A program made the position numbers and the translations under genes. A stretch of 64,000 nt of DNA, from assembly GCF_014836935.1 (NCBI RefSeq), contig NZ_JACSPW010000009.1:62001-126000 (forward strand), read 5' to 3'. The notes below the pieces were generated by a model, which saw nothing but the letters and a program-made list of their open reading frames with translations, had not been told where the DNA came from and searched no databases. Positions within the stretch are counted from its first letter, which is position 1; each line of letters starts with the position of its first letter. Positions 1-64,000 of this stretch are shown here, piece after piece. The DNA is from Solibacillus merdavium. Its GTDB lineage: Bacteria > Bacillota > Bacilli > Bacillales_A > Planococcaceae.

Positions 1-452
1 CCCGCTGCTTCTTTTGCTGCAACTTCATCTGATGTTAAGTGACGGCATTTTCCGCCATACATTGGAGCAGCAATACCCTTCGCTTTTTGAGCGTCACGCT
101 CTGCTTCCAGCTCTTCTGATGTACAGAAACATTTATATGCTTGACCAGATTCTAACATCTTTTCTGCATGTTCTTTATAAATATCCAGGCGCTCCATTTG
201 GCGATATGGCGCATAAGGACCACCAATATCTACTGACTCATCTGGTGTAATACCCAACCAACGCAGGTTATCAAGTTGAGAAGCTTCTCCACCTTCTACA
301 TTACGCTCGATATCTGTATCTTCAATACGTACTACAAAAGTTCCGTTATGATGTTTTGCATATAAATAGTTAAATAAAGCTGTACGTGCGCCACCGATAT
401 GTAAAAATCCTGTTGGCGATGGTGCATAACGAACTCGTACTGTTTTCGTCAT
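1..452 (-). CDS. gltX: Glutamyl-tRNA synthetase, N-terminal part (runs off window)
   Basis: Only the first 150 codons are inside the window; the rest lies to the left. The reading frame from the ATG at 452 starts [20 protein letters not shown], which is the class I synthetase signature (the HIGH-type motif here is HIGG-like with PSPTG before it). GltX charges tRNA-Glu, and in Bacilli also tRNA-Gln before amidation. It follows ispF after a gap of about 200 bases, the usual Bacillales order ispD-ispF-gltX. The start is placed by the conserved N-terminus and a GGAGG-like site just upstream. I see no T-box leader in the 453-650 gap. Confidence 0.95.
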
Positions 453-650
453 AATATTGCCTCCTAATTTTAGCGTTAAAACGCTCGACCATTTTCAATA
501 TAAAAAGTATACATTTTTTTATATGTGTAAGAAAGGACATTATATTGCACTATACTTTCACAATAAGTGTCTTTTTAAACCTTGTCCATTCTACCACTGT
601 CAGATAGTAAGTTAAAGTAGCATGTGTCAATTTTGACACCCGTTGCTGCC

Positions 651-1127
651 TTAAGCTTTCACTAAAAGAATTGTTGCCATTGCCGCAATACCTTCTTCAC
701 GACCAACAAACCCCAATTTCTCAGTTGTTGTTGCTTTTACATTTACTTGTGAAGGCTCTGCGTTTAATAATTGTGCGATACGGTTTTGCATTTGCGAAAT
801 ATATGGAGCCATTTTTGGACGTTGGGCCATAATCGTGCAATCTACATTGCCTAATTTATAGCCATGTTTTTCAACTATTTCCCAGATGTATTCAAGTAAC
901 TTCGCTGAATCTGCATCTTTCCACTCAGGATCTGTATCAGGGAAGTGACGACCAATATCCCCTTCACCAATTGCCCCCAATGCTGCATCAGTCACCGTAT
1001 GCAAAAGTACATCAGCATCTGAATGGCCTACCAAACCACGCTCATGCGGAATTGTAATCCCACCTAAAATTAATGGACGTCCCTCTGCAAATTCATGAAC
1101 GTCAAATCCTTGTCCAATTCGAAACAT
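651..1127 (-). CDS. ispF: 2-C-methyl-D-erythritol 2,4-cyclodiphosphate synthase
   Basis: 158 residues, the normal length. Forms the cyclic diphosphate of the MEP isoprenoid pathway with release of CMP, as a cytosolic trimer. The metal-binding N-terminal motif GFDVHEF and the following HSDADVLLH stretch are present, as is the C-terminal [14 protein letters not shown] segment. It lies downstream of ispD, which makes its distant substrate, but the two are separated by about 100 bases and by an intrinsic terminator overlapping the ispD stop, so ispF may have its own promoter. Assignment is secure. Confidence 0.97.
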
Positions 1128-1207
1128 AACAATGCTAGCTTACAAAGTAAACTAGCTTTCACCTTCTTTCTGCTAATCTCATTACACATAGTATAATCAA
1201 CTTCTAC

Positions 1208-1243
1208 AAAAAAAGCCTTGAAAACCTTTTACTTTTCAAGGCT
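1208..1243 (-). terminator. Intrinsic terminator overlapping the ispD stop codon
   Basis: On the minus strand the arms AGCCTTGAAAA and TTTTCAAGGCT form an 11-bp stem followed by a run of seven T. The left arm includes the last codons and stop of ispD. Confidence 0.8.
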
Positions 1244-1930
1244 CTTTCTCAAGTTTCGTTTTTCTAAAATAGCTTCCCCGAAAATCAAATCTTCCTGGGT
1301 TGTCATTTTAACATTTTCGTAGCTACATTCTACGATGTGAATATCATGGCCTAGCCGTTCTACCAGCATCGCCTCATCCGTACCTAAGAAACCGACCTTT
1401 TCAGCTACATCTTCCGCTTCAACCAACAAATCATAACGAAATGCTTGCGGTGTTTGCACCATCCATAGAGACTCACGGTCAACGGTTTCTTTAATGAGTC
1501 CATTCTGCACGATTTTCATCGTATCTTTTGCACGAACGCCTGCAATGGCTGCCCCTTTTTCGTAAGCAACCTCCGCAAGTTCTGTAATCTTCGGAATCGT
1601 AATAAAAGGTCTTGCTGCATCATGAACAAGAACAACCTCAACTGCCTTCATTTCTTTAATACATGAGTGTACGGAATGCTGTCGTTCTTCCCCTCCTGTA
1701 GGCAGCCCTTTTACTTTTGTAATATTATAATTTTCGATGAGCGTCTGTATAAATGATCGTTCCTCATCCTTTACTGCTAGCCAAATACCTGTACAGTTTG
1801 CATCCTGTTCAAAAACAAGTAAGGTATGCACTAAAATGGGCTTATCTGCTAAGTTCAAAAATAATTTATTTTGCCCAGCACCCATACGTTTTCCACTACC
1901 TGCTGCTGGCAAAACGACTTCATACCGCAA
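1229..1930 (-). CDS. ispD: 2-C-methyl-D-erythritol 4-phosphate cytidylyltransferase
   Basis: 233 residues. Transfers CMP to methylerythritol phosphate in the MEP pathway. The nucleotidyltransferase signature near the N-terminus (LPAAGSGKRMG, residues about 7-17) and the VHDAARPF motif in the middle are intact. It starts 13 bases downstream of the yacL stop, so it is probably translated from the yacL transcript. The 3' end is embedded in a terminator, which would partly uncouple it from ispF and gltX. The C-terminal tail (about 10 residues, Lys/Arg rich) is coded by the terminator arm and is probably not functional sequence. Confidence 0.97.
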   Translation of the reverse strand: MRYEVVLPAAGSGKRMGAGQNKLFLNLADKPILVHTLLVFEQDANCTGIWLAVKDEERSFIQTLIENYNITKVKGLPTGGEERQHSVHSCIKEMKAVEVVLVHDAARPFITIPKITELAEVAYEKGAAIAGVRAKDTMKIVQNGLIKETVDRESLWMVQTPQAFRYDLLVEAEDVAEKVGFLGTDEAMLVERLGHDIHIVECSYENVKMTTQEDLIFGEAILEKRNLRKSLEK

Positions 1931-1943
1931 AATACTTCACTTC

Positions 1944-3023
1944 CTAATCCTCTTTTGGCTTTGCGAAAATCATGCGCCCGGCTGATGTTTGTAGTACGCT
2001 TGTTACCGTTACTCTAATCGCTTGACCGATATAACTTCGCCCGCCTTCTACAACAATCATCGTTCCATCATCTAAATATGCTACCCCTTGATTGTGTTCT
2101 TTTCCATCTTTAATCACAACAACTTGCATATCTTCACCAGGAATGACGACGGGCTTTACCGCATTTGCCAAATCATTAATATTCAACACTTGTACGCGAT
2201 GCAATTCGCAAACTTTATTTAAGTTAAAATCATTCGTTAAAATTTGTGCGCTCATGTTTTTGGCTAAACGGACCAATTTTAAATCCACTTCTGCCACATC
2301 TTCGAAATCGACTTCAGTAATAAGGACTTTGGATGCCCGTTCATCTTGAAGGCGCTTTAGAATATCCAAACCTCTGCGACCACGCGTCCGTTTTAATGTA
2401 TCAGAAGAATCTGCAATATGTTGAAGCTCTGTTAGCACAAACTGAGGCACTACTAAAATTCCTTCAACAAACCCCGTCTCGGATATGTCTGCAATACGTC
2501 CATCAATAATAACGCTCGTATCAAGCAATTTATATTGCTCCTGTTCTTGCGCTTCCTTTTCTGATGCCTCATTAATTCGTTTCTTTGTAGATTTCCCTGT
2601 AAAAATCTGCATGAGCTCGTCACGCTTACTAAATCCTAATCTGAAGCCTAAATATCCTAGGACAATCGATAAAATTGCAGGTACTACCGCGGTAATTACA
2701 GGTATATTCATTTGATTAATGGCTACACCAACTAACGTTGCAACACATAGCCCTACAATTAAGCCAAGCGTCCCAAACAATAAATCTGCTGCAGGTAATT
2801 TAAATAATACTTCTTCTAACCAAGTAATCAATTTTACAAAGTAATCGGATAACGCAAACGATAGGACAAATAATAAAGCAGCACCTATCGCAACACTAAA
2901 GTACGGATTATTAAGCCACGGATTGGATGATAAATTCATAAATTCATATAATGGCGGTAAGAAAATGAGACCTAATGCTCCACCGATAAATAAAAATGCT
3001 ACTTGAATAATTCTTTTCAACAT
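1944..3023 (-). CDS. yacL: PIN/TRAM-domain membrane protein YacL
   Basis: 359 residues with the start at the ATG at 3023, which has GGAGGTG eight bases upstream; an in-frame TTG at 3041 would include the ribosome-binding site and is rejected. Four hydrophobic segments fill the first 130 residues, followed by a PIN-like nuclease domain beginning LLDTSVIIDGRIADI (conserved Asp residues) and a C-terminal TRAM-like RNA-binding domain. YacL is conserved between disA and ispD in Bacillales; its cellular role is not settled. Here its upstream neighbour is not disA but a divergent acetate transporter gene. Confidence 0.93.
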   Translation of the reverse strand: MLKRIIQVAFLFIGGALGLIFLPPLYEFMNLSSNPWLNNPYFSVAIGAALLFVLSFALSDYFVKLITWLEEVLFKLPAADLLFGTLGLIVGLCVATLVGVAINQMNIPVITAVVPAILSIVLGYLGFRLGFSKRDELMQIFTGKSTKKRINEASEKEAQEQEQYKLLDTSVIIDGRIADISETGFVEGILVVPQFVLTELQHIADSSDTLKRTRGRRGLDILKRLQDERASKVLITEVDFEDVAEVDLKLVRLAKNMSAQILTNDFNLNKVCELHRVQVLNINDLANAVKPVVIPGEDMQVVVIKDGKEHNQGVAYLDDGTMIVVEGGRSYIGQAIRVTVTSVLQTSAGRMIFAKPKED

Positions 3024-3299
3024 TACTTTCACCTCCAACAATAATTATACATATAATGCCCTGTTCATGCGAAGGACAACCATCAATATTGAAACAAAAT
3101 AGAAATATTAGTCAAGGTCTATATTTAAGTAAGGACAATGTCCCCACTTCCACGTAAAATTCCACCCTTTATATTTGTTGAATTTACATCATATCTTTTC
3201 GATTATTACAGAGTTCATTCAAAATTATACTCATACATAGAATTTAGATATTATTTTAATATAATAGAAAAATGACAACATAGAATAGGAGAATACGTT

Positions 3300-3947
3300 T
3301 TGGATACAACAAAAGAAGTGAAAATTTCAACCGCTGACCCATCTGCAATCGGGTTATTCGGTTTAGCAATTGTAACATTTGTCGCTTCAACTCAAAAGTT
3401 GGGATGGACAGAAGGTTTAGGATTAGTCATTCCCTGGGCAATTTTCTTAGGTGGAATTGCACAATTTTATGCGTCAGTATTAGATTCAAAGCATAATAAT
3501 ACATTTGGTACGACAGCATTTGGAGCATACGGTCTATTTTGGATGGGTGTAGGTATGAGCTGGTTCGTTCAAGCCGGTGTGTTTGGTGAAGTATTGCAAG
3601 CATCTGTAGATACACGTCAGCTTGGCGTTGTGTATCTAGGGTATTTAATCTTTACCCTATTTATGACGATTGGTGCAGCTGAAACAAATAAAGTTTTATT
3701 TTCTATCTTCGTAATGATTGATTTCCTATTTATCGGCTTAGCATTAAGCTCATTTGGGATAATGGAACATGGGATGCACTTATTAGCCGCTTACTCTGAA
3801 TTAATTATTGCGCTTTTATCATTCTACGGTGCAGGTGCAAATGTTCTAAACAAACATTTCGGTTTCAACTTCCTGCCTATTGGAAAACCATTTGGCATTT
3901 TCAAAAAAGAAGCATTTGAAAAGAAAGATAAAACTGTAAAAGCATAA
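3300..3947 (+). CDS. GPR1/FUN34/YaaH-family acetate transporter
   Basis: 215 residues, TTG start at 3300 preceded by AGGAG at about 3286. Six strongly hydrophobic segments and the N-terminal signature SAIGLFGLAIVTF correspond to the NPxPLGLFG motif of the family (SatP/YaaH, acetate-succinate or ammonium export). The last 15 residues are a basic cytoplasmic tail. It is the only plus-strand gene in the first 11 kb and lies between yacL and radA, the position disA occupies in other Bacillales. That suggests insertion of this gene with loss or relocation of disA. Substrate is inferred from the family. Confidence 0.85.
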   Translation: MDTTKEVKISTADPSAIGLFGLAIVTFVASTQKLGWTEGLGLVIPWAIFLGGIAQFYASVLDSKHNNTFGTTAFGAYGLFWMGVGMSWFVQAGVFGEVLQASVDTRQLGVVYLGYLIFTLFMTIGAAETNKVLFSIFVMIDFLFIGLALSSFGIMEHGMHLLAAYSELIIALLSFYGAGANVLNKHFGFNFLPIGKPFGIFKKEAFEKKDKTVKA

Positions 3948-3967
3948 GTTAAAGAATTGAACAAAAT

Positions 3968-4010
3968 AAAGCGTCGCAATTTGGTTCCTACCATTTGCGA
4001 CGCTTTTTTA
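3968..4010 (+). terminator. Bidirectional intrinsic terminator between convergent satP-like gene and radA
   Basis: Arms AAAGCGTCGCAAAT and ATTTGCGACGCTTT flank a loop of about 12 bases, with TTTTTT on the plus strand and a weaker T-rich run on the minus strand. Confidence 0.85.
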
Positions 4011-4087
4011 TCTACATTGTTCCCCGCTTTACAGTGAGGATAACTTATACTCTTTGACGGATGCTCATCAAGGCACAAGAGGTGTAC

Positions 4088-5461
4088 CTATAAATTTTGA
4101 AAAGATTCTCGTAGTGCATCACTAATTGTTTCAACACCGACTACTTGAATATCTGCAGGGAACTCCCATCCTCCGATATTTGAAGCCGGTATGAATGCGC
4201 GTTTAAACCCTAGCTTTGCCGCTTCCTGCACACGCTGCTCAATTCTAGAAACACGACGAACTTCACCCGTTAACCCCACTTCACCAATAAAGCAATCAGT
4301 CGGACGTACCGTTTGATCTTTAAAACTCGAAACAATACTCGTTAATACAGCTAAATCAATTGCTGGCTCATCGAGTTTTACACCACCGGCAACTTTAATA
4401 TAGGCATCCTGTGCCTGAAGCATCATACCCATACGTTTTTCCAAAACTGCCATTAAAAGCTGCACACGGTTTTGATCAACCCCCGTAGCCATCCGCTTTG
4501 GATAATTAAAACTTGTTGGGGTAATAAGAGACTGTATTTCCACCAAAATTGGTCGTGTCCCCTCCATTGAAGCCACTATCGTTGAGCCTGGTGCACCTTG
4601 TGAACGCTCCTGTAAAAACAGCTCTGACGGATTTAATACTTCTTTCAATCCTCCATGGAGCATTTCAAAAATCGCAATTTCATTTGTAGATCCAAAACGG
4701 TTTTTCTGACTACGTAAAATCCGGTGGTTATGATGACGTTCCCCTTCAAAATAAAGTACCGTATCAACCATATGTTCTAAAATACGCGGACCGGCAATTT
4801 GCCCTTCCTTTGTAACGTGGCCAACTAAAAAGATTGCGATATTTTTTGTTTTCGCAATACGCATTAATTCTGCTGTACATTCACGTACTTGAGAAACACT
4901 TCCCGGTGCACTCGTTACTTCTGGATGATGTACTGTTTGAATCGAATCGACAATGACAAATTTAGGTTGGACTTCATCAATTGTTTGATTTAGAAATTCG
5001 AGATTCGTTTCCGAGTAAATATAAAGCTCCGGCGTATGTACACCTAAACGTTCAGCTCTTAGTTTCGTTTGACGGACAGATTCCTCGCCCGAAATATATA
5101 ACACACGTTTCCCTTGATTGGAAAGAAGCGCAGATACTTGTAGTAATAATGTAGATTTCCCGATACCTGGATCACCGCCTATCAGCACAAGTGAACCTGG
5201 GACAATACCGCCTCCAAGAACGCGGTTGAACTCACTCATTTCTGTAGCGATACGCGTTTCTTCCTGTACTTCCACATGAATAATAGGTGTTGCTTTTGTA
5301 GCGGTTGTAGAATGTTGGAACGCACCACGTGGCCCTTTTGTGATGACTTCAACTTCTTCATTCATCGTATTCCATTCACCACAGCCAGGACAGCGCCCCA
5401 TCCATTTTGCCGCTTCATACCCACAGCTGCTGCACATAAATTTAGACTTCTTTTTTGCCAT
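4088..5461 (-). CDS. radA: DNA repair and recombination protein RadA
   Basis: 457 residues, typical length. Starts with a four-cysteine zinc finger (CSSCGY...CPGCGEW, residues 10-31), then a RecA-like ATPase with Walker [11 protein letters not shown] (about residue 100), the RadA-specific KNRFG motif (about residue 254), and a C-terminal Lon-protease-like domain. RadA helps branch migration during recombination. In B. subtilis radA is cotranscribed from the ctsR promoter; here a strong terminator stands between clpC and radA, so read-through or a separate promoter in 5462-5630 is needed. Confidence 0.97.
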
Positions 5462-5631
5462 TTCACTAGCTCCTTCGAATGTTTGTTCCTATAATTGTAC
5501 ACGAAACAAAATCGAATACCCAATAAACAGCTGAAAAATTCTTTTTTAGCTGTTTATTCATATAAGAAATTGTAATGCCCGTTTTAGCATGAGCCCATAT
5601 AGAAAGTTTTTTAATAAAAGTTTTTGATATT

Positions 5632-5669
5632 AAAAAAGACGAAGCAGTAATGATTCCTGCTTCGTCAAC
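5632..5669 (-). terminator. Intrinsic terminator after clpC
   Basis: Minus-strand stem GACGAAGCAG / CTGCTTCGTC with a nine-base loop and six T. It lies just after the clpC stop and separates the ctsR-mcsA-mcsB-clpC unit from radA. Confidence 0.9.
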
Positions 5670-5674
5670 TTTAG

Positions 5675-8119
5675 TTAATTCGTTGATACTTTTTCTTGCG
5701 TACGGACGATGAACTCATCACTTACATAATCAAGCACAACTGTTTGCGACTTATCTAATGTACCTTTTAACAGTTCTTCAGATAAACGGTCTTCCACATG
5801 TTTTTGCAATGCACGACGTAATGGGCGTGCACCGTATTGTGGGTCATAACCTTCTTCAGCGATCTTTTCGAGTGCAGCATCTGTAAGATGTAACTCAATT
5901 TCTTGCTCCTGAAGACGTTTTGTTAAAGAGTTTGCCATTAATGATACGATTTCTTTTAAATGATCCTTCTCTAATGAGTGGAACACAATCATTTCGTCAA
6001 TACGGTTTAAGAATTCTGGACGGAATGCTTTTTTCAGTTCTTCCAACATTGTACCCTTCATGTCTTTATCTTTTGATTCATTTAGTGCTGCGCCAAATCC
6101 AACATGCTTACGGTATTTCAATGCATCTGCACCAACGTTCGATGTCATAATAACTACCGTATTACGGAAATCTACAACACGACCTTTTGAATCAGTTAAA
6201 CGACCATCTTCCAACACTTGCAATAAGATGTTGAATACATCTGGGTGCGCCTTTTCAATTTCGTCGAGCAAGACTACCGAATATGGCTTACGACGAACTT
6301 TTTCTGTTAATTGTCCACCATCATCAAATCCTACGTATCCTGGAGGAGAACCGACTAAACGAGAAGTCGAATGTTTTTCCATGTACTCGGACATATCAAC
6401 ACGGATCATTGCATCTTCATCACCGAACATTACTTCGGCTAATGCTCGCGCAAGTTCCGTTTTACCAACCCCTGTAGGACCAAGGAAAATGAATGAACCA
6501 ATTGGACGCTTTGGATCTTTTAAGCCTGCACGAGCACGACGGATAGCTCGTGAAATTGCCTCAACCGCTTCACCTTGACCAACGACACGCTTGTGTAATT
6601 CTTCTTCAAGATTCAACAGCTTCGCTGATTCTGCTTGTGCGATTTTAGAAACAGGAATTCCAGTCCACATCGCAACTACTTGGGCAATATCATCTACATA
6701 TACTGTAGACTCTTCTTTACCTTGCTTTTCTTTCCATTCCTTTTTCATTTGCTCAAGCTCTTGTTTTAGCTTTTGCTCCGAATCACGTAACGCTGCTGCC
6801 TTTTCAAATTCCTGACCTGAAACAGCCGCATTCTTTTCGGATTTTATACCCTCTAGCTTATCTTCTAATTCTTTTAAATTCGGTGGAACTGTATATGAAC
6901 GTAAACGAACTTTCGAACCGGCCTCATCAATTAAGTCAATTGCTTTATCCGGTAAGAATCGGTCTGAAATGTAACGATCCGATAATTTTGCTGCCGCTTC
7001 TACTGCTTCGTCTGAAATTTTCACACGGTGATGTGCTTCATAACGGTCACGTAAGCCTTTAATAATTTGGATTGTTTCATCAACAGATGGCTCATCGACT
7101 TGGATAGGTTGGAAACGACGCTCCAATGCTGCATCTTTTTCAATATATTTACGATATTCATCAAGTGTTGTTGCACCGATACATTGTAATTCTCCGCGGG
7201 CTAAAGATGGTTTTAAAATGTTGGATGCATCAATTGCACCTTCTGCACCACCTGCACCGATTAATGTGTGAAGCTCGTCGATGAACAGAATGATATTGCC
7301 GGCTTGGCGAATCTCATCCATTACTTTTTTCAGACGGTCCTCGAATTCACCGCGGTATTTTGTACCTGCTACAACAGTACCCATATCAAGTGTCATAACA
7401 CGTTTGTCACGAAGCGTTTCAGGTACTTCATTATTAATGATTTGCTGAGCCAAGCCTTCAGCAATGGCTGTTTTACCGACACCTGGCTCCCCGATTAGTA
7501 CTGGGTTGTTTTTTGTACGGCGTGACAATACTTCCACGACACGTGTAATTTCTTTAGAGCGTCCGATTACAGGGTCAAGTGAACCTTCTCGTGCCACTGC
7601 TGTTAAATCACGCGCTAAACTATCCAATGTTGGTGTATTCACAGTTTGCGCCATATTTGACGTTCCACTAGTGTTGGCATCATTGTTTCCTAATAGTAAT
7701 AAAACTTGTTGGCGTGCTTTATTAATACTTACACCCGTGTTAGCCAGTACGCGTGCTGCAACGCCTTCACCTTCACGAATTAATGCCAATAATATATGTT
7801 CTGTTCCTACATATGCATGACCTAGTTTGCGTGACTCATCCAACGACAGTTCGATTACTTTTTTAGCACGCGGTGTGTAATGAACGATAGGGCCAACTTC
7901 CTCCGTACCCTTTCCTACCAATTCCTCTATGCCTGTTTCGATCATCTGAGGGCTAATATTAATTGCTTCCAATGCTTTTGCAGCAATCCCGCCACCTTCA
8001 CGAATTAAGCCAAGTAAAATATGTTCTGTTCCAATTTCTTTATGCTTAAGGCGAATTGCTTCTTCTTGAGCAAGTTGTAATACTTTTTGAGCACGTTGTG
8101 TGAATCGATTGAACATCAT
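5675..8119 (-). CDS. clpC: ATP-dependent Clp protease ATPase subunit ClpC
   Basis: 814 residues, full length. Two N-terminal Clp repeats (residues 1-145), first AAA+ domain with Walker A GEPGVGKT (about 210), a UVR-like coiled middle domain around 420-470 that binds adaptor proteins, and a second AAA+ domain with GPTGVGKT (about 550). A VGFG loop near 670 is the expected ClpP contact. ClpC unfolds substrates for ClpP, including proteins arginine-phosphorylated by McsB. Its ATG overlaps the mcsB stop by four bases (ATGA), so the two are translationally coupled. Regulated with the operon by CtsR. Confidence 0.98.
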
Positions 8120-9213
8120 AAAAAATCCTCTCCTTTTTCCCCATTGTTTATAGCTTCATCTTGCTCATTTAACTTATCTTGTAAAAGCTTCGCACGATAC
8201 ATATCGCGCTCTGCTGGTTGCAACGTAGTACCAATATATTGCTGAATGAGTCCAGGTTGCATTAAAAGCATGCACTCATTTAATTTACGCTGTGAAATAG
8301 GTTCTAATAATCCTAAACTTACCCCAAGACGGACATTGGATAAACAGCTTGCGGCTTCCTCACTCGGTAAAATTTTTGCAAACTTCAATGTGCCAAGTGC
8401 ACGACTTAAGCGGTCTTCTAAAATTGAAGGAGCACGCATCAATAAATTTTTCCGGGCAAGCTGTTCTTTTTGAATGACTTGCTCTACTACTTCTTGAAGC
8501 TCATGCAAAATTGTTTCTTCGGATTTCCCTAAAGTGATCTGATTAGAGATTTGATAAATATTACCTAAGTTTTCACTTCCTTCTCCATATATACCCCTCA
8601 CTACCATTCCTAACCTTGTCATCATCTGAATCAGGGCATTCATTTGTTTAGTCATAGTAAGTGCTGGTAAATGAAGCATGACAGAGGCTCTAAGTCCCGT
8701 TCCAACATTGGTCGGACAACTTGTTAAGTAGCCATATCGGTCTTCATATGCATAGTTGATTGACTTACTCAAGTAGCGGTCAATCGTTCTAGCCTCCTTA
8801 AAGGCTTCTTTTAAGTTCATGCCTTGTGTCAGGCTCTGAATCCGAATATGGTCCTCTTCATTTACTAATATGCTAATGGATTCATCTTTTGTTAAAAAAA
8901 ATGATCCTATTTTTTTTCTCCGTGCCAAGTTAGGGCTTATAAGATGCTTCTCTACTAGGATTTGACGCTGTAATACAGGCATATCTTTTATTTGGAAGTA
9001 GGAAAATTGATAAGGGTTTACATCTGTAGATAGTAGAACCTTCATCATTTTTTCTTCGACTACCTGTGCCTCTTCTTCTGTAAAACTTATTGGAAATCGA
9101 GTATTGGCAATATTACGAGCAAGTCGAATGCGTGTACTAATGACGATATCCGATTCGCTTTCATGTTGCATCCAGCTTGGACTAGCATTCGTTAGAAAAT
9201 GCTCGATGTTCAT
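8116..9213 (-). CDS. mcsB: Protein arginine kinase McsB
   Basis: 365 residues. A phosphagen-kinase fold protein that phosphorylates arginines to mark proteins for ClpCP, and that inactivates CtsR under heat. Recognisable segments are the nucleotide-binding STRIRLARN motif near residue 27, the catalytic-loop cysteine in [13 protein letters not shown] (about residue 167), and the C-terminal region that binds phosphoarginine. Four-base overlaps with both mcsA and clpC show a tight operon. No missing key residue seen. Confidence 0.97.
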
Positions 9214-9752
9214 GCGTTCCCCTCTCCTTCCTGTTTGATTTTATTTTCTAATTCACGTACTTCATCACGAATTGAAGCTGCATCCTCAAAGCGTTCCTCA
9301 GCAATCGCCTGATGTAATAATGTACGGAGTTCGTTAATTTGTTGTTCAACTTTTTCTTTTGATGGGGCATTTTTTTCGTACCCTACATGCTGTGTACCTG
9401 CTTGAATGCGTTCGAGCAGCTGTGGTAATTGTTCACTAAATGTTTCATAACACTGACCACATCCAAATTTTCCTTGCTTTAAAAATTGCCGGTACGTAAA
9501 CCCACAAGAAGGACATGCTTTTGGATTGGTTGTCTGTTTCGTTGTGCTTTCTTTTTTAGCGTTCACTGGTACAAAATTGAACCAATTCGATATAAGCTGC
9601 TGAAGAGATGTTGGCTCTTCACTCACATCAAATTGAAATGGATGAAATTGTGTAGCACATACTTCACAATAATGACGTTCCACTTTTTGACCATTGTGAA
9701 CTTGTGTTACCGTTACATTTGCATGACGCTGCTTACAATGCTCACATATCAT
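9210..9752 (-). CDS. mcsA: McsA, activator of McsB
   Basis: 180 residues. Carries two zinc-binding CxxC pairs near the N-terminus (CEHCKQ and CEVC), a second pair (CPSC and CGQC) around 90-110, and a C-terminal UVR motif (residues about 140-175). McsA binds and activates the McsB kinase in the CtsR stress circuit. The ATG lies 12 bases after the ctsR stop and the stop overlaps the mcsB start by four bases. Length and domain order match the family. Confidence 0.96.
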   Translation of the reverse strand: MICEHCKQRHANVTVTQVHNGQKVERHYCEVCATQFHPFQFDVSEEPTSLQQLISNWFNFVPVNAKKESTTKQTTNPKACPSCGFTYRQFLKQGKFGCGQCYETFSEQLPQLLERIQAGTQHVGYEKNAPSKEKVEQQINELRTLLHQAIAEERFEDAASIRDEVRELENKIKQEGEGNA

Positions 9753-9764
9753 ATATTTACACCT

Positions 9765-10229
9765 CTACTTTTCAAAAGAAATCGTTTGTAGCATTGCATG
9801 CATAATACGTGCCCTTAACTGATCACGGAGTGGTAAACCTACCTGTAATGTGACACGATCTAGGGCCACTTTCATAATGCTTGCTTCACGCTCAGTAATA
9901 ATATCCTCTTCCAACAATCGATAAATAATATGCTCTGCATTCGTCTGTGCAATGGCATTCCCTATTTGTGTTTCCATTTCATCTAATAAATTTTTCTTTG
10001 AGTGGATTGTTACTCGCAAAATCCGAATATAACCGCCACCTCCACGCTTACTCTCTACATAGTAGCCATGTTCGGTCGTGAAACGCGTATTGATGACGTA
10101 ATTGATTTGGGAAGGAGCACAGGAAAATTGCTTCGCTAATTCATTGCGCTTTATCTCAATATGTCCCTGCCCATCTAATTCAATAACTTCCTTCAAATAC
10201 CCTTCAATTATGTCAGATATATTCCTCAT
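9765..10229 (-). CDS. ctsR: Transcriptional repressor of class III stress genes CtsR
   Basis: 154 residues when started at the ATG at 10229 (AGAGGTG seven bases upstream); the in-frame ATG at 10250 would give seven extra residues not found in the family. N-terminal winged helix-turn-helix with the glycine-rich wing RGGGGYIRI (residues about 60-70) that acts as the thermosensor, and a C-terminal dimerisation/McsB-binding domain. CtsR represses its own operon through the operator at 10256-10272. First gene of ctsR-mcsA-mcsB-clpC. Confidence 0.97.
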   Translation of the reverse strand: MRNISDIIEGYLKEVIELDGQGHIEIKRNELAKQFSCAPSQINYVINTRFTTEHGYYVESKRGGGGYIRILRVTIHSKKNLLDEMETQIGNAIAQTNAEHIIYRLLEEDIITEREASIMKVALDRVTLQVGLPLRDQLRARIMHAMLQTISFEK

Positions 10230-10255
10230 GCTGTTTTCACCTCTCATCAACTGAC

Positions 10256-10272
10256 TTTGACTATCTTTGACT
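10256..10272 (-). promoter_or_regulatory. CtsR operator
   Basis: Minus strand reads AGTCAAAGATAGTCAAA: two perfect RGTCAAA heptads spaced by three bases, the consensus CtsR box, located just downstream of the promoter -10 element. Confidence 0.95.
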
Positions 10273-10274
10273 TA

Positions 10275-10304
10275 AATATACAATATTTATTTTTTGCAAT
10301 GCAA
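10275..10304 (-). promoter_or_regulatory. SigA-type promoter of the ctsR operon
   Basis: TTGCAT, an 18-base spacer and TATATT on the minus strand; the transcript would begin within the CtsR operator, explaining repression. Confidence 0.7.
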
Positions 10305-10360
10305 CTATTTGCTCTTACTTAGGTTTCCCCTAAATCGCAATAAAAAATCCCTATTTATGT

Positions 10361-10398
10361 AAAAAAACGGCCGAGTTTGTTTTATACAAACTCGACCG
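10361..10398 (-). terminator. Intrinsic terminator after the DUF4870 gene
   Basis: Minus-strand stem CGGTCGAGTTTG / CAAACTCGGCCG (one G-T pair) followed by TTTTTTT. Confidence 0.85.
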
Positions 10399-10406
10399 CT
10401 TTTATG

Positions 10407-10712
10407 TTAGACCCAACGACCAACAATCGGATAATTCCAGTCTTGGTCTGATAATGCTTTTATAATTCCGATTACCGGAGCAATCCAGAATATTAATACA
10501 AAGACAAATAAGAATGGTAAACCGATTAGCAGAATTGAAAAGATTCCTGCAATTGCAATTAAAATACCAAATACTACTTGGAATAGTAATGCTTGAATTG
10601 AAGTCCGTTTTACTTCAGATTCAGTACTTATTAAGAAAAATAGAATCGGTACTAGGAAAGGAGCAAAAAAGGCACTAGCATGAATAATAATTTTTGACCA
10701 TTTTGATTCCAT
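10407..10712 (-). CDS. DUF4870-family (Tic20-like) small membrane protein
   Basis: 101 residues, with three hydrophobic segments (about 8-28, 42-62, 65-87) and the family ending in which the last segment is followed by a short charged turn, here KALSDQDWNYPIVGRWV. DUF4870 proteins are common in Bacillales and have no established function. Single-gene transcript: it has its own terminator and starts with GGTTG upstream. Placed between ctsR and another small membrane protein, with no obvious functional link. Confidence 0.7.
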   Translation of the reverse strand: MESKWSKIIIHASAFFAPFLVPILFFLISTESEVKRTSIQALLFQVVFGILIAIAGIFSILLIGLPFLFVFVLIFWIAPVIGIIKALSDQDWNYPIVGRWV

Positions 10713-10783
10713 TTGTTATCAACCTCACTTTATATTGTTAGCTTATTTACGGATAATATTCACAAAAGTTTCATAGAGGGAAT

Positions 10784-10814
10784 AAAAAAATCCCGATTTT
10801 TTTTATCGAGATTT
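10784..10814 (-). terminator. Intrinsic terminator after the 70-aa membrane protein gene
   Basis: Minus-strand arms AAATCTCGAT / ATCGGGATTT around an A-rich loop, then seven T. Confidence 0.75.
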
Positions 10815-10834
10815 CTACGAGAAGCGATTTCCCA

Positions 10835-11047
10835 TTAATATGGTCCTCTATCATTCGGGTTATCCCCTTCTTGAGGAAATAAAAAATACGAAATTATTGC
10901 TGTTAAAATGGCAGCTCCTATGACAATCAATATTCGATCACGGTCGCCTACTTCTGCATAATTATTAACTAGCATAATATAAGAAGCAATTGCAACCCCT
11001 AATGATATTGGTATAACAAATTTTAAACGACCTTTATGAAATTTCAT
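10835..11047 (-). CDS. Small two-span membrane protein, unknown
   Basis: 70 residues. A basic N-terminus (MKFHKGRLKF) is followed by two hydrophobic spans (about 9-27 and 40-58) and a short acidic/proline tail (PQEGDNPNDRGPY). I do not recognise the family. It has a terminator of its own and faces away from the HemAT-like gene, with which it shares the 11048-11215 intergenic region. Confidence 0.6.
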   Translation of the reverse strand: MKFHKGRLKFVIPISLGVAIASYIMLVNNYAEVGDRDRILIVIGAAILTAIISYFLFPQEGDNPNDRGPY

Positions 11048-11215
11048 TTTTTCTACGCCCTTTAAATCTATTTTTGTTAATTTCTATCATACCTTGTTTA
11101 ATTTTAAATTACAAATTCTTCAATAATAAGAATTTATACCGAAATAATACTGATAATCCCTGCAAAAAAATAGTAAGATTGTAGTAGTAAAAAAATTAAT
11201 GAGATGAGGAATAGT

Positions 11216-12529
11216 ATGGGCATTCTATTTACAAAAGCAACTAAAGTTTCAAAAAAACCTTACTTTGACATAGCTAAATATTCTCAAGAAGTTTCTTTAG
11301 ATGTTTCAAAGTATCCTGATTAAAGTAAACAGCTTCAATTATTAAAATTAACTAATGAAGATTTAGCCATTATAAAACAGCTGGAGCCCTTTGCTCAGGA
11401 AATTATTCCTAATATGGTAGAGCAATTCTATGAAGCAATTAGTTTAAGCACAGAACTTACTGATATTATAAATAATACAAGTAAAATAGACCGTTTAAAA
11501 GTCACTCTATCCAATCATTTAGAAAGTATTTTTAAAGGTTCGATTGATTCACATTACATAGAAGAGCGCCAGACAATTGCGCATGTGCATGTAAGAATTG
11601 GGTTAAAATCAAAATGGTATATCGCCTCGTTCCAATCATTAATCACGACATTTATTGAATTTATCGAAAAAGTCGATATGTCGAATTCCGAGATGGGCAA
11701 AGCCGTTAATGCTTTCTCGAAAATTATTAGCCTCGAACAGCAGCTTGTTATCGAAGCATACGAAAAAGAAGAACAGCGCATTCGTATGGAAAATATAGAA
11801 TTGAAAATAAAACTAATTGACCGAATTCAAAATACCGCGCAGGAATTGTATAGCATTAGTGATGAAACAAATGATTCCTTACAGAAAATAGCCAGCCAAT
11901 CTGAAGAAATCGCTTCTAATACAGAGCAAGGTTTGAATTTAGTAGCGGAGACAGAAGACAAATCAACAACTGGTACAACATATTTAGTGAGTCAAACTGC
12001 GATTATGTCGACGATTTTAGACCGAGTGGACACATTGGAAACTTCAATGGTCACACTTCGTCAATCCTCTCAAAAAATTGCTGACATTGTAGGGTTAGTA
12101 ACAGGTATTGCTGACCAAACAAACTTACTAGCCTTAAATGCTTCTATTGAAGCAGCCCGTGCCGGGGAACATGGTAAAGGTTTTGCTGTCGTAGCTGATG
12201 AAGTAAGAAAACTTGCAGAAGAAACGAAAAAGGCTGTTCAAAATGTATCGCAATTAATTAAAGAAACCGAGCTCAATATTACACAAATGTCCCACTCTGT
12301 ATCAAGTGTAGATGAGCAGGTGAAAATGAGTGTAGATACGCAAAAGAATTTAGCGGATTCCTTTACATCGATTACAGAAGCTGTATCAGGTATTAAAAAG
12401 AAATATGAAAATACAAATGAAGACATTCATACAATTTCTTCCGTTATTACAGGGTTAACACATACAACAAATCTTGTCTCAACTTCTTCTGATTCGTTGT
12501 TGCGTATAGTTCATGAACTAAATAATTAA
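11216..12529 (+). pseudogene. HemAT-like globin-coupled chemotaxis sensor interrupted by an in-frame TAA
   Basis: The reading frame starts at the ATG at 11216 (GATGAGGA upstream), runs 35 codons to a TAA at 11321-11323, then continues open in the same frame for 401 codons. The continuation aligns closely with B. subtilis HemAT: a globin domain with the proximal haem histidine (in VHVRIGL, about residue 125), and a methyl-accepting signalling domain with the hairpin tip [27 protein letters not shown]. Total length with the stop read through is 437 codons against 432 for HemAT. The next ATG in frame (11414) would remove the first globin helices. Probably a recent nonsense mutation; sequencing error or read-through are alternatives. 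The intact protein would be a soluble oxygen sensor signalling to CheA. Confidence 0.85.
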
Positions 12530-12559
12530 CATCCCGTTAGCTCCGGGAGAATAAGAAGA

Positions 12560-12602
12560 GGCAGTGTGCAAAATAAAATTTTACTGTGCACACTGCCTTT
12601 TT
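12560..12602 (+). terminator. Intrinsic terminator, probably bidirectional
   Basis: Arms GGCAGTGTGCA / TGCACACTGCC and TTTTT on the plus strand; it lies between the convergent HemAT-like and thioesterase genes. Confidence 0.85.
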
Positions 12603-12619
12603 GCTTATTACTTAAGAAT

Positions 12620-13108
12620 TTAAGCTCGGCGATTTTTTGATAAGACTCGCTTTTGCTTTCGATGTTCTTGGCGAATAGGACCTGTTTCAAATAAATGACG
12701 TTCAAAATCTGTTTCTGGCTCTACGCCTGGTACTTCTTTCGGATTGCCGTTTTCATCAATTGCAACCATTGTCACGAAAGATTCTGTCGTTAATTTTTTG
12801 GCTCCGGTTTTAACATTTCTCGAAACAACACGCACATACACTTCCATTGAAGTTCGCCCTGTCCCAGAAACAACTGCCTCTAGCTCTATCATATCACCTG
12901 CATAAGCTGGTGAGACAAAATCTACGGAGTCAAAAGATGCTGTGACGACCTCTCCCTGAGAATGTTTCATTGCTGCAATTGCCGCTATTTCATCAATATA
13001 TGCTAATACTTTTCCCCCGAATATAGATTGATGATGATTCGTATCAGGAGGTAGTACTAATCGAGTTTGGATAGATTTTGAATAACTCATTGGTAAAGTT
13101 GTTTTCAT
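12620..13108 (-). CDS. Acyl-CoA thioesterase, hotdog fold (YkhA type)
   Basis: 162 residues. One hotdog domain with the NHHQSIFGGKVLAYID segment (residues about 20-36), where the Asn/Asp residues of the acyl-CoA thioesterase site lie, and the FVSPAYAGD and VSGTGRTSMEV strands. The C-terminal 30 residues are basic (RKQKRVLSKNRRA). Hydrolyses acyl-CoA; chain-length preference cannot be read from sequence. GGAGG six bases before the ATG fixes the start. A monocistronic unit. Confidence 0.88.
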   Translation of the reverse strand: MKTTLPMSYSKSIQTRLVLPPDTNHHQSIFGGKVLAYIDEIAAIAAMKHSQGEVVTASFDSVDFVSPAYAGDMIELEAVVSGTGRTSMEVYVRVVSRNVKTGAKKLTTESFVTMVAIDENGNPKEVPGVEPETDFERHLFETGPIRQEHRKQKRVLSKNRRA

Positions 13109-13174
13109 AAATATCCTCCTTTCTAACTACACTCCATGTTACTATTCGATAGGGCAAAGTGCTAGTTTGAATTT

Positions 13175-14602
13175 TTAATATGTCAGCTTCATTGTTATAA
13201 ATTTCAGCTCCGTCATTTCTTCCACAGCATACTTAATACCTTCTTTGCCATAGCCGCTCATTTTAACACCACCATATGGCATATTATCTACACGGAATGT
13301 AGGAACATCATTAATAACTACCGTTCCTGCTTCAATCTCCTCTGCAGCTTTCATGGCATCTGTGAAAACGTTTGTATAAATACCCGCATTTAAGGATAAA
13401 TCTGATTCGTTTACGAGCGCTATCGCCTCGTCCAATGTTTCATATGGAACAATCGATACAATAGGCGCAAAGGTTTCTTCACATACAATTTTCATATCCG
13501 GCTTCACATTTGTCATGACAGTTGGCGAGCATGTACGATCCGTAAATTCCGCCCCTGTTGCAACAACCGCACCTTGTTGTTTCGCGGCTTCAATCCAATC
13601 CTTAATACGTTTTACCTCATCAGGGTGAATCATGGCACTCACATCTGTCTGTTCATCATGTGGATCTCCAACCACTAACTTTTCTGTCTCTTCAACAAAC
13701 AACTTCGTGAATTGCTCGTAAATAGAACTGTGAACATATACACGCTGTAGAGAAATGCAGACTTGTCCCGCAAAGCCAAATGCCCCGCCTACACAGCGCG
13801 CTATAACTTTTTCAATTGGTGTTGAAGGCTCTACAATTAATGCAGCATTTGAACCTAGCTCTAATGTAATTTTACGTAAGCCGACCTTTTCTTTAATTTT
13901 CAGTCCAACCGCTCCACTACCAGTAAATGTAACTTTTTTCACAAGCGGATGTGTCACAAGGGTATCGCTTAAATCGCCACCACCGCCAGTCACAATTTGC
14001 AGAGCCCCGTCCGGTAATCCAGCTTCTTTAAAAATTTCTGCCATTGCAAGTGCGCTTAATGGTGTTTGTGATGCCGGTTTTAAAACGACTGTATTCCCTA
14101 CAGCAAACGCCGGCCCTAACTTATGCGCCACTAAGTTAAACGGAAAGTTAAACGGTGTTATTGCAGAGACTACTCCTAATGGTACTCGTTTTGTATAGCC
14201 CATTCGATCTTTAACACCAGGTGTAGCATCCATTGGAACGGTTTCACCTGTAATTTGTTTTGCCGCTTCTGCTGCGAATTGATACGTAGTAATTGTACGA
14301 TCTAATTCAGTAAGTCCTGCTGATAACGGTTTTGCCGCTTCATCTGCTAAAATTTTTGCAAGCTCAAATTTACGGTCACGCATAATTGCCGCAACTTTAT
14401 ATAAAATCTCTGCACGTTCATATGCCGTTGTCTTCTTAAATGACAGAAACGCTTTATGAGCCCCTTCAATCGCTCTTTCCACATCAGTAACAGAGGCCTT
14501 TGCAACTTTCGCAATTATTTTCCCCGTATAGGGTGCTGTTAGTTCGCTTAACTCCGCTGTACTTTCCCATTTGCCATTAATCCATAATTTTGTTTCTTTC
14601 AT
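13175..14602 (-). CDS. NAD(P)-dependent aldehyde dehydrogenase, lactaldehyde-dehydrogenase-like
   Basis: 475 residues. Cofactor-binding segment TPFNFPFNL (about 150), glycine motif FTGSGAVG (about 225), catalytic glutamate in LELGSNAA (about 245) and catalytic cysteine in GQVCISLQRV (about 280). The QVCISLQRV context is typical of the ALDH family 21/lactaldehyde-type group rather than betaine or succinate-semialdehyde enzymes. Substrate unknown. The glutamate motif has Ser-Asn where most relatives have Gly-Lys or Gly-Gly. It stands alone, without a DUF779 partner, unlike the ALDH at 16108. Confidence 0.85.
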   Translation of the reverse strand: MKETKLWINGKWESTAELSELTAPYTGKIIAKVAKASVTDVERAIEGAHKAFLSFKKTTAYERAEILYKVAAIMRDRKFELAKILADEAAKPLSAGLTELDRTITTYQFAAEAAKQITGETVPMDATPGVKDRMGYTKRVPLGVVSAITPFNFPFNLVAHKLGPAFAVGNTVVLKPASQTPLSALAMAEIFKEAGLPDGALQIVTGGGGDLSDTLVTHPLVKKVTFTGSGAVGLKIKEKVGLRKITLELGSNAALIVEPSTPIEKVIARCVGGAFGFAGQVCISLQRVYVHSSIYEQFTKLFVEETEKLVVGDPHDEQTDVSAMIHPDEVKRIKDWIEAAKQQGAVVATGAEFTDRTCSPTVMTNVKPDMKIVCEETFAPIVSIVPYETLDEAIALVNESDLSLNAGIYTNVFTDAMKAAEEIEAGTVVINDVPTFRVDNMPYGGVKMSGYGKEGIKYAVEEMTELKFITMKLTY

Positions 14603-14634
14603 AATTAATCCCTCCTCTATATTATCTACCCGAT

Positions 14635-15609
14635 TTAAATAAATATATCGAGAATATCAAATGCTAAAAAAAATGTCATATCATTTATAAAATCACTCAT
14701 ATTAATGGCTTGCATAAAAAGTAGGCTATCGTTAAAATCAGCTAATTGATTATTTTCAATTAAGTGGTGCAGCACATAGTGAGTTGCAGTCATTAATGCA
14801 TATTCCTTTTCTCTTGCATACATAGATAAGCTCATTAATTCCTGAGATAGCTCAATAATTTCATTCACTACTTCAGAAGTTGCAGCTACTAAAGCGAGCA
14901 AGGCCAAATATGGATAAAATTTCTTACCTACCTTTACCTTTTTGTTAGTAAATGATTGTTTAATCGCAACAGTATATTCGATTAAAGTTGGCTGAAACTC
15001 CTCTTGATATAATGTCAAAAGCTGTGTCATCGCCTGTAATGAATCACCAATTTTAAAACCTTCTTTCTGCAATCCATCATAATATTGCCGCATCGTTTCA
15101 GCCATCGTTCCATAGTTACTGGATTGATTTGTTAATAATACTGCGTAAGGAATGTCATCTTTGCCAGTTAAAAAATAGTGATATTTTTTCATTTCGTTAT
15201 GTAATTTCTTTGCTCGAAATGCATGTTCTTCATCTGTTAAAAATAATGCAGCAATATTTTGATAGGCACTATTTTTAAATCCCGCCTTTATAAGCAACTT
15301 TTCATTTGAGATTAAGCGTTTCAGCTCTTGCTCGGGTTCTGGATGTAATACAAGATGCACTAAAATTCTATAAGTTAATGCAGATATATTATTGGATGAT
15401 GATAAAATATCCAGCAACTTTTTCTTTGGTTTTTGTTTATGTATTTTTTTAACACTATCCTCAAATTTTGGTCCATTAAATGTTTCACGTGAAAATGTAA
15501 ACTGACTAGCTAAAGGTATTCGAATATTACTGGTTTCATTTGTTCCGAAAAAGAGCTCCATCCGCTCATAATTTTGGCTAAGCAATTGAATAAAAGATGA
15601 CTTTTCCAT
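14635..15609 (-). CDS. DUF4003-family protein
   Basis: 324 residues, soluble, mostly helical, with no signal peptide. The LTNQSSNYGTMAETM motif near residue 170 and the overall layout match DUF4003 proteins of Bacillales, which have no known function. It starts with MEKSSFIQLL and ends FLAFDILDIFI at 14635, 32 bases before the ALDH start. No obvious promoter or partner indicates a role. Confidence 0.65.
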   Translation of the reverse strand: MEKSSFIQLLSQNYERMELFFGTNETSNIRIPLASQFTFSRETFNGPKFEDSVKKIHKQKPKKKLLDILSSSNNISALTYRILVHLVLHPEPEQELKRLISNEKLLIKAGFKNSAYQNIAALFLTDEEHAFRAKKLHNEMKKYHYFLTGKDDIPYAVLLTNQSSNYGTMAETMRQYYDGLQKEGFKIGDSLQAMTQLLTLYQEEFQPTLIEYTVAIKQSFTNKKVKVGKKFYPYLALLALVAATSEVVNEIIELSQELMSLSMYAREKEYALMTATHYVLHHLIENNQLADFNDSLLFMQAINMSDFINDMTFFLAFDILDIFI

Positions 15610-15680
15610 ATCTTCACACTCCTAGCCATTATTATACGCCTAATTTATTTGAGGTGAAAAACAATGTATTTTATCGGCCC

Positions 15681-15727
15681 AAAAAAAGTAAACGCCAATG
15701 GTATTGGTATTCCCATCAGCGTTTACT
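15681..15727 (-). terminator. Intrinsic terminator after the ALDH-DUF779 operon
   Basis: Minus-strand arms AGTAAACGC / GCGTTTACT followed by seven T, just beyond the DUF779 stop. Confidence 0.85.
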
Positions 15728-15734
15728 CTTCAAT

Positions 15735-16091
15735 TTATCCTTGAAGCTGTTCAAGCTCCGCTTTTGTAAATGCACGTGACCTTGATAAAAAGCGTTTACC
15801 CTCGACACCTTCCAATGAAAACATACCGCCCCGACCATCAACAACATCAATTATAATTTGTGTATGCTTCCAATAATCATATTGATTTTTATGCATATAA
15901 AAAGGACTGTCTCCAATATGACCTAGCAACACATCCTGATTGCCAATTATTAAATCTCCATCTGGATAGCACATAGGCGATGAGCCATCACAGCACCCTC
16001 CTGATTGGTGAAACATAACCGGCCCATGGCGGTCTTTTAACTTCTCGATTAATTGTAGTGCTGCATCGGTTGCGGTTACACGTTCAACCAA
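15735..16091 (-). CDS. DUF779 protein partnered with aldehyde dehydrogenase
   Basis: 118 residues. Contains the conserved HQSGGCCDGSSPMC stretch (residues about 25-40), rich in cysteine and therefore a likely metal site, and VDGRGGMFSLEG near residue 90. DUF779 genes are typically located next to acetaldehyde-type dehydrogenase genes, as here, 16 bases after the ALDH stop. A role in maturation or function of that enzyme is inferred from this linkage only. Confidence 0.88.
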   Translation of the reverse strand: MVERVTATDAALQLIEKLKDRHGPVMFHQSGGCCDGSSPMCYPDGDLIIGNQDVLLGHIGDSPFYMHKNQYDYWKHTQIIIDVVDGRGGMFSLEGVEGKRFLSRSRAFTKAELEQLQG

Positions 16092-16107
16092 AATCGTACC
16101 CCCTCTC

Positions 16108-17634
16108 TTAGAAGAAGCCTAAACGGTTTTCATCATAGCTTACTAAAAGGTTTTTCGTTTGTTGATAATGGCTTAACATCATTTTATGATTTTCGCGTCC
16201 AATACCACTCATCTTGTACCCACCAAACGCTGCATGTGCCGGGTATGCATGATAACAATTTGTCCATACACGACCTGCTTCAATGCCACGTCCAAAGCGG
16301 TAGGCTGTATTCATATCTCGCGTCCACACACCCGCTCCTAAACCATAAAGTGTATCATTTGCGATTTCTAAAGCATCTTCTTTCGTCTTAAATGTTGTTA
16401 CTGCAACGACTGGACCAAAAATTTCTTCTTGGAAAATACGCATTTTATTATGACCTTTAAATACAGTTGGTTTAATATAGTAACCGTTTGCATAATCGCC
16501 GCCAAGATCATTTTTCTCGCCACCGATTAAGCATTCAGCACCTTCTTCTTTTCCAATTTGTAAATACGATTGGATTTTTTCCATTTGCTCAGAGGAAGCC
16601 TGAGCACCCATCATTGTATCTGTATCTAAAGGATTTCCTGTTTTAATCGCTTCAACACGCTTCAATACACGATCCATGAATTTCTCATAAATCGACTCTT
16701 GAATAAGCGCACGGGATGGACAAGTACATACTTCCCCTTGGTTTAAAGCGAACAATACGAAACCTTCCACGGCTTTGTCCAAAAATGCATCGTCTGCATC
16801 CATAATATCTTCAAAGAATATATTTGGTGATTTACCACCTAACTCTAATGTAACGGGGATTAAGTTTTGTGAAGCATACTGCATAATTAAGCGCCCTGTC
16901 GTCGTTTCCCCTGTAAAGGCGATTTTTCCGATGCGTGGACTAGATGCCAGTGGCTTACCTGCTTCTAAACCAAAACCATTCACAACATTCACTACACCAG
17001 GTGGCAGTAAATCTTCAATTAACTCAACTAACACTAAAATCGACGTTGGCGTTTGCTCAGCCGGCTTTAATACAACACAGTTTCCTGCAGCAAGTGCTGG
17101 CGCCAACTTCCATATTGCCATAAGTAAAGGGAAGTTCCACGGTATAATTTGTCCTACAACTCCGATTGGCTCATGGAAATGATAAGCAACTGTATTATCA
17201 TCAATCTGACTAATCGATCCTTCTTGTGCACGTAATACCCCCGCAAAATATCGGAAATGATCAATACCAAGTGGTAAATCTGCATTCAATGTTTCCCGTA
17301 CAGCTTTACCATTGTCCCATGTTTCTGCAACCGCTAACATTTCTAGGTTTTGTTCCATACGATCAGCAATCTTCAGTAAAATGTTTGATCGCTCTGCGGC
17401 AGATGTCTTACCCCAAGCATCCTTTGCTGCATGCGCTGCATCTAATGCAAGTTCGATATCCTCCTCAGTTGAACGAGCAACTTGCGTAAAAATGTTTCCA
17501 GTAACCGGTGTTATATTATCAAAATACTCCCCTTTTACTGGAGGTGTCCATTTACCACCAATAAAGTTGTCATAGCGCTCCTTAAAATTCACTAATGCGC
17601 CATCTGTGTTAGGATTGTGATACACTGCTGCCAT
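16108..17634 (-). CDS. Aldehyde dehydrogenase (acetaldehyde type, AldA/AcoD-like)
   Basis: 508 residues from the ATG at 17634, which has GGGGAGAG upstream; the frame is open for 46 more codons but those residues do not resemble the family. NAD-binding [10 protein letters not shown] (about 160), FTGETTTG (about 235), catalytic glutamate in LELGGKSPN (about 262) and catalytic cysteine in [13 protein letters not shown] (about 302). The ECT/VCTCPSR context is that of the ExaC/AcoD acetaldehyde and chloroacetaldehyde dehydrogenases. Cotranscribed with the DUF779 gene. Likely oxidises acetaldehyde to acetate. Confidence 0.9.
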
Positions 17635-17859
17635 TGAATTCTCTCCCCTTTGCAAAAATTGTTGTGACCATACCCTCATATGCAGGCACTTGGCAATTTC
17701 CATTTCATAACTCACCTGGTTGCGAGAGGTATCTCTAACTATTATATTGTCAGAAGAATCCAATAATTTCAAATATTAAACTACAATTTTAAGAATATTT
17801 TATTTTAAATATTCTGCTATACTGGTAATTATTACTATCAATCAAAAGGAAGTATACAA

Positions 17860-19065
17860 ATGAAACATTTTAGTACTCTTTTTATTTCATTATTTTTCTC
17901 ATTTTTTTTTATAAATGCCTCATACGCTTCATCACAAGAAACAGTAAAAATTAAAAAAGATACAACAGCTAATTTTTATTTGCATAATAACCAAGAAGTA
18001 AAGTACATTACTTTAAAAAAAGGGGAAACATACCTCGCTACTTCAGAAGATCTAAATTGGATGATCGAGATTGGCAATGCAAAGGTTCATATCGATAAAC
18101 AAGATGCGAAAAGCACAAACGAAAAAATTACTCCTGCGCAAAACAATAATAAGATACAGATTTTAACCAATGAATCCACGCCGGTTTATAATTCCCATCG
18201 TAATAGTAGTAAACAAATTGCTACATTAAGCGCTAATACGCGTATTAGCTCTAATGGTGTGAAAGGATATTTTTATGAGGTTGTCATCGGTGGGAAACTT
18301 GGATATGTGCCCATTAAAAAAATGCAGATTGATGCTGGGGTTCCCACTTTAATTTATCACCACTTTGTAGAGAACATTGATAAATCCTATTTCCGTAATA
18401 ATATCTCGGTCGTTGATATTGGAGATTTTGAACAGCAAATGACATTTTTGAAGAATGAAGGCTATACAACTATTTCATTAAAGGATCTAGACTTATGGAT
18501 GCAAAAAAGGCAGGCACTTCCTGCAAAAGCAGTCGCCTTAACTTTCGATGATGCCAATTTATCACTGGAGAAAATGGTCTATCCCATTTTAAAAGAAAAA
18601 AATATGCATGGTACTACCTTTGTCATTGGGAATCGGGTAAAAGAAGAAACACCCCCATTTAATAGCGAAGCAGAAATAGTACAATTTGCAGGATTTAATG
18701 AACTTCACCGTATAATGGATCTTATTGAAATTGAGCATCATACTTATGCGTTGCATGTATACAATGATACATTACAGAGAAGTCAGCTCCAGCTTACATC
18801 GTCTAGGGATCTGCATTACGATATCCAGCAAATGAATGAAGTGCTAAAGCAAATCGACCCTAATATACAAGCACAGTACTATTCTTATCCATATGGGAAG
18901 TTTAATAAAAATCACGAAGCTACATTTATAGAAAATAATATTTCATTAGCATTTTTGAATAAAGGTGGCAAAACCAAAATAACTAGTCCACGGTTATATG
19001 TACCTAGGATTCCTGTTCAAAATTCTATGCCGCTCGAACAATTTAAATCATTAGTTCAGAATTAA
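17860..19065 (+). CDS. Secreted polysaccharide deacetylase with SH3-like N-terminal region
   Basis: 401 residues. Signal peptide (residues 1-23, cut after SYA), then an SH3b-like part (about 90-150, PVYNSHRNSSKQIATL...GKLGYVPIKKM), then a NodB-type carbohydrate esterase domain (160-395). Motif 1 is LTFDDAN (about 227), motif 2 HHTYALH (about 290) and motif 3 YPYGKFN (about 347). Motif 1 has Ala-Asn where most have Gly-Tyr; the two metal/catalytic aspartates are retained. Likely deacetylates a cell-wall or exopolysaccharide N-acetylhexosamine. Preceded by AAAGGAAG and a lone divergent gap to the ALDH. Confidence 0.8.
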   Translation: MKHFSTLFISLFFSFFFINASYASSQETVKIKKDTTANFYLHNNQEVKYITLKKGETYLATSEDLNWMIEIGNAKVHIDKQDAKSTNEKITPAQNNNKIQILTNESTPVYNSHRNSSKQIATLSANTRISSNGVKGYFYEVVIGGKLGYVPIKKMQIDAGVPTLIYHHFVENIDKSYFRNNISVVDIGDFEQQMTFLKNEGYTTISLKDLDLWMQKRQALPAKAVALTFDDANLSLEKMVYPILKEKNMHGTTFVIGNRVKEETPPFNSEAEIVQFAGFNELHRIMDLIEIEHHTYALHVYNDTLQRSQLQLTSSRDLHYDIQQMNEVLKQIDPNIQAQYYSYPYGKFNKNHEATFIENNISLAFLNKGGKTKITSPRLYVPRIPVQNSMPLEQFKSLVQN

Positions 19066-19149
19066 CGACAATTATTTAAAACTACGTGAGACGAATTTAT
19101 AGGTCATTTCATGTATACTGGAGATATTCTATTAGTAGGTGAAAAAATT

Positions 19150-19851
19150 ATGCGTATAAATAAATATTTAGCAGAAACTGGCATCGTATCTCGTCGCGGT
19201 GCAGATAAATGGGTAGAAGATGGACGGGTAATGATTAATGGCGTCATTGCAACAAATGGCAGCCAAGTAGAACCAGGTGACGAAGTATTTGTAGATGGCA
19301 AACTTGTAAAAAGAGAAGAGCAGTTAGTGTATATCGTTCTAAACAAGCCTGTTGGAATTACAAGTACTACGGAAAAACATATTCAAGGCAATGTCGTGGA
19401 TTTTGTAAACCATCCATTGCGTATTTTCCATATTGGCCGTTTAGACAAAGACTCTGAAGGATTGCTCCTTCTTACAAACGATGGTGACATTGTAAACGAA
19501 ATTTTACGAGCAGAAAATCACCATGAAAAGGAGTATGTCGTACAAGTCGATAAACCGATTACCGACAAATTCATCCACGACATGAGTGCAGGTGTGGAAA
19601 TTTTGGATACCACGACATTACCTTGCCGTGTTGAAAAGGTTTCTTCGCAAGTGTTCAAAATCATTTTGGAGCAAGGTTTAAACCGCCAAATCCGTCGTAT
19701 GTGCTCGGCACTTGGCTATTCTGTCCAAAGACTTCAGCGCATTCGCATCATGAATATTCATATCGGTAATTTGAAGGTTGGACAATGGCGAGATCTCTCA
19801 GAAAAAGAAAAAAATGAACTATTTAAGTTACTAGATTATACACCAAAATAA
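19150..19851 (+). CDS. rluF: 23S rRNA pseudouridine synthase, RluF family
   Basis: 233 residues from the ATG at 19150 (GTAGGTGA upstream); 13 in-frame codons upstream are discounted because the S4 domain normally begins MRINKYLAETG. S4 RNA-binding domain (1-60), then the catalytic domain with the aspartate motif GRLDKDSEGLLLLTNDGD (about 100), and RQIRRMCSALGY near 190. The RsuA/RluB/E/F family; LQRIRIMNIHIGNLKVGQW supports the RluF branch, which modifies U2604 in E. coli 23S rRNA. Confidence 0.88.
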   Translation: MRINKYLAETGIVSRRGADKWVEDGRVMINGVIATNGSQVEPGDEVFVDGKLVKREEQLVYIVLNKPVGITSTTEKHIQGNVVDFVNHPLRIFHIGRLDKDSEGLLLLTNDGDIVNEILRAENHHEKEYVVQVDKPITDKFIHDMSAGVEILDTTTLPCRVEKVSSQVFKIILEQGLNRQIRRMCSALGYSVQRLQRIRIMNIHIGNLKVGQWRDLSEKEKNELFKLLDYTPK

Positions 19852-19908
19852 TAAGTAATCCTCTCCCTTAACCGGGAGAGTTGCTTACTTGGCATGGGGA
19901 GCATCGTT

Positions 19909-20031
19909 ATGCTAACAATACAGCCAACTGAGAATTTAACAGGATTAACGGTAAGTGGTGACTATTGGGATTTGGATGATTTAATCCATGCAATTTATGA
20001 AGTCGTCGGGTTTGGTAACAATAGTTTATAG
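19909..20031 (+). pseudogene. 40-codon fragment, likely N-terminal remnant of a DUF6904-like gene
   Basis: ATG at 19909 with GGGGAG seven bases upstream. The product begins MLTIQPTENLTGLTVSGDYW and stops after GFGNNSL. The N-terminus resembles longer (about 150-residue) proteins that I associate, from memory, with DUF6904; it ends abruptly at a TAG followed by a terminator. I read it as a truncated remnant, but a genuine short peptide is possible. Confidence 0.4.
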
Positions 20032-20042
20032 ATCTATACATA

Positions 20043-20089
20043 AAGAAGGCTATGTTAAAAGTATTTTTGACTTTTAACATAGCCTTCTT
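20043..20089 (-). terminator. Bidirectional terminator at the end of the liv operon
   Basis: Nineteen-bp inverted repeat AAGAAGGCTATGTTAAAAG with its complement around a nine-base loop, just after the livF stop. Confidence 0.85.
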
Positions 20090-20095
20090 CAATTT

Positions 20096-20803
20096 TTATA
20101 ATCCACCTAAATAAGCGGCTCTTACTTCATCACTTTCCTGCAGTTCCTTTGCTGATCCTGCCAGTACGATTTTACCTGTTTCCAAAACATAGGCGCGATG
20201 TGCAACGGATAATGCCATATTCGCATTTTGCTCCACTAGTAAAACAGTAACCCCTTCTTTATTAACCATCTCGATAATATTAAATATGTTTTTTACCATT
20301 AGTGGTGCCAAGCCCATTGAAGGTTCATCCATAATGATTAGCTTTGGCTTAGCCATTAAAGCGCGCCCCATCGCAAGCATTTGCTGCTCTCCACCTGAAA
20401 GTGTTCCTGAAAGCTGTTTGCGTCGTTCTAAAAGGCGAGGAAACAACTCAAAGACATGGGCCATATCCTTTTTAATCCCGTCACGATCCGATCTTAAATA
20501 AGCCCCTAGCTCTAGATTCTCCTCCACTGACATATTGGAAAATACACGTCTTCCTTCAGGTACATGGGAAATTCCTGATTTCACAATAGATTGCGCCGGC
20601 TTTCCGTCAATTGCAGATCCTAAATATTCGATTGATCCACGCTTTGGCTTTAGTAATCCAGAAATCGTTTTAAGTAATGTGCTTTTCCCTGCCCCATTCG
20701 CACCAATTAATGTAACAATTTCACCTTTATTTACTTCGATGGAGATTCCTTTCAATGCCTGAATATTACCATAAAACACATCAATATCATTAATTTTTAG
20801 CAT
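20096..20803 (-). CDS. livF: Branched-chain amino acid ABC transporter, ATP-binding protein LivF
   Basis: 235 residues from the ATG at 20803, one base after the livG stop; a GTG at 20824 would place the GGAGG inside the gene. Walker A GANGAGKST (about 36), signature LSGGEQQM (about 135), Walker B LIIMDEPS (about 157). One of two ATPases of the high-affinity Leu/Ile/Val uptake system. Last gene of livKHMGF, followed by a strong terminator. Confidence 0.95.
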   Translation of the reverse strand: MLKINDIDVFYGNIQALKGISIEVNKGEIVTLIGANGAGKSTLLKTISGLLKPKRGSIEYLGSAIDGKPAQSIVKSGISHVPEGRRVFSNMSVEENLELGAYLRSDRDGIKKDMAHVFELFPRLLERRKQLSGTLSGGEQQMLAMGRALMAKPKLIIMDEPSMGLAPLMVKNIFNIIEMVNKEGVTVLLVEQNANMALSVAHRAYVLETGKIVLAGSAKELQESDEVRAAYLGGL

Positions 20804-20804
20804 A

Positions 20805-21581
20805 TTATTCTGTAACCTCCTCACCTAAGTAAGCTTCAATTACTTTCGGGTTTGAACGAATTTCTGCAGGTGTCCCGCTTGCAATTAATTGACCGTGATC
20901 AAGCACGTAAATACGTTCACAAATACCCATAACCAAGTTCATATCATGCTCGATTAATAAAATTGTTAAATCAAATTCCTTGCGGATGAACGCAATAAGC
21001 TCCATTAAATCATGTGTTTCCTTTGCATTCATCCCGGCTGCTGGCTCATCCAACAATAGTAGCTTTGGAGCTGCTGCCAATGCACGAGCAATTTCCAAAC
21101 GACGTTGCATCCCGTACGGCAAGTTTTTTGCAAGCTCATCACGGTAAACATCCAGTCCGAATATTTTTAAAAAGGCTAAAGATTCCTTTTCCATTTTTTC
21201 TTCGCCATTAAAATGACTTGGTAAGCGAAAAATGCTTGAAATTAAGTTGTGCTTCGCTAAACCGTGGTTTGCCACCTTTACGTTATCCAGGACGGTTAAC
21301 TCTTTGAATAGACGAATGTTTTGGAATGTACGGCTAATTCCTTGACGCGTTACTTTATAAGGATCAAGACCGCCAATGGATTTGCCATCAAACATAATTT
21401 TTCCTTCTGTAGGCGTATAAACACCGGTTAGCATATTAAATGTTGTTGTCTTACCTGCTCCATTTGGACCTATAAGGCCTATTAATTCGCCTTGATTCAT
21501 ATACAGTTCGACGTTTTGTACAGCCTTTAATCCTCCAAATTGAATACCCAAATTTTCAACCATTAGAAGTGCACTGCTCAT
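20805..21581 (-). CDS. livG: Branched-chain amino acid ABC transporter, ATP-binding protein LivG
   Basis: 258 residues. Walker A GPNGAGKTT (about 40), the LivG-specific GISRTFQNIRLF segment (about 84), LPYGMQRRLEIARAL signature region (about 155) and LLLDEPAAGMN Walker B (about 175). The ATG overlaps the livM stop by four bases. Works with LivF to energise uptake through LivH/LivM. Confidence 0.95.
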   Translation of the reverse strand: MSSALLMVENLGIQFGGLKAVQNVELYMNQGELIGLIGPNGAGKTTTFNMLTGVYTPTEGKIMFDGKSIGGLDPYKVTRQGISRTFQNIRLFKELTVLDNVKVANHGLAKHNLISSIFRLPSHFNGEEKMEKESLAFLKIFGLDVYRDELAKNLPYGMQRRLEIARALAAAPKLLLLDEPAAGMNAKETHDLMELIAFIRKEFDLTILLIEHDMNLVMGICERIYVLDHGQLIASGTPAEIRSNPKVIEAYLGEEVTE

Positions 21582-22516
21582 ACGCGTGTACCTCCTTTTT
21601 TACCAAACTTAAAGTATGCTGTGATTTCTTTTGAACCTAGTAATCCAGTCGGACGATATAGCATAACTAAAATGAGAATTAATGAATAAATTATCATTCG
21701 TGTTTCCGGGAATTCCTGTAAATATGTTGAAACGATTGTCAATAAAATTGCTGCAATCACGGATCCGGATAAACTTCCTAATCCCCCTAAAACAACGAAT
21801 ATTAAAATATCAAAGGATTTTAAAAATCCAAATGCAGTTGGCTGAATTATATAGTAGTTATGGGCATAAATTGCACCCGCAACTCCGGCAAAGAATGAGC
21901 CAATTGCAAATGCAACTACTTTGTAATAGGTCGTGTTAATGCCCATTGCATCAGCAGCAATTTCATCTTCACGTATGGATATACATGCGCGGCCATGTCG
22001 GGAATTCGTAAAGTTGGAAATAACTAATATAGTGATGAATACTCCAAAGAATGCATATGTCCATGTTGATTGGTGGGTCACTTGCAAACCTGCAGCTCCC
22101 CCTACATAGTCTGTATTAACAAATACAATTCGAATAATTTCTGCAAACCCAAGTGTTGCAATTGCTAAGTAGTCCCCTTTTAAACGAAGAGAAGGAATAC
22201 CTACCAATAGTCCAGCAAGGGCGGCAACAATTGCACCAATTAAAATCGCTGTAATAAATGGCATGCCAAACTTCATCGTGCAAATTGCCGATATGTAAGC
22301 TCCAACTGCTAAAAAACCTGCATGCCCTATCGAAAACTGACCTGTAACTCCGATTATGACATGTAAACTGACTGCTAAAATAATATTAATACACATTGCA
22401 ATAAACATATTTTGATAGTAATTCTGAATAACACCATTTGAGATTAATAATTGAACAACTGCATAAATAACAAGTGCTAGGACGGCATAACCCCAAAAGA
22501 TTTTTGATTTTTTCAT
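21578..22516 (-). CDS. livM: Branched-chain amino acid ABC transporter permease LivM
   Basis: 312 residues from the ATG at 22516 (AGGTGA five bases upstream); the GTG at 22525 is less likely. About nine hydrophobic spans; the permease signature region GINTTYYKVVAFAIGSFFAGVAG (cited here as two parts, GINTTYYK and FFAGVAGA, around residue 200) is intact. Ten bases separate it from livH and it overlaps livG. Confidence 0.94.
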   Translation of the reverse strand: MKKSKIFWGYAVLALVIYAVVQLLISNGVIQNYYQNMFIAMCINIILAVSLHVIIGVTGQFSIGHAGFLAVGAYISAICTMKFGMPFITAILIGAIVAALAGLLVGIPSLRLKGDYLAIATLGFAEIIRIVFVNTDYVGGAAGLQVTHQSTWTYAFFGVFITILVISNFTNSRHGRACISIREDEIAADAMGINTTYYKVVAFAIGSFFAGVAGAIYAHNYYIIQPTAFGFLKSFDILIFVVLGGLGSLSGSVIAAILLTIVSTYLQEFPETRMIIYSLILILVMLYRPTGLLGSKEITAYFKFGKKGGTRV

Positions 22517-22525
22517 GCTGTTCAC

Positions 22526-23401
22526 CTACACTTTCTCGCGTGTATTTTTACCGAAAATACCCGCTGGACGTAATATTAGAATTAAAATAAGGATGACGAA
22601 TGCTGCTGCATCTCGCCATAAAGAATAGCCTAGTGCAGAAACAACGGTTTCTACCACTCCAAGAACGAGACCGCCTACCATCGCGCCCGGAATAATTCCT
22701 ATACCACCTAAAACGGCTGCTATAAATGCCTTGATACCCGGCATAATTCCCATTAATGGGTCGATACGAGTATAGTAAATACCAAAAATTACACCGGCTG
22801 CTCCTGCTAAAGCAGAGCCAATTGCGAATGTTGCAGAAATTGTATTGTCAACGTTAATACCCATTAAGCGGGCTGCATCAGCGTCATGTGATACTGCGCG
22901 CATCGCTTTTCCGATTTTTGTTTTGTGAACAATGAATTGTAGAAGAAGCATTAAAAAGATCGATACAGATAAAATGAAAATGGCTAGTGTACTAATTTGA
23001 ACACCGAAAATTTCTATGTTCTTTGTTGTAAACACTGTTGGATATGCCTCAGGAGATGAACCACGGAAGAAAATCACTGTATATTCGATTAACAGCGATA
23101 CCCCAATGGCTGTTATAAGTGCTGCTATACGTGTTGCATTTCGCAGTCGCTTATAGGCGACACGCTCAATAATTACTCCGATAACTGCACATAAAATCAT
23201 TGCTAAAATAAGAGCTAAAAATACATTCATTTCCCAACGTGCAATAGCATAAAAACCGATAAATGCACCTAGCATGAAAACGTCACCATGGGCAAAGTTG
23301 ATTAATTTAATAATCCCATAAACCATTGTATAGCCTAGAGCGATGAGCGCATAAATACTACCTAGCGAAATCCCGTTCACTAATTGTTGAATCCACTCCA
23401 T
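22526..23401 (-). CDS. livH: Branched-chain amino acid ABC transporter permease LivH
   Basis: 291 residues starting at the ATG at 23401 with GGAAG eight bases upstream. Starts MEWIQQLVNGISLGSIYAL and carries LINFAHGDVFMLGAF near residue 40, both hallmarks of LivH. Eight or so membrane spans. It is preceded by a stable hairpin after livK, which would lower permease transcript relative to the binding protein. Confidence 0.95.
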   Translation of the reverse strand: MEWIQQLVNGISLGSIYALIALGYTMVYGIIKLINFAHGDVFMLGAFIGFYAIARWEMNVFLALILAMILCAVIGVIIERVAYKRLRNATRIAALITAIGVSLLIEYTVIFFRGSSPEAYPTVFTTKNIEIFGVQISTLAIFILSVSIFLMLLLQFIVHKTKIGKAMRAVSHDADAARLMGINVDNTISATFAIGSALAGAAGVIFGIYYTRIDPLMGIMPGIKAFIAAVLGGIGIIPGAMVGGLVLGVVETVVSALGYSLWRDAAAFVILILILILRPAGIFGKNTREKV

Positions 23402-23441
23402 AAAGTTCACTTCCTTTTCAACTATTAACTATGAAAATACG

Positions 23442-23470
23442 AAAAGGGGAGGCAAGTTCCGCCCCCCCTT
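23442..23470 (-). terminator. Attenuator-type hairpin between livK and livH
   Basis: Minus-strand arms AAGGGGGGGC / GCCTCCCCTT give a 10-bp stem with a seven-base loop and a short T run. Hairpins at this position commonly let the solute-binding protein transcript accumulate over the permease genes. Confidence 0.75.
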
Positions 23471-23482
23471 ACTTGAAAAAAA

Positions 23483-24703
23483 TTAAGGATTAACTTTAGA
23501 GTTGAACTGTTGTTTGCCGTCTACGAATTCTAGAACTGTTGCTGATTTTACAGGGTTGTGGTTTTCGTCAACTGTGAAAGTACCTGTTACTAAGCTTAAA
23601 TCCTTTGTTGATGCTAGCTGTTTTTGAATTGCTTCACTCGTAACATCTCCGTCTACACGTTTAATAGCATCTACGATAAAGTAAATTGAATCATATCCTA
23701 AAGCGTGGAATGCGTTAGGCGCCTGACTATATTTATCATTGAAGGCTTTAACGAAATCCTGGATTTTCGCATCTGGATCTTCAGATGAGTAGTGATTTGT
23801 AATGAAAGTATTATTTAAAGCATCTGCTCCGGCTAATTCAATTAATTTCGGAGAATCCCAACCGTCAGCGCCCATTAACGGTACTGTAATACCTGCTTCA
23901 CGCGCTTGCTTAACGATTATTCCAACCTCTTCGTAATATCCTGGAATGAAGATGAAATCAGGATTTTTCCCTTTAATATTCGTTAATTGCGATTTGAAAT
24001 CGACATCTTTTGCAACATATGCTTCTTCAGTAACAACTGTACCGCCGTTAGCTGTAATTGTTTCTTTAAATGATGCAGCCAAACCTTTCGCATAATCAGA
24101 TGCATTATCTGCGAAAATCGCTACATTTTTAGCACCTAATTCATTTGTCGCAAAGTTTGCTGCTACTGTACCTTGGAATGGGTCGATGAAACATGTACGG
24201 AATGCATATTCATTTACTGTTCCGTCATCATTCACTGTTACATTCGGAGCTGTACCAGACCCCGTAACCATCGGAACTTTATGGTTATTTGCAATTTGAA
24301 CTGTTGCAACAGAGTTACCTGAAGTTGCAGGCGCTAACATTGCCACTACTTTTTCCTGTTCTGCTAGCTTTATCGCCGCAGAAGTTGCCTCGGCTGTTTC
24401 CGACTTATTGTCGATTGGAATATATTCAATTTGCTTGCCATCAATACCACCTGCTGCATTGATTTCATCAATCGCTAATTTCGCTCCATCATTAATTGAT
24501 GACCCATAAGAACCAACCGCACCGGATAATTCTAAGTTTGCACCAATTTTTATAGTGTCCCCTGCTGTATTGCCACTTCCTTTTGACCCAGAACCAGAAC
24601 CTGATCCAGAATCATCAGTCCCACATCCAGCTAAAATCCCAGTTAATAGTGCTGTTGCCATGAATAATGACCCGTATTTTTTTGTTTTGTTGTGTTTTGC
24701 CAT
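23483..24703 (-). CDS. livK: Branched-chain amino acid ABC transporter substrate-binding lipoprotein LivK
   Basis: 406 residues from the ATG at 24703 with a purine-rich AAGGGGGAA upstream; 19 upstream codons are discounted. Lipoprotein signal peptide ending in the lipobox LAGC (cysteine about 27), a Gly/Ser-rich linker (GSGSGSGSKGSG), then a periplasmic-binding fold of the Leu/Ile/Val type beginning TIKIGANLELSGAVGSYG. It captures substrate outside the membrane for LivHMGF. First gene of the operon, with a good promoter and a CodY-like box. Confidence 0.95.
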   Translation of the reverse strand: MAKHNKTKKYGSLFMATALLTGILAGCGTDDSGSGSGSGSKGSGNTAGDTIKIGANLELSGAVGSYGSSINDGAKLAIDEINAAGGIDGKQIEYIPIDNKSETAEATSAAIKLAEQEKVVAMLAPATSGNSVATVQIANNHKVPMVTGSGTAPNVTVNDDGTVNEYAFRTCFIDPFQGTVAANFATNELGAKNVAIFADNASDYAKGLAASFKETITANGGTVVTEEAYVAKDVDFKSQLTNIKGKNPDFIFIPGYYEEVGIIVKQAREAGITVPLMGADGWDSPKLIELAGADALNNTFITNHYSSEDPDAKIQDFVKAFNDKYSQAPNAFHALGYDSIYFIVDAIKRVDGDVTSEAIQKQLASTKDLSLVTGTFTVDENHNPVKSATVLEFVDGKQQFNSKVNP

Positions 24704-24737
24704 TATTATTTCCCCCTTAGTAAACTTGAAATATTTG

Positions 24738-24752
24738 ATATTTCTGATAATT
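24738..24752 (-). promoter_or_regulatory. CodY-like box over the livK start of transcription
   Basis: Plus-strand ATATTTCTGATAATT matches the CodY motif AATTTTCWGAAAATT at 12 of 15 positions. Location at the -10/+1 of livK suits repression by CodY in amino acid-rich conditions. Confidence 0.55.
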
Positions 24753-24778
24753 ATACTCAATCTTCCAAGTTCCTACAA
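24750..24778 (-). promoter_or_regulatory. SigA-type promoter of the liv operon
   Basis: Minus strand: TTGTAG, 17-base spacer, perfect TATAAT, about 45 bases upstream of the livK ATG. Confidence 0.75.
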
Positions 24779-24943
24779 TCTTATTTTTAAATATTCAGAA
24801 TAGAATAAGTTGCAATAAAAAATACATTTATTCCAACTTCTGTATTGTATACGATACTAAATTATTAGTCTAGTATGATTTTTCTGTATATTTTGTATAT
24901 TTAGAGTACATAGAAAACTATGCGTTATAGAAAAAAACCGTCA

Positions 24944-25546
24944 TTATTCGTTTATTCGAAAAACGACGATTCGTTCATTTTCATTTTTTTCATAACGGAG
25001 TTTTATATTTAAATAACATTCCAGCATTTTTTCTTCTACTAAAAAATGCATATAGTCGGGGGAAGGATAGTATAAGATTATGTCAATAGTTCGTGGGTAT
25101 AGTTCAAATGACTCAAAAAGAAGATTTATAAACTCGCGAAAAACATGAATGGAAAATGGATTGAAAAAGAAAAATACATTATCATGCTTTTTAATTTCAT
25201 AGGTTTCTGCAATGATGTTCAAAAATTGAATAGGCGCTTTCTTCTTTTTGATTTTCCTCAAGTATTGTTCGGCATTGTGTTCTGCTTCAGCAAAAAATTT
25301 CTGATCCATTTCAATCCCTATAACAGGAATACGAAAACGATCATATATATAAATCGGAACGCGGCCTTTCCCACATCCGATATCAAGAAATCGTGTACTC
25401 GGTGGCATTTCATACTTTTCAAATAATTGTTCAAGTCCACTATACGGGGTAGGTTCATAGCGATGATATTTCGCTAGCTTTGGAAAACCATATTGAAAGC
25501 CTACTGTTTGAATATTTAGTAACTTATCATATTGTTGCTCGTTCAT
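24944..25546 (-). CDS. Class I SAM-dependent methyltransferase
   Basis: 200 residues. SAM-binding motif I FLDIGCGKGRVPIYI (about 53-67), motif II VIGIEMD (about 75), and a post-motif region FFFFNPFSIHVF (about 125) where many enzymes have NPPY. Soluble, substrate unknown. A monocistronic gene between livK and ogt. The asparagine-proline-phenylalanine could suggest an N-methyltransferase relation, but this is weak. Confidence 0.75.
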   Translation of the reverse strand: MNEQQYDKLLNIQTVGFQYGFPKLAKYHRYEPTPYSGLEQLFEKYEMPPSTRFLDIGCGKGRVPIYIYDRFRIPVIGIEMDQKFFAEAEHNAEQYLRKIKKKKAPIQFLNIIAETYEIKKHDNVFFFFNPFSIHVFREFINLLFESFELYPRTIDIILYYPSPDYMHFLVEEKMLECYLNIKLRYEKNENERIVVFRINE

Positions 25547-25609
25547 TCATTCACCTCGTATCTTCATACAATCTTTACGTATTTACGTTAATTATATCGA
25601 TATATTTTA

Positions 25610-26089
25610 TTACGATAAAATCAGTTGATGTTTCAATTCATGATTCAGCAACCATTCTTTACGCCATAAACCGCCTGCATACCCTGTCAGTTTGCCATTT
25701 GCTCCTATAATTCTATGGCAAGGAACGATAATGCATATTCTATTTCTACTATTGGTCATACCGACAGCACGTACCGCTTTTTCATTTTCTATTAGCTGAG
25801 CGATTTCTTTATACGAAGCAGTTTGACCGTATTGTACATTTTTTAATGCTTCCCATACGGAAACTTGAAAAGCTGTACCTTCAAGTTTATAAAGTACAGA
25901 AAACTCTAGACGATGCCCATTAAAATATTCATCTAGCTCTTTATAGCAATTGAGTAACAGTGCAGGTGTTACATTCGTTTGTAAAAATTGAATTTCTTCG
26001 CGATCTGCAAATAATACCGATGAAATAAAGTATTCTGTTCCGACAATCTCAATAACCCCTATTGGTGAAGCAAAATCCAACTTATACAT
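25610..26089 (-). CDS. ogt: Methylated-DNA--protein-cysteine methyltransferase
   Basis: 159 residues. Suicide repair enzyme that transfers the methyl group from O6-methylguanine to its own cysteine in IIVPCHRIIG (about residue 125). The helix-turn-helix RAVGMTNSRN with its arginine finger and the C-terminal YAGGLWRKEWLLNHE are present. No adjacent Ada regulator or adaA gene is seen. Confidence 0.95.
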   Translation of the reverse strand: MYKLDFASPIGVIEIVGTEYFISSVLFADREEIQFLQTNVTPALLLNCYKELDEYFNGHRLEFSVLYKLEGTAFQVSVWEALKNVQYGQTASYKEIAQLIENEKAVRAVGMTNSRNRICIIVPCHRIIGANGKLTGYAGGLWRKEWLLNHELKHQLILS

Positions 26090-26140
26090 AGTATTCCTCC
26101 TCTTCCCCTATATATTTACTATAGCGCAATTGCTCCATTG

Positions 26141-26180
26141 AAAAAAGAACCTTTAATCCGACAATGATTAAAGGTTCTTT
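26141..26180 (-). terminator. Intrinsic terminator after mqo
   Basis: Minus-strand arms AAAGAACCTTTAATC / GATTAAAGGTTCTTT and a TTTTTT run. Confidence 0.9.
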
Positions 26181-26190
26181 CTATTAAAAA

Positions 26191-27675
26191 CTATGCTTTT
26201 TGTAAACCTAGTGCCTTAGTTGTTGTTTCGTGTACTTCTTTAAGAAGTGCTGTATTTTCAACAAGGTTTTCGCCATAAGAAGGAATCATTTCCTTGATCT
26301 TAGGCTCCCAAGATTTTAATTCTTGTGGGAAACATTGTTTGATTACTTTTAACATTACAGATACTGCTGTAGAAGCACCTGGAGATGCACCAAGTAATGC
26401 TGCAATTGATCCGTCGTGTGCAGTTACAACCTCAGTACCGAATTGTAAAGTACCTTTACCAGCGTCTGTGTCTTTAATAACTTGTACACGTTGACCTGCT
26501 ACACTGATCTCCCAGTCTTCTGATTTTGCAGTAGGTATGAATTGACGTAATTCATTCATACGAGCTTCTTTTGAAAGAACTAATTGAGAAACTAAATATT
26601 TGCTTAACGCCATCTCTTTTGCACCACAAGCAAGTAATGTCAATAAGTTATGCGGTTTAATAGAAGCAAATAAGTCCATATTTGAACCTGTTTTCAAGAA
26701 TTTCGGAGAGAAGCCTGCAAACGGTCCAAATAACAATGACTTTTGACCATCGATATAGCGAGTATCTAAGTGAGGTACTGACATCGGTGGTGCACCAACT
26801 GCTGCTTTACCGTATACTTTTGCATGGTGTTGGTTAATAATTTCTTCATTTTTACAAACTAGGAATAAACCTGAAATTGGGAATCCACCGATGTGTTTTG
26901 ATTCAGGAATGCCAGACTTTTGCAGTAACTCTAGGCTACCACCACCAGCTCCTAAGAACACAAATTTTGCCGTATGGTATTCTACTTTACCACTTTCCTT
27001 GTCATGAACCTTTACTTCCCAAGAACCATCTTTTAAACGTTTTACGTCAGTAACATTATGATTGTAGTTTACATCTACATCTTGTTTTTGTAAGTTTGCG
27101 ATTAAAGTACGAGTTAATGCACCAAAGTTTACGTCAGTTCCAGAGTCAATTTTAGTTGCAGCGATTGGCTCATTTGATTTACGCTCATTCATAATTAATG
27201 GAATCCATTGTTTCAGTGTTTCAGGATCATCAGAGAACTCCATACCTTCGAATAATGGATTAGCAGTCATTGCTGCATGACGCTTTTTAAGATACTCTAC
27301 ATTGCTAGCACCTTGTACCATACTCATATGTGGTAATGGCATAATGAAGTTTTCTGGTTTTTCGATTTGCTTTGTGTTAACTAGATGAGACCAGAATTGT
27401 AGTGAATCCTGGAATTGTGTGTTAACGTTAATAGCTTTTGTAATATCGATTGTTCCGTCTTTTTTCTCGCTTGTATAGTTAAGCTCACATAAAGCTGCAT
27501 GCCCAGTTCCGGCATTGTTTAATTCGTGAGAGCTCTCCTCACCCGCTTTTGCTAAATTTTCAAAAACTTTGATTTTCCAATCCGGAGCCAATTCTTTAAG
27601 CATTGTACCTAAAGTTGCACTCATAATTCCGGCACCAATTAAGATAACGTCTGATTTTATATGCTGGTTACTCAT
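26191..27675 (-). CDS. mqo: Malate:quinone oxidoreductase
   Basis: 494 residues. FAD-dependent membrane-associated enzyme that oxidises malate to oxaloacetate and passes electrons to menaquinone. N-terminal dinucleotide-binding motif [14 protein letters not shown] (about 10-23), [19 protein letters not shown] (about 50-68) and the C-terminal [16 protein letters not shown] are family hallmarks. GGAAGG seven bases before the ATG. Single gene with its own terminator and a cre-like site upstream, so it is probably under CcpA control. Confidence 0.96.
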
Positions 27676-27715
27676 TTTTACCTTCCCTTTATATATATTA
27701 AGATTTTTAGAATAA

Positions 27716-27729
27716 TGTAAGCGCTCTAA
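27716..27729 (-). promoter_or_regulatory. cre-like site upstream of mqo
   Basis: TGTAAGCGCTCTAA matches the CcpA consensus TGWAANCGNTNWCA at 13 of 14 positions. A TTGTCG/TACATT promoter pair on the minus strand would place it over the -10 region. Confidence 0.55.
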
Positions 27730-28180
27730 TTTACTATCGACAATCTAAAAAAGGAAGCGTGTCCATTCATTCTAGATCTGTTATTACCTTATTGTAGTGT
27801 AACACAATTGCGAAAAGATTAAAATATATACAGATTGCTGTAAGTACGCATGTGAAAAGGTTGACATTTGCGAGAAAAGTTTAAGCATTTTTAAGCAATT
27901 TCCGTATTATAGGAAGATAAATTATTTTTATTTTCTAACAATTACAGCGTGTTTTTTCAATATTTTTAAGTTATATTTATTAAGAATGTTCTTTTCCTTC
28001 TATTGTATACTCATAAATCCATTATAAATAATAAGAATATTTTGTGAGAATGTTAATCATCATTCTTTGCATATAATAGGGAAATAGGATAAATATTATA
28101 AGCAAGACATGACAAATATAAATAGTTCATTACAGAAATTCAAGTTAAAATTAGATTTGAATGAGATTAGGGGGATGTTT
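27730..28180. other. Non-coding divergent region mqo/degV
   Basis: AT-rich spacer of 450 bases holding the mqo promoter and, near 28165-28176, the AGGGGG ribosome site of degV. I see no ORF of credible coding character and no riboswitch. Confidence 0.5.
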
Positions 28181-29029
28181 ATGAAAATTTTTGCAGATAG
28201 TGGATCAGACTTATCAAAATCTTTTTTTGATAATGAAGATGTTCATCTTTTCCCACTACGCGTATTAGTAAGAGGCGTTGAGTATGATGATATTATTGGC
28301 ATTTCGACAGACCAAGTATACGCTGCCATTGGTGAAGGTGAACAACCAAAAACATCACAAGTTTCATTGGAAGTTTTTTTAAACACATTTGAACAATTAG
28401 CAAAATCAGGAGAAGAAGGTATCTATTTAGCCTTTTCATCTGAGTTGTCTGGTACATGCCAAACAGCCATACTCGCAAAAAACCAGGTAATGGAAAATTA
28501 TCCTGATTTGAAATTAGCTATTATTGATACAAAGTGTGCTTCCTTCGGCTTAGGTTTAGTTGTAAAAGAGGCAGTTCGATTAAATAAATTGGGCATGGAA
28601 TTTGAAGAAGCTGTAGATCAACTAACAGCAATGGCGAATTCAATGGAGCATTTGTTTACTGTTGGGGATTTAAATTATTTGGCAAAAGGTGGACGTGTTT
28701 CGAAATCAAGTGCTTTTATGGGTGGGTTACTAAATATTAAACCGATTCTAAATATGGAAGATGGCAAACTTATTCCTCTTGAGAAAACACGTGGCTTTAA
28801 AAAAGCTACTCAACGAATGATTGCACTGATGAAAGAACGCGGTGGCGACTTTACAAATAAAGTAGTGGGTATTTCCCATAGTAATGATGAAGAATTAATG
28901 CTTGAAGTAAAAGCTGCCATTCAAGATGCACTACAACCAAAGGCAATTGAAACGACAACAATCGGTGCTGTAATTGGTGCACATGTTGGTCGTGGCACTA
29001 TCGCCATTTTCTTTACAGATAACAAATAA
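28181..29029 (+). CDS. DegV-family fatty acid-binding protein
   Basis: 282 residues from the ATG at 28181 (AGGGGGA seven bases upstream); 24 in-frame codons upstream are not family-like. Starts MKIFADSGSDLSKSFF, with the DSGSD ligand-loop motif, and has AFSSELSGTCQTA (about 85) and the GDLNYLAKGGRVSKSSA stretch (about 165) of DegV/FakB proteins. FakB homologues bind a fatty acid for the FakA kinase; which chain is bound cannot be told here. Monocistronic, strong terminator after. Confidence 0.92.
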   Translation: MKIFADSGSDLSKSFFDNEDVHLFPLRVLVRGVEYDDIIGISTDQVYAAIGEGEQPKTSQVSLEVFLNTFEQLAKSGEEGIYLAFSSELSGTCQTAILAKNQVMENYPDLKLAIIDTKCASFGLGLVVKEAVRLNKLGMEFEEAVDQLTAMANSMEHLFTVGDLNYLAKGGRVSKSSAFMGGLLNIKPILNMEDGKLIPLEKTRGFKKATQRMIALMKERGGDFTNKVVGISHSNDEELMLEVKAAIQDALQPKAIETTTIGAVIGAHVGRGTIAIFFTDNK

Positions 29030-29038
29030 AATACAGTA

Positions 29039-29075
29039 AGAAAGCTGTCTGGAAATTAATCCAAGACAGCTTTTT
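29039..29075 (+). terminator. Intrinsic terminator after degV
   Basis: AAAGCTGTCT / AGACAGCTTT stem with a 13-base loop and five T. Confidence 0.88.
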
Positions 29076-29078
29076 CCC

Positions 29079-29324
29079 TTATATGAAGAATAGTCCCGCT
29101 AGCGCAATACCAGTAATTGCTCCTAATGCAATACCATAGCCAAAGCCGGCGCCACCAAAGCCCCAAAAACCTATACCATACCCATTATTGTCCGGCATAA
29201 GCCAAACTTGCCGATTATCAACCTTTGTAATCCGGCCAACATGTGTATTTCCGCAATTATCGTTTATTCTTACCCGTTTCCCCTGATATTGACAGCATAA
29301 ATTATATGCATCTCGTGGATTCAT
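29079..29324 (-). CDS. Small glycine-rich membrane-anchored protein, unknown
   Basis: 81 residues. The first 45 look like a small beta-barrel RNA-binding or Sm-like fold (GKRVRINDNCGNTHVGRITKVDNRQVWLMPD, quoted in parts: GKRVRIND, HVGRITKVDNRQVWLMPD). The C-terminal 35 residues are glycine/aromatic rich and hydrophobic (GIGFWGFGGAGFGYGIALG). I recognise no named family. GGGAGGT upstream supports the start. It overlaps nothing and is convergent with degV. Confidence 0.6.
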   Translation of the reverse strand: MNPRDAYNLCCQYQGKRVRINDNCGNTHVGRITKVDNRQVWLMPDNNGYGIGFWGFGGAGFGYGIALGAITGIALAGLFFI

Positions 29325-29425
29325 CGTTGTACCTCCCTTCCATACTTTTTTCTACTATATGTTTAAGCTTTAAGCACATACGAGCCTATCGTCTAAGTCA
29401 TATACTAAAGAAAAGGGAGGAAATC

Positions 29426-30169
29426 ATGCCAATTCTCGATACAAAACTGTTATTTGAAAAAAATGATCAGCGTGAACAACTTGCCTATCACTCTGTACAG
29501 TCCATCTTTCCTCAGCAGTCACCCGAGGCTGTTCAATATGAGCTGTTACAACAAGGATTGCTTCAAAATGGTGAATTGCCCTTAACATTAGATGTTTGGC
29601 AAATCACTGAGAGGTTGCTTGAACAACTTATGCAGGCATGGGATGGACCGGATGTGCCCATCGCTATTTTGCCTATTAAAAATGGCTTTGTAAAAAATGG
29701 CGTCGCCTATCCATTCGGTATTTGTTTATTTATTTCATCACGGGTCACGATAAAGGAACTGCATGCCCTATTTGCCCATGAGTATCATCATATTTGTAGG
29801 CGACGCTTCATTACGGAACCTCCCACATTGCTTGATTCGGTAATTCTGGAAGGTTTAGCGGAGCATGCAGTTGAAAGTTTATTTGGAGAGTACGCTATAA
29901 GTTCATGGACGAAGCGGTACTCTATGGCAGAAGCAATTAGCTACTGGAACTCCTACTTTACCCCTGCACTGCATATACGGGGATTACATGAACATAGAGC
30001 TTATTTGTTTGGAGATATGACTTTAAATTTACCGCCTTGGGTTGGCTATTGTATAGGTTATAGAATTGTGGAAGCCTTTCAAAAAAACAAGGGATTTCAC
30101 GATATAAATCAACTACTAACATTACCCTCTGAATACCTAATAGCTGGGGCTGAATTTAAAAAGAAGTAA
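29426..30169 (+). CDS. DUF2268 putative Zn-dependent protease (YjaZ-like)
   Basis: 247 residues from the ATG at 29426 (GGGAGG six bases upstream); upstream in-frame codons overlap the divergent gene and are rejected. The HEXXH metal motif is HEYHH (about residue 120) and a downstream glutamate lies in LEGLAEHAVE (about 150), the layout of DUF2268 proteases. No signal peptide. The substrate is unknown. Confidence 0.8.
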   Translation: MPILDTKLLFEKNDQREQLAYHSVQSIFPQQSPEAVQYELLQQGLLQNGELPLTLDVWQITERLLEQLMQAWDGPDVPIAILPIKNGFVKNGVAYPFGICLFISSRVTIKELHALFAHEYHHICRRRFITEPPTLLDSVILEGLAEHAVESLFGEYAISSWTKRYSMAEAISYWNSYFTPALHIRGLHEHRAYLFGDMTLNLPPWVGYCIGYRIVEAFQKNKGFHDINQLLTLPSEYLIAGAEFKKK

Positions 30170-30194
30170 CCGACTAAAATTAATCGGTTACTTC
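30164..30194 (+). terminator. Bidirectional intrinsic terminator
   Basis: GTAACCGA / TCGGTTAC around a ten-base loop between convergent genes, with T-rich runs on both sides (better on the minus strand). Confidence 0.75.
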
Positions 30195-30198
30195 ATTG

Positions 30199-30840
30199 CT
30201 ATTTTTGTACAACTGGCTCTGGATAATCAAAACCTTTTGTATCTACTTCTACAGTTTTCATTTTTTGATCTTCTATAGGTTTATCGCTACCATCCCGCTC
30301 GACTGCAACGATTTTATCGATAACTTCCATTCCTTCAATAACCTCACCGAATGAAGCATAATCGCCATCTAAATGGGATGCTGGCTCTACCATGATAAAA
30401 AACTGGGAACCTGCTGAATCCGGCTGGTTTGTTCGCGCCATTGATAAAACACCACGGTCATGAGTCAGTGTATTTTCAAAGCCATTTGATGAAAATTCCC
30501 CTTTAATTGAATAGTCGGGACCTCCCATACCTGTTCCGTCTGGGTCTCCACCTTGTACCATAAATCCTGGAATAACACGGTGAAAAATTAACCCATCATA
30601 AAAGCCGTTCTCTACTAGAGAAATAAAGTTGGCCACTGTATTTGGGGCAACTTTCGGCTCTAATTCAATGACGATTTTTTCGTCATTTTCCATCGTAATC
30701 GTCACGATCGGATTTTCTGTTATAGCAGCTGTGTAGTCTTCCGCGCTTCCTTGCTCGGTATTATCTGTTGTTTCAGTACCACAAGCAGTTAAAACCAACA
30801 TTATACTAGCCATAAAAAGCATCCAATAAAACTTCTTCAT
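30199..30840 (-). CDS. Cyclophilin-type peptidyl-prolyl isomerase lipoprotein
   Basis: 213 residues from the ATG at 30840 (GAGGAG upstream). Lipoprotein signal MKKFYWMLFMASIMLVLTAC (lipobox LTAC, cysteine 20), a short acidic linker, then a cyclophilin domain: IVTITMENDEKIVIELEP, FHRVIPGFMVQGGDP, and QFFIMVEPASHLDGDYASFGEV with the Phe and the Leu/Trp-type pocket residues. An extracytoplasmic folding factor for secreted proteins, anchored at the outer face of the membrane. Confidence 0.92.
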   Translation of the reverse strand: MKKFYWMLFMASIMLVLTACGTETTDNTEQGSAEDYTAAITENPIVTITMENDEKIVIELEPKVAPNTVANFISLVENGFYDGLIFHRVIPGFMVQGGDPDGTGMGGPDYSIKGEFSSNGFENTLTHDRGVLSMARTNQPDSAGSQFFIMVEPASHLDGDYASFGEVIEGMEVIDKIVAVERDGSDKPIEDQKMKTVEVDTKGFDYPEPVVQK

Positions 30841-30927
30841 TAAAAACTCACTCCTCTTCCAATATAATTCCATCATACTATGGAAGCGTGATAAAGAGCA
30901 CTGAATCTTATAGAGTTTTTATATAAA

Positions 30928-30965
30928 AATCACCTAATCATTGCTATAGCAATGATTAGGTGATT
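30928..30965 (-). terminator. Intrinsic terminator after the alcohol dehydrogenase gene
   Basis: Perfect 17-bp arms AATCACCTAATCATTGC with its complement and a four-base loop, followed by TTTTTATAT on the minus strand. Confidence 0.85.
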
Positions 30966-30986
30966 CATAAATTATAAAGCTATTTA

Positions 30987-32126
30987 TTACGGTTTTAATA
31001 TAAACTTAATGCTTTGATCTTCATGATCGTGGAACTTTTTATAGGCATCACTTGCTTCAGATAATGGCACTTTATGCGTGATAATCTCTGTTGGATCAAT
31101 CTTTCCTTCAGCAACCATTTCATACAGCATTGGACTATAGTGTATTGCTGGTGCTTGACCCATTTTCACTGTTACATTGCGTTCAAATATATTGCCTAAT
31201 GGGAACATGTTGTACTTTGAACCATATACACCTGTCAGCTGAATTGTACCAAACTTTCGAACAGCTTTTATACCCACATCAATCGCACTTAGTGTCCCAC
31301 CTTGCAATTTCAGTTTTTGCTGTGCCTTCTCTACCAACGACATTTTACCGTCCATTCCTACACAGTCTATTACCACATCTGCTCCTCCATGTGTTATTTC
31401 ATGAAGGTGATTACCAACATCATCAAAATCATCAAAGTTAAATATTTCAACATTATTTGTTCGTTTTGCATGGTCTAGACGATATGAAAGAGGATCTACT
31501 ACTAACACTCGTTTAGCACCTTTCATCCAGGCAAACTTTTGCACCATTAAACCAATTGGTCCTGAACCTAATACAATGACTGTATCGCCCTTTTTCACTC
31601 CTGAATGCTCTACACTCCAATAGGCAGTAGGCAATACATCCGATATAAATAGGAGTGCCTCATCCTCTAACTCACAGTTATCTGGTACTTTAAATGGTAT
31701 GAAGTTCCCGTATGGTACACGCAGGTATTCCGCCTGTCCACCTGGGAAATTGCCGTAACGCTCTGTATATCCAAAATAGGCACCGGAGTCAATAGCCGGA
31801 TTTTCATTGGCATTGTCACATTGGCTTTCCAACTGATTTTGGCAGTAGAAGCATTCGCCGCAAGCAACATTAAAAGGAATAACGACTCGATCTCCTTTTT
31901 TAACTTTCGTCACATCAGGTCCGACTTCTTCCACGATTCCCATAGGTTCATGTCCAATAACAAAATCCTCTCGTGCCGGAACAGCGCCGCGATAAATATG
32001 GAGATCTGACCCGCAAATTGCCGTTGAGGTAATACGTACAATAATGTCATCTGGCTTTTCAATTTTTGCATCCGGAACTTCTTTTACTTCTACTTTTTTG
32101 GCACCTTGATATGTTACTGCTTTCAA
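30987..32126 (-). CDS. Zinc-dependent alcohol dehydrogenase, formaldehyde-dehydrogenase-like
   Basis: 379 residues, medium-chain dehydrogenase. Catalytic-zinc ligands in TAICGSDLHIY (cysteine about 38) and VIGHEPMGIV (about 58); structural-zinc cysteines in CGECFYCQNQLESQC (about 89-104). Rossmann motif VIVLGSGPIGLMV (about 180). The GAYFGYTERYGNFPGGQAEYLRVP segment is typical of the glutathione-independent formaldehyde dehydrogenase subgroup. Substrate uncertain. Monocistronic. Confidence 0.88.
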   Translation of the reverse strand: MKAVTYQGAKKVEVKEVPDAKIEKPDDIIVRITSTAICGSDLHIYRGAVPAREDFVIGHEPMGIVEEVGPDVTKVKKGDRVVIPFNVACGECFYCQNQLESQCDNANENPAIDSGAYFGYTERYGNFPGGQAEYLRVPYGNFIPFKVPDNCELEDEALLFISDVLPTAYWSVEHSGVKKGDTVIVLGSGPIGLMVQKFAWMKGAKRVLVVDPLSYRLDHAKRTNNVEIFNFDDFDDVGNHLHEITHGGADVVIDCVGMDGKMSLVEKAQQKLKLQGGTLSAIDVGIKAVRKFGTIQLTGVYGSKYNMFPLGNIFERNVTVKMGQAPAIHYSPMLYEMVAEGKIDPTEIITHKVPLSEASDAYKKFHDHEDQSIKFILKP

Positions 32127-32221
32127 AAAGATCCCTCCTGCTGGATAAAGTATTAGAATTAAACTTCAACAAAGTCATTCTGTAAGTTATTTACCCTGAT
32201 GTAAAAAAATTATACATAAAA

Positions 32222-32254
32222 ATAAAAATACACTAATTCAAAAGAGAATTAGTG
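32222..32254 (-). terminator. Intrinsic terminator after the PKS operon
   Basis: Minus-strand arms CACTAATTC / GAATTAGTG, loop of six, then TATTTTTATTTTT. Confidence 0.8.
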
Positions 32255-32284
32255 CTTGATTGTTAGCGCTTTTTAAATTTAGGT

Positions 32285-32800
32285 TTAACGACTACCATAG
32301 TCTGTTACTTCTTTTAAAGCTTTTTCCTCTAATGGAATACGAATGGAGAGAATGATTAAATTTAAAATAGTAAAACAGATTGCTGTAAAATACGCTTGAA
32401 ACATGAGTGGTATTACAGCAATTTCTAGGCAGACAACTAGGTAATTGGGATGTCGAATATAGGAATAGGGTCCTTTAACAACAACGTTTGCTCCTGGTAA
32501 TATTATAATTTTTGTATTCCAAAATGGTCCTAGAGAAGCTAAACACCATACTCTTAGTAGTTGTAATAACAAAAAGATGAACAATAAAATATAATGTGGT
32601 GTAAGTTGTCCATTAAAGTATATTACCTCTACAATAAGGCTTATGAAGAAACTCACATGGAGTAAAATCATGAATGGATAATGGGAAGCACCAACCTCAT
32701 ATGCCCCCTTCGCCAGCATCGACTTTTCATTTCTTTTGGCTATAAGCAGTTCTACTAATCTTTGTATAATAATAAAAGCTAGTACTAAATAAAAAAACAG
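32285..32800 (-). CDS. ypbQ: Isoprenylcysteine methyltransferase-like protein (BpsB/YpbQ), probable CTG start
   Basis: 171 residues if translated from the CTG at 32800-32798, seven bases after GGAGG and one base after the type III PKS stop. The frame between 32800 and the first ATG (32719) reads LFFYLVLAFIIIQRLVELLI and then AKRNEKS, which is the expected N-terminus of YpbQ (168 residues in B. subtilis); starting at 32719 would remove the first membrane span. There is no ATG, GTG or TTG with a ribosome site in that stretch. Four membrane spans and RHPNYLVVCLEI as SAM/prenyl site. In B. subtilis the homologue O-methylates alkylpyrones made by BcsA/BpsA. Confidence 0.85.
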   Translation of the reverse strand: MFFYLVLAFIIIQRLVELLIAKRNEKSMLAKGAYEVGASHYPFMILLHVSFFISLIVEVIYFNGQLTPHYILLFIFLLLQLLRVWCLASLGPFWNTKIIILPGANVVVKGPYSYIRHPNYLVVCLEIAVIPLMFQAYFTAICFTILNLIILSIRIPLEEKALKEVTDYGSR

Positions 32801-32801
32801 T

Positions 32802-33884
32802 TTACTCCCTCCATTCTAATAAAACTACTTCTCCACTAAAGCCAGGACCTAAAGCTACTAAGAGACCAAGTGTGTTTTGCTTATTTTTCTTTAGCATATA
32901 TTCCTCTAACACATAAAGTACCGTTGGTGATGACATGTTTCCATTTGCCTGTAATATTTCACGTGAAACATTTGTATGCTCTGATGTGAGCTGAAGTGCT
33001 TCTTCATATGCTTGTAACACTTTTTTCCCACCAGGATGTGCAACAAAATTAACTATTTGCTCGGGTAAAACATCATGATTATTTAAAAACTCATGAATAA
33101 ACGGACCAAGCCATTTTGAAATAATAACGGGTATGTTTTTGGAAAATACTACATGCAATCCACTATTTTTTACATCCCACCCCATTACATCTTCAGAATC
33201 CGGCATCCATTTGGAGCCTCGTCCAATAATATGAGGGACTGCTATATCCTGTCCAAACTCCACATTGTCCCCACATACGAGAGCACATGCAGCACCATCT
33301 GCAAATAACGATGCTCCTACTAAATTACTTTTTGAATAGTCTTCTTTTTGGAATGTGAGACTGCATAGTTCCACACATACGACGAGCACTTTGGCATTTG
33401 GATAAGCTTTGCAATAATCAAATGCTCTACTAATACCCGATGCCCCACCAGCACAACCTAAACCCCATATCGGAATTCGAACAAGTTGATTGGAAAATGG
33501 GAGGATATTCATTACCCGCGCCTCTATGCTAGGCGTAGAAATGCCTGTACTACTAATAAAGAATATGGCATCGATATCTTCAGTAGAGATATCCTCTTTT
33601 AAAAACGCCCGATTTGTTAAACATTTCTTAATTACTTCCACACTATATTCTGTAGCTAATTGAATATAAAGCTCATTACGTTCTTCAAAAGTATGTTCTT
33701 CTCGATACCAATCAGGTGGAACACAGAAATTACGCGTCTTTATTTCACCATTTTCAAAAACCTTCAATAATCGATCTAGTCTTGAAATCTTATGTTGAAA
33801 AAGCTCTTTCGTTAGTTGCTCAATATTAGATTGAGCTAAAGTGAATGGCGGTTTATATGAACTAACTGAAGCGATTTTTGGAAT
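32802..33884 (-). CDS. bcsA: Type III polyketide synthase (BcsA/BpsA), probable ATT start
   Basis: 360 residues if translated from the ATT at 33884-33882, eight bases after AAGGAG; B. subtilis BcsA has 365. The 39 codons between this ATT and the first canonical start (TTG at 33767) are open and read as the family N-terminus (IPKIASVSSYKPPFTLAQS). Catalytic cysteine in IWGLGCAGGASG (about 157), histidine in NFVAHPGGKK (about 285), asparagine in ANGNMSSPT (about 318). Makes triketide and tetraketide alkylpyrones from fatty acyl-CoA. Operon with the methyltransferase gene downstream. The unusual start is the odd feature. Confidence 0.88.
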   Translation of the reverse strand: MPKIASVSSYKPPFTLAQSNIEQLTKELFQHKISRLDRLLKVFENGEIKTRNFCVPPDWYREEHTFEERNELYIQLATEYSVEVIKKCLTNRAFLKEDISTEDIDAIFFISSTGISTPSIEARVMNILPFSNQLVRIPIWGLGCAGGASGISRAFDYCKAYPNAKVLVVCVELCSLTFQKEDYSKSNLVGASLFADGAACALVCGDNVEFGQDIAVPHIIGRGSKWMPDSEDVMGWDVKNSGLHVVFSKNIPVIISKWLGPFIHEFLNNHDVLPEQIVNFVAHPGGKKVLQAYEEALQLTSEHTNVSREILQANGNMSSPTVLYVLEEYMLKKNKQNTLGLLVALGPGFSGEVVLLEWRE

Positions 33885-33973
33885 AATAATTTCTCCTTAT
33901 ATGAGTTATTTTCTTTCAATGTATTTATAAAGTGAAAAAAATATACAAAATATGGTGGAATTTATAAAACTGA

Positions 33974-34012
33974 AAAATAATAGCACTATCCTTAATTTGG
34001 ACGGTGCTATTA
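33974..34012 (-). terminator. Intrinsic terminator after the cotD-like gene
   Basis: Minus-strand arms AATAGCACCGTCC / GGATAGTGCTATT (one mismatch) followed by ATTTTT. Confidence 0.75.
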
Positions 34013-34072
34013 TATATTTTTTTCAATAAGCATTAAATGTCTATACGACATTTACTCTTGAAGCAGGTTTTA

Positions 34073-34408
34073 TTACCAACCTCTGCGTTTTGAACAACCA
34101 CAGCCACCCGGTCTAAATGGCGTTCCACACATAGTATGAGTTTCATAGCATTCATTTCTTACGGATTCCGTATGTGGGAAATAATGCTGATTATGAATAT
34201 GCTGTTGGTTAACCGTTGTTAAATGGGACGGATGAACATGTGGTACCACCATATTCGATACATTTCTTTGAACATATTGTCTTGTAGGTGACATTTGTGG
34301 TGACCCAAATTGAGTTGGAGCTGTTTGAACCGGTAATTGCTGCCCATAATTTTGGAACCCTTGAACTCTTTCTTCATCAAATGATTCAAACCAGTTTCTA
34401 TTAACCAA
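34073..34408 (-). CDS. Spore coat protein, CotD-like
   Basis: 111 residues, TTG start at 34408 with GGAGG seven bases upstream. The central VVPHVHPSHLTTVNQQHIHNQH region (quoted in two parts: VVPHVHPSHLTTVN, QQHIHNQHYFP) matches CotD-type inner-coat proteins; the C-terminus is Cys/Gly/Arg rich (GGCGCSKRRGW). Many histidines and glutamines and no membrane segment. Probably expressed in the mother cell late in sporulation, as for B. subtilis cotD; I did not locate a SigK promoter. Confidence 0.75.
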   Translation of the reverse strand: MVNRNWFESFDEERVQGFQNYGQQLPVQTAPTQFGSPQMSPTRQYVQRNVSNMVVPHVHPSHLTTVNQQHIHNQHYFPHTESVRNECYETHTMCGTPFRPGGCGCSKRRGW

Positions 34409-34572
34409 TTATATCCTCCTTCCATATTGTTGATGTTTCTTTACTAACGTATGAAAGGATTCCACTCGTACCTATTTAATTGCCTATAGTTCAAAATAAT
34501 TTTTTAATATAGAAGAACTACAAAACAATCCTAAATGGGTTTTTATAATAAAATAATTGTTTACTAACAAAC

Positions 34573-35316
34573 TTATTTAATCTTCTGAGTTACTGGGTCG
34601 TAAATTTTAGTCCATACTTCCTTAACACCCGCCGCTGCATGTTCAGTAGCAAAATGGATGTGCTGTGATTCTGGCAGCTTTAAAATGGCGTCACAGGCAT
34701 TTCCAACTGCAATGGCTGGATAGCCAAGTTTGAATAAACTGAGGTCATTTTCGGAGTCACCAGCTACAACAACTTTTCCTTTATATTGACACTTATTAAG
34801 TATATATGTGAGGGCAGCCCCTTTATTAATATCAGCAGGAAGGACATCAACATCTTTGTCACTACTAAACACAATGTCCACTGCCAAATTAAGCTGTTGG
34901 ACAGATTTTTTAAGTATTTGAACTTGCTTACTTTCTGCGAAATAAGCAAGGCGCCAAGGTGTAACTATAGGCTGTTGGGCAATTCCAATGGAAGCGGCTA
35001 TTGTTTTAACCTGTTCAAAATCATTTTGCTTAATATTGCTTGCCCAATCCTCGTCAAGCTCATATGTTGGACCAATATAAATAGAAGCCCCGACATCACA
35101 TATTAAAATATCTGGCTTTGGCAGTTGTTCACGTTCAATTAAATCCAACGCGGACTGCTTATATCTTCCTGTAATATATATAAGAGATGTATTTTCCAGT
35201 GCTAACGTTTCCCACAGCTCTTTGTGGGATACTTTTTCACTAACAATTGTATTATCTAAATCTGTAGCTAAAATATGAGGTTTAAGGTAAGGATACGTAG
35301 GCATTTTTGCGTTCAT
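34573..35316 (-). CDS. HAD-IIB phosphatase, sucrose-phosphate phosphatase-like
   Basis: 247 residues, ATG at 35316 with AAAGGAG six bases upstream, so it overlaps the glycosyltransferase gene by 35 bases. HAD motif I ILATDLDNTIVS (about 15-26) with both aspartates, motif II YITGR (about 47), and motif III-IV KVVVAGDSENDLSLF (about 195). The sequence resembles sucrose-6-phosphate phosphatases. With the upstream SPS-like gene it could complete a two-step synthesis of sucrose or a related disaccharide osmolyte; this is inference. Confidence 0.75.
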   Translation of the reverse strand: MNAKMPTYPYLKPHILATDLDNTIVSEKVSHKELWETLALENTSLIYITGRYKQSALDLIEREQLPKPDILICDVGASIYIGPTYELDEDWASNIKQNDFEQVKTIAASIGIAQQPIVTPWRLAYFAESKQVQILKKSVQQLNLAVDIVFSSDKDVDVLPADINKGAALTYILNKCQYKGKVVVAGDSENDLSLFKLGYPAIAVGNACDAILKLPESQHIHFATEHAAAGVKEVWTKIYDPVTQKIK

Positions 35317-36493
35317 ACAGCTCCTTTACTTTGCGGGTAATAAGCGTCCAGTTAAATTCTCGTTTTGCATACTCCTTAGCATCTCGACGCATTTTTAATA
35401 TCTGTTGAGAATTCTTTAAGAAATAGACCATGCTTTCACTTAACTTTTGCATATTGGCTTTTGGTATATGGAAGCCTGTTACTCCTGATTTAACAACGTC
35501 TTTCAGTCCACCCACATGTGTCGCAATTACAGGACAGCCACATGCCTGAGCTTCTGCTGCTACCATACCAAAAGATTCATAGTGTGACGGCATAATCGTA
35601 ACTAATGCACCTCCATAAAGGCTTTTTAACTGTTTCTCGGTTTTTGGTCCAAGGAATAACACACGATCTTCCATTCCCTTTATTGCTTCTTTTAACTTTT
35701 CGTCTTTTGGACTGAAATTCTTCAAATCAACCGATTCTGGACTGCCACCTGCAATAAGCAGCTTCACATTATCTGGTATATCGTTTTTCTTTAACATATG
35801 TCTGTATGCATTTAAAAGATCAAAAATTCCTTTTGATGTTTCAAGACGCCCTGCATAAAAATAATATGGAAATGTAAATTGTTGCGTATCTTCTGATGCC
35901 GCTAAATAAACCGGTGATACTCCAACCGGCACGACAGATACTTCGCTTACATGTTTTGTGAAAACTTCAATTTGTTTTTTCTCGTTCGGAGTTGTGGCGA
36001 GGACAACATCGGCTTTTTGCATAATTATCTTTTCAAAATGCTTGCGCTTTTGATCATTAAAACCTGTACCTTGCTCTTTTGCAATTGCAAGTGAGTGATT
36101 TGTGTGGCACCAGTAGAAAGAATATTCTTTTTGAAGATAATATGCGAGCACACCGGACAACCAGTAATGAGTATGAACAACGTCATAGCTACTTATATCT
36201 AATGTCTCTGTCATTTCTTCATAAATGCTAGGGAGTAAGGCAAACATCTGTTGCTTATCCACGAAGCCCTTTTGGCCTCCAGCAAATCTGTACACTTTAC
36301 TACGCTCACCTAACTGCTCAACAGCCGGCTTTTGTTCATTGCTCCAATGAGTAACAATATCTACACTGTACCCAAGCTCGTCAAGCTGCAATGCTAAATG
36401 TTTCACATAATTATTCTGTCCGCCTGCCTGTTTACTTCCAAGCGGAATTAAAGGATCGCCATGATCAGAAATAAATAGTATTTTTTGCTTCAA
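35282..36493 (-). CDS. GT4 glycosyltransferase, sucrose-phosphate-synthase-like
   Basis: 403 residues from the TTG at 36493 (AAAGGATG eight bases upstream). GT-B fold: N-terminal GSKQAGGQNNYVKHLALQL (about 20-38), as in sucrose synthases and sucrose-phosphate synthases, acceptor-side THYWLSG (about 110), and C-terminal donor site PSHYESFGMVAAEAQACG with the E-x7-E pair (about 300-318). It is followed by a phosphatase gene, the classical SPS/SPP arrangement. Bacillales seldom carry sucrose synthesis, so the acceptor could be another sugar or glycerate derivative. Confidence 0.75.
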   Translation of the reverse strand: MKQKILFISDHGDPLIPLGSKQAGGQNNYVKHLALQLDELGYSVDIVTHWSNEQKPAVEQLGERSKVYRFAGGQKGFVDKQQMFALLPSIYEEMTETLDISSYDVVHTHYWLSGVLAYYLQKEYSFYWCHTNHSLAIAKEQGTGFNDQKRKHFEKIIMQKADVVLATTPNEKKQIEVFTKHVSEVSVVPVGVSPVYLAASEDTQQFTFPYYFYAGRLETSKGIFDLLNAYRHMLKKNDIPDNVKLLIAGGSPESVDLKNFSPKDEKLKEAIKGMEDRVLFLGPKTEKQLKSLYGGALVTIMPSHYESFGMVAAEAQACGCPVIATHVGGLKDVVKSGVTGFHIPKANMQKLSESMVYFLKNSQQILKMRRDAKEYAKREFNWTLITRKVKELYERKNAYVSLP

Positions 36494-36942
36494 ATGAATC
36501 GCATCCTTTCGTTCTTAAGCAGCAAATCAGAGCTGTAATACTTACTGCTGTCTTGCTGTTATTCAATGAAATGACGGTTATTTTTCATAAGAATACTGTT
36601 TTTAGCTAAGCTAGTTTGTAATTTCTTTAAGCTTCGCTTGATTCCTACTTTTGTACAAAAGTTTCCTAACTCTATCTAGCAAGTACACTAATAGATTATG
36701 GTTTTTACCTTTTAAACATCTTTTCCATAACTAAAAAAGCGCTCCTCTACTAATTAGGAACATTTGTAAGAAATTTAGAGTCGCTTATTCTATTCCCTAA
36801 ATGACATATCATTAAACTAAATATTCAAACAAAAATGTTAAAAACCTAAATATTAACTTAAAATTCTTTTCTCAATAGGTTAAAAAGAACTAATTATTAT
36901 AGTGACTATTATTTTTGGGTGGAGAATAAAGTTTTTGAATTC
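36494..36942. other. Long 5' region of the SPS-like operon with SigB-like promoter
   Basis: 450 bases without a clear gene. Minus strand carries GTTTAA, 14-base spacer, GGGAAT at 36817-36792, an exact fit to the SigB-type consensus, about 300 bases before the SPS start. A 25-codon frame from a GTG near 36694 on the minus strand is too weak to call. Confidence 0.45.
36792..36817 (-). promoter_or_regulatory. SigB-type promoter candidate
   Basis: GTTTAA-N14-GGGAAT on the minus strand, matching GTTTAA-N12-15-GGGWAW. Consistent with a general-stress osmolyte operon downstream. Confidence 0.45.
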
Positions 36943-36980
36943 AAAAAAGCTATTCTGAGCATTTCGCCTACAGAATAGCC
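36943..36980 (-). terminator. Intrinsic terminator after ohr
   Basis: Minus-strand stem GCTATTCTG / CAGAATAGC and TTTTTT. Confidence 0.8.
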
Positions 36981-36987
36981 AATTAAT

Positions 36988-37410
36988 TCAAATAATCTCA
37001 AGTGTTACCTCTATATTCTTTCTTGTTGCTTTTGAATAAGGACATACTTCATGTGCTTTATGCACAAGCTCTTCTAATTTTTCGCGCTCAATGCCAGTCC
37101 CCTTTACCTGTAAAACAACACCAAGCTTAAAACCTTGATCCTGCTCGTCCTTTAACAGACTGACATTAGCTGTCACTTCAGAGGTAAATTTAATACGGGC
37201 TTTACTTGCAGTTGATTGGAGAGCACTATCAAAACAAGCGGCATATCCAGCAGCAAATAATTGTTCAGGGTTTGTTGCATTTTCAATCTTCTTCGCACGG
37301 GGTGTGCCTGGCATTGCAGTATCGAATTGAACCACCCCATCATCTGATTGTACTTTACCTTCACGACCTCCTGAAGCAGTAGCAATAGCAGTAAATAATT
37401 TTTCAGACAT
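36988..37410 (-). CDS. ohrA: Organic hydroperoxide resistance protein, OsmC/Ohr family
   Basis: 140 residues from the ATG at 37410. The two redox cysteines are in AAGYAACFDSAL (about 61) and HEVCPYSKATR (about 125), and an arginine lies in the TPRAKKIENATNPEQL loop. Reduces organic peroxides using lipoylated partners. No OhrR-type repressor gene is adjacent, unlike the B. subtilis ohrA-ohrR locus. Single gene with its own terminator. Confidence 0.93.
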   Translation of the reverse strand: MSEKLFTAIATASGGREGKVQSDDGVVQFDTAMPGTPRAKKIENATNPEQLFAAGYAACFDSALQSTASKARIKFTSEVTANVSLLKDEQDQGFKLGVVLQVKGTGIEREKLEELVHKAHEVCPYSKATRKNIEVTLEII

Positions 37411-37644
37411 TAACACTTCAACACCTCTCAATATTGGTTACAACCTATCTCTACCCTCTTTTTCCTTTTTAATGCATTTATTATTTTTTTATTTAAGTAT
37501 TATTGAATATGCTGCAAATATTAAAAAATAGAGTGAAATACATAAGGAGCTACAGGGCGAGATAATTAAAAAGAGTAATGACTTAGTTTTGAATACATAA
37601 GGAGGGGTATCAACATAGTATTTAGTGGGGAGGGATAGTAAATT

Positions 37645-38229
37645 ATGTTTGGAATATCTGACCTCATTTCACTGATTATTTCTGCGTTTATTATATTACC
37701 TGCTGTTGTATTTCTTCGGGAAATGGGCTATATAATTATAAGTTGGCTATTTGGTGTACGCGAGCCAAGAATAACAATCGGGTCTGGACCAAGAATTATT
37801 AAACTTGGGATGGTCGATATTCGTAAATACTATCATGTGTATAGCTGGTTTTCGTATGATGAGTTAAAATATGAAAATAAGTTTGCCTATATTTGTATGT
37901 ATTCAGGGCCTATTTTAATCAATCTCTTCTTTGGTCTTACAATCAATTTTTTAATCGCCAATGGATGGGCTGAAGAATACAAAACATTTTGGGATCGGTT
38001 TGTTTTTTATGCTTTTTATTATGTACTATTCGATGCAGTCCCAATGATTACGTTCAACGGAAAGCCCAATAATGGAATGATTATTTATCAAATGATTCGG
38101 TATGGGAAACGTATTGATTCAGCTAAAGAGCCCTTCCTCCCAGCGACTTCAGATGTGGAGAAAGAATATCAAGAGTACATGAAGGAATCTGAGGAAATTA
38201 AAAAACAACATAAAGAAGAAAAACCATAA
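37645..38229 (+). CDS. M50-like membrane protein lacking the HEXXH motif
   Basis: 194 residues, ATG at 37645 with GGGAGGG upstream. Four hydrophobic segments. The first (PAVVFLREMGYIIISW) has the shape of an M50 site-2-protease first helix, but where the metal motif HELGH is expected it has REMGY. The later FDAVPM replaces the LDGxP motif of that family. Next to the first helix, ITIGSGPRI and the C-terminal charged tail are ordinary. Function unknown; a non-catalytic paralogue is the simplest reading. Confidence 0.6.
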   Translation: MFGISDLISLIISAFIILPAVVFLREMGYIIISWLFGVREPRITIGSGPRIIKLGMVDIRKYYHVYSWFSYDELKYENKFAYICMYSGPILINLFFGLTINFLIANGWAEEYKTFWDRFVFYAFYYVLFDAVPMITFNGKPNNGMIIYQMIRYGKRIDSAKEPFLPATSDVEKEYQEYMKESEEIKKQHKEEKP

Positions 38230-38309
38230 CTAAACTAATAATAGATGTTATATAAACTAGGTCCATGCAGGCCGTTTGTTATAAATTTTAAATAATCTAT
38301 AGGAAAAAT

Positions 38310-38350
38310 AGCTTGGTGGGTGCAGCACCGCATTAACCAAGCTCTTTTTT
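38310..38350 (+). terminator. Bidirectional intrinsic terminator
   Basis: AGCTTGGT / ACCAAGCT with T-runs on both strands between the M50-like gene and queE. Confidence 0.8.
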
Positions 38351-38360
38351 TCTTTTAATT

Positions 38361-39089
38361 CTATACGCCTCTTTTATTTCCCCAGATTAGGGTATGCAGT
38401 TGCGGTAATACCTTCACATTTTTTAATTCTGTATCCATCATAACTTTATGGATTAACCTTTGATAATTTTCCAATAAACGCTTAACCAATTCAGAATTAT
38501 CCTTTGAATTAATATCATCATTTCCAACCTGAAGATAAAAATTGATACTCGGAAATTGAAGATGTACTTGTTTTGCATAAGCATAATCCTCTTGATTAAA
38601 GACCACAATTTTGAGAGAAATATGCTGATTGTTGTTTCTCTCTCTAAGTTTCTCAAAAATATATGAGAGCATAGAAAAGTCGGTCGTCATGCCAGAACTT
38701 GGGGGCTTAGGTGAAATGGTTAATTCATCAATTTGATACAACCAGTCTTGCCACTTGCTTCCCTGGGTCTCCACGCCAATCTTTATATGATTCTCTTTTA
38801 AAACTCTAACAAGCGATTCCAGATTACGAAGAAGGGCTGGATTTCCCCCTGAAATTGTGACGAATGAAAAGCTGTTGCCTCCAAGGCGTTTTAACTCTGA
38901 CCAAATCTCTTCTGCTGTCATTTGTACGATAAGATGTTTGCCACTACCATCCCATGTAAATGATGAGTCACACCAGGAACAAGAATAATCACACCCAGCT
39001 GTGCGTACAAACATTGTCTTCTGACCTACTACCATTCCTTCCCCTTGAATCGTCGGACCAAAAATCTCTATAACAGGAACTTTATTCAA
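38361..39089 (-). CDS. queE: 7-carboxy-7-deazaguanine synthase
   Basis: 242 residues from a TTG at 39089, overlapping queD by eight bases; B. subtilis QueE is 243. Radical SAM enzyme with the C-x3-C-x2-C cluster motif CDYSCSWCDS (about 31-40). Converts 6-carboxytetrahydropterin to CDG, the third step of queuosine synthesis. GEG and GGNPAL (about 85) follow the family. Cotranscribed with queD behind the preQ1 riboswitch. Confidence 0.93.
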   Translation of the reverse strand: MNKVPVIEIFGPTIQGEGMVVGQKTMFVRTAGCDYSCSWCDSSFTWDGSGKHLIVQMTAEEIWSELKRLGGNSFSFVTISGGNPALLRNLESLVRVLKENHIKIGVETQGSKWQDWLYQIDELTISPKPPSSGMTTDFSMLSYIFEKLRERNNNQHISLKIVVFNQEDYAYAKQVHLQFPSINFYLQVGNDDINSKDNSELVKRLLENYQRLIHKVMMDTELKNVKVLPQLHTLIWGNKRGV

Positions 39090-39555
39090 ATTCCATCCAC
39101 TCCCTTCTCGCTTCAGCATAGCTTGTAGGAGTTTCATATAACTTAATAAATTCTACTCGTGCCCCATTAAATGTTTGTTCATCAAGCAAGGCTTCATTCA
39201 ATTTTTCAAAGATCCAGACAACAATATTTTCTGCCGTCGTGTTCATCGGTGGTAGAGTCTCGTTTAAATAGTGATGATCTAAATATATCTCTATTTTTTG
39301 TTTCCAAATCTCCTTGATGTCACCAAAATCAAGCACGAGACCACGTTCATCTGGATAACCACTTAACCCTAAGACTGCACGATATGTATGACCATGTAGG
39401 TTTTTACATTTGCCCTCATAGTTATGTAAATGATGAGCCGCATCAAAGGTAAATTCTTTACTGATGAGAACACGTTTTGAATGATACTTTAATTGATTTC
39501 TTTGAATATCTTCATCGACTTTTTGTAGTTTCTCAACAATTCTAAAGTTAGACAT
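39082..39555 (-). CDS. queD: 6-carboxy-5,6,7,8-tetrahydropterin synthase
   Basis: 157 residues. Zinc histidines in FDAAHHL (about 39-41) and HGHTY (about 55-57), catalytic cysteine in CKNLHGH (about 49), and the DHHYLNE and PTSYAEA segments of the QueD family. Converts 7,8-dihydroneopterin triphosphate to CPH4. In B. subtilis queC stands in front of queD; here the riboswitch leads directly into queD, so queC and queF must be elsewhere. Confidence 0.94.
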   Translation of the reverse strand: MSNFRIVEKLQKVDEDIQRNQLKYHSKRVLISKEFTFDAAHHLHNYEGKCKNLHGHTYRAVLGLSGYPDERGLVLDFGDIKEIWKQKIEIYLDHHYLNETLPPMNTTAENIVVWIFEKLNEALLDEQTFNGARVEFIKLYETPTSYAEARREWMEFE

Positions 39556-39639
39556 TTAATAAGATTCCTCCCTGAAAATTTTCCCGACAACTTTCAAGAG
39601 AGGCCTTGTCATTCATCCTATTAAAACATATGTATAAAT

Positions 39640-39722
39640 AAAAAAAAGCCACGTCCTTTATGGACATGGCAAGTTGTCATGTATCCATAGTTTTTTATAG
39701 AGGGTATAAGCTATGAACCTCT
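39640..39722 (-). promoter_or_regulatory. preQ1-I riboswitch with terminator
   Basis: Minus strand: AGAGGTTCATAGCTTATACC then CTCTATAAAAAACTA, the preQ1-I aptamer (39722-39688), followed by the terminator GCCATGTCC / GGACGTGGC and eight T (39670-39640). PreQ1 binding would stop queDE transcription. Confidence 0.95.
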
Positions 39723-39755
39723 CCCGTTCAATTCCGGGTATTCTTTTATAAGAAT

Positions 39756-39784
39756 ATAATATACAAAGTATTAGAAAATTTCAA
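39756..39784 (-). promoter_or_regulatory. Promoter of the queDE riboswitch transcript
   Basis: TTGAAA, 17 bases, TATTAT on the minus strand, some 30 bases before the aptamer. Confidence 0.55.
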
Positions 39785-40297
39785 ATTTATTATTTCACTA
39801 AAAATACCCAATGTCATTTTTACTCCATACTTTCTAATAATTTATCGTACTTAAGGTATTAGCTTATCTTTCTGTTATTCCCTTCAAAAGAAACCTATGG
39901 GAAAACAAAGCAATTTTTTTGTTGATACTTATTGTAAAACCCAGATGAAAAGTTAATATATTAAAAAAGATAGCCGAGACTATATGGTAAAAGCTATACT
40001 TTTTCAATCTTAATATTACTATTTTAAAAAAATATTTTAATAATATCATATGACTTTAATACAATTACTCCTCACTTTACTCGGGTGAAGATATTCTAAT
40101 TTTAATGCATAAAGTTCTACTTTTTTATTAAATTCCTAGGCAGATAGATTTAACATATTTTTGAAGAAATGATACTAATTATCAATATTTTAAAATATTT
40201 AAAATTTTCGATATTCGAATTGATTCCCTTGTGATAAATTGGAAATATCATACTAGACTGAAAAGTATGACAATTAAGAGTGAAGGGGAAATGAGAT
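39785..40297. other. Non-coding region queD/subtilase
   Basis: About 510 bases, AT rich. It must contain the subtilase promoter; I cannot place it with confidence. AAGGGG at about 40283 is the ribosome site of the subtilase gene. Confidence 0.4.
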
Positions 40298-43200
40298 TTG
40301 AATAATTTTAAATTTACGAAGTTCTTTAGTAGTATTCTAGCTATCGTTATGGTGCTGTCTTTATTGATGCCATTCTCGAGTGCAAATGCTGAAGAACTGA
40401 AATCATTCAAGCAGAATAGTCAAAGTGAAAGTATGATTCAACTAAAGGCGGCTATTGCTGAACAGCTAAGCTTGTCTAAGGATGGTCCAACTCTTCACGA
40501 AAGCTTACAAAGTGTATCTGGCAATCAGGATATTGCAGTCATTGTTCATTTATCTGAAAAGCCTGTTGCACTAGAGCAAGGGATGAGCCAAGTTAAAGGC
40601 AAAAAATTCTCCAATGCTAGAGCAAATGAAGTTCGTTCAAATGTAAAAGCTCAGCAAGCAAAAGTAAAAAAAGAGTTAGCTATTAAAAAAGTACAGATGA
40701 CTCAAGGGTATACGTTTGATACAGTTTTAAACGGTTTTGCAGCAACTATTAAAGCAAATGATCTTCCGAAACTGCTTTCAGTAGACGGAATCACACTAAT
40801 TGAGCCTGATGCAACGGTTTATGCATCAGAAGATCAAAATATGAAATCATCGGAGCTTATTAAAGAAGAAACATTAGAAGCTTATATGAATACAAGTAAT
40901 TCCTTCCTTGGCATCGAACAGCTATGGAACGAAGGTATTGAAGGACAAGGAGTTAAAGTAGCAGTACTAGATACGGGTATTGATGCAGATCACCCGGAAT
41001 TTGCCGGAATTTATAAAGGTGGTAAAAACTTTATTCCCCACTCATCAACTTACAATAAGCCTCGTGCAGATGACGATGCATCGGAAACATTACCTTCAGA
41101 GCGCCCAGCTGGGACACCTGAATTTAATGCAAACGGTAGCTCGTTCTATACTTCTCACGGTACACATGTTGCTGGGACAATTGCAGCAATCGGAGCTAAC
41201 GAATTTGGCATCAAAGGAATTGCTCCAAAAATAGACCTTTATGCTTATCGAGTTCTTGGAGCATATGGTAGTGGCGCTACATCAGGTATTGTTAAAGCTA
41301 TCGAAACTGCCGTTTTAGAAGAAATGGATATTATCAATCTTTCACTTGGCGGCGGAGCTAACTCTGAAACGGATGCTGGTTCATTTGCAATTAACAACGC
41401 AATGATAGCGGGAACAATCGGAGTCATTGCAACAGGTAACTCTGGTCCAAATCGTGGAACAATGGGAACACCAGCAACTGCTCGTCTAGGGATTGCTGTT
41501 GGTAACACAACAAATCCAGAAACAATGTATAACGGAGAAGTTAATATTACAGTTGGTGATTACAACTTAACAAAACAGCTTCCATTAATGGGAACAACTT
41601 TTGGTAAAGATTTAGCAACACAGCTTCAAGGTGAATTCGACCTAGTTGCGATTCCTGGAAACGGAGAAGTAAAAGATTTTGAAGGAATTGATGTAGCTGG
41701 TAAAGTAGCATTAATATCTCGTGGCAATATTGCATTCGTTGATAAAATTGCAAATGCAAAGGCCAATGGTGCAATTGCAACAATTATTCATAACTTTGCC
41801 GGTGGATCGAATGCACCGGACATCTCAGGAACTTTCCTTGGTGATTCATTCGAATTCCTACCAACTTTTGATATGTCAGTAACAGATGGTAATGCAATCC
41901 GTGCTGCATTAGCAGGCGGAACTGGAAAAGTAAGTTTTGGTAATTTTGCTTCCACAACAACATCTGGAGATGATGTAAACTCTTCAAGTTCACGCGGGCC
42001 ATCTACACCGAACTTTGACATTAAACCAGATGTAACGGCGCCTGGAACAAATATTATGTCAACAATTCCGATGTACAAAGCAGATTTCCCTGATGCAGAT
42101 TACGCGGAAGCATATGCTCGTAAAACAGGAACTTCTATGGCAACACCACATATTGCAGGTATTGCTGCATTAATAAAGCAAGCAAATCCTAATTGGAGCG
42201 CCTTCGATGTAAAAGTAGCGCTTTCCAATACAGCAAAAGTTTTAGATAAAACAAAATATGATGTGTTTTCTCAAGGTGCGGGACGCGTAAATGCTTATGC
42301 AGCGGCTCATCCAGAAATTCTTGCATATGCACTTGATAACGCTATTTTAGATGGCACAGGTGCTGTTGTAGAAAATCTGAAAGGTACTGTTACTTTCGGT
42401 CCTCAATCACTGAAAGACGGTAATATTTCTGTAACGAAACAAGTTTTAGTAAAAGATATTAAAGGTAATGGCGGTAATTATAATGTTTCCGTTGATGTAA
42501 CGAAAACTTTCGGTGATGCAACGATTACAGTAGATCAGCCAACATTTAATTTAGCTGGTGAGCAGCTTTTAAATATTACATTAACCGCTTCACAAGCTGT
42601 GGCACCAAATGGCTCTGAAATCTTAGGTTTTATCCACATTAACGGTGGCGCTACAGAAGCTTCATTGCCATTCGCGGCTGACTTCGGCAGTGCAGCAACA
42701 ACGGAAATTAAAGATTTTAAAATTACGGAAACAGACTTATCGTTTAACGGTGATGGTGTGAAAGACTCAGCAGTACTTTCATTCACATTAACTGGAGATG
42801 TAACAACGAACTATATTGAGCTTTGGGATATTATGAATCCTGAAGGCGGAGAATATGGAGACGGGTATATTGGTTATCTTCATTCAGGTACTTCACTTGG
42901 AAAAGGTTCATATACACTGAATGTTGGCGGTCAGTATAAACCATGGGGCAGTGCACCTGCAACAACGATTCCAGATGGTCTATATACAATTGATTTCACA
43001 GGTCTTGCAGCTACTGGAGTAGTTTCGGATTACGTTGGACCAATTGTCGTGAAAACAACTAAACCGGAAATTACAGGTACAGCAGCTGAAGGTATCGTTA
43101 CTGGACAAGTAACAGATAAGTATATTGACTATAATGAAGAGTTATATTTATACGGATTAGATTACAACTTAAATGATAAATTAAAAGCTTCATATGTTGC

Positions 43201-44080
43201 GACTGTAAATGGTGAAGTACAAGCTCCGGTTTCTTTCGACTTAAATCAGGACGGTAGCTTCACATTCCCGGTAACAGCAGAAACGAACGCTGTAACAGTG
43301 GTAATTAATGATGCTGCAGGAAATGTTGGCGAAGCGATTATCTTTGAAAATGAAATCGTTGAACCGGTAAAAACACTTTCTGTTAACCCTACTCAACTAA
43401 GCTTAACAGCTGGCGAAACGGCACAGCTTACAGTAACAGAAACATCAACACCTGCTGCAGGTGATGCAACAGAAGAAGATGTAACCTCAAAAGCTACTTA
43501 TGTTGTTGCAGATGAAAATGTAGCAACAGTAGTTAATGGAGTAGTAACTGCAGTAGGAGAAGGTACGACAACAATTACTGCTTCATACGGTGAAAATGAA
43601 GTAACTGTAAATGTTACAGTTACAGCACCAGTTGTGGAGGTACCAGTCGTAACACTGGAAATTGACCAAACTCACGTTGAAACGAGCATCGGTAAAGAAG
43701 TGAACGTTACGATTACTGAAGTAACTACTTTAAACGGTGAAACGACAGAAAAAGATGTTACAAAGCTAGCGAATTACAAAGTTCAAAATGACAAGATTGC
43801 TACTGTAAAAGCCGGTACTGTAAAAGGTAAAGGCCAAGGTACTACATCTGTTACAGTAACTTATGGTGAACATACACTGACGTTCGATGTGACTGTTGTT
43901 AAGCCTGGCAATGGTAACGGCAACGGCAATGGCAATGGCAACGGCAACGGCAATGGCAACGGCAATGGCAACGGCAATGGCAACGGCAATGGCAATGGCA
44001 ATGGCAACGGCAATGGCAACGGCAACGGCAATGGCAATGGTCCTAAGCACAATAATGAATTTACCGAGTCTGAGCTATAA
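40298..44080 (+). CDS. Secreted S8 serine protease with Ig-like repeats and Gly-Asn tail
   Basis: 1260 residues, TTG start at 40298. Signal peptide (1-31, cut near SANA), I9-type propeptide (about 60-170), peptidase S8 domain with Asp225 (VAVLDTGID), His287 (SHGTHVAGT) and Ser613 (GTSMATPHIAG), and a PA insert (about 415-540) of the Vpr type. After the protease come an Fn3-like region (about 690-830), a further beta-rich part, and two BIG2-type Ig domains (about 1025-1115 and 1120-1200). It ends with 22 Gly-Asn dipeptides (1204-1247) and a short PKHNNEFTESEL tail. No LPxTG or transmembrane anchor is seen. Resembles B. subtilis Vpr plus extra C-terminal domains; probably a surface-associated or released protease. 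Confidence 0.92.
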   Translation: MNNFKFTKFFSSILAIVMVLSLLMPFSSANAEELKSFKQNSQSESMIQLKAAIAEQLSLSKDGPTLHESLQSVSGNQDIAVIVHLSEKPVALEQGMSQVKGKKFSNARANEVRSNVKAQQAKVKKELAIKKVQMTQGYTFDTVLNGFAATIKANDLPKLLSVDGITLIEPDATVYASEDQNMKSSELIKEETLEAYMNTSNSFLGIEQLWNEGIEGQGVKVAVLDTGIDADHPEFAGIYKGGKNFIPHSSTYNKPRADDDASETLPSERPAGTPEFNANGSSFYTSHGTHVAGTIAAIGANEFGIKGIAPKIDLYAYRVLGAYGSGATSGIVKAIETAVLEEMDIINLSLGGGANSETDAGSFAINNAMIAGTIGVIATGNSGPNRGTMGTPATARLGIAVGNTTNPETMYNGEVNITVGDYNLTKQLPLMGTTFGKDLATQLQGEFDLVAIPGNGEVKDFEGIDVAGKVALISRGNIAFVDKIANAKANGAIATIIHNFAGGSNAPDISGTFLGDSFEFLPTFDMSVTDGNAIRAALAGGTGKVSFGNFASTTTSGDDVNSSSSRGPSTPNFDIKPDVTAPGTNIMSTIPMYKADFPDADYAEAYARKTGTSMATPHIAGIAALIKQANPNWSAFDVKVALSNTAKVLDKTKYDVFSQGAGRVNAYAAAHPEILAYALDNAILDGTGAVVENLKGTVTFGPQSLKDGNISVTKQVLVKDIKGNGGNYNVSVDVTKTFGDATITVDQPTFNLAGEQLLNITLTASQAVAPNGSEILGFIHINGGATEASLPFAADFGSAATTEIKDFKITETDLSFNGDGVKDSAVLSFTLTGDVTTNYIELWDIMNPEGGEYGDGYIGYLHSGTSLGKGSYTLNVGGQYKPWGSAPATTIPDGLYTIDFTGLAATGVVSDYVGPIVVKTTKPEITGTAAEGIVTGQVTDKYIDYNEELYLYGLDYNLNDKLKASYVATVNGEVQAPVSFDLNQDGSFTFPVTAETNAVTVVINDAAGNVGEAIIFENEIVEPVKTLSVNPTQLSLTAGETAQLTVTETSTPAAGDATEEDVTSKATYVVADENVATVVNGVVTAVGEGTTTITASYGENEVTVNVTVTAPVVEVPVVTLEIDQTHVETSIGKEVNVTITEVTTLNGETTEKDVTKLANYKVQNDKIATVKAGTVKGKGQGTTSVTVTYGEHTLTFDVTVVKPGNGNGNGNGNGNGNGNGNGNGNGNGNGNGNGNGNGNGNGNGNGNGPKHNNEFTESEL
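43907..44038 (+). repeat. Hexanucleotide tandem repeat GGCAAY encoding (Gly-Asn)22
   Basis: 132 bases of in-frame six-base units, mostly GGCAAC and GGCAAT in no fixed order. Such a tract can gain or lose units by slippage without breaking the frame. Confidence 0.95.
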
Positions 44081-44096
44081 TTAATTTTAGTTAAAC

Positions 44097-44132
44097 AAAA
44101 AGAGAAATTGCACAGTGCAATTTCTCTTTTTT
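44097..44132 (+). terminator. Bidirectional terminator after the subtilase gene
   Basis: AAAGAGAAATTGCA / TGCAATTTCTCTTT with a three-base loop and T-run. Confidence 0.88.
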
Positions 44133-44153
44133 ACTTATATATTTATCTTAGAC

Positions 44154-45422
44154 CTACCTTATTACCATTTCTTCTTTCTTATTAAACTCTTCATTTTCCA
44201 AGTTTACTTTTTCAGGCTTTACAACGAATATACTAATTAAAGTTGCAAGCGTGAACAAAGCCATAATTACGTATAATACCATGTCATAGGATTGTGTCTT
44301 TTCCAGAATAAATGCACTTAGCTGGTTCCCTGACAATCCTGCAAATGCCCAAGCTGATAAGGCTAATCCATGCACAGTTGAAATACTGTCTAAACCAAAA
44401 CGGTCAGATAACAGTGGCGGTAAAGATGAGAACCCACCACCATAACCTGCATTTACGATACACAGTAAGGCAATAATAAGAATTGCCATAGAATTATTAA
44501 TCCCATTAAACACAACCGTACATAAAATAATCCCAATGGAAGAAATGAATATAATTTTATAGATGGAGTTACGATCTTTTAAACGGTCACCCCATGAAGA
44601 GAAAGCAATTCTTCCACCTGCATTGAAAATAGCTGTTAATGAACTAACTAAACCAATTGCTCCAAATCCAATGAATGCTAAGATACCTTTTTCTTGTGAA
44701 ATTAATGCTAAGCCGCATGTAATATTGATATAGAACATCAACCAAATACCGATAAACGTTTTATTCGTTAATACTTTTCTATAACTAAAGCTTTGCATTT
44801 GTATACTTTCTTCTTCATATCCTGCTGGTTTCTTTAAAATTAAGTGTCCAATAATCATCATTACTAAATAGATTCCTGCCAAAACGTAAAACATTGTATA
44901 GATATTTGTTGGATTTACTAAAATCCCCTCATTGTTTCTTTCACCAAGTAACCTTTCCATTAACGGACTAGCAATGACCTTTGCTAAACCAAAACCGGCA
45001 ACAGCAAGACCAGTCGCCAATCCTTTTTGCTCTTTAAACCAAAGCATCAGGGTTTTTACTGGTGTTAAATAGCCTATTCCAAGTCCAATCCCCATAACAA
45101 ATCCATAAGAAATATAAATACCAATTAATGACTTTTGATAAATAAAAAAACCTGTTGCAGCCATCCCAACGACAAAAAATGTGGCCGCAAGCAATGACGA
45201 CTTATGAATATCTCTTTCAACAAATTTTCCTCCAAAGGCCGCAGACATTCCCAAAACAAAAATGGCTATGCTGAATGCCCATTCCACTTCACCAACAGAA
45301 TTTCCAATGTAAGAGGCAATATCTGCCTTGAACAATGACCAGCAGTATACCGTACCAATACTACAGTGAATCAATAAAGCTGGAATTACAGCACGCATCC
45401 ACTTATTTTCAAACTTCTCCAC
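44154..45422 (-). CDS. MFS transporter, oxalate/formate antiporter-like (OFA family)
   Basis: 422 residues from the GTG at 45422 (AAGGAG eight bases upstream). Twelve hydrophobic segments. The N-terminal helix HCSIGTVYCWSLFKADIA and the SYGFVMGIGLGIGYLTPVKTLMLWF segment (quoted as GIGLGIGYLTPVKTLMLWF, about 130-148) are OFA-family marks, as in YhjX/OxlT. Likely a monocarboxylate or dicarboxylate transporter; substrate unknown. Monocistronic. Confidence 0.82.
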   Translation of the reverse strand: MEKFENKWMRAVIPALLIHCSIGTVYCWSLFKADIASYIGNSVGEVEWAFSIAIFVLGMSAAFGGKFVERDIHKSSLLAATFFVVGMAATGFFIYQKSLIGIYISYGFVMGIGLGIGYLTPVKTLMLWFKEQKGLATGLAVAGFGLAKVIASPLMERLLGERNNEGILVNPTNIYTMFYVLAGIYLVMMIIGHLILKKPAGYEEESIQMQSFSYRKVLTNKTFIGIWLMFYINITCGLALISQEKGILAFIGFGAIGLVSSLTAIFNAGGRIAFSSWGDRLKDRNSIYKIIFISSIGIILCTVVFNGINNSMAILIIALLCIVNAGYGGGFSSLPPLLSDRFGLDSISTVHGLALSAWAFAGLSGNQLSAFILEKTQSYDMVLYVIMALFTLATLISIFVVKPEKVNLENEEFNKKEEMVIR

Positions 45423-45467
45423 AATAAAAACTCCTTCATTATCCCAACAACCTAAAAACACGAACAT

Positions 45468-45750
45468 TAAAAACTAAATTATATTATACATTCGTGTTTC
45501 GTTTAAAAATATCGTTATAATAATTAGTTTTTAGGATAAATGTTATTTAATTACGAAAATTAATAAAATGATTATATAACATCTTTACACATAAATGAAT
45601 AGTAATTGTTATATTAAAAACATTTTTTCTAAGAAAATTTAGAAAAGTCACTTTAAATACTCTTTTTTATTCGCAATAAAAAACAGCCTAATTATATTAA
45701 TTAGACTGTTAAGAAGTGTTTTAAGAAGTTCCATTATTTGAAGTACCACT
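45468..45750. other. Non-coding AT-rich region with DUF4230 terminator
   Basis: Contains the intrinsic terminator of the DUF4230 gene on the minus strand at 45710-45677 (AACAGTCTAATTA / TAATTAGGCTGTT, then TTTTTT). Nothing else recognised. Confidence 0.7.
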
Positions 45751-46494
45751 TTAATTAAACGTTATTTTCACAGTATAGCCTAGGTTGCTAAAGAAACCCT
45801 TGAGAACTTTCTCCGCACTTTTTTCTGCTGATTCTAATAAGCCTATTTCAATAGCCTTATCTTTAATCTCCTTCTGCGCTATTGCTGCAAGGTCAAATCC
45901 TTCATTCCATTTTACTTCTCCACGAAATAGTCCTTCGTCAGAGAAAGTTTTAACTTGATCCATCTGGATTGCTGGATCATGTATAAGCGTTGCCCGTGGC
46001 AGAACGATTTCTAACTCTTTTTTATCATCATTCACCTTTATATCGTCTGAAGTTATACCTTTAAGATCCACTCCTGCAATGACTGTAGCAGGAACAATTA
46101 ATAACAGCTCTCTCTTTGTACCTGGCAAATTGATAGCAATGTTATTTCCGAAGAGCTTATTATCCTCTTCCTCAATAGTTACTGTTACATGAGCTTCAGC
46201 AGTTGCAAGCGTTGCTAATTCCTGGACTTGTTCTATAAACACTGTACTTTCATTTTTAAATGTACTTCCAAAAAACAACCAAGTACTTCCAAACGTGAGG
46301 GCTATGAGTAGCAATGCAATCAAGAACAACTTTAATCCCCAAAATTTAAATAGGATCTTAAATAATGTTCCTGAAATATTGGTGTTTCCTCTATTTTGCC
46401 CTACAACGGCAGTAGCTGCACTTTCTTCATCGCCCTTTTTTAGTTCCTCTAATACTCGCTCAATTTGTATTAATGCTTCATCTTTTTTACTCAT
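45751..46494 (-). CDS. DUF4230 membrane-anchored protein
   Basis: 247 residues. A polar N-terminus of about 50 residues, one membrane helix (about 50-70, FWGLKLFLIALLLIALTFG), then an extracytoplasmic beta-rich domain containing ELATLATAEAHVTVT and LLLIVPATVIAGVDL, the DUF4230 core. Function unknown. Preceded by GGGGGAAA at about 46503. Divergent from the small ORF at 46568. Confidence 0.75.
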   Translation of the reverse strand: MSKKDEALIQIERVLEELKKGDEESAATAVVGQNRGNTNISGTLFKILFKFWGLKLFLIALLLIALTFGSTWLFFGSTFKNESTVFIEQVQELATLATAEAHVTVTIEEEDNKLFGNNIAINLPGTKRELLLIVPATVIAGVDLKGITSDDIKVNDDKKELEIVLPRATLIHDPAIQMDQVKTFSDEGLFRGEVKWNEGFDLAAIAQKEIKDKAIEIGLLESAEKSAEKVLKGFFSNLGYTVKITFN

Positions 46495-46567
46495 AGCATT
46501 TCCCCCTACTCTTTTACCCTAATGATGTATGTATAGTAATCTCATATTTTTAAGGTAGGTGAATTTT

Positions 46568-46690
46568 ATGAGTTTAGCAAGTTATATCCATAAAATCCAT
46601 TCAAATCCTATAAAGGCTGAAAAACATAGGCTTATACACAGAATACATAATTATTTAAGATTTCACAGATTACTATGCTATATTAAATAA
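46568..46690 (+). CDS. Candidate 40-aa basic, histidine-rich peptide
   Basis: ATG at 46568 with GGTAGGTGA six bases upstream; product begins MSLASYIHKIHSNPIKAEKH and has six histidines and nine Lys/Arg. Not a family I know. The good ribosome site is the main support. It precedes the candidate small RNA by about 25 bases. Confidence 0.35.
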   Translation: MSLASYIHKIHSNPIKAEKHRLIHRIHNYLRFHRLLCYIK

Positions 46691-46712
46691 GTAGAAAAAT
46701 TACTAATAATTG

Positions 46713-46836
46713 TTGACACTGAAAATGTTAATTTATGATAGCCAAATAAGCATTATTGGGTGCCAAACCCATTAGAGTTCTTCAGGAACAAAGAATTCTA
46801 CCGCAGCATCTCCTTGTGAGATGCTGCATTTTTTTT
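46713..46836 (+). ncRNA. Candidate orphan small RNA with promoter and terminator
   Basis: TTGACA at 46713, 17-base spacer and a -10-like TGATAG at 46736, then about 90 bases of structured sequence (TGGGT-gccaa-ACCCA hairpin, GTTC-ttca-GGAAC hairpin) ending in GCAGCATCT / AGATGCTGC and eight T. No plus-strand gene follows, so it is not a leader of a neighbouring coding region. Confidence 0.5.
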
Positions 46837-46943
46837 TCGCAAGAATTTCTTATAGCTATCAATAAAGTAGGTTAATGACATACATATTCCCGGGTGCTAA
46901 TCTCCAAGTTAATCAGTCTATAAAAACGAGGTTAGGAAAAACC

Positions 46944-46986
46944 AAAAAACACCATTTTTCTCAAAGAGAAAAATGGTGTTTTTTTA
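46944..46986 (-). terminator. Strong bidirectional hairpin downstream of the symporter operon
   Basis: Sixteen-bp arms AAACACCATTTTTCTC with complement, three-base loop and T-runs on both strands; the natural end of the actP-like transcript. Confidence 0.8.
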
Positions 46987-46993
46987 CTGTCAT

Positions 46994-47100
46994 AAAATTG
47001 ATTTCCATTCCAGAGACGCTTTTCACGGGTGTGGCCTAAGCCTGTAATCTCAGGCCTCACGGTATTCCCGTAGGAGTCCCCCTTCATTCCAATCAATTTC
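46994..47100 (-). repeat. Palindromic intergenic repeat of the type common in Bacillales
   Basis: About 107 bases bounded by AAATTGATT and AATCAATTT, with inner pairs GCCTGTAATCTCAGGC and GGAATG / CATTCC and the module GGGGGACTCCTACGGGAATA on the minus strand. I know this general motif (ending in GGAAATCAA) as a high-copy intergenic element of Bacillaceae/Planococcaceae. It is in the 3' region of the actP-like gene. Confidence 0.65.
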
Positions 47101-47224
47101 ATAAGATATCAGTTTCTTATTAAGAGATTTCGACTATTCTAATGGAATTTCCACTTCTGTCCTAGCCTCATTTTGAAATTCTAGCAATTCTGTACAAAAG
47201 GTGATGAACTGCCCCCCTCTGATT

Positions 47225-48895
47225 TTATTGATCTTTCGATGAGCCATCGTTTAAATAAACTTCACCATCTTTATAAGTCATTTGTTCAGGATAACGTAGG
47301 TTTATAACTGCATCCTGAAGTTCTTGTGAAGGTGGACGGGTTGAAAGTGACACAATGATATTAGTAGCGAAAGCAGCTATTGCCCCGAAAATACCAGCAC
47401 CTGTATCGATAATTCCTAATATCGTAAATCCACCATACTTCGCACTAAAAATGTAAACAAGTGTCACAGTTAAACCGACAAGCATACCAGCCATAGTTCC
47501 TTTTGCATTCGCTCGTTTCCACCAGACGCCCAATACAAGTGCAGGGAAGAAAGTACCTGTAGCAAGCGCAAATGCCCATGCGACAATTTGTGTAATGGCA
47601 CCAGGTGGGTTCAATGCAATAATTCCAGCTAGTAATGTTGCAACGACAATTGAAATACGACCTACAAGTAGACGTTTTTGTTCAGAGGCTTGAGGATTGA
47701 TGATCCGATAATAAATATCATGTGCAAACGACGAGGAAATTGAGATCATCAAGCCACCAGCAGTAGATAACGCAGCCGCCATTGCACCTGCAGCCACTAA
47801 TCCAATAACAAATACACCTAGATTTGCGATTTCAGGAGTAGCCATTACGACAATATCATTAGCGATTTTAAGTTCAAGCCACTGAAGAATGCCATCACCA
47901 TTCGTATCGACTATCCCTAATTTTCCTGTATCAATCCATGATTGAGTCCAGGCCGGTAACTCCGCAATCTTTTTACCAGCGATTTCCGTCATTAAAATGA
48001 AACGGGCAAAGGCTGCATAAGCTGGTGCACTAAAATATAAAAGTCCGATAAACACTAGTGCCCATGCACCTGACCAACGCGCTGCCTTCATAGTCCCTAC
48101 CGTATAAAAACGGACAATAACATGGGGAAGTCCGGCTGTACCACACATTAATGTAAACATGAGCGCTAAAAATTGCCACTTGGTTCCATTTGTAAATGGC
48201 GCAAAGTATTCTGAGATTCCGAGCTCTCGGTCAAGTTCGCCCATTTTTGTTACAATTTCACCATAGGAAATCCACGGTAAAGGATTACTCGTTAATTGTA
48301 ATGACATAAAAATAACTGGTACTAAGTAAGCAATAATTAAAATAATGTATTGTGCTACTTGTGTCCAAGTAATACCTTTCATCCCACCAAATGCTGCATA
48401 AAACGCAATTAACACAACGCCAATCATTGTTCCTATTTTTGCATCAATTTCAAAAAGGCGTCCGATTACTACACCAGAACCTGATAGCTGTCCAATGGAA
48501 TACGTGAAGCTTATTATTATTGTACATATAGCCGCTATTATTAGTGCTGCCTTACTATTAAATCGGTCTCCAATAAATTCAGGTACAGTAAAGCGCCCGA
48601 ATTTACGAAGCTGTGGTGCAAGTAATATCGTTAAAAATAAATACCCACCAGTCCATCCCATAATATAAGCTAATCCATCATAGCCAAGTAGCATGATCGT
48701 ACCGGCCATTCCGATAAAGGACGCGGCACTCATCCAGTCTGCTCCGATTGCCATCCCATTAAAAATAGGAGGAACTCCACGGCCAGCAACATAGAAATCA
48801 GATGTTTGCTTTGCAGTATTAAATACTGCTATCCAAATATATAAAGCGAATGTACTTAATATAATCACCAGTGACACTAAAAATTGACTATCCAT
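47225..48895 (-). CDS. Sodium:solute symporter (acetate permease ActP-like)
   Basis: 556 residues, 13 or so membrane spans. The SSS-family signatures are present: FYVAGRGVPPIFNGMAIGADWMSAASFIG (quoted as FYVAGRGVPPIFNGMAIG, about 34-51) and the central GLMISISSSFAHDIYYR (about 385). A subunit encoded upstream (DUF4212) is the usual partner of this subgroup of monocarboxylate symporters. A 50-residue soluble loop around 320-350 interrupts the membrane part. Substrate (acetate or another monocarboxylate) is inferred. Confidence 0.88.
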   Translation of the reverse strand: MDSQFLVSLVIILSTFALYIWIAVFNTAKQTSDFYVAGRGVPPIFNGMAIGADWMSAASFIGMAGTIMLLGYDGLAYIMGWTGGYLFLTILLAPQLRKFGRFTVPEFIGDRFNSKAALIIAAICTIIISFTYSIGQLSGSGVVIGRLFEIDAKIGTMIGVVLIAFYAAFGGMKGITWTQVAQYIILIIAYLVPVIFMSLQLTSNPLPWISYGEIVTKMGELDRELGISEYFAPFTNGTKWQFLALMFTLMCGTAGLPHVIVRFYTVGTMKAARWSGAWALVFIGLLYFSAPAYAAFARFILMTEIAGKKIAELPAWTQSWIDTGKLGIVDTNGDGILQWLELKIANDIVVMATPEIANLGVFVIGLVAAGAMAAALSTAGGLMISISSSFAHDIYYRIINPQASEQKRLLVGRISIVVATLLAGIIALNPPGAITQIVAWAFALATGTFFPALVLGVWWKRANAKGTMAGMLVGLTVTLVYIFSAKYGGFTILGIIDTGAGIFGAIAAFATNIIVSLSTRPPSQELQDAVINLRYPEQMTYKDGEVYLNDGSSKDQ

Positions 48896-48912
48896 TATTC
48901 AGCCCCCTTCCA

Positions 48913-49215
48913 TTAGTGATCTATCATATTTTTTGCGCCTATTTCTTTATTGCGTTCATCATCAATCCCATACTTTTTATCAATTTTGTCACCGACAATC
49001 GCATTTACAAACAGTAAAACAATGAAGGTAAACAATGCTCCAATTGCTCCCATAAAATAGTGGAATGGGAATCCTAAAAATTGAATTTCAGTCAATGAGT
49101 CTGCAAACGCTACCACGACATAAGACACAAGAAACCAAATAGCAAAATAAACTAGCATGTACCTATTTTTCTCACGGAAATAAGCATCAGCAACTTTTTG
49201 ATCAACCTTTTTCAT
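48913..49215 (-). CDS. DUF4212 small subunit of sodium:solute symporter
   Basis: 100 residues from the ATG at 49215 (AAAGGTGG eight bases upstream). Two membrane helices with IQFLGFPFHYFMGAIGALF (about 46-64) between and a C-terminal DKKYGID. Matches the DUF4212 proteins that accompany SSS symporters. It starts 24 bases after the small protein at 49239 and ends 18 bases before the symporter start. Confidence 0.85.
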   Translation of the reverse strand: MKKVDQKVADAYFREKNRYMLVYFAIWFLVSYVVVAFADSLTEIQFLGFPFHYFMGAIGALFTFIVLLFVNAIVGDKIDKKYGIDDERNKEIGAKNMIDH

Positions 49216-49238
49216 TCGGACCACCTTTCTTCATAAAT

Positions 49239-49415
49239 TTATTTCAGATCAAAAATGAATTGAAGCGTTTCCATTAAAGGAAGCGGGACCAACAGTACTT
49301 TGACTATCATTAAAATAACTAGTGCAGCTACAGGAAAGCTAAGTGCAATAAAACGTTTTTTTATTAGTGCATAGGTAAGGCAGCAAATAGTAAATAAAAT
49401 AAAAAACAGCAGCAA
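49239..49415 (-). CDS. Small hydrophobic protein, first gene of the symporter operon
   Basis: 58 residues, TTG start at 49415 with GGAGGTG six bases upstream. Starts MLLFFILFTICCLTYALIKK, one membrane helix, then a second hydrophobic part (FPVAALVILMIVKVLL) and PLPLMETLQFIFDLK. I recall similar small proteins in front of DUF4212-symporter pairs in Bacillus, but no named family. Its 3' region contains a cre-like sequence (49260-49274, ATGGAAACGCTTCAA on the minus strand, 14 of 15) that may be coincidental coding sequence. Confidence 0.7.
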   Translation of the reverse strand: MLLFFILFTICCLTYALIKKRFIALSFPVAALVILMIVKVLLVPLPLMETLQFIFDLK

Positions 49416-49420
49416 CTAAA

Positions 49421-49569
49421 CACCTCCTATAATCTCAACGTTTTCTAATATATGTTGGAAATGATCCGGATAAAACGAATATGAAGTAAAAAACTCCTAG
49501 ACAATTGGCTCAAAAAAAAATAAAAAGATTACTTAAGACAAGTAACTAAGTAACTATTGACAATATGAA
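49421..49569. other. Promoter region of the symporter operon
   Basis: About 150 bases, AT rich, upstream of the TTG at 49415. No firm promoter call. Confidence 0.3.
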
Positions 49570-49649
49570 AACCACCTGAAACGATGACAAATCAACGTCT
49601 TAGATGGTTCTTTTAAAAACTACACTTATTTATGATACGGTTCACCTTT
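49570..49649 (-). repeat. rlmH 3'-end repeat, distal copy
   Basis: Minus strand contains AAAGGTGAACCGTATCATAA and the following ATAAGTGTAG, coding K-G-E-P-Y-H-K-stop, then a TTTTTAA stretch and a hairpin (GAACCATCTAAGACG ... CGTTTCAGGTGGTTTTC). The 37 bases at 49613-49649 match 52697-52733, the real rlmH end, with 3 mismatches; the hairpin part is similar but more diverged. Confidence 0.9.
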
Positions 49650-49694
49650 CCTAGTTTAAGTGCAATTATTATTTATCCTTAATCCCTCTTATAT

Positions 49695-49758
49695 GCACTA
49701 GAAAAAAGAATTAATGCTACCTGGTAAGCTGCCAAGCCAGCCATTCAAGTAGCGTTCT
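49695..49758 (-). terminator. Terminator-like hairpin without an obvious gene
   Basis: Minus strand ACGCTACTTG / CAGGTAGCAT with an inner GGCTGGCTTGGCAGC hairpin and TTCTTTTTT. There is no minus-strand gene immediately upstream, so it may be a relic. Confidence 0.45.
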
Positions 49759-49901
49759 TTGTTGTGTGCATAATTAGTAACTTACAGTTATTTTTTAAAT
49801 CTAATAACCTTTAAAAATAAAGAATAAAATTAACCGTTCTGAACAAATTAAATTTGACTCTGTCGCTTAGTTTTGACTTATAAAATGGAGGTGAATGATT
49901 G

Positions 49902-50045
49902 ATGGCTAAGAAGAGTAAAACAAGTTTTACAAAAAGAAAAAAGCCGAAAAAAGATATTAATCATCGTGAAGAGTATTCCAAAGAGTTTAACCAAGTGATT
50001 CATAATAATCCTCCACAAGAAGTGACAAAGCACAGAGGCATATAA
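49902..50045 (+). CDS. Small basic protein, unknown
   Basis: 47 residues, ATG at 49902 with GGAGGTG upstream. Lysine-rich N-terminus (MAKKSKTSFTKRKKPKKD) and a hydrophilic, Asn/Gln/His-containing C-terminus. Followed closely by a strong terminator, which supports expression. No family recognised; nucleic acid binding or a small spore protein would fit the composition. Confidence 0.6.
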   Translation: MAKKSKTSFTKRKKPKKDINHREEYSKEFNQVIHNNPPQEVTKHRGI

Positions 50046-50048
50046 GAG

Positions 50049-50092
50049 AAGCTTTAGTCCGATTCGACTTAGAACTTGGACTAAAGCTTTTC
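50049..50092 (+). terminator. Intrinsic terminator after the 47-aa gene
   Basis: AAGCTTTAGTCC / GGACTAAAGCTT with a 17-base loop and TTTCTC. Confidence 0.8.
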
Positions 50093-50100
50093 TCACATCG

Positions 50101-50343
50101 AAAAAAAGGTTTGGGATTCTAATGGACCTGAACTTTCTTAGTTCTCTAGAGGAAACAGGCTGTTTGCATTTTAATGGTCCTACAACAATTTGCTATTTAG
50201 GTCACGACTAAGGCAACACCGATATTTTTTTTCAAATAATAAAATGCTTGTCATTTCCTCTCTTATTTCAATAATTTAAATTAACAGAGCTGTTAATTTA
50301 AATAAAAAAACCTACGTTTAAGTAACGTAAGTTTGATTAACTA
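50101..50343. other. Non-coding region with a perfect 14-bp inverted repeat and terminator
   Basis: 50274-50303 is ATTTAAATTAACAG, AG, and its exact complement. Beside it, on the minus strand, 50334-50304 is the terminator of the ABC permease gene (AAACTTACG / CGTAGGTTT, seven T). No ORF seen. Confidence 0.6.
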
Positions 50344-51075
50344 TTAATTTTGCTGAATTTTATATTTGAAAATAAAAATCGAAAGACTAAAAAGGACAGC
50401 TCCATAAACTACCACAACATATAAATGGGGAAACATTGCGCTAAAGTCTTCTGCTACAATTGATCGAACTAAATCAACAGCGTGGACGAATGGTAGAGCA
50501 TAAGCGACTTTTTCAAAGGCCCCCCCAATTAACGATACATCGAACCATGCGCCAGATAATAGTGCTGTCAAGTTCGTTAACAAAGCTCCACATAAGCCTA
50601 CTGCTGCCTTTTCGCTAAATAAGGTGCCGCATAATAGTCCGATTGCTATGAAAATAGTAGATGTAATTAGTAAGGCTATAAATGCAAATACATGGTTGAA
50701 AGATAGTTCCAAACCTAAAAAGTAAGCTGTTATAAAACAAGTAATACTTTGAAGCACAACAATTATCCCTAAAGGAAGCGTATAACCAATAATAAAATCA
50801 CTTGCTCTCATAGGAGTAGTTAGCAATCTTATTAAATAGGAAGTAGAACGGTCTTTCGCTAACGTTTGTGCTGCAAATAAAGCAATAAAAGAAAGGCTAA
50901 ATACTGCGATGCCAGGTGTTAAATGTTCAATATTAAAAAGTGCTTCTGGAACATTGCGATTAATCGCAGTTAAAAGCAACAGTAAAATGATTGGAAAGGC
51001 TATACCAAAAAATAATGAAATCGGGTCGCGTACAATTTCTTTCGTACAACGTCCAGCAAAGACAAGAGCCCTCAT
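50344..51075 (-). CDS. ABC-2 type transporter permease
   Basis: 243 residues, six hydrophobic segments, N-terminus MRALVFAGRCTKEIVRDPISLFFGIAFP (quoted as MRALVFAGRCTKEIVRDP). Middle helix-linker region TTPMRASDFIIGYTLP (about 85-100) is typical of DrrB/YhhJ-type exporters. Overlaps the ATPase stop by one base, an operon with it. A multidrug, bacteriocin or lantibiotic export or immunity function is possible; the sequence does not decide. Confidence 0.8.
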   Translation of the reverse strand: MRALVFAGRCTKEIVRDPISLFFGIAFPIILLLLLTAINRNVPEALFNIEHLTPGIAVFSLSFIALFAAQTLAKDRSTSYLIRLLTTPMRASDFIIGYTLPLGIIVVLQSITCFITAYFLGLELSFNHVFAFIALLITSTIFIAIGLLCGTLFSEKAAVGLCGALLTNLTALLSGAWFDVSLIGGAFEKVAYALPFVHAVDLVRSIVAEDFSAMFPHLYVVVVYGAVLFSLSIFIFKYKIQQN

Positions 51076-51806
51076 TATAATTCGCCTCCTGTTACGAAAT
51101 GCACAAATGCATCCTCAAAGTTTTCTTTACTTGCTGTTATAATGAGCTCGTCTACTGTACCAAGTGCCTTTATTTCGCCATCCTTCATAATACAAATGCG
51201 ATCGCACAAGCTTTCTGCTTCTTCTAAATAGTGCGTAGTGAGTACAATTGTAGTCGTCTCTCTCAGTTTATTAATCATTGCCCAAAGTTCACGGCGGCTA
51301 ATGATATCTAACCCTAAAGTTGGTTCATCTAAAAATAAAATTCGAGGATCTGCAATTAGAGCCATTGCAATGCTTAACTTTCGTTGCCAACCACCGGATA
51401 AATTCTTACCACGTTGATGTTCGTAAGGCTGTAGTGAAAACTGGCTAATTAAAGCCTCCGTTTTTTCAATGGACTTCTCCTTTGAAAAACCGTGAATGCG
51501 TGCCATTAATAGTAAATTTTCACGTACAGATAAATTTGGTGCAATGGACGTTTCCTGAGGGGAAACAGCGAGTAATTTTCGAATACTTGGTAACTCTTTA
51601 CTAAGCGAATGCCCAAGGACAAGCGCATCTCCTGTAGACGGTTTTGCTAGGCCACTTAGCATATTTAGAAGTGTCGTTTTACCAGCGCCATTTACACCAA
51701 GGAGTCCGAATAGTTCACCTTGGTTAATCGTAAGTGTCATAGGAGAAACGGCAACTTTTTCTTTAAAGCGTTTTGATAAACCTTGAAGTTCAATTGCAGC
51801 ATTCAT
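51075..51806 (-). CDS. ABC-2 type transporter ATP-binding protein
   Basis: 243 residues. Walker A GVNGAGKTT (about 38), Q-loop VSPQETSIAP (about 80), signature NLSGGWQRKLSIAMAL (about 137), Walker B ILFLDEPTLGLD (about 160), H-loop TTHYLEEAE (about 195). The signature has W where most have E or M. GGAGGAAT precedes the ATG. Operon with permease and with the regulator upstream (five-base gap). Confidence 0.9.
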   Translation of the reverse strand: MNAAIELQGLSKRFKEKVAVSPMTLTINQGELFGLLGVNGAGKTTLLNMLSGLAKPSTGDALVLGHSLSKELPSIRKLLAVSPQETSIAPNLSVRENLLLMARIHGFSKEKSIEKTEALISQFSLQPYEHQRGKNLSGGWQRKLSIAMALIADPRILFLDEPTLGLDIISRRELWAMINKLRETTTIVLTTHYLEEAESLCDRICIMKDGEIKALGTVDELIITASKENFEDAFVHFVTGGEL

Positions 51807-51810
51807 TAAT

Positions 51811-52239
51811 TTATTCCTCCTCTTTTTGCTGAGCTTTCACCATATCTAAAAACTGTTGAATCATTTTTTCAGGTGCTAACGCCAACCCACGATCCTCATC
51901 TCCTATAATAACGACTGAATCACCTGGGTTAATTTGAAAAATTTCACGGGCTTTTTTCGGAATTACAATTTGGCCGCGTTCCCCTACTGTTGCTGTCCCA
52001 AAAAAATGCTGGCCTTTCGGTGGAATATCTACACCCGTTTCTTCTGAGTTATGGTTTACTAATGCATCTAAGGTTACTCCGAAGAAATTGGCAATATTCA
52101 TACTATGGTGTAAATCTGGTGTCGATTCGCCTTTTTCCCATTTTGCAATTACTTGACGTGAAACATTTATTTCTTGGGCTAATTGCTCTTGAGTTAGATT
52201 ACGACGTTTTCTCAACGAGCATAAATTCAAATTAATCAT
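51811..52239 (-). CDS. HTH-XRE / AbrB-type fusion transcriptional regulator
   Basis: 142 residues from the ATG at 52239 (GAGAGG nine bases upstream). Residues 5-60 are a Cro/CI helix-turn-helix (LTQEQLAQEINVSRQVIAKWE), residues 80-125 a SpoVT/AbrB swapped-hairpin domain (VGERGQIVIPKKAREIFQINPGD, quoted as GQIVIPKKAREIFQINPGD). Both domains bind DNA in other proteins; the combination is known for small Bacillales regulators of adjacent ABC exporters. It lies five bases before the ABC ATPase gene, so it probably controls that operon. Confidence 0.85.
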   Translation of the reverse strand: MINLNLCSLRKRRNLTQEQLAQEINVSRQVIAKWEKGESTPDLHHSMNIANFFGVTLDALVNHNSEETGVDIPPKGQHFFGTATVGERGQIVIPKKAREIFQINPGDSVVIIGDEDRGLALAPEKMIQQFLDMVKAQQKEEE

Positions 52240-52424
52240 ACTTTTCATCCTCTCATAATTAATTATAAACACTACTTTAATAGTAAATCTACCAACGGAG
52301 CATAACATTAATGTTATCATTCGTAGCGTAATGTGATATGAAAGTAGATGTGATGGATAAATAACATATTCTAACAAATCGCAAAATTTTTAGACATTAG
52401 CTCTGTTAAAACTGAATGTTGAAA

Positions 52425-52456
52425 TAAAAAGCGCTAGCCTCCGTTACGGCTAGCTA
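52425..52456 (-). terminator. Terminator-like hairpin in the element right part
   Basis: Minus strand GCTAGCC / GGCTAGC and GCTTTTTATTTC. No gene lies directly upstream on that strand; it may stop read-through from rlmH. Confidence 0.5.
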
Positions 52457-52484
52457 CAACTATTTAATAAGATGAGTAATACTA

Positions 52485-52560
52485 CTACACCTGAAATACT
52501 GAATAAACATCATCTCAGATGGCCATTTTATAGATCCATACTTACTTAAAGCACAACCTT
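52485..52560 (-). repeat. Degenerate third copy of the rlmH-tail/terminator repeat
   Basis: Aligns by eye to 49570-49649 with the shared blocks CACCTGAAA, AGATGG, TTTTA and AACCTT/ACCTTT and about 65-75% identity overall. The central GAACCGTAY part is lost. Confidence 0.45.
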
Positions 52561-52642
52561 TGTTTCGTTAATCGCCAATGTATTACCTTTGAAATTTTTA
52601 CTTTGCGAAGGTGGATTTTTCTAATTTTTAGAGGTGGAAATT

Positions 52643-52691
52643 TTTGATGAAAAAAAGCCATCAAAACATTCATTTTTCAATGCTTTGATGA
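52643..52691 (-). terminator. Intrinsic terminator after rlmH
   Basis: Minus strand CATCAAAGCATT / AATGTTTTGATG (one wobble) and GGCTTTTTTTC. Confidence 0.8.
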
Positions 52692-52696
52692 CTTTC

Positions 52697-52733
52697 TTAA
52701 AAACTGCACTTATTTATGGTACGGTTCACCCTT
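52697..52733 (-). repeat. rlmH 3'-end repeat, native copy
   Basis: The last seven codons and stop of rlmH plus the first 13 bases downstream; 34 of 37 bases identical to 49613-49649, same orientation. Confidence 0.92.
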
Positions 52734-53189
52734 AATAATTCTGAAACTTCGATAAATCTGTTCTACTAATACTAGCTTCATCAATTGATGAGGTAACGTC
52801 ATCTTTCCAAAGCACAACTTTTCATCCGCCCGTTTCAGTACATCGGAGTGAAGTCCTAACGATCCTCCAATGACAAAAGCCACTTTACTTTTTCCATATG
52901 TCATGAGGGATTCTAAATCCGCGGCCATTTCTTCACTAGTTTTCATTTTGCCATCTAAAGCGAGCGCAATAACATATGTCCCCTCATTAATTTTCGCAAG
53001 GATGCGCTCACCTTCTTTACGTTTGACGATTTCCATATCAGCTTCGCTCAACTGTTCTGGTGCCTTTTCATCTGGTACCTCTACTAAGTCCACCTTTGCA
53101 TATCCGCCTAAGCGCTTTACATATTCTTCGATACCCATCTTCAAATACTTTTCTTTTAATTTACCAACTGAAATGATTGTTATATTCAC
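52710..53189 (-). CDS. rlmH: 23S rRNA (pseudouridine1915-N3)-methyltransferase
   Basis: 159 residues, SPOUT-class methyltransferase. Begins [19 protein letters not shown], has the [16 protein letters not shown]-binding knot (about 103-115) and ends [15 protein letters not shown]. It modifies Psi1915 in 23S rRNA helix 69. This gene (orfX, yydA) is the integration target of SCC elements in staphylococci; the final GEPYHK-stop here has the same layout and is duplicated 3.08 kb downstream. Confidence 0.97.
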
Positions 53190-53254
53190 AGCTTATCCAC
53201 CTTTACACTCCATTTACAAACAAGTTATCCACAAAAGTTATGCACATATCCACA
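53182..53254 (+). promoter_or_regulatory. DnaA-box cluster, part 1
   Basis: All on the plus strand: ATATTCACA (53182), TTATCCACC (53193), TTATCCACA (53225), TTATGCACA (53238), ATATCCACA (53246). Two are perfect matches to TTATNCACA and three have one mismatch. Confidence 0.8.
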
Positions 53255-53279
53255 ACAAAAACCTATATATTGTGTAAAG

Positions 53280-53444
53280 TTATTTACTTGATACTATATA
53301 TGTTGCTTGCTCTTCACAATAAGAACAAGTTGTTGATAACTTTTCATCTTCTGTTAAAAAATCCATCGTTGGAAATTGTTCGGTCTCTGCTACAAGCATA
53401 TCTAAAGCGTGATCTATATGGGTTTCACAGCTAAATTTTTTCAT
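53280..53444 (-). CDS. CxxH/CxxC small protein
   Basis: 54 residues from the ATG at 53444 (AGAAGGAT upstream); 15 in-frame codons upstream are discounted. CETH (about 6-9) and CSYC (about 40-43) form the CxxH/CxxC motif, consistent with a one-metal zinc ribbon. Small proteins of this type are conserved next to rlmH in Bacillales with no known role. Embedded between two DnaA-box groups. Confidence 0.8.
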   Translation of the reverse strand: MKKFSCETHIDHALDMLVAETEQFPTMDFLTEDEKLSTTCSYCEEQATYIVSSK

Positions 53445-53481
53445 ATTCAATCCTTCTTTCTTTTCTGAAATTTCTAGAAAC

Positions 53482-53604
53482 TTATTCACAATTTTTAAAT
53501 GTTATCCACAATCCATTGTAACAAACAAAAATTGGGTAGAAAAGAAAAGCCTTTTCTTCTCTACCCATTGTGTATAAAATAATTCTAATTTTTAGTTATC
53601 CACA
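53482..53604. promoter_or_regulatory. DnaA-box cluster, part 2
   Basis: TTATTCACA (53482), TTATCCACA (53502) and TTATCCACA (53596) on the plus strand and TTATACACA (53577-53569) on the minus strand, all perfect to TTATNCACA. They flank the htrC terminator. Confidence 0.8.
53532..53567 (-). terminator. Intrinsic terminator after htrC
   Basis: Minus strand GGGTAGAGAAGAAAAG / CTTTTCTTTTCTACCC with a two-base loop and AATTTTTG. Confidence 0.75.
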
Positions 53605-53606
53605 AT

Positions 53607-54899
53607 TTATAATTGTGCATTTTCTACCAATTCTAATTGTGCTTCAACAATTTTTCCTTCACGGTACACTTTAATCTGCAATGTATCCCCAATTGTTTTC
53701 TCGTTATATAAGTGCTTTCGCAGCTCAATTGAATTTTCAATTGTTTGTCCATCCATCTCAACTATGACATCATATTGCTGTAAGCCCGCTTTATCCGCAG
53801 CAGAACCGCGCACAACTTGTGAAATGACAACCCCATTCTTCACTTCTTCTGGCAATTGTAATGTTTGTTGCTGATAATAAGCAGGTACTTCAGTTAAATC
53901 TACCAATGAAATACCCATAGTCGGGCGTTGAACTTCCCCGTGCTTCTCTAATTGTTCGATAATAGGTAGTGCCGAATTAATCGGAATTGCGAACCCTAAA
54001 CCTTCTACAGAAGATTGTGCAATTTTCATCGAATTTATTCCTATTAAATCTCCCGCGATATTAATTAGAGCACCGCCGGAGTTACCTTGGTTAATCGCTG
54101 CATCTGTTTGTAAAACTTCAGTAGACCAGTCTTCTACACCATCTTCATTTAGATCGACTGGTACAGAACGATCCTTCCCTGAAATAACACCTGTTGTTAC
54201 CGAGCCATAAAATTCTAAGCCTAATGGATTTCCGATTGCAATAACTGTCTCACCTTGTTTTAATACATCGGAATCACCAAATTGCGCCACTGTTTCAATT
54301 CCTTCACTCGGAATAGAAATAATCGCCAGGTCTGTCCAAATGTCCGCCCCTACAAGCTGAGCTTCAACTTTTTCGCCATCTTCCAATGTTACTTCAATTT
54401 GCTCTGCACCATCTACAACATGGTGATTCGTAACAATAAATGCAAATTTCTCTTCTACTTTATAAACAACTCCTGAACCACTACCCACAGCTTGAGCTGT
54501 GCCGGTGCTTTGGTTCCAGAAGTTTGGTGCAACTTTTTGGATATTTGTTATCCCTACTACAGCACTCGATACTTTTTCAACTGCATTTGTAACATCGGTC
54601 GTTACTTCAGTTGCAGTTTGATTAATTGTTGAACCGGATGATTCATTTGAAATGGAGTTTATTTCATTTGAACCTGGCAACTGATTAGCAAGAGAAGGTA
54701 AGAGGAGCCATAATAATAAAGCACCGACAACAACACCGCTCAGTCCCGATATAAAGTAGCCAAATTTACTGCCACTTTTATTTCTTTTATTTTTTAGACG
54801 TTGCTGTCTTTCTTCCTCTTCTCTTTTTAAACGAGCTTCAAGCTCTGAAATATGATTATTTTGGACTTCTTTTTTTTCATCGTCAGGAAAATATCCCAT
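53607..54899 (-). CDS. htrC: HtrA-family serine protease
   Basis: 430 residues from the ATG at 54899 (AAAGGATG upstream). One membrane helix (about 52-74) with a cytoplasmic, charged N-terminus, a Ser/Thr/Asn-rich spacer, then a trypsin-like domain: His in TNHHVV (about 160), Asp in WTDLAIIS (about 190), Ser in GNSGGALI (about 275), and a PDZ domain (about 325-425). Degrades misfolded proteins outside the membrane. Last gene of the walRKHIJ-htrC run; about 157 bases separate it from walJ, with a terminator between. Confidence 0.95.
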   Translation of the reverse strand: MGYFPDDEKKEVQNNHISELEARLKREEEERQQRLKNKRNKSGSKFGYFISGLSGVVVGALLLWLLLPSLANQLPGSNEINSISNESSGSTINQTATEVTTDVTNAVEKVSSAVVGITNIQKVAPNFWNQSTGTAQAVGSGSGVVYKVEEKFAFIVTNHHVVDGAEQIEVTLEDGEKVEAQLVGADIWTDLAIISIPSEGIETVAQFGDSDVLKQGETVIAIGNPLGLEFYGSVTTGVISGKDRSVPVDLNEDGVEDWSTEVLQTDAAINQGNSGGALINIAGDLIGINSMKIAQSSVEGLGFAIPINSALPIIEQLEKHGEVQRPTMGISLVDLTEVPAYYQQQTLQLPEEVKNGVVISQVVRGSAADKAGLQQYDVIVEMDGQTIENSIELRKHLYNEKTIGDTLQIKVYREGKIVEAQLELVENAQL

Positions 54900-55003
54900 C
54901 GTATTCATCCTTTCATTACTTTTCTTACTCATAGCATACACATTTAACATTAAAATTAGATGAAAATTGCATAAAACCTCCTTAAAAAATTGCAAAGTTC
55001 CAT

Positions 55004-55044
55004 TAAAAAAAGGTGTGCTGAAAGTATTCACTTTCAACACACCT
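55004..55044 (-). terminator. Intrinsic terminator after walJ
   Basis: Minus strand AGGTGTGTTGAAAGT / ACTTTCAGCACACCT with a four-base loop and TTTTTTT. Confidence 0.85.
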
Positions 55045-55056
55045 CTTTACTCATAT

Positions 55057-55845
55057 TTATACCATCACAAGCTTGGTAGGTTCATTTGCATCAGTATCAT
55101 GTAAGTGCAAATATTCTCCCGTTATAATGCCACAAGACTGTAATGTTTGTTCGACACTCATACGAGCTAAATCTTTCATATTATTGTCTTTACTTAAGTG
55201 GGCTAAATAAATCTGAGTCTGTTTTTCCGCAACAACATCTGCCATTGCTACAGCAGCATCCTCATTCGAAACGTGACCGACATCAGATAAGATACGTCGT
55301 TTAATGTTCCAAGGGTATTTACCCATTTGCAGCATACTCACGTCATGATTACTTTCAAATACATAGGCATCTGCTGCTGCAATATATCCTTTCATACGGT
55401 CACTTACATAGCCCGTATCAGTAATGACAACAAGTTTACGGCCATTATCATGGAATGTATAGAACATTGGATCCGCAGCATCATGTGACACGGCAAACGA
55501 TTGAATATCAAGACTGCCAAAAGTTTTTACTGTTTCCATATCAAAATCGAAGCATAAATCTGTTGGAATTGTACCAACTAAACCATCCATTGCAGTCCAT
55601 GTTTTTGCATTAGCATATACCGGTATATTGTATTTACGTGCAATGACTCCAAGACCTTTAATATGGTCACTATGCTCATGCGTTACTAAAATACCTGATA
55701 AACTTTTCATATCACGATCTATATTAGCAAACAGTTGCTCCATTTTTTTTCCGCTTAAGCCTACATCAATCAAAAATGAATGTTCATCATTTTCTACGTA
55801 GACTGCGTTCCCTGTACTGCCACTTGCTAAAACGCTAAATCGCAT
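55057..55845 (-). CDS. walJ: Metallo-beta-lactamase-fold hydrolase WalJ (YycJ)
   Basis: 262 residues. Metal motif HEHSDHIKG (about 56-64), SHDA (about 120) and TDTGYVSDR (about 142), typical of the YycJ family. A 5'-to-3' exonuclease linked to mismatch repair in some reports; in Bacillales it sits in the wal operon. ATG at 55845, 12 bases after walI. No unusual change in the metal ligands. Confidence 0.94.
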
Positions 55846-55857
55846 TGTTAAAACTCC

Positions 55858-56694
55858 CTACTCTTCCAAATCCTCTGTCTCTTCGACGATTTCGGATAAA
55901 TCATTTTGTAATTCCACAATCTTTCCTTGTACTGCATTTACAAAATGTATTTCTTCTTGTCCATCTTTTAGCTTCACACGTACTTCCCAAGTAGGCGCAA
56001 AAACCTGAGTTTGTGTTAATTGGACAATTGTGGAATAGCCAATATTCATCTCTAAAATTTGAGAATCTGGTTTTAATAAATTTTTATTATCTAAGATCTG
56101 CAAAACTTGTATTGCCGTTAGTAAATTTTGTTGTTTATCTAACTTCTCATGTTTTTCCAGCATTGTTTGCTCATACGCATACACACGATTTTCATCATCC
56201 CAGTAAATTTTTACATAACCACGTACATTGTAATACAGTGTTAAGTTATTTACCTTCTGGAAAAATGTAGCCTCTCTTTTTTCTTCATCAACATTCCATA
56301 ATACATAGGAGTCGCCTTCTTGTACATTATTGTAAAGAAATTCAAGAAATGGATTCCTGCCACCGTTTTCCTGAAGCTTAACTGGCTTTTCCATCGTCAC
56401 AATTAGCTTATTTTCATTTTCAATTTGTGTAAATTGATTTGCGGAATACGGTATTTCTGCCGGTGAGAATTTTTTGATTTGCCCAGAATAGTAAGCTGCA
56501 CTTTCATTGTTATTTGGAAGTGCTATATACGTAATATTATCTTCTTTCAAACGCGCTTCAATTTTTTTCGTCGTTTCTCCTAAAACCTCAATTAGTTGAC
56601 CTTCGTTATAGCTTTCTAGATATTGCGTATATAAAAAGAGATTCAATATTAAAAACACCCATATAAAAATAGATTTCGTTCTACTCCAATCCAT
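55858..56694 (-). CDS. walI: WalI (YycI), regulator of the WalK sensor kinase
   Basis: 278 residues. Basic N-terminus and one membrane helix (SIFIWVFLILNLFLYTQYL, about 8-26), rest extracytoplasmic, PepSY-like beta folds. Forms a ternary complex with WalH and WalK in the membrane and lowers or modulates kinase activity. Its start overlaps the walH end by 14 bases. Confidence 0.92.
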   Translation of the reverse strand: MDWSRTKSIFIWVFLILNLFLYTQYLESYNEGQLIEVLGETTKKIEARLKEDNITYIALPNNNESAAYYSGQIKKFSPAEIPYSANQFTQIENENKLIVTMEKPVKLQENGGRNPFLEFLYNNVQEGDSYVLWNVDEEKREATFFQKVNNLTLYYNVRGYVKIYWDDENRVYAYEQTMLEKHEKLDKQQNLLTAIQVLQILDNKNLLKPDSQILEMNIGYSTIVQLTQTQVFAPTWEVRVKLKDGQEEIHFVNAVQGKIVELQNDLSEIVEETEDLEE

Positions 56695-58003
56695 CTATAA
56701 TCCCCCCTGTACGCTCGGGTGATATGTGTGTCCACTCATTGTTCGAAATGGTAAACCAACTAGGTTCTAAAATGAACGCTTCATCTTGCGCGAAATAATA
56801 GCCAACAACAACTTCATCAATATCTTTAAATGAGTCATCCGTATTTCGAATATACTCGATTACTTCCTCACCAGATACCAATTCTTTCTGTTCTCTATAG
56901 ACTTCGCCTTCTGTTGCGATAGAATAATAAGGACGTCGATAGCGGAAAATGCGATTTTCACCCCATGTTGTTATAATGCGGGTTGGGGTTGTCGTCATAT
57001 TACTATAAATCGGCAATCCATGTAAAAACAGTTGATATTCCGTTATATGCTTTTCTATATTCATCGAAGAGAATCGATAGTCTCCTGTAAATCCACCATG
57101 ATCATTTATATAATCAAAGCTATCTTTAAGTAATTTCGATGATGGAATGGGCACAATACTTTCTGCAGGCGGGTACACATAATTAAGAATGCGATTCTTA
57201 GTATCCACCGTCATTAATGATGTATCATCTGTATACCTATCCGAATATTCACTTTCAATATTTCGCTGTACAATTTTCGGTTGTGTAAAAACAATTGATT
57301 TAAATAAATTTGGGGAAATCTCCTGTATTAAATACGTATAGCGTGTCGATTGAATCGGATTTTTTGAGACATACAATGAGCGTAATGAATCTCGTTCTAT
57401 TTCTACATATGGACTATAATCTTTAGCAGGCTCAATTACTTCTGTCAAAAACTTGTCTGTATTTACTATATCTGCATATGTTCTATATAATATCCGTTTT
57501 TCTGTATTCAAAAAGAGCAGTTGTAACTGATTGTTCGTTTCTAATGTTGACCAGTCCAAAATTAGGCGAGTAAAGCTTGCTCCCGGTATAGCCTTATCAT
57601 TAAACGATACAACATTTGAAAAAACCTGTAACGGTAACTCCTCATTGAAAAACATCGTGACACGATTATTTGTTCTTATAATTCCATTCATTTTTTCATC
57701 AGATAGATTGGTATTAATTAAATCAAGCTCACTCGTTTCCCAAGTTCGTAAATAGCTGTAGAGTTCATTTAAAACACTTGGAGATACCGTACCGAAAAAT
57801 TCGTCATTTTGCCGGTACAGCAGTCGATAAGGCTTTAATACATCATTCAATTCCTTTTGTTGACCGACCATAACTTCCTCAATCTGTGTTTCTTCTATTA
57901 ACCCATAGTCGGGCTTGTAGTTCCAAATAAGAAGCGTAAAGATAATACTGAGCAAAACGAGGAATGTTAATAAAATTGATTTTACTTGTTCAACATATTT
58001 CAT
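56681..58003 (-). CDS. walH: WalH (YycH), regulator of the WalK sensor kinase
   Basis: 440 residues from the ATG at 58003; the TTG at 58009 is inside the purine-rich ribosome site and walK stop. One N-terminal helix (about 9-27), a large extracytoplasmic part. Length near the 455 of B. subtilis. Partners WalI and WalK. Overlaps walK by four bases. Confidence 0.93.
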   Translation of the reverse strand: MKYVEQVKSILLTFLVLLSIIFTLLIWNYKPDYGLIEETQIEEVMVGQQKELNDVLKPYRLLYRQNDEFFGTVSPSVLNELYSYLRTWETSELDLINTNLSDEKMNGIIRTNNRVTMFFNEELPLQVFSNVVSFNDKAIPGASFTRLILDWSTLETNNQLQLLFLNTEKRILYRTYADIVNTDKFLTEVIEPAKDYSPYVEIERDSLRSLYVSKNPIQSTRYTYLIQEISPNLFKSIVFTQPKIVQRNIESEYSDRYTDDTSLMTVDTKNRILNYVYPPAESIVPIPSSKLLKDSFDYINDHGGFTGDYRFSSMNIEKHITEYQLFLHGLPIYSNMTTTPTRIITTWGENRIFRYRRPYYSIATEGEVYREQKELVSGEEVIEYIRNTDDSFKDIDEVVVGYYFAQDEAFILEPSWFTISNNEWTHISPERTGGIIDGLE

Positions 58004-59835
58004 TCCCAATCCCCCGCTTCATCCAATTCGTATGGCAAAGTGAAGAATATCGTAGTACCTTGTCCTTCCTCACTTTCTGCCCAAATTTTCCCGCCATGTG
58101 CTTCAATCATTTCACGCGCAATTGCAAGTCCTAAACCAGTTCCGCCCATCGATCGTGCACGTGCTCGGTCTACACGATAGAAGCGATCAAAAATCCGTGC
58201 TACATTTTCCTTTGGAATTCCCATCCCGTCATCCGAAATCATGACGCGAAGCATATTATCATGTACAGTAAACCCGAAACGGATATAACCACCGTCTGGA
58301 GAATATTTCAATGCATTTGAAATAATATTATCGATTACCTGTGTCAGCTTATCGGTATCAATATCTACAAAATAACTTTTCTCTGGAAGTAAACGGATAA
58401 ACTCTACATTTTGTGACTTCGACATTTCAAAGCGATCAATAATTTGTGTGAAAAACTTATTAAACTCTACAAATCCTAAATTCAATTCATACTCTTGGCT
58501 ATCCATTTTAGAAAGCTGTAATAAATCATTTACTAAACGAATCATACGCTCAGTTTCTGTTTGTGTAACATTTAAAAACGTTGGGGCAATATTTTCATCA
58601 CGCCAAGCTCCTTCTGCCAATGCTTCTAAATAGCTTCGCATTGTTGTAAGTGGTGTCCGTAGCTCATGTGATACGTTCGCTACGAATTCCCGCCGTTCCA
58701 GATCAATTTTCTCCTGCTCAGTAATATCATGCAATACGGTAATTAAGCCATTCACAAAGCCCGTTTCTTTTTGAATAACAGAGAAGTTGGCTCGTAAAAT
58801 ATACGGTGCATCACTCATGCTAAAATCAAGATTTACAGGCTCTTTCATATGAATTAAATCTTCAAAACTATATTCCTGATCCAATCTTAAAACAGAAGCA
58901 ATTGGACGGTTTAAAGTAGATTCCCGTGTATCATGAAGTAAATCCAGAGCAGGCTCATTAATTAATATAATTTTCCCTTTGCGATCTGTTGCAATAACCC
59001 CATCTGTCATATTACTAAGAACACTTGCCAATTTCCGACGTTCAGCTTCTGTCGTAGACTGTGCTTCTTGTAGGCGATTAGTCAAATGGTTAAAAGCAAT
59101 CGCTAATTGACCAATCTCATCTGTTCCGTATACACGTACTTTTCGGGAATAATTTCCTTTTGACATCGCTTGCGCCTGTTTTCGCATATCGGAAATGGGT
59201 CTTGTAATCGTTCGTGCAACAAGTATTCCTAAAATGATTGTAATAGCCAGAGACATTGCAATACCAGCAGCAAAAATACGGTTTATTTCATTTAGTTGTT
59301 CATATACTTTTTCAATATTAGATTCGACATATATAGCACCTCTTACTTCCCCATTTGGTCCCACTGTATCGGTTATGGGGAATGCAAGCAGCCAGACTCG
59401 CTGCCCTGTATCACGGTCCAGCGAAATACTATCCCATAACGTTTCGGCGGACATCGCTTTACTTATATTATCTTCATTTGCCCGTTGCCCCACAAGCGCC
59501 TGATTATTAGCGTCCGAAATAGCTAGAATACGACTGCGATTATTAACAACAATAATTTTGTTAATATCCTCTGTAGAGACTTCCTGTAAAATCGTTTTTA
59601 ATCTCAACTCTATTGAAGGTGCCATATCATCCACTTCTTTAATCATTTCTTCGCGGATACTGTAGTGAACAAGCTCAATTCTTTGACGGATGGAATCTTG
59701 GAAATTCGTTTTTAAATTCGTCTCAAGCTGCTTAGAAAAATAGATCCCAATAATTTGAAGAGCAATAATTATTAAAAGTACATAGATTAATACAAGCTTT
59801 ACATGAATCGATTTGAAAAAGCTTACTTTTTGCAT
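58000..59835 (-). CDS. walK: Sensor histidine kinase WalK (YycG)
   Basis: 611 residues. Two membrane helices (about 11-32 and 184-204) enclosing an extracytoplasmic Cache-like domain, then HAMP (about 205-257), PAS (about 265-370), HisKA with the phosphorylated histidine in FVANVSHELRTPLTTMRSY (about 386), and HATPase with DNIISNALKYSP, ISDDGMGIP and GGTGLGLAI. Essential kinase controlling peptidoglycan hydrolases in growing cells. Five bases after walR. Confidence 0.97.
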   Translation of the reverse strand: MQKVSFFKSIHVKLVLIYVLLIIIALQIIGIYFSKQLETNLKTNFQDSIRQRIELVHYSIREEMIKEVDDMAPSIELRLKTILQEVSTEDINKIIVVNNRSRILAISDANNQALVGQRANEDNISKAMSAETLWDSISLDRDTGQRVWLLAFPITDTVGPNGEVRGAIYVESNIEKVYEQLNEINRIFAAGIAMSLAITIILGILVARTITRPISDMRKQAQAMSKGNYSRKVRVYGTDEIGQLAIAFNHLTNRLQEAQSTTEAERRKLASVLSNMTDGVIATDRKGKIILINEPALDLLHDTRESTLNRPIASVLRLDQEYSFEDLIHMKEPVNLDFSMSDAPYILRANFSVIQKETGFVNGLITVLHDITEQEKIDLERREFVANVSHELRTPLTTMRSYLEALAEGAWRDENIAPTFLNVTQTETERMIRLVNDLLQLSKMDSQEYELNLGFVEFNKFFTQIIDRFEMSKSQNVEFIRLLPEKSYFVDIDTDKLTQVIDNIISNALKYSPDGGYIRFGFTVHDNMLRVMISDDGMGIPKENVARIFDRFYRVDRARARSMGGTGLGLAIAREMIEAHGGKIWAESEEGQGTTIFFTLPYELDEAGDWE

Positions 59836-59840
59836 GTAGT

Positions 59841-60554
59841 CTACTCCTGTTCAGGATTTCGTAAGTAATAGCCGACTCCCCGTCTTGTTACAATCCATAA
59901 TGGATGACTCGGATTATCTTCTATTTTTTCTCTTAGACGGCGAATTGTTACGTCTACTGTACGTACATCACCAAAGTAATCGTAACCCCATACAGTTTGT
60001 AGCAAGTGTTCACGCGTCATTACTTGACCGATATGTTTTGCTAAATAGTGCAATAATTCAAATTCACGATGCGTTAGCTCTATTGATTCATCACGCTTTA
60101 AAACTAAGTATGCATCAGGCTGAATTGTCAATGAACCTACAACAATATCATTTGATTCAGCTTGCGCTTCCTCTACTTGAGCAGGTACATTTAATCGGCG
60201 CATATTTGCCTTCACACGGGCGATTAGCTCCCGCGTACTAAATGGCTTCGTTACATAATCATCTGCTCCCATTTCAAGACCTAACACCTTATCAATCTCC
60301 GAGCCTTTTGCCGTTAGCATAATAATAGGAAAATCATATTTTTTACGGACTTCACGACATACTTCCATTCCATCACGCTTTGGAAGCATTATATCCAATA
60401 ACATTAAATCTGGCTGCTCTTCTTCTACTCTTTGTAGAGCCTCGTCTCCATCGTACGCACAAATTACACGATAGCCTTCTTTAATTAAATTAAACTGCAA
60501 AATATCTGCAATTGGTTTCTCATCATCTACAACTAAAATTGTTTTATCAATCAT
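59841..60554 (-). CDS. walR: Response regulator WalR (YycF)
   Basis: 237 residues. Receiver domain with the acidic pair (DDEKP), phosphorylated Asp in LMLLDIMLP (about 54), and KPF (about 104); OmpR-type winged helix C-terminus (about 135-230). Essential regulator of cell-wall turnover genes with TGTWAH-N5-TGTWAH sites. First gene of the walRKHI(J) operon. Preceded by GAAAGAGG. Confidence 0.98.
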
Positions 60555-60742
60555 CTATATACCTCTTTCCTAAATAAATTCTATATAAAATGAAAAGTAA
60601 TGTTTATTTTTACTATCATTACTCTATCACGGTTTGCGATTTGATGCATTATACAGATGTTTTCCATAAATTATTTTCCAGGAAATATTTTTAAATTTTT
60701 TCCGTATTTTAGTTCTATTCTCTGAAAGTGCTGTAATAATTG

Positions 60743-60778
60743 AAAAAAGTGTGCTAAAAGTCAAAGCTTTTAACACAC
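60743..60778 (-). terminator. Intrinsic terminator after the M23 peptidase gene
   Basis: Minus strand GTGTGTTAAAAG / CTTTTAGCACAC with a six-base loop and TTTTTT. Confidence 0.85.
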
Positions 60779-60787
60779 CTCCCTAAA

Positions 60788-62257
60788 TTAATTTAAATAT
60801 GATAATGGATTTACTTCAGAACCATTTTTATGAATTTCGAAATGCAGATGAGTTCCCGTTGAACGACCTGTGGACCCCATTTGTCCAAGAGCAGATCCTT
60901 GTTCTACTACTTGTCCAACTGATACTTCAATACTTGATAAGTGTGCGTATAGTGATTCAAAGCCATTATTATGGTCGATTACAACATAGTTCCCATATGT
61001 TGAATGACTTCCAGCTGTTTTAATAACCCCATTATCTGAAGCTTTAATCGTATAATTGGATGGTCGCGCAATATCGATTCCATAATGATAGCGTCCCCAA
61101 CGATGTCCCATATTACTTGAAACATAACCTCCAACTGCTGGCCAAGCGAAGGTTCCTGTTCCAATAGAAGGAATTACCTTCGTTCCTACGATTACTATAC
61201 GATTTTCAGGTTCTATTAATACATTTCCCACAGATTGACGTCGCTCTGTTCGGACGCCATTTTCTTCTGTAATTAAATAAGAAACTTCTTTCTTACCTTT
61301 TTTGCCTTCTTGCTTAACAATTTTTTCACCTTTTAACATTGTTGGATCTTCTTCAACAACTTTAGCGAAATCAATTTCCTCGATTTTTTTCTTCTCATAA
61401 ACGGCCTTAACATTAACGAATGGTTTTTCTATCGTAACATTTAGCTCTTGACCAATCTGCAGTAATGTATTTTCTGTAAGAGAAGGGTTTAAAGATAATA
61501 ATTGTGCTATTGTTAAATCATGTGCAGATGCTATAGAGCCCAACATATCTCCTGGTTTTACTGTATAGGTTTCTTGCTGTACTGAACCTGTTTGTAATAA
61601 CTGGATCGCCTCTGATACAGAAACAATTTCATCTGGCTTTGCTAAATCTTCCTGTCCTGTAATTGGAGCTGACAGTGCAACATCAATTAGACGGGTTTCA
61701 TCTTTTTTTAATTCGGGTAAAGAATCACTAGTTGAATTGTTTTTCAATTTATTCAATTGATATTGAGTAATATAGCGAAGCTTTAATCCGTCAATTACAG
61801 CTTCAAAATCCGCTTTGTCCTTCAATGAAGCAACGACTGTATCTTCTACTTGTAGGGAATAAACTTGTGCTTGAACTGTCAATGCTTCTTGAAGGTTTTT
61901 TATCGTTTCTTCTTCATTTGCATCTACTGTAAATACTTGCTCTGGAATAATCTTAAGTTCGCTACTAGCATCGACCTTTAAATTATCATACTTCTTGCTA
62001 GCTTCTAGTTCTTTATTTAGTACAACTTCTTCTACTGTTGCTTCATCTGCAACAGATCCAACATATGTATCAGCTACATAAACGTGGTAAATTTTAGCGA
62101 ATTGTTCTTTATCTGTTTCATTCGCGAAACCTAGATTGAATGTCACCGTAGAAACGAGTAACGCAAAAATTGCAGTAATTTTTAATTTTCCATTATGACG
62201 ATTCATTAGACTTTGTTTTAAATTGCCTAAGCCTAACTTGTTTCCTTTTGAACTCAT
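60788..62257 (-). CDS. M23-family peptidoglycan endopeptidase with LysM and G5 domains
   Basis: 489 residues from the ATG at 62257 (GGAAGGGG upstream). One N-terminal membrane helix (about 30-47), LysM (about 235-285, YTVKPGDMLGSIASAHDLT), a G5-like domain (about 290-365), and a C-terminal lysostaphin-type M23 domain (about 380-489) with HYGIDIA (zinc His/Asp), YAHLSS and HLHFEIHKNG. Cleaves peptide bridges of the wall. It lies upstream of walR and would be a sensible WalR target; a partial WalR-like site is at 62382-62398 (TGTAAT-N5-TGTATT, one mismatch). Confidence 0.88.
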   Translation of the reverse strand: MSSKGNKLGLGNLKQSLMNRHNGKLKITAIFALLVSTVTFNLGFANETDKEQFAKIYHVYVADTYVGSVADEATVEEVVLNKELEASKKYDNLKVDASSELKIIPEQVFTVDANEEETIKNLQEALTVQAQVYSLQVEDTVVASLKDKADFEAVIDGLKLRYITQYQLNKLKNNSTSDSLPELKKDETRLIDVALSAPITGQEDLAKPDEIVSVSEAIQLLQTGSVQQETYTVKPGDMLGSIASAHDLTIAQLLSLNPSLTENTLLQIGQELNVTIEKPFVNVKAVYEKKKIEEIDFAKVVEEDPTMLKGEKIVKQEGKKGKKEVSYLITEENGVRTERRQSVGNVLIEPENRIVIVGTKVIPSIGTGTFAWPAVGGYVSSNMGHRWGRYHYGIDIARPSNYTIKASDNGVIKTAGSHSTYGNYVVIDHNNGFESLYAHLSSIEVSVGQVVEQGSALGQMGSTGRSTGTHLHFEIHKNGSEVNPLSYLN

Positions 62258-62487
62258 GATAAAGCCCCTTCCAACTATGTCTAATCTATAATATTTAGTG
62301 CTTCTATTTATCTTCAAGTGTTAAAACACACTTTGCTACTGTACCATATTTCTCATTCCAAATGAACTACTTCAATATTTTTGTAATGAAATTGTATTAT
62401 TATCTAAAAAATTGTTACATTCTAATTGATAGAGTGATTGCCTTTAATTGTTCTTGTTTGTATATTTTCTATTTGCCTATTAAATAG

Positions 62488-62522
62488 AAAAAGAGTATTA
62501 AAAGCCTTACGACTTTTAATAC
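62488..62522 (-). terminator. Intrinsic terminator after purA
   Basis: Minus strand GTATTAAAAG / CTTTTAATAC, eight-base loop, CTTTTT. Confidence 0.8.
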
Positions 62523-62541
62523 CCCCTTTGAAGTTCTTCTA

Positions 62542-63828
62542 CTATTGCCAAATAGCATTTACAATATTCGTTTGTTCACGAGATGGACCAACTGAGAATG
62601 TTGTTAATGGGATACCTGTAAGTTCTACAATGCGATTAATATAGTTACGTGCATTTTCCGGCAACTCTTCCATTGTACGAACATTTGTTACATCTTCTGA
62701 CCATCCAGGTAACTCTTCATACACTGGCTTACATTGTTTAATGATTTCAAGGTTGGCTGGGTACTCAGTAATTTGCTCTCCATTATACTCATACGCTGTG
62801 CAAATTTTTACTGTTTCTAATCCTGACAATACATCGATGGAGTTTAATGCCAAGTCAGTTATCCCTGAAACACGGCGCGAATGACGAACTACTACCGCGT
62901 CAAACCAGCCAACACGGCGTGGACGACCTGTCGTCGTACCATATTCACGGCCAACTTCACGAATTTGATGACCGATTTCATCGTGAAGCTCTGATGGGAA
63001 TGGACCATCTCCTACTCGGGATGTATAAGCCTTACATACACCTACAACACGTTCTACTGCAGTGGGACCTACACCTGACCCAATCGCAATACCTCCCGCA
63101 ACAGGATTTGATGATGTCACAAAAGGATATGTTCCCTGATCGACATCAAGCATAATTCCTTGTGCCCCTTCAAATAACACCTTTCCACCTTCATCAATTA
63201 CATCATTCAGCACTTTAGAAGTATCTGTTACATATTGGGCTATTTCTTGTCCAAACGCGTAATACTCTTCAAATATATCTTCAAAATTTAAGCCTTCTAC
63301 TTCATAGAATTTCGTAAATAAGCGGTTTTTTAAATTTAAGTTTTCTCGTAATTTCTTTTCAAAAGTTGGTCTATCCATTAAATCGGCAATACGTATGCCG
63401 ATTCGGGCTACTTTATCCTGATAGCATGGTCCAATTCCTTTTGCCGTTGTCCCAATTTTCTCATCGCCACGGCTTGCTTCCTCTACGATATCTTGATGAA
63501 TATGGTATGGCAAAATTACATGCGCACGATTTGAAATTCTCAAATTCGATGTATCAATACCTCTTGCCTGTAAACCTTTTAATTCAGTTACAATGGACTT
63601 GGGATTGATAACAACACCATTGCCGATTACCGACAATTTATCAGAATAAAATATCCCAGATGGAATTAGGTGAAGCTTATACGTTTCTTCCCCAATTTTT
63701 ATTGTATGACCTGCATTATCGCCACCTGCAAAACGAGCTATTGCATCTGCCTTTTTAGAAAGGAAGTCTGTAATTTTACCTTTTCCTTCGTCTCCCCATT
63801 GTGTACCTACTACAACTACTGCTGTCAT
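62542..63828 (-). CDS. purA: Adenylosuccinate synthetase
   Basis: 428 residues from the ATG at 63828; 53 in-frame codons upstream are not family-like. Begins [19 protein letters not shown] (catalytic Asp and GDEGKG loop), carries GDNAGHTI (catalytic His about 41), and [10 protein letters not shown]-type GTP/IMP binding later. Converts IMP and aspartate with GTP to adenylosuccinate. In Bacillales it is next to walR, as here, and is under PurR control in B. subtilis. Confidence 0.97.
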
Positions 63829-63926
63829 ATACGAGCACCTCCGACGAATTGAATCCTTAAGAAGTATAAGTATCCTATTCATTTTAATAAAATTTACTTT
63901 TAATTCCTTAATGATGAAGCATGAAC

Positions 63927-63956
63927 ATTTTAACAATTCTGAAACACAAAAGTCAA
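63927..63956 (-). promoter_or_regulatory. SigA-type promoter of purA
   Basis: Minus strand TTGACT, 18-base spacer, TAAAAT, about 100 bases before the purA start. Confidence 0.65.
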
Positions 63957-63961
63957 TAAAA

Positions 63962-64000
63962 AACACGAACATACACATGACAAGCATGTTAAACGTTCGT
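63962..64000 (-). promoter_or_regulatory. PurBox-like inverted pair upstream of purA
   Basis: CGAAC at 63966-63970 and GTTCG at 63995-63999, inverted, 24 bases apart; PurR boxes have CGAAC/GTTCG cores about 22-23 apart. The pair is upstream of the promoter and may continue past the window end. Confidence 0.5.

Follow-up and report, generated by a model that had tools for sequence, protein, structure and literature searches.

How did an ABC exporter and its regulator come to lie between direct repeats at the 3′ end of rlmH in Solibacillus merdavium? The first-pass annotation of this locus proposed an SCC-like island, either a relative of staphylococcal SCC without a recombinase or the residue of a larger island. 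We investigated the locus within a 64,000-nucleotide stretch of the genome (the window) and compared it with other genomes of the genus and of the family Planococcaceae. The reading that we favor, with a probability of roughly 0.85, is that the interval holds a recombinase-less, layered cassette of the SCC type, which would have been inserted at the rlmH 3′ end by a CcrB-like large serine recombinase (LSR) acting in trans at a GA dinucleotide.

The repeats and the empty site

Direct comparison bears out the 37-base repeat reported at first pass. The copy at the rlmH end, ttaaaaactgcacttatttatggtacggttcaccctt, and the second copy, ttaaaaactacacttatttatgatacggttcaccttt, have the same orientation, differ at 3 of 37 positions and are spaced 3084 bases apart (Table 1). 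A whole-genome pattern search found the core pattern GAACCGTAYCATAAATAA twice in the 3.78-Mb genome, both times at this locus, and the reversed-pattern control gave no match. The functional repeat is wider than 37 bases, and the cassette ends bear inverted arms too. Read by eye on the rlmH strand, TAAGTGCAGTT adjoins rlmH and AATTGCACTTA precedes the second att copy; they are complementary at 10 of 11 positions and form inverted repeats at the element ends. The second att copy is also the only match in the window genome to the stringent junction pattern CACTTA-N10-GGNGAACCNTAYCAYAARTAAGTG.

Table 1. Features of the rlmH locus, in window coordinates
Feature	Position	Strand	Remarks
rlmH (23S rRNA pseudouridine methyltransferase), insertion target	52710–53189	−	NCBIfam NF000985, 255.7 bits (cut-off 172)
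att at rlmH 3′ end (attL)	52697–52733	−	Position-weight score 66.3
Putative crossover dinucleotide GA of attL	52726–52727
Cassette arm of attL, TAAGTGCAGTTTT	52700–52712
Terminator-like hairpin carried by cassette, just past att	52650–52695	−	By eye
Regulator, HTH_3 and AbrB/MazE-like domains	51811–52248	−	Start codon uncertain
ABC transporter ATPase	51075–51806	−	Closest NCBIfam model DrrA, scoring 237.9 bits (under cut-off 312.45)
ABC-2 type permease	50344–51075	−
Filler between ABC cassette and older segment	50096–50343		No recognisable att left
Older distal segment, common to sister species S. faecavium	49650–50095		Alignment
47-aa ORF within older distal segment	49902–50045	+
Second att copy (attR)	49613–49649	−	GA at 49642–49643; inverted arm TTGCACTTA at 49657–49665
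Displaced native rlmH terminator	49570–49609	−	Homologous hairpin directly 3′ of rlmH in G008 empty site
Chromosomal flank: sodium/solute symporter subunits	47225–49224	−	Small, 48913–49224; large, 47225–48895

What does the site look like where the ABC genes are missing? The first-pass annotation had predicted a single repeat in such a relative, and this holds for the congener G008, in which one att is followed by the same terminator and symporter genes. When the window flanks are joined, they align with G008 in one piece (1012 columns, 82.6% identity, 12 gap positions), and the separately aligned left 532 bases contain no gap. Nor are the ABC genes a syntenic core; synteny in all relatives would have spoken against an attachment site. 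Within 20 kb downstream of rlmH in the 15 other genus genomes, the regulator and permease have no match, and the ATPase has matches at 25–34% identity only.

The cargo does occur beside att sequences at other loci. In the congener G010, a stretch 93.5% identical over 2009 bases stops at the end of the permease gene, seven bases before an att; the core background of the two genomes, taken as rlmH with some 1.5 kb upstream of it, has an identity of 82.1%. No att was seen on the left side of this G010 copy, and its right arm is atypical. In a member of another genus (G078), the terminator hairpin of the cassette recurs after an att, with 91% identity across 79 bases that include the att, and a truncated permease gene is also present. 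The window genome itself has a second operon elsewhere that is 69% identical to the ABC operon.

Layers within the interval

The interval is probably an att-bounded insertion, as the first-pass annotation suggested, although its picture of one enclosed island did not survive comparison with S. faecavium (G003). The distal segment is common to both species, and a GGDEF-like gene (by eye) stands in S. faecavium where the window has the ABC genes. There, the rlmH-side end of the segment falls in a degenerate att, and we reject the idea of the whole interval as a single cassette on these grounds. The far end falls in sequence aligning to a damaged copy of the window attR; this att scores −29.9, no higher than background, and was recognised solely via that alignment. 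On these alignments, the interval seems to be made up of two parts, the ABC cassette and, beside it, an older segment. Between the two we found no att-like sequence (best position-weight score −27.4).

The gene for the 47-aa product in the distal segment has a match in 16 of 16 genus genomes, and the segment may therefore be captured host DNA. When its original locus was sought in the window genome via the G009 neighbourhood, only one flank matched well (78%). As for the newer cargo, nothing in our analysis supports the earlier description of the ABC exporter as typical SCC cargo, and none of the ORFs in the unit matches a helicase or primase family.

Recombinases and the wider population of att copies

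The first-pass annotation noted no ccr recombinase in the enclosed DNA, and the absence extends to the whole window genome, which has no match to the LSR family PF07508 at E ≤ 0.001. This counts against claiming that the unit is mobile at present. In four congeners (G009, G010, G013 and G014), CcrB-like LSRs lie within att-bounded rlmH islands, and the recombinase-bearing islands of congeners span about 8 to 21 kb. All five recombinases scanned at att sites are serine recombinases. Four of these score 375–405 bits against the NCBIfam CcrB model, and the fifth, which is the second member of an LSR pair, scores 222; all five are far below the curated cut-off of 900. Generic LSR similarity is a weakened explanation for these matches, as six other LSRs that we picked from the genus score much lower (73–188).

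How widespread are such sites? Among 261 Planococcaceae genomes (an order-level search returned the same 261, so the family is the scope of the survey), 229 have an att match and 128 have at least two copies; within the genus, a second copy is present in 12 of 16. We then read loci with a position-weight scan that was trained on the sequences it scanned (shuffled control peak 3.8, threshold 2 above it); two of the 80 named loci, L114 and L117, were dropped because their genomes duplicate G003 and G001. Many loci are truncated, either at 10 or 20 kb or by the end of a contig, and arrays may be longer than they appear. Leaving out three of under 150 bases, the loci contain 128 att-to-att intervals, the smallest of which span a few hundred bases; 76 have at most two ORFs of at least 70 aa. 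No recombinase was found in 120 of the 128, using a profile built from five of the interval recombinases that may miss distant ones. Both ends are shared in only 13 of 94 homologous interval pairs, a point against the cassette reading.

GA is present in 180 of 186 junctions, and internal junctions (score at least 40) have a dyad symmetry of 0.574 centred on it, the next centre reaching 0.331. rlmH junctions, unlike internal ones, have no GA-centred symmetry.

These data bear on the alternatives. The first is that a full SCC-type element lost its recombinase part by deletion and left the ABC genes behind. The large recombinase-bearing islands at the same site in congeners fit this idea, as do the roughly 250 bases of filler of no recognisable origin and the missing att between the two segments. 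However, a member of another genus likewise has the rlmH-side end and its terminator next to ABC sequence, which argues that the ABC unit starts at the att by itself. Moreover, the preponderance and small size of recombinase-less intervals make small units the rule in the loci read. We consider such a residue unlikely, and for these same two reasons the recombinase-less relative fits better.

Could the CcrB-like enzymes instead be bystanders that share a hotspot, with insertion due to another recombinase family or to homologous recombination after natural transformation? The genomes G001, G002 and G007 are all rich in att copies and have no PF07508 match, as this view would expect. Against it, the recombinase-bearing elements have their own inverted arms, again with this GA at the centre. 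Among cassette arms, the commonest matches that of the G013/L137 LSR type, with TAAGTGCGG as the presumed arm sequence; the window arms resemble it. Serine-integrase sites are also expected to have such a layout, with dyad arms around a shared central dinucleotide, and internal junctions have it with GA at the centre. We regard the bystander explanation as improbable.

Finally, the repeat might be no recombination site at all but a duplicated piece of the rlmH end, or else an intergenic repeat of the dispersed MITE- or terminator-like sort, with ordinary local variation accounting for the genes in between; the repeats are short and terminator-like hairpins occur at 87 of 198 left ends, yet this view is already disfavoured and has very little left to recommend it, given that all 63 extra copies downstream of rlmH in the 80 named loci share one direction, that near-identical short full-length cassettes (97–98%) occur at different sites in different genera, and that omitting a 356-base cassette from G001 gives a gap-free 1996-base alignment with G002, in which the joining is precise at the repeat.

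We therefore return to the SCC-type cassette mobilised in trans, for which we infer the enzyme class, the trans supply, a circular intermediate and the order of insertion. A CcrB-like LSR, of which the present genome gives no match, would have come from another element and cut the att sites at the central GA. The cassette circle would then have been joined to rlmH, exchanging the last codons and terminator of rlmH for the cassette's own and leaving at the far end a second att copy together with the native terminator that it had displaced. The small segment by the far att, common to the sister species, would be older, and the ABC-exporter cassette by rlmH newer.

We tentatively suggest, at somewhat less than even odds, that Planococcaceae have a gene-cassette system that resembles integrons but relies on serine recombination, with rlmH as the main entry, a few secondary sites and CcrB-like enzymes supplied in trans. 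Its cassettes would range from hundreds of bases to a few kilobases, usually lack a recombinase, often hold a single gene and carry one palindromic att, frequently with a leading terminator. They would be excised, passed between genera and arrayed in tandem, and each clade of enzymes would recognise an arm sequence specific to it. The window ABC unit would belong to this broader cassette population, in which SCCs would be the large elements that carry a recombinase.

Relation to known systems

Among the closest known systems are the staphylococcal cassette chromosome (SCC) and pseudo-SCC (psi-SCC). The window unit shares with them the target codons at the 3′ end of rlmH (orfX), flanking direct repeats and inverted repeats at its ends; it contains no internal ccr complex. 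In staphylococcal terms it is a psi-SCC, a unit at rlmH bounded by direct repeats and devoid of ccr genes. The SCC literature reports a central GA dinucleotide (PMC10581047), as well as tandem regions partitioned by direct repeats and ccr-less units bounded by them (PMC4723332). The window unit differs in its host, which is Solibacillus, in its 3-kb ABC cargo and in the lack of any ccr match genome-wide, and many units in the loci read are only one or two genes long.

Comparable elements are described elsewhere. LSR islands with PolA-SSB primases lie downstream of rlmH in Bacillota, including spore-formers; they were found with recombinase or helicase bait, their second end was located by its match to the rlmH end, some are tandem composites, and empty sites were confirmed for three (PMC10061031). 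The window unit occupies the same site, but it is 3 kb long and has no recombinase, helicase or primase match. The Enterococcus cassette chromosome (ECC) also uses the rlmH 3′ site, with attL and attR of about 50 bp around a central TATCATAA motif and CcrAB-type recombinases, and its horizontal transfer was demonstrated at the bench (PMC6222049). The ECC elements described there carry ccrAB, and their host and cargo differ from ours. SbCI ccrDE of Staphylococcus brunensis is a ccr-bearing island inserted in rimL with other repeats (PMC10581047). Solibacillus has a parallel in its att sites outside rlmH, except that these keep the rlmH-type core.

Since SCC-like rlmH islands are in print, also from spore-formers, the kind is already known. 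What we add is a variant: common, small, recombinase-less cassettes, shared across genera and with GA-centred dyads at internal junctions. Among the titles listed by a literature search, with most subscription journals outside its reach, none dealt with rlmH cassettes of one or two genes from Planococcaceae. SCC is best known for methicillin resistance, and the window block would have been moved by the same kind of site-specific mechanism, while relatives appear to swap many blocks of one or two genes. The numerous genomes with extra att copies and the cross-genus cassettes would suggest that this mechanism serves general gene exchange. Moreover, the natural variants of att and arm, together with the recombinase groups, make arm recognition and trans-mobilisation directly testable.

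Integron cassettes are short, recombinase-less tandem units with one recombination site each, shared between genomes and with a preferred entry site. Integrons are defined by the IntI tyrosine integrase and by attC sites that fold as single strands. The likeness is an analogy only, resting on short recombinase-less tandem units with one site each. Here, the candidate enzymes are serine rather than tyrosine recombinases, the sites are double-stranded dyads, and the cargo includes regulators and metabolic genes.

An att-bounded interval at rlmH and its counterparts

On the rlmH strand, the gene ends with GGT GAA CCG TAC CAT AAA TAA GTGCAGTTTTTAA at 52733-52697. The first-pass annotation claimed a repeat of this end, and this string, which holds the att core, does recur at 49649-49613, with three changes and in identical orientation. 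No further att core occurs in the 3.78-Mb genome. The two copies enclose an HTH plus AbrB/MazE-like regulator, an ABC ATPase and an ABC-2 permease (the ABC unit), as well as a 47-aa ORF. A genome search for large serine recombinases (LSRs; PF07508) found none. The rlmH-end repeat is genuine, and its earlier interpretation is correct.

The proposed check for an empty site was also borne out. The core is present at the end of rlmH in all 16 Solibacillus genomes, and 12 of these carry at least one extra copy. G008, one of the 16, has a lone copy at rlmH, and after it come the terminator and symporter genes that in the window stand behind the second copy. Identity in the two aligned blocks is 82.5% and 87.1%, and the window flanks joined in silico match G008 in one alignment of 1012 columns (82.6%, 12 gap positions). 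S. palustris (G001) and genome G002 form a cleaner pair: the att copies of G001 are 356 bases apart, and the joined flanks give a gap-free 1996-base alignment at 97.0%. For three other joins (genomes G004 vs G005 and G011 vs G007, loci L144 vs L140), no match covered the full length; other DNA occupies that place in the genomes compared.

The sister species S. faecavium A46 (G003) is without the ABC genes, and a different gene, GGDEF-like by eye, adjoins rlmH. The distal 0.45 kb, including the 47-aa ORF, is common to both genomes, with 90.7% identity from this segment into the symporter gene. In G003, the rlmH-side end of the segment falls within a degenerate att (weight-matrix score 3.1), inside which homology to the window starts, at 50095. 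The far end aligns, as a damaged copy, to the second att of the window; it is visible through the alignment, its score of -29.9 alone being insufficient for recognition. The window interval thus looks layered, with the most recent DNA nearest rlmH.

Relatives of the 47-aa ORF are found in all 16 genus genomes (58-100% identity; one match each, with a second, broken one in G013), and among these the ORF is at rlmH in the window genome and G003 only. It is possibly a host gene captured into a cassette, as we call an att-bounded unit. The inverted repeat beside it is likely a bidirectional terminator. A gene downstream of the symporter holds the same position in G003, G004, G005 and G006, and a 78% homologue lies within the att-bounded rlmH interval of genome G007.

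The ABC unit also occurs at other loci. Genome G010 has regulator, ATPase and permease at a distance of 0.8 Mb from rlmH, with 93.5% identity to the window over 2009 bases, against a background of 82.1% for rlmH and about 1.5 kb upstream. This homology stops seven bases short of an att. Two features of the G010 copy count against this picture: no att was seen on its left side, and its right arm (the inverted sequence flanking att) is without the usual CACTTA. G078, a genome from a different genus, holds a shortened copy of the ABC unit: next to an att come the cassette terminator known from the window (91% over 79 bases, att counted in) and then the permease gene end (84% over 294 bases).

Small cassettes across the family

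A slightly wider att pattern matched in 229 of 261 family genomes, with at least two copies in 128 and at least three in 62; the reversed-pattern control matched in none of the 261. A stringent junction pattern with common arms was found in 27/261 (control 0). Extra att copies, one to four inside at most 10 kb, were present at 38 of 80 named rlmH loci, and all 63 of them lie on the rlmH strand. A weight-matrix scan of 107 segments returned 238 sites on that strand vs 15 positions on the opposite one, and delimited 131 intervals (median 2.1 kb). Of these, 128 reach 150 bases or more, and in 120 of the 128 a five-sequence profile detected no recombinase. ORFs of at least 70 aa numbered none in 9 of these 128, one in 39, two in 28 and three or more in 52. 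Copies and arrays of att also occur away from rlmH (for example in G001, G002, G008 and G013). One such entry site is common to G001, G002 and G013; its upstream flank shows about 80% identity and contains, in G002, a DUF6815 gene.

Between different genomes, 94 homologous interval pairs aligned over at least 250 bases. The left end was shared in 26, the right in 43 and both in 13; the remaining pairs were partial or mosaic. Three examples of units with both ends shared cross genus borders (see table). By comparison, over the 10 kb that precede the rlmH end, S. palustris and the three other-genus loci are 71-72% identical in the DNA that aligns. The 2167-base unit encodes a GAF-histidine kinase in L. 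xylanilyticus SR-86. An element with two recombinases lies at rlmH in G010 and at a different site in G013, with 100% identity over 6132 bases. Among 19 cassette proteins scanned, six had no Pfam match; matches of the others include kinase, chemoreceptor, MerR, alcohol and IMP dehydrogenase, MFS and xanthine/uracil permease, UvrD-like helicase and methyltransferase. One cassette of 428-464 bases has no ORF above 65 aa and is 84-98% conserved from Solibacillus to Lysinibacillus; its content may be an RNA, or just ends and a terminator.

Features of the window and of related loci (G, genome; L, extracted locus)
Feature	Location	Remarks
47-aa lysine-rich ORF	window 49902-50045	no Pfam match
Near-perfect inverted repeat	window 50044-50096	3' of 47-aa ORF
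Gene downstream of symporter	window 45751-46494; homologue L033:15758-16501 (G007)	
Large secreted subtilisin-like protease ORF	window 40298-44080	by eye; long glycine-asparagine repeat at end
464-base unit	non-rlmH site in S. palustris; rlmH in Lysinibacillus xylanilyticus DSM 23493	both ends shared, 98%
2167-base unit	S. palustris, G002, L. xylanilyticus SR-86	both ends shared, 97%
Two-gene MerR unit	S. palustris, G002, G008, Psychrobacillus antarcticus	both ends shared, 80-93%
428-464-base cassette	G001c 4442-4927 (L198); L144 43-528 past rlmH end; G007 1082-1531 (L033)	
Antisense recombinase genes ending in rlmH	L024:17782-19512 (G009); L020:17753-19492 (G010); L021:17788-19497 (G014); also L148, L143, L128	
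LSR clusters	G004:C13:708679-736677; G009 near 203-207 kb; G008 near 198-201 kb; G013 near 1.906-1.909 Mb	twelve domain matches in 28 kb; three; two; four

Recombination site, candidate enzymes and tolerance of insertion

Internal junctions have the form AAAAACCgCAcTTA-n6-TTACGGtGAACCGTATCATAAGTAAGTGcGGTTTTT, and their dyad symmetry is maximal when centred on GA, with a value of 0.574 against 0.331 for the next centre. The GA-centred peak is absent from rlmH junctions, in which the left half is gene sequence. A central GA dinucleotide is reported for CcrAB (PMC10581047). With a crossover at GA, the last rlmH codons and the stop would come from the incoming cassette, together with the downstream DNA. 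Terminator-like hairpins stand at 87 of 198 left ends (opposite strand 54/198; shuffled 0/198) and at 4 of 96 right ends on either strand (random positions 23/600). In the window, the cassette's own hairpin follows rlmH, and the native one is displaced by 3 kb.

Recombinase-bearing elements group by arm into G010/G014 with L148 and L127, G009/L129, L128 with L143, and G013/L137, where L148, L127 and L143 were assigned from the left end only. Recombinase identity inside the groups is 67-70% (G010/G014/L148), 89% (L128/L143) and 67% (G013/L137); L129, whose gene is in pieces, was excluded, and of the pair L127 carries just the second enzyme. With four groups, the apparent tracking of recombinase type by arm is a pattern and not a statistic. 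Among cassettes the arm met most often is TAAGTGCGGTTTT, which G013/L137 also have, and 12 of 13 positions of the window arm agree with it by eye. We infer that an enzyme of the G013/L137 type is the likely mover. Against the CcrB model, four att-linked enzymes scored 375-405 bits, the second member of a pair 222 and six other genus LSRs 73-188, all below the curated cut-off of 900.

Recombinase genes beside rlmH extend antisense over att into rlmH, where their stop codon is located, so that the last residues of the protein derive from target DNA. These residues would differ once the element is excised or relocated (compare G010 with the near-identical G013 element). LSR domains are also clustered in four genomes (see table).

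Relation to known systems

SCC-like rlmH islands are described in other Bacillota, with composites and empty sites (PMC10061031), and PMC10581047 lists them for several genera, with Bacillus cereus and Geobacillus vulcani among the hosts; for ECC, transfer in Enterococcus is demonstrated (PMC6222049). A literature search of partial coverage found no title devoted to one- or two-gene cassettes as a population in Planococcaceae. The window interval is of SCC type by its site, repeats and arms. However, unlike SCC proper it carries no ccr, and through this lack it matches pseudo-SCC. Alone, the window island is a fresh case of an already known kind. Seen as a sample from a population of small cassettes without recombinase that extends across the family, it represents a new variety of that kind.
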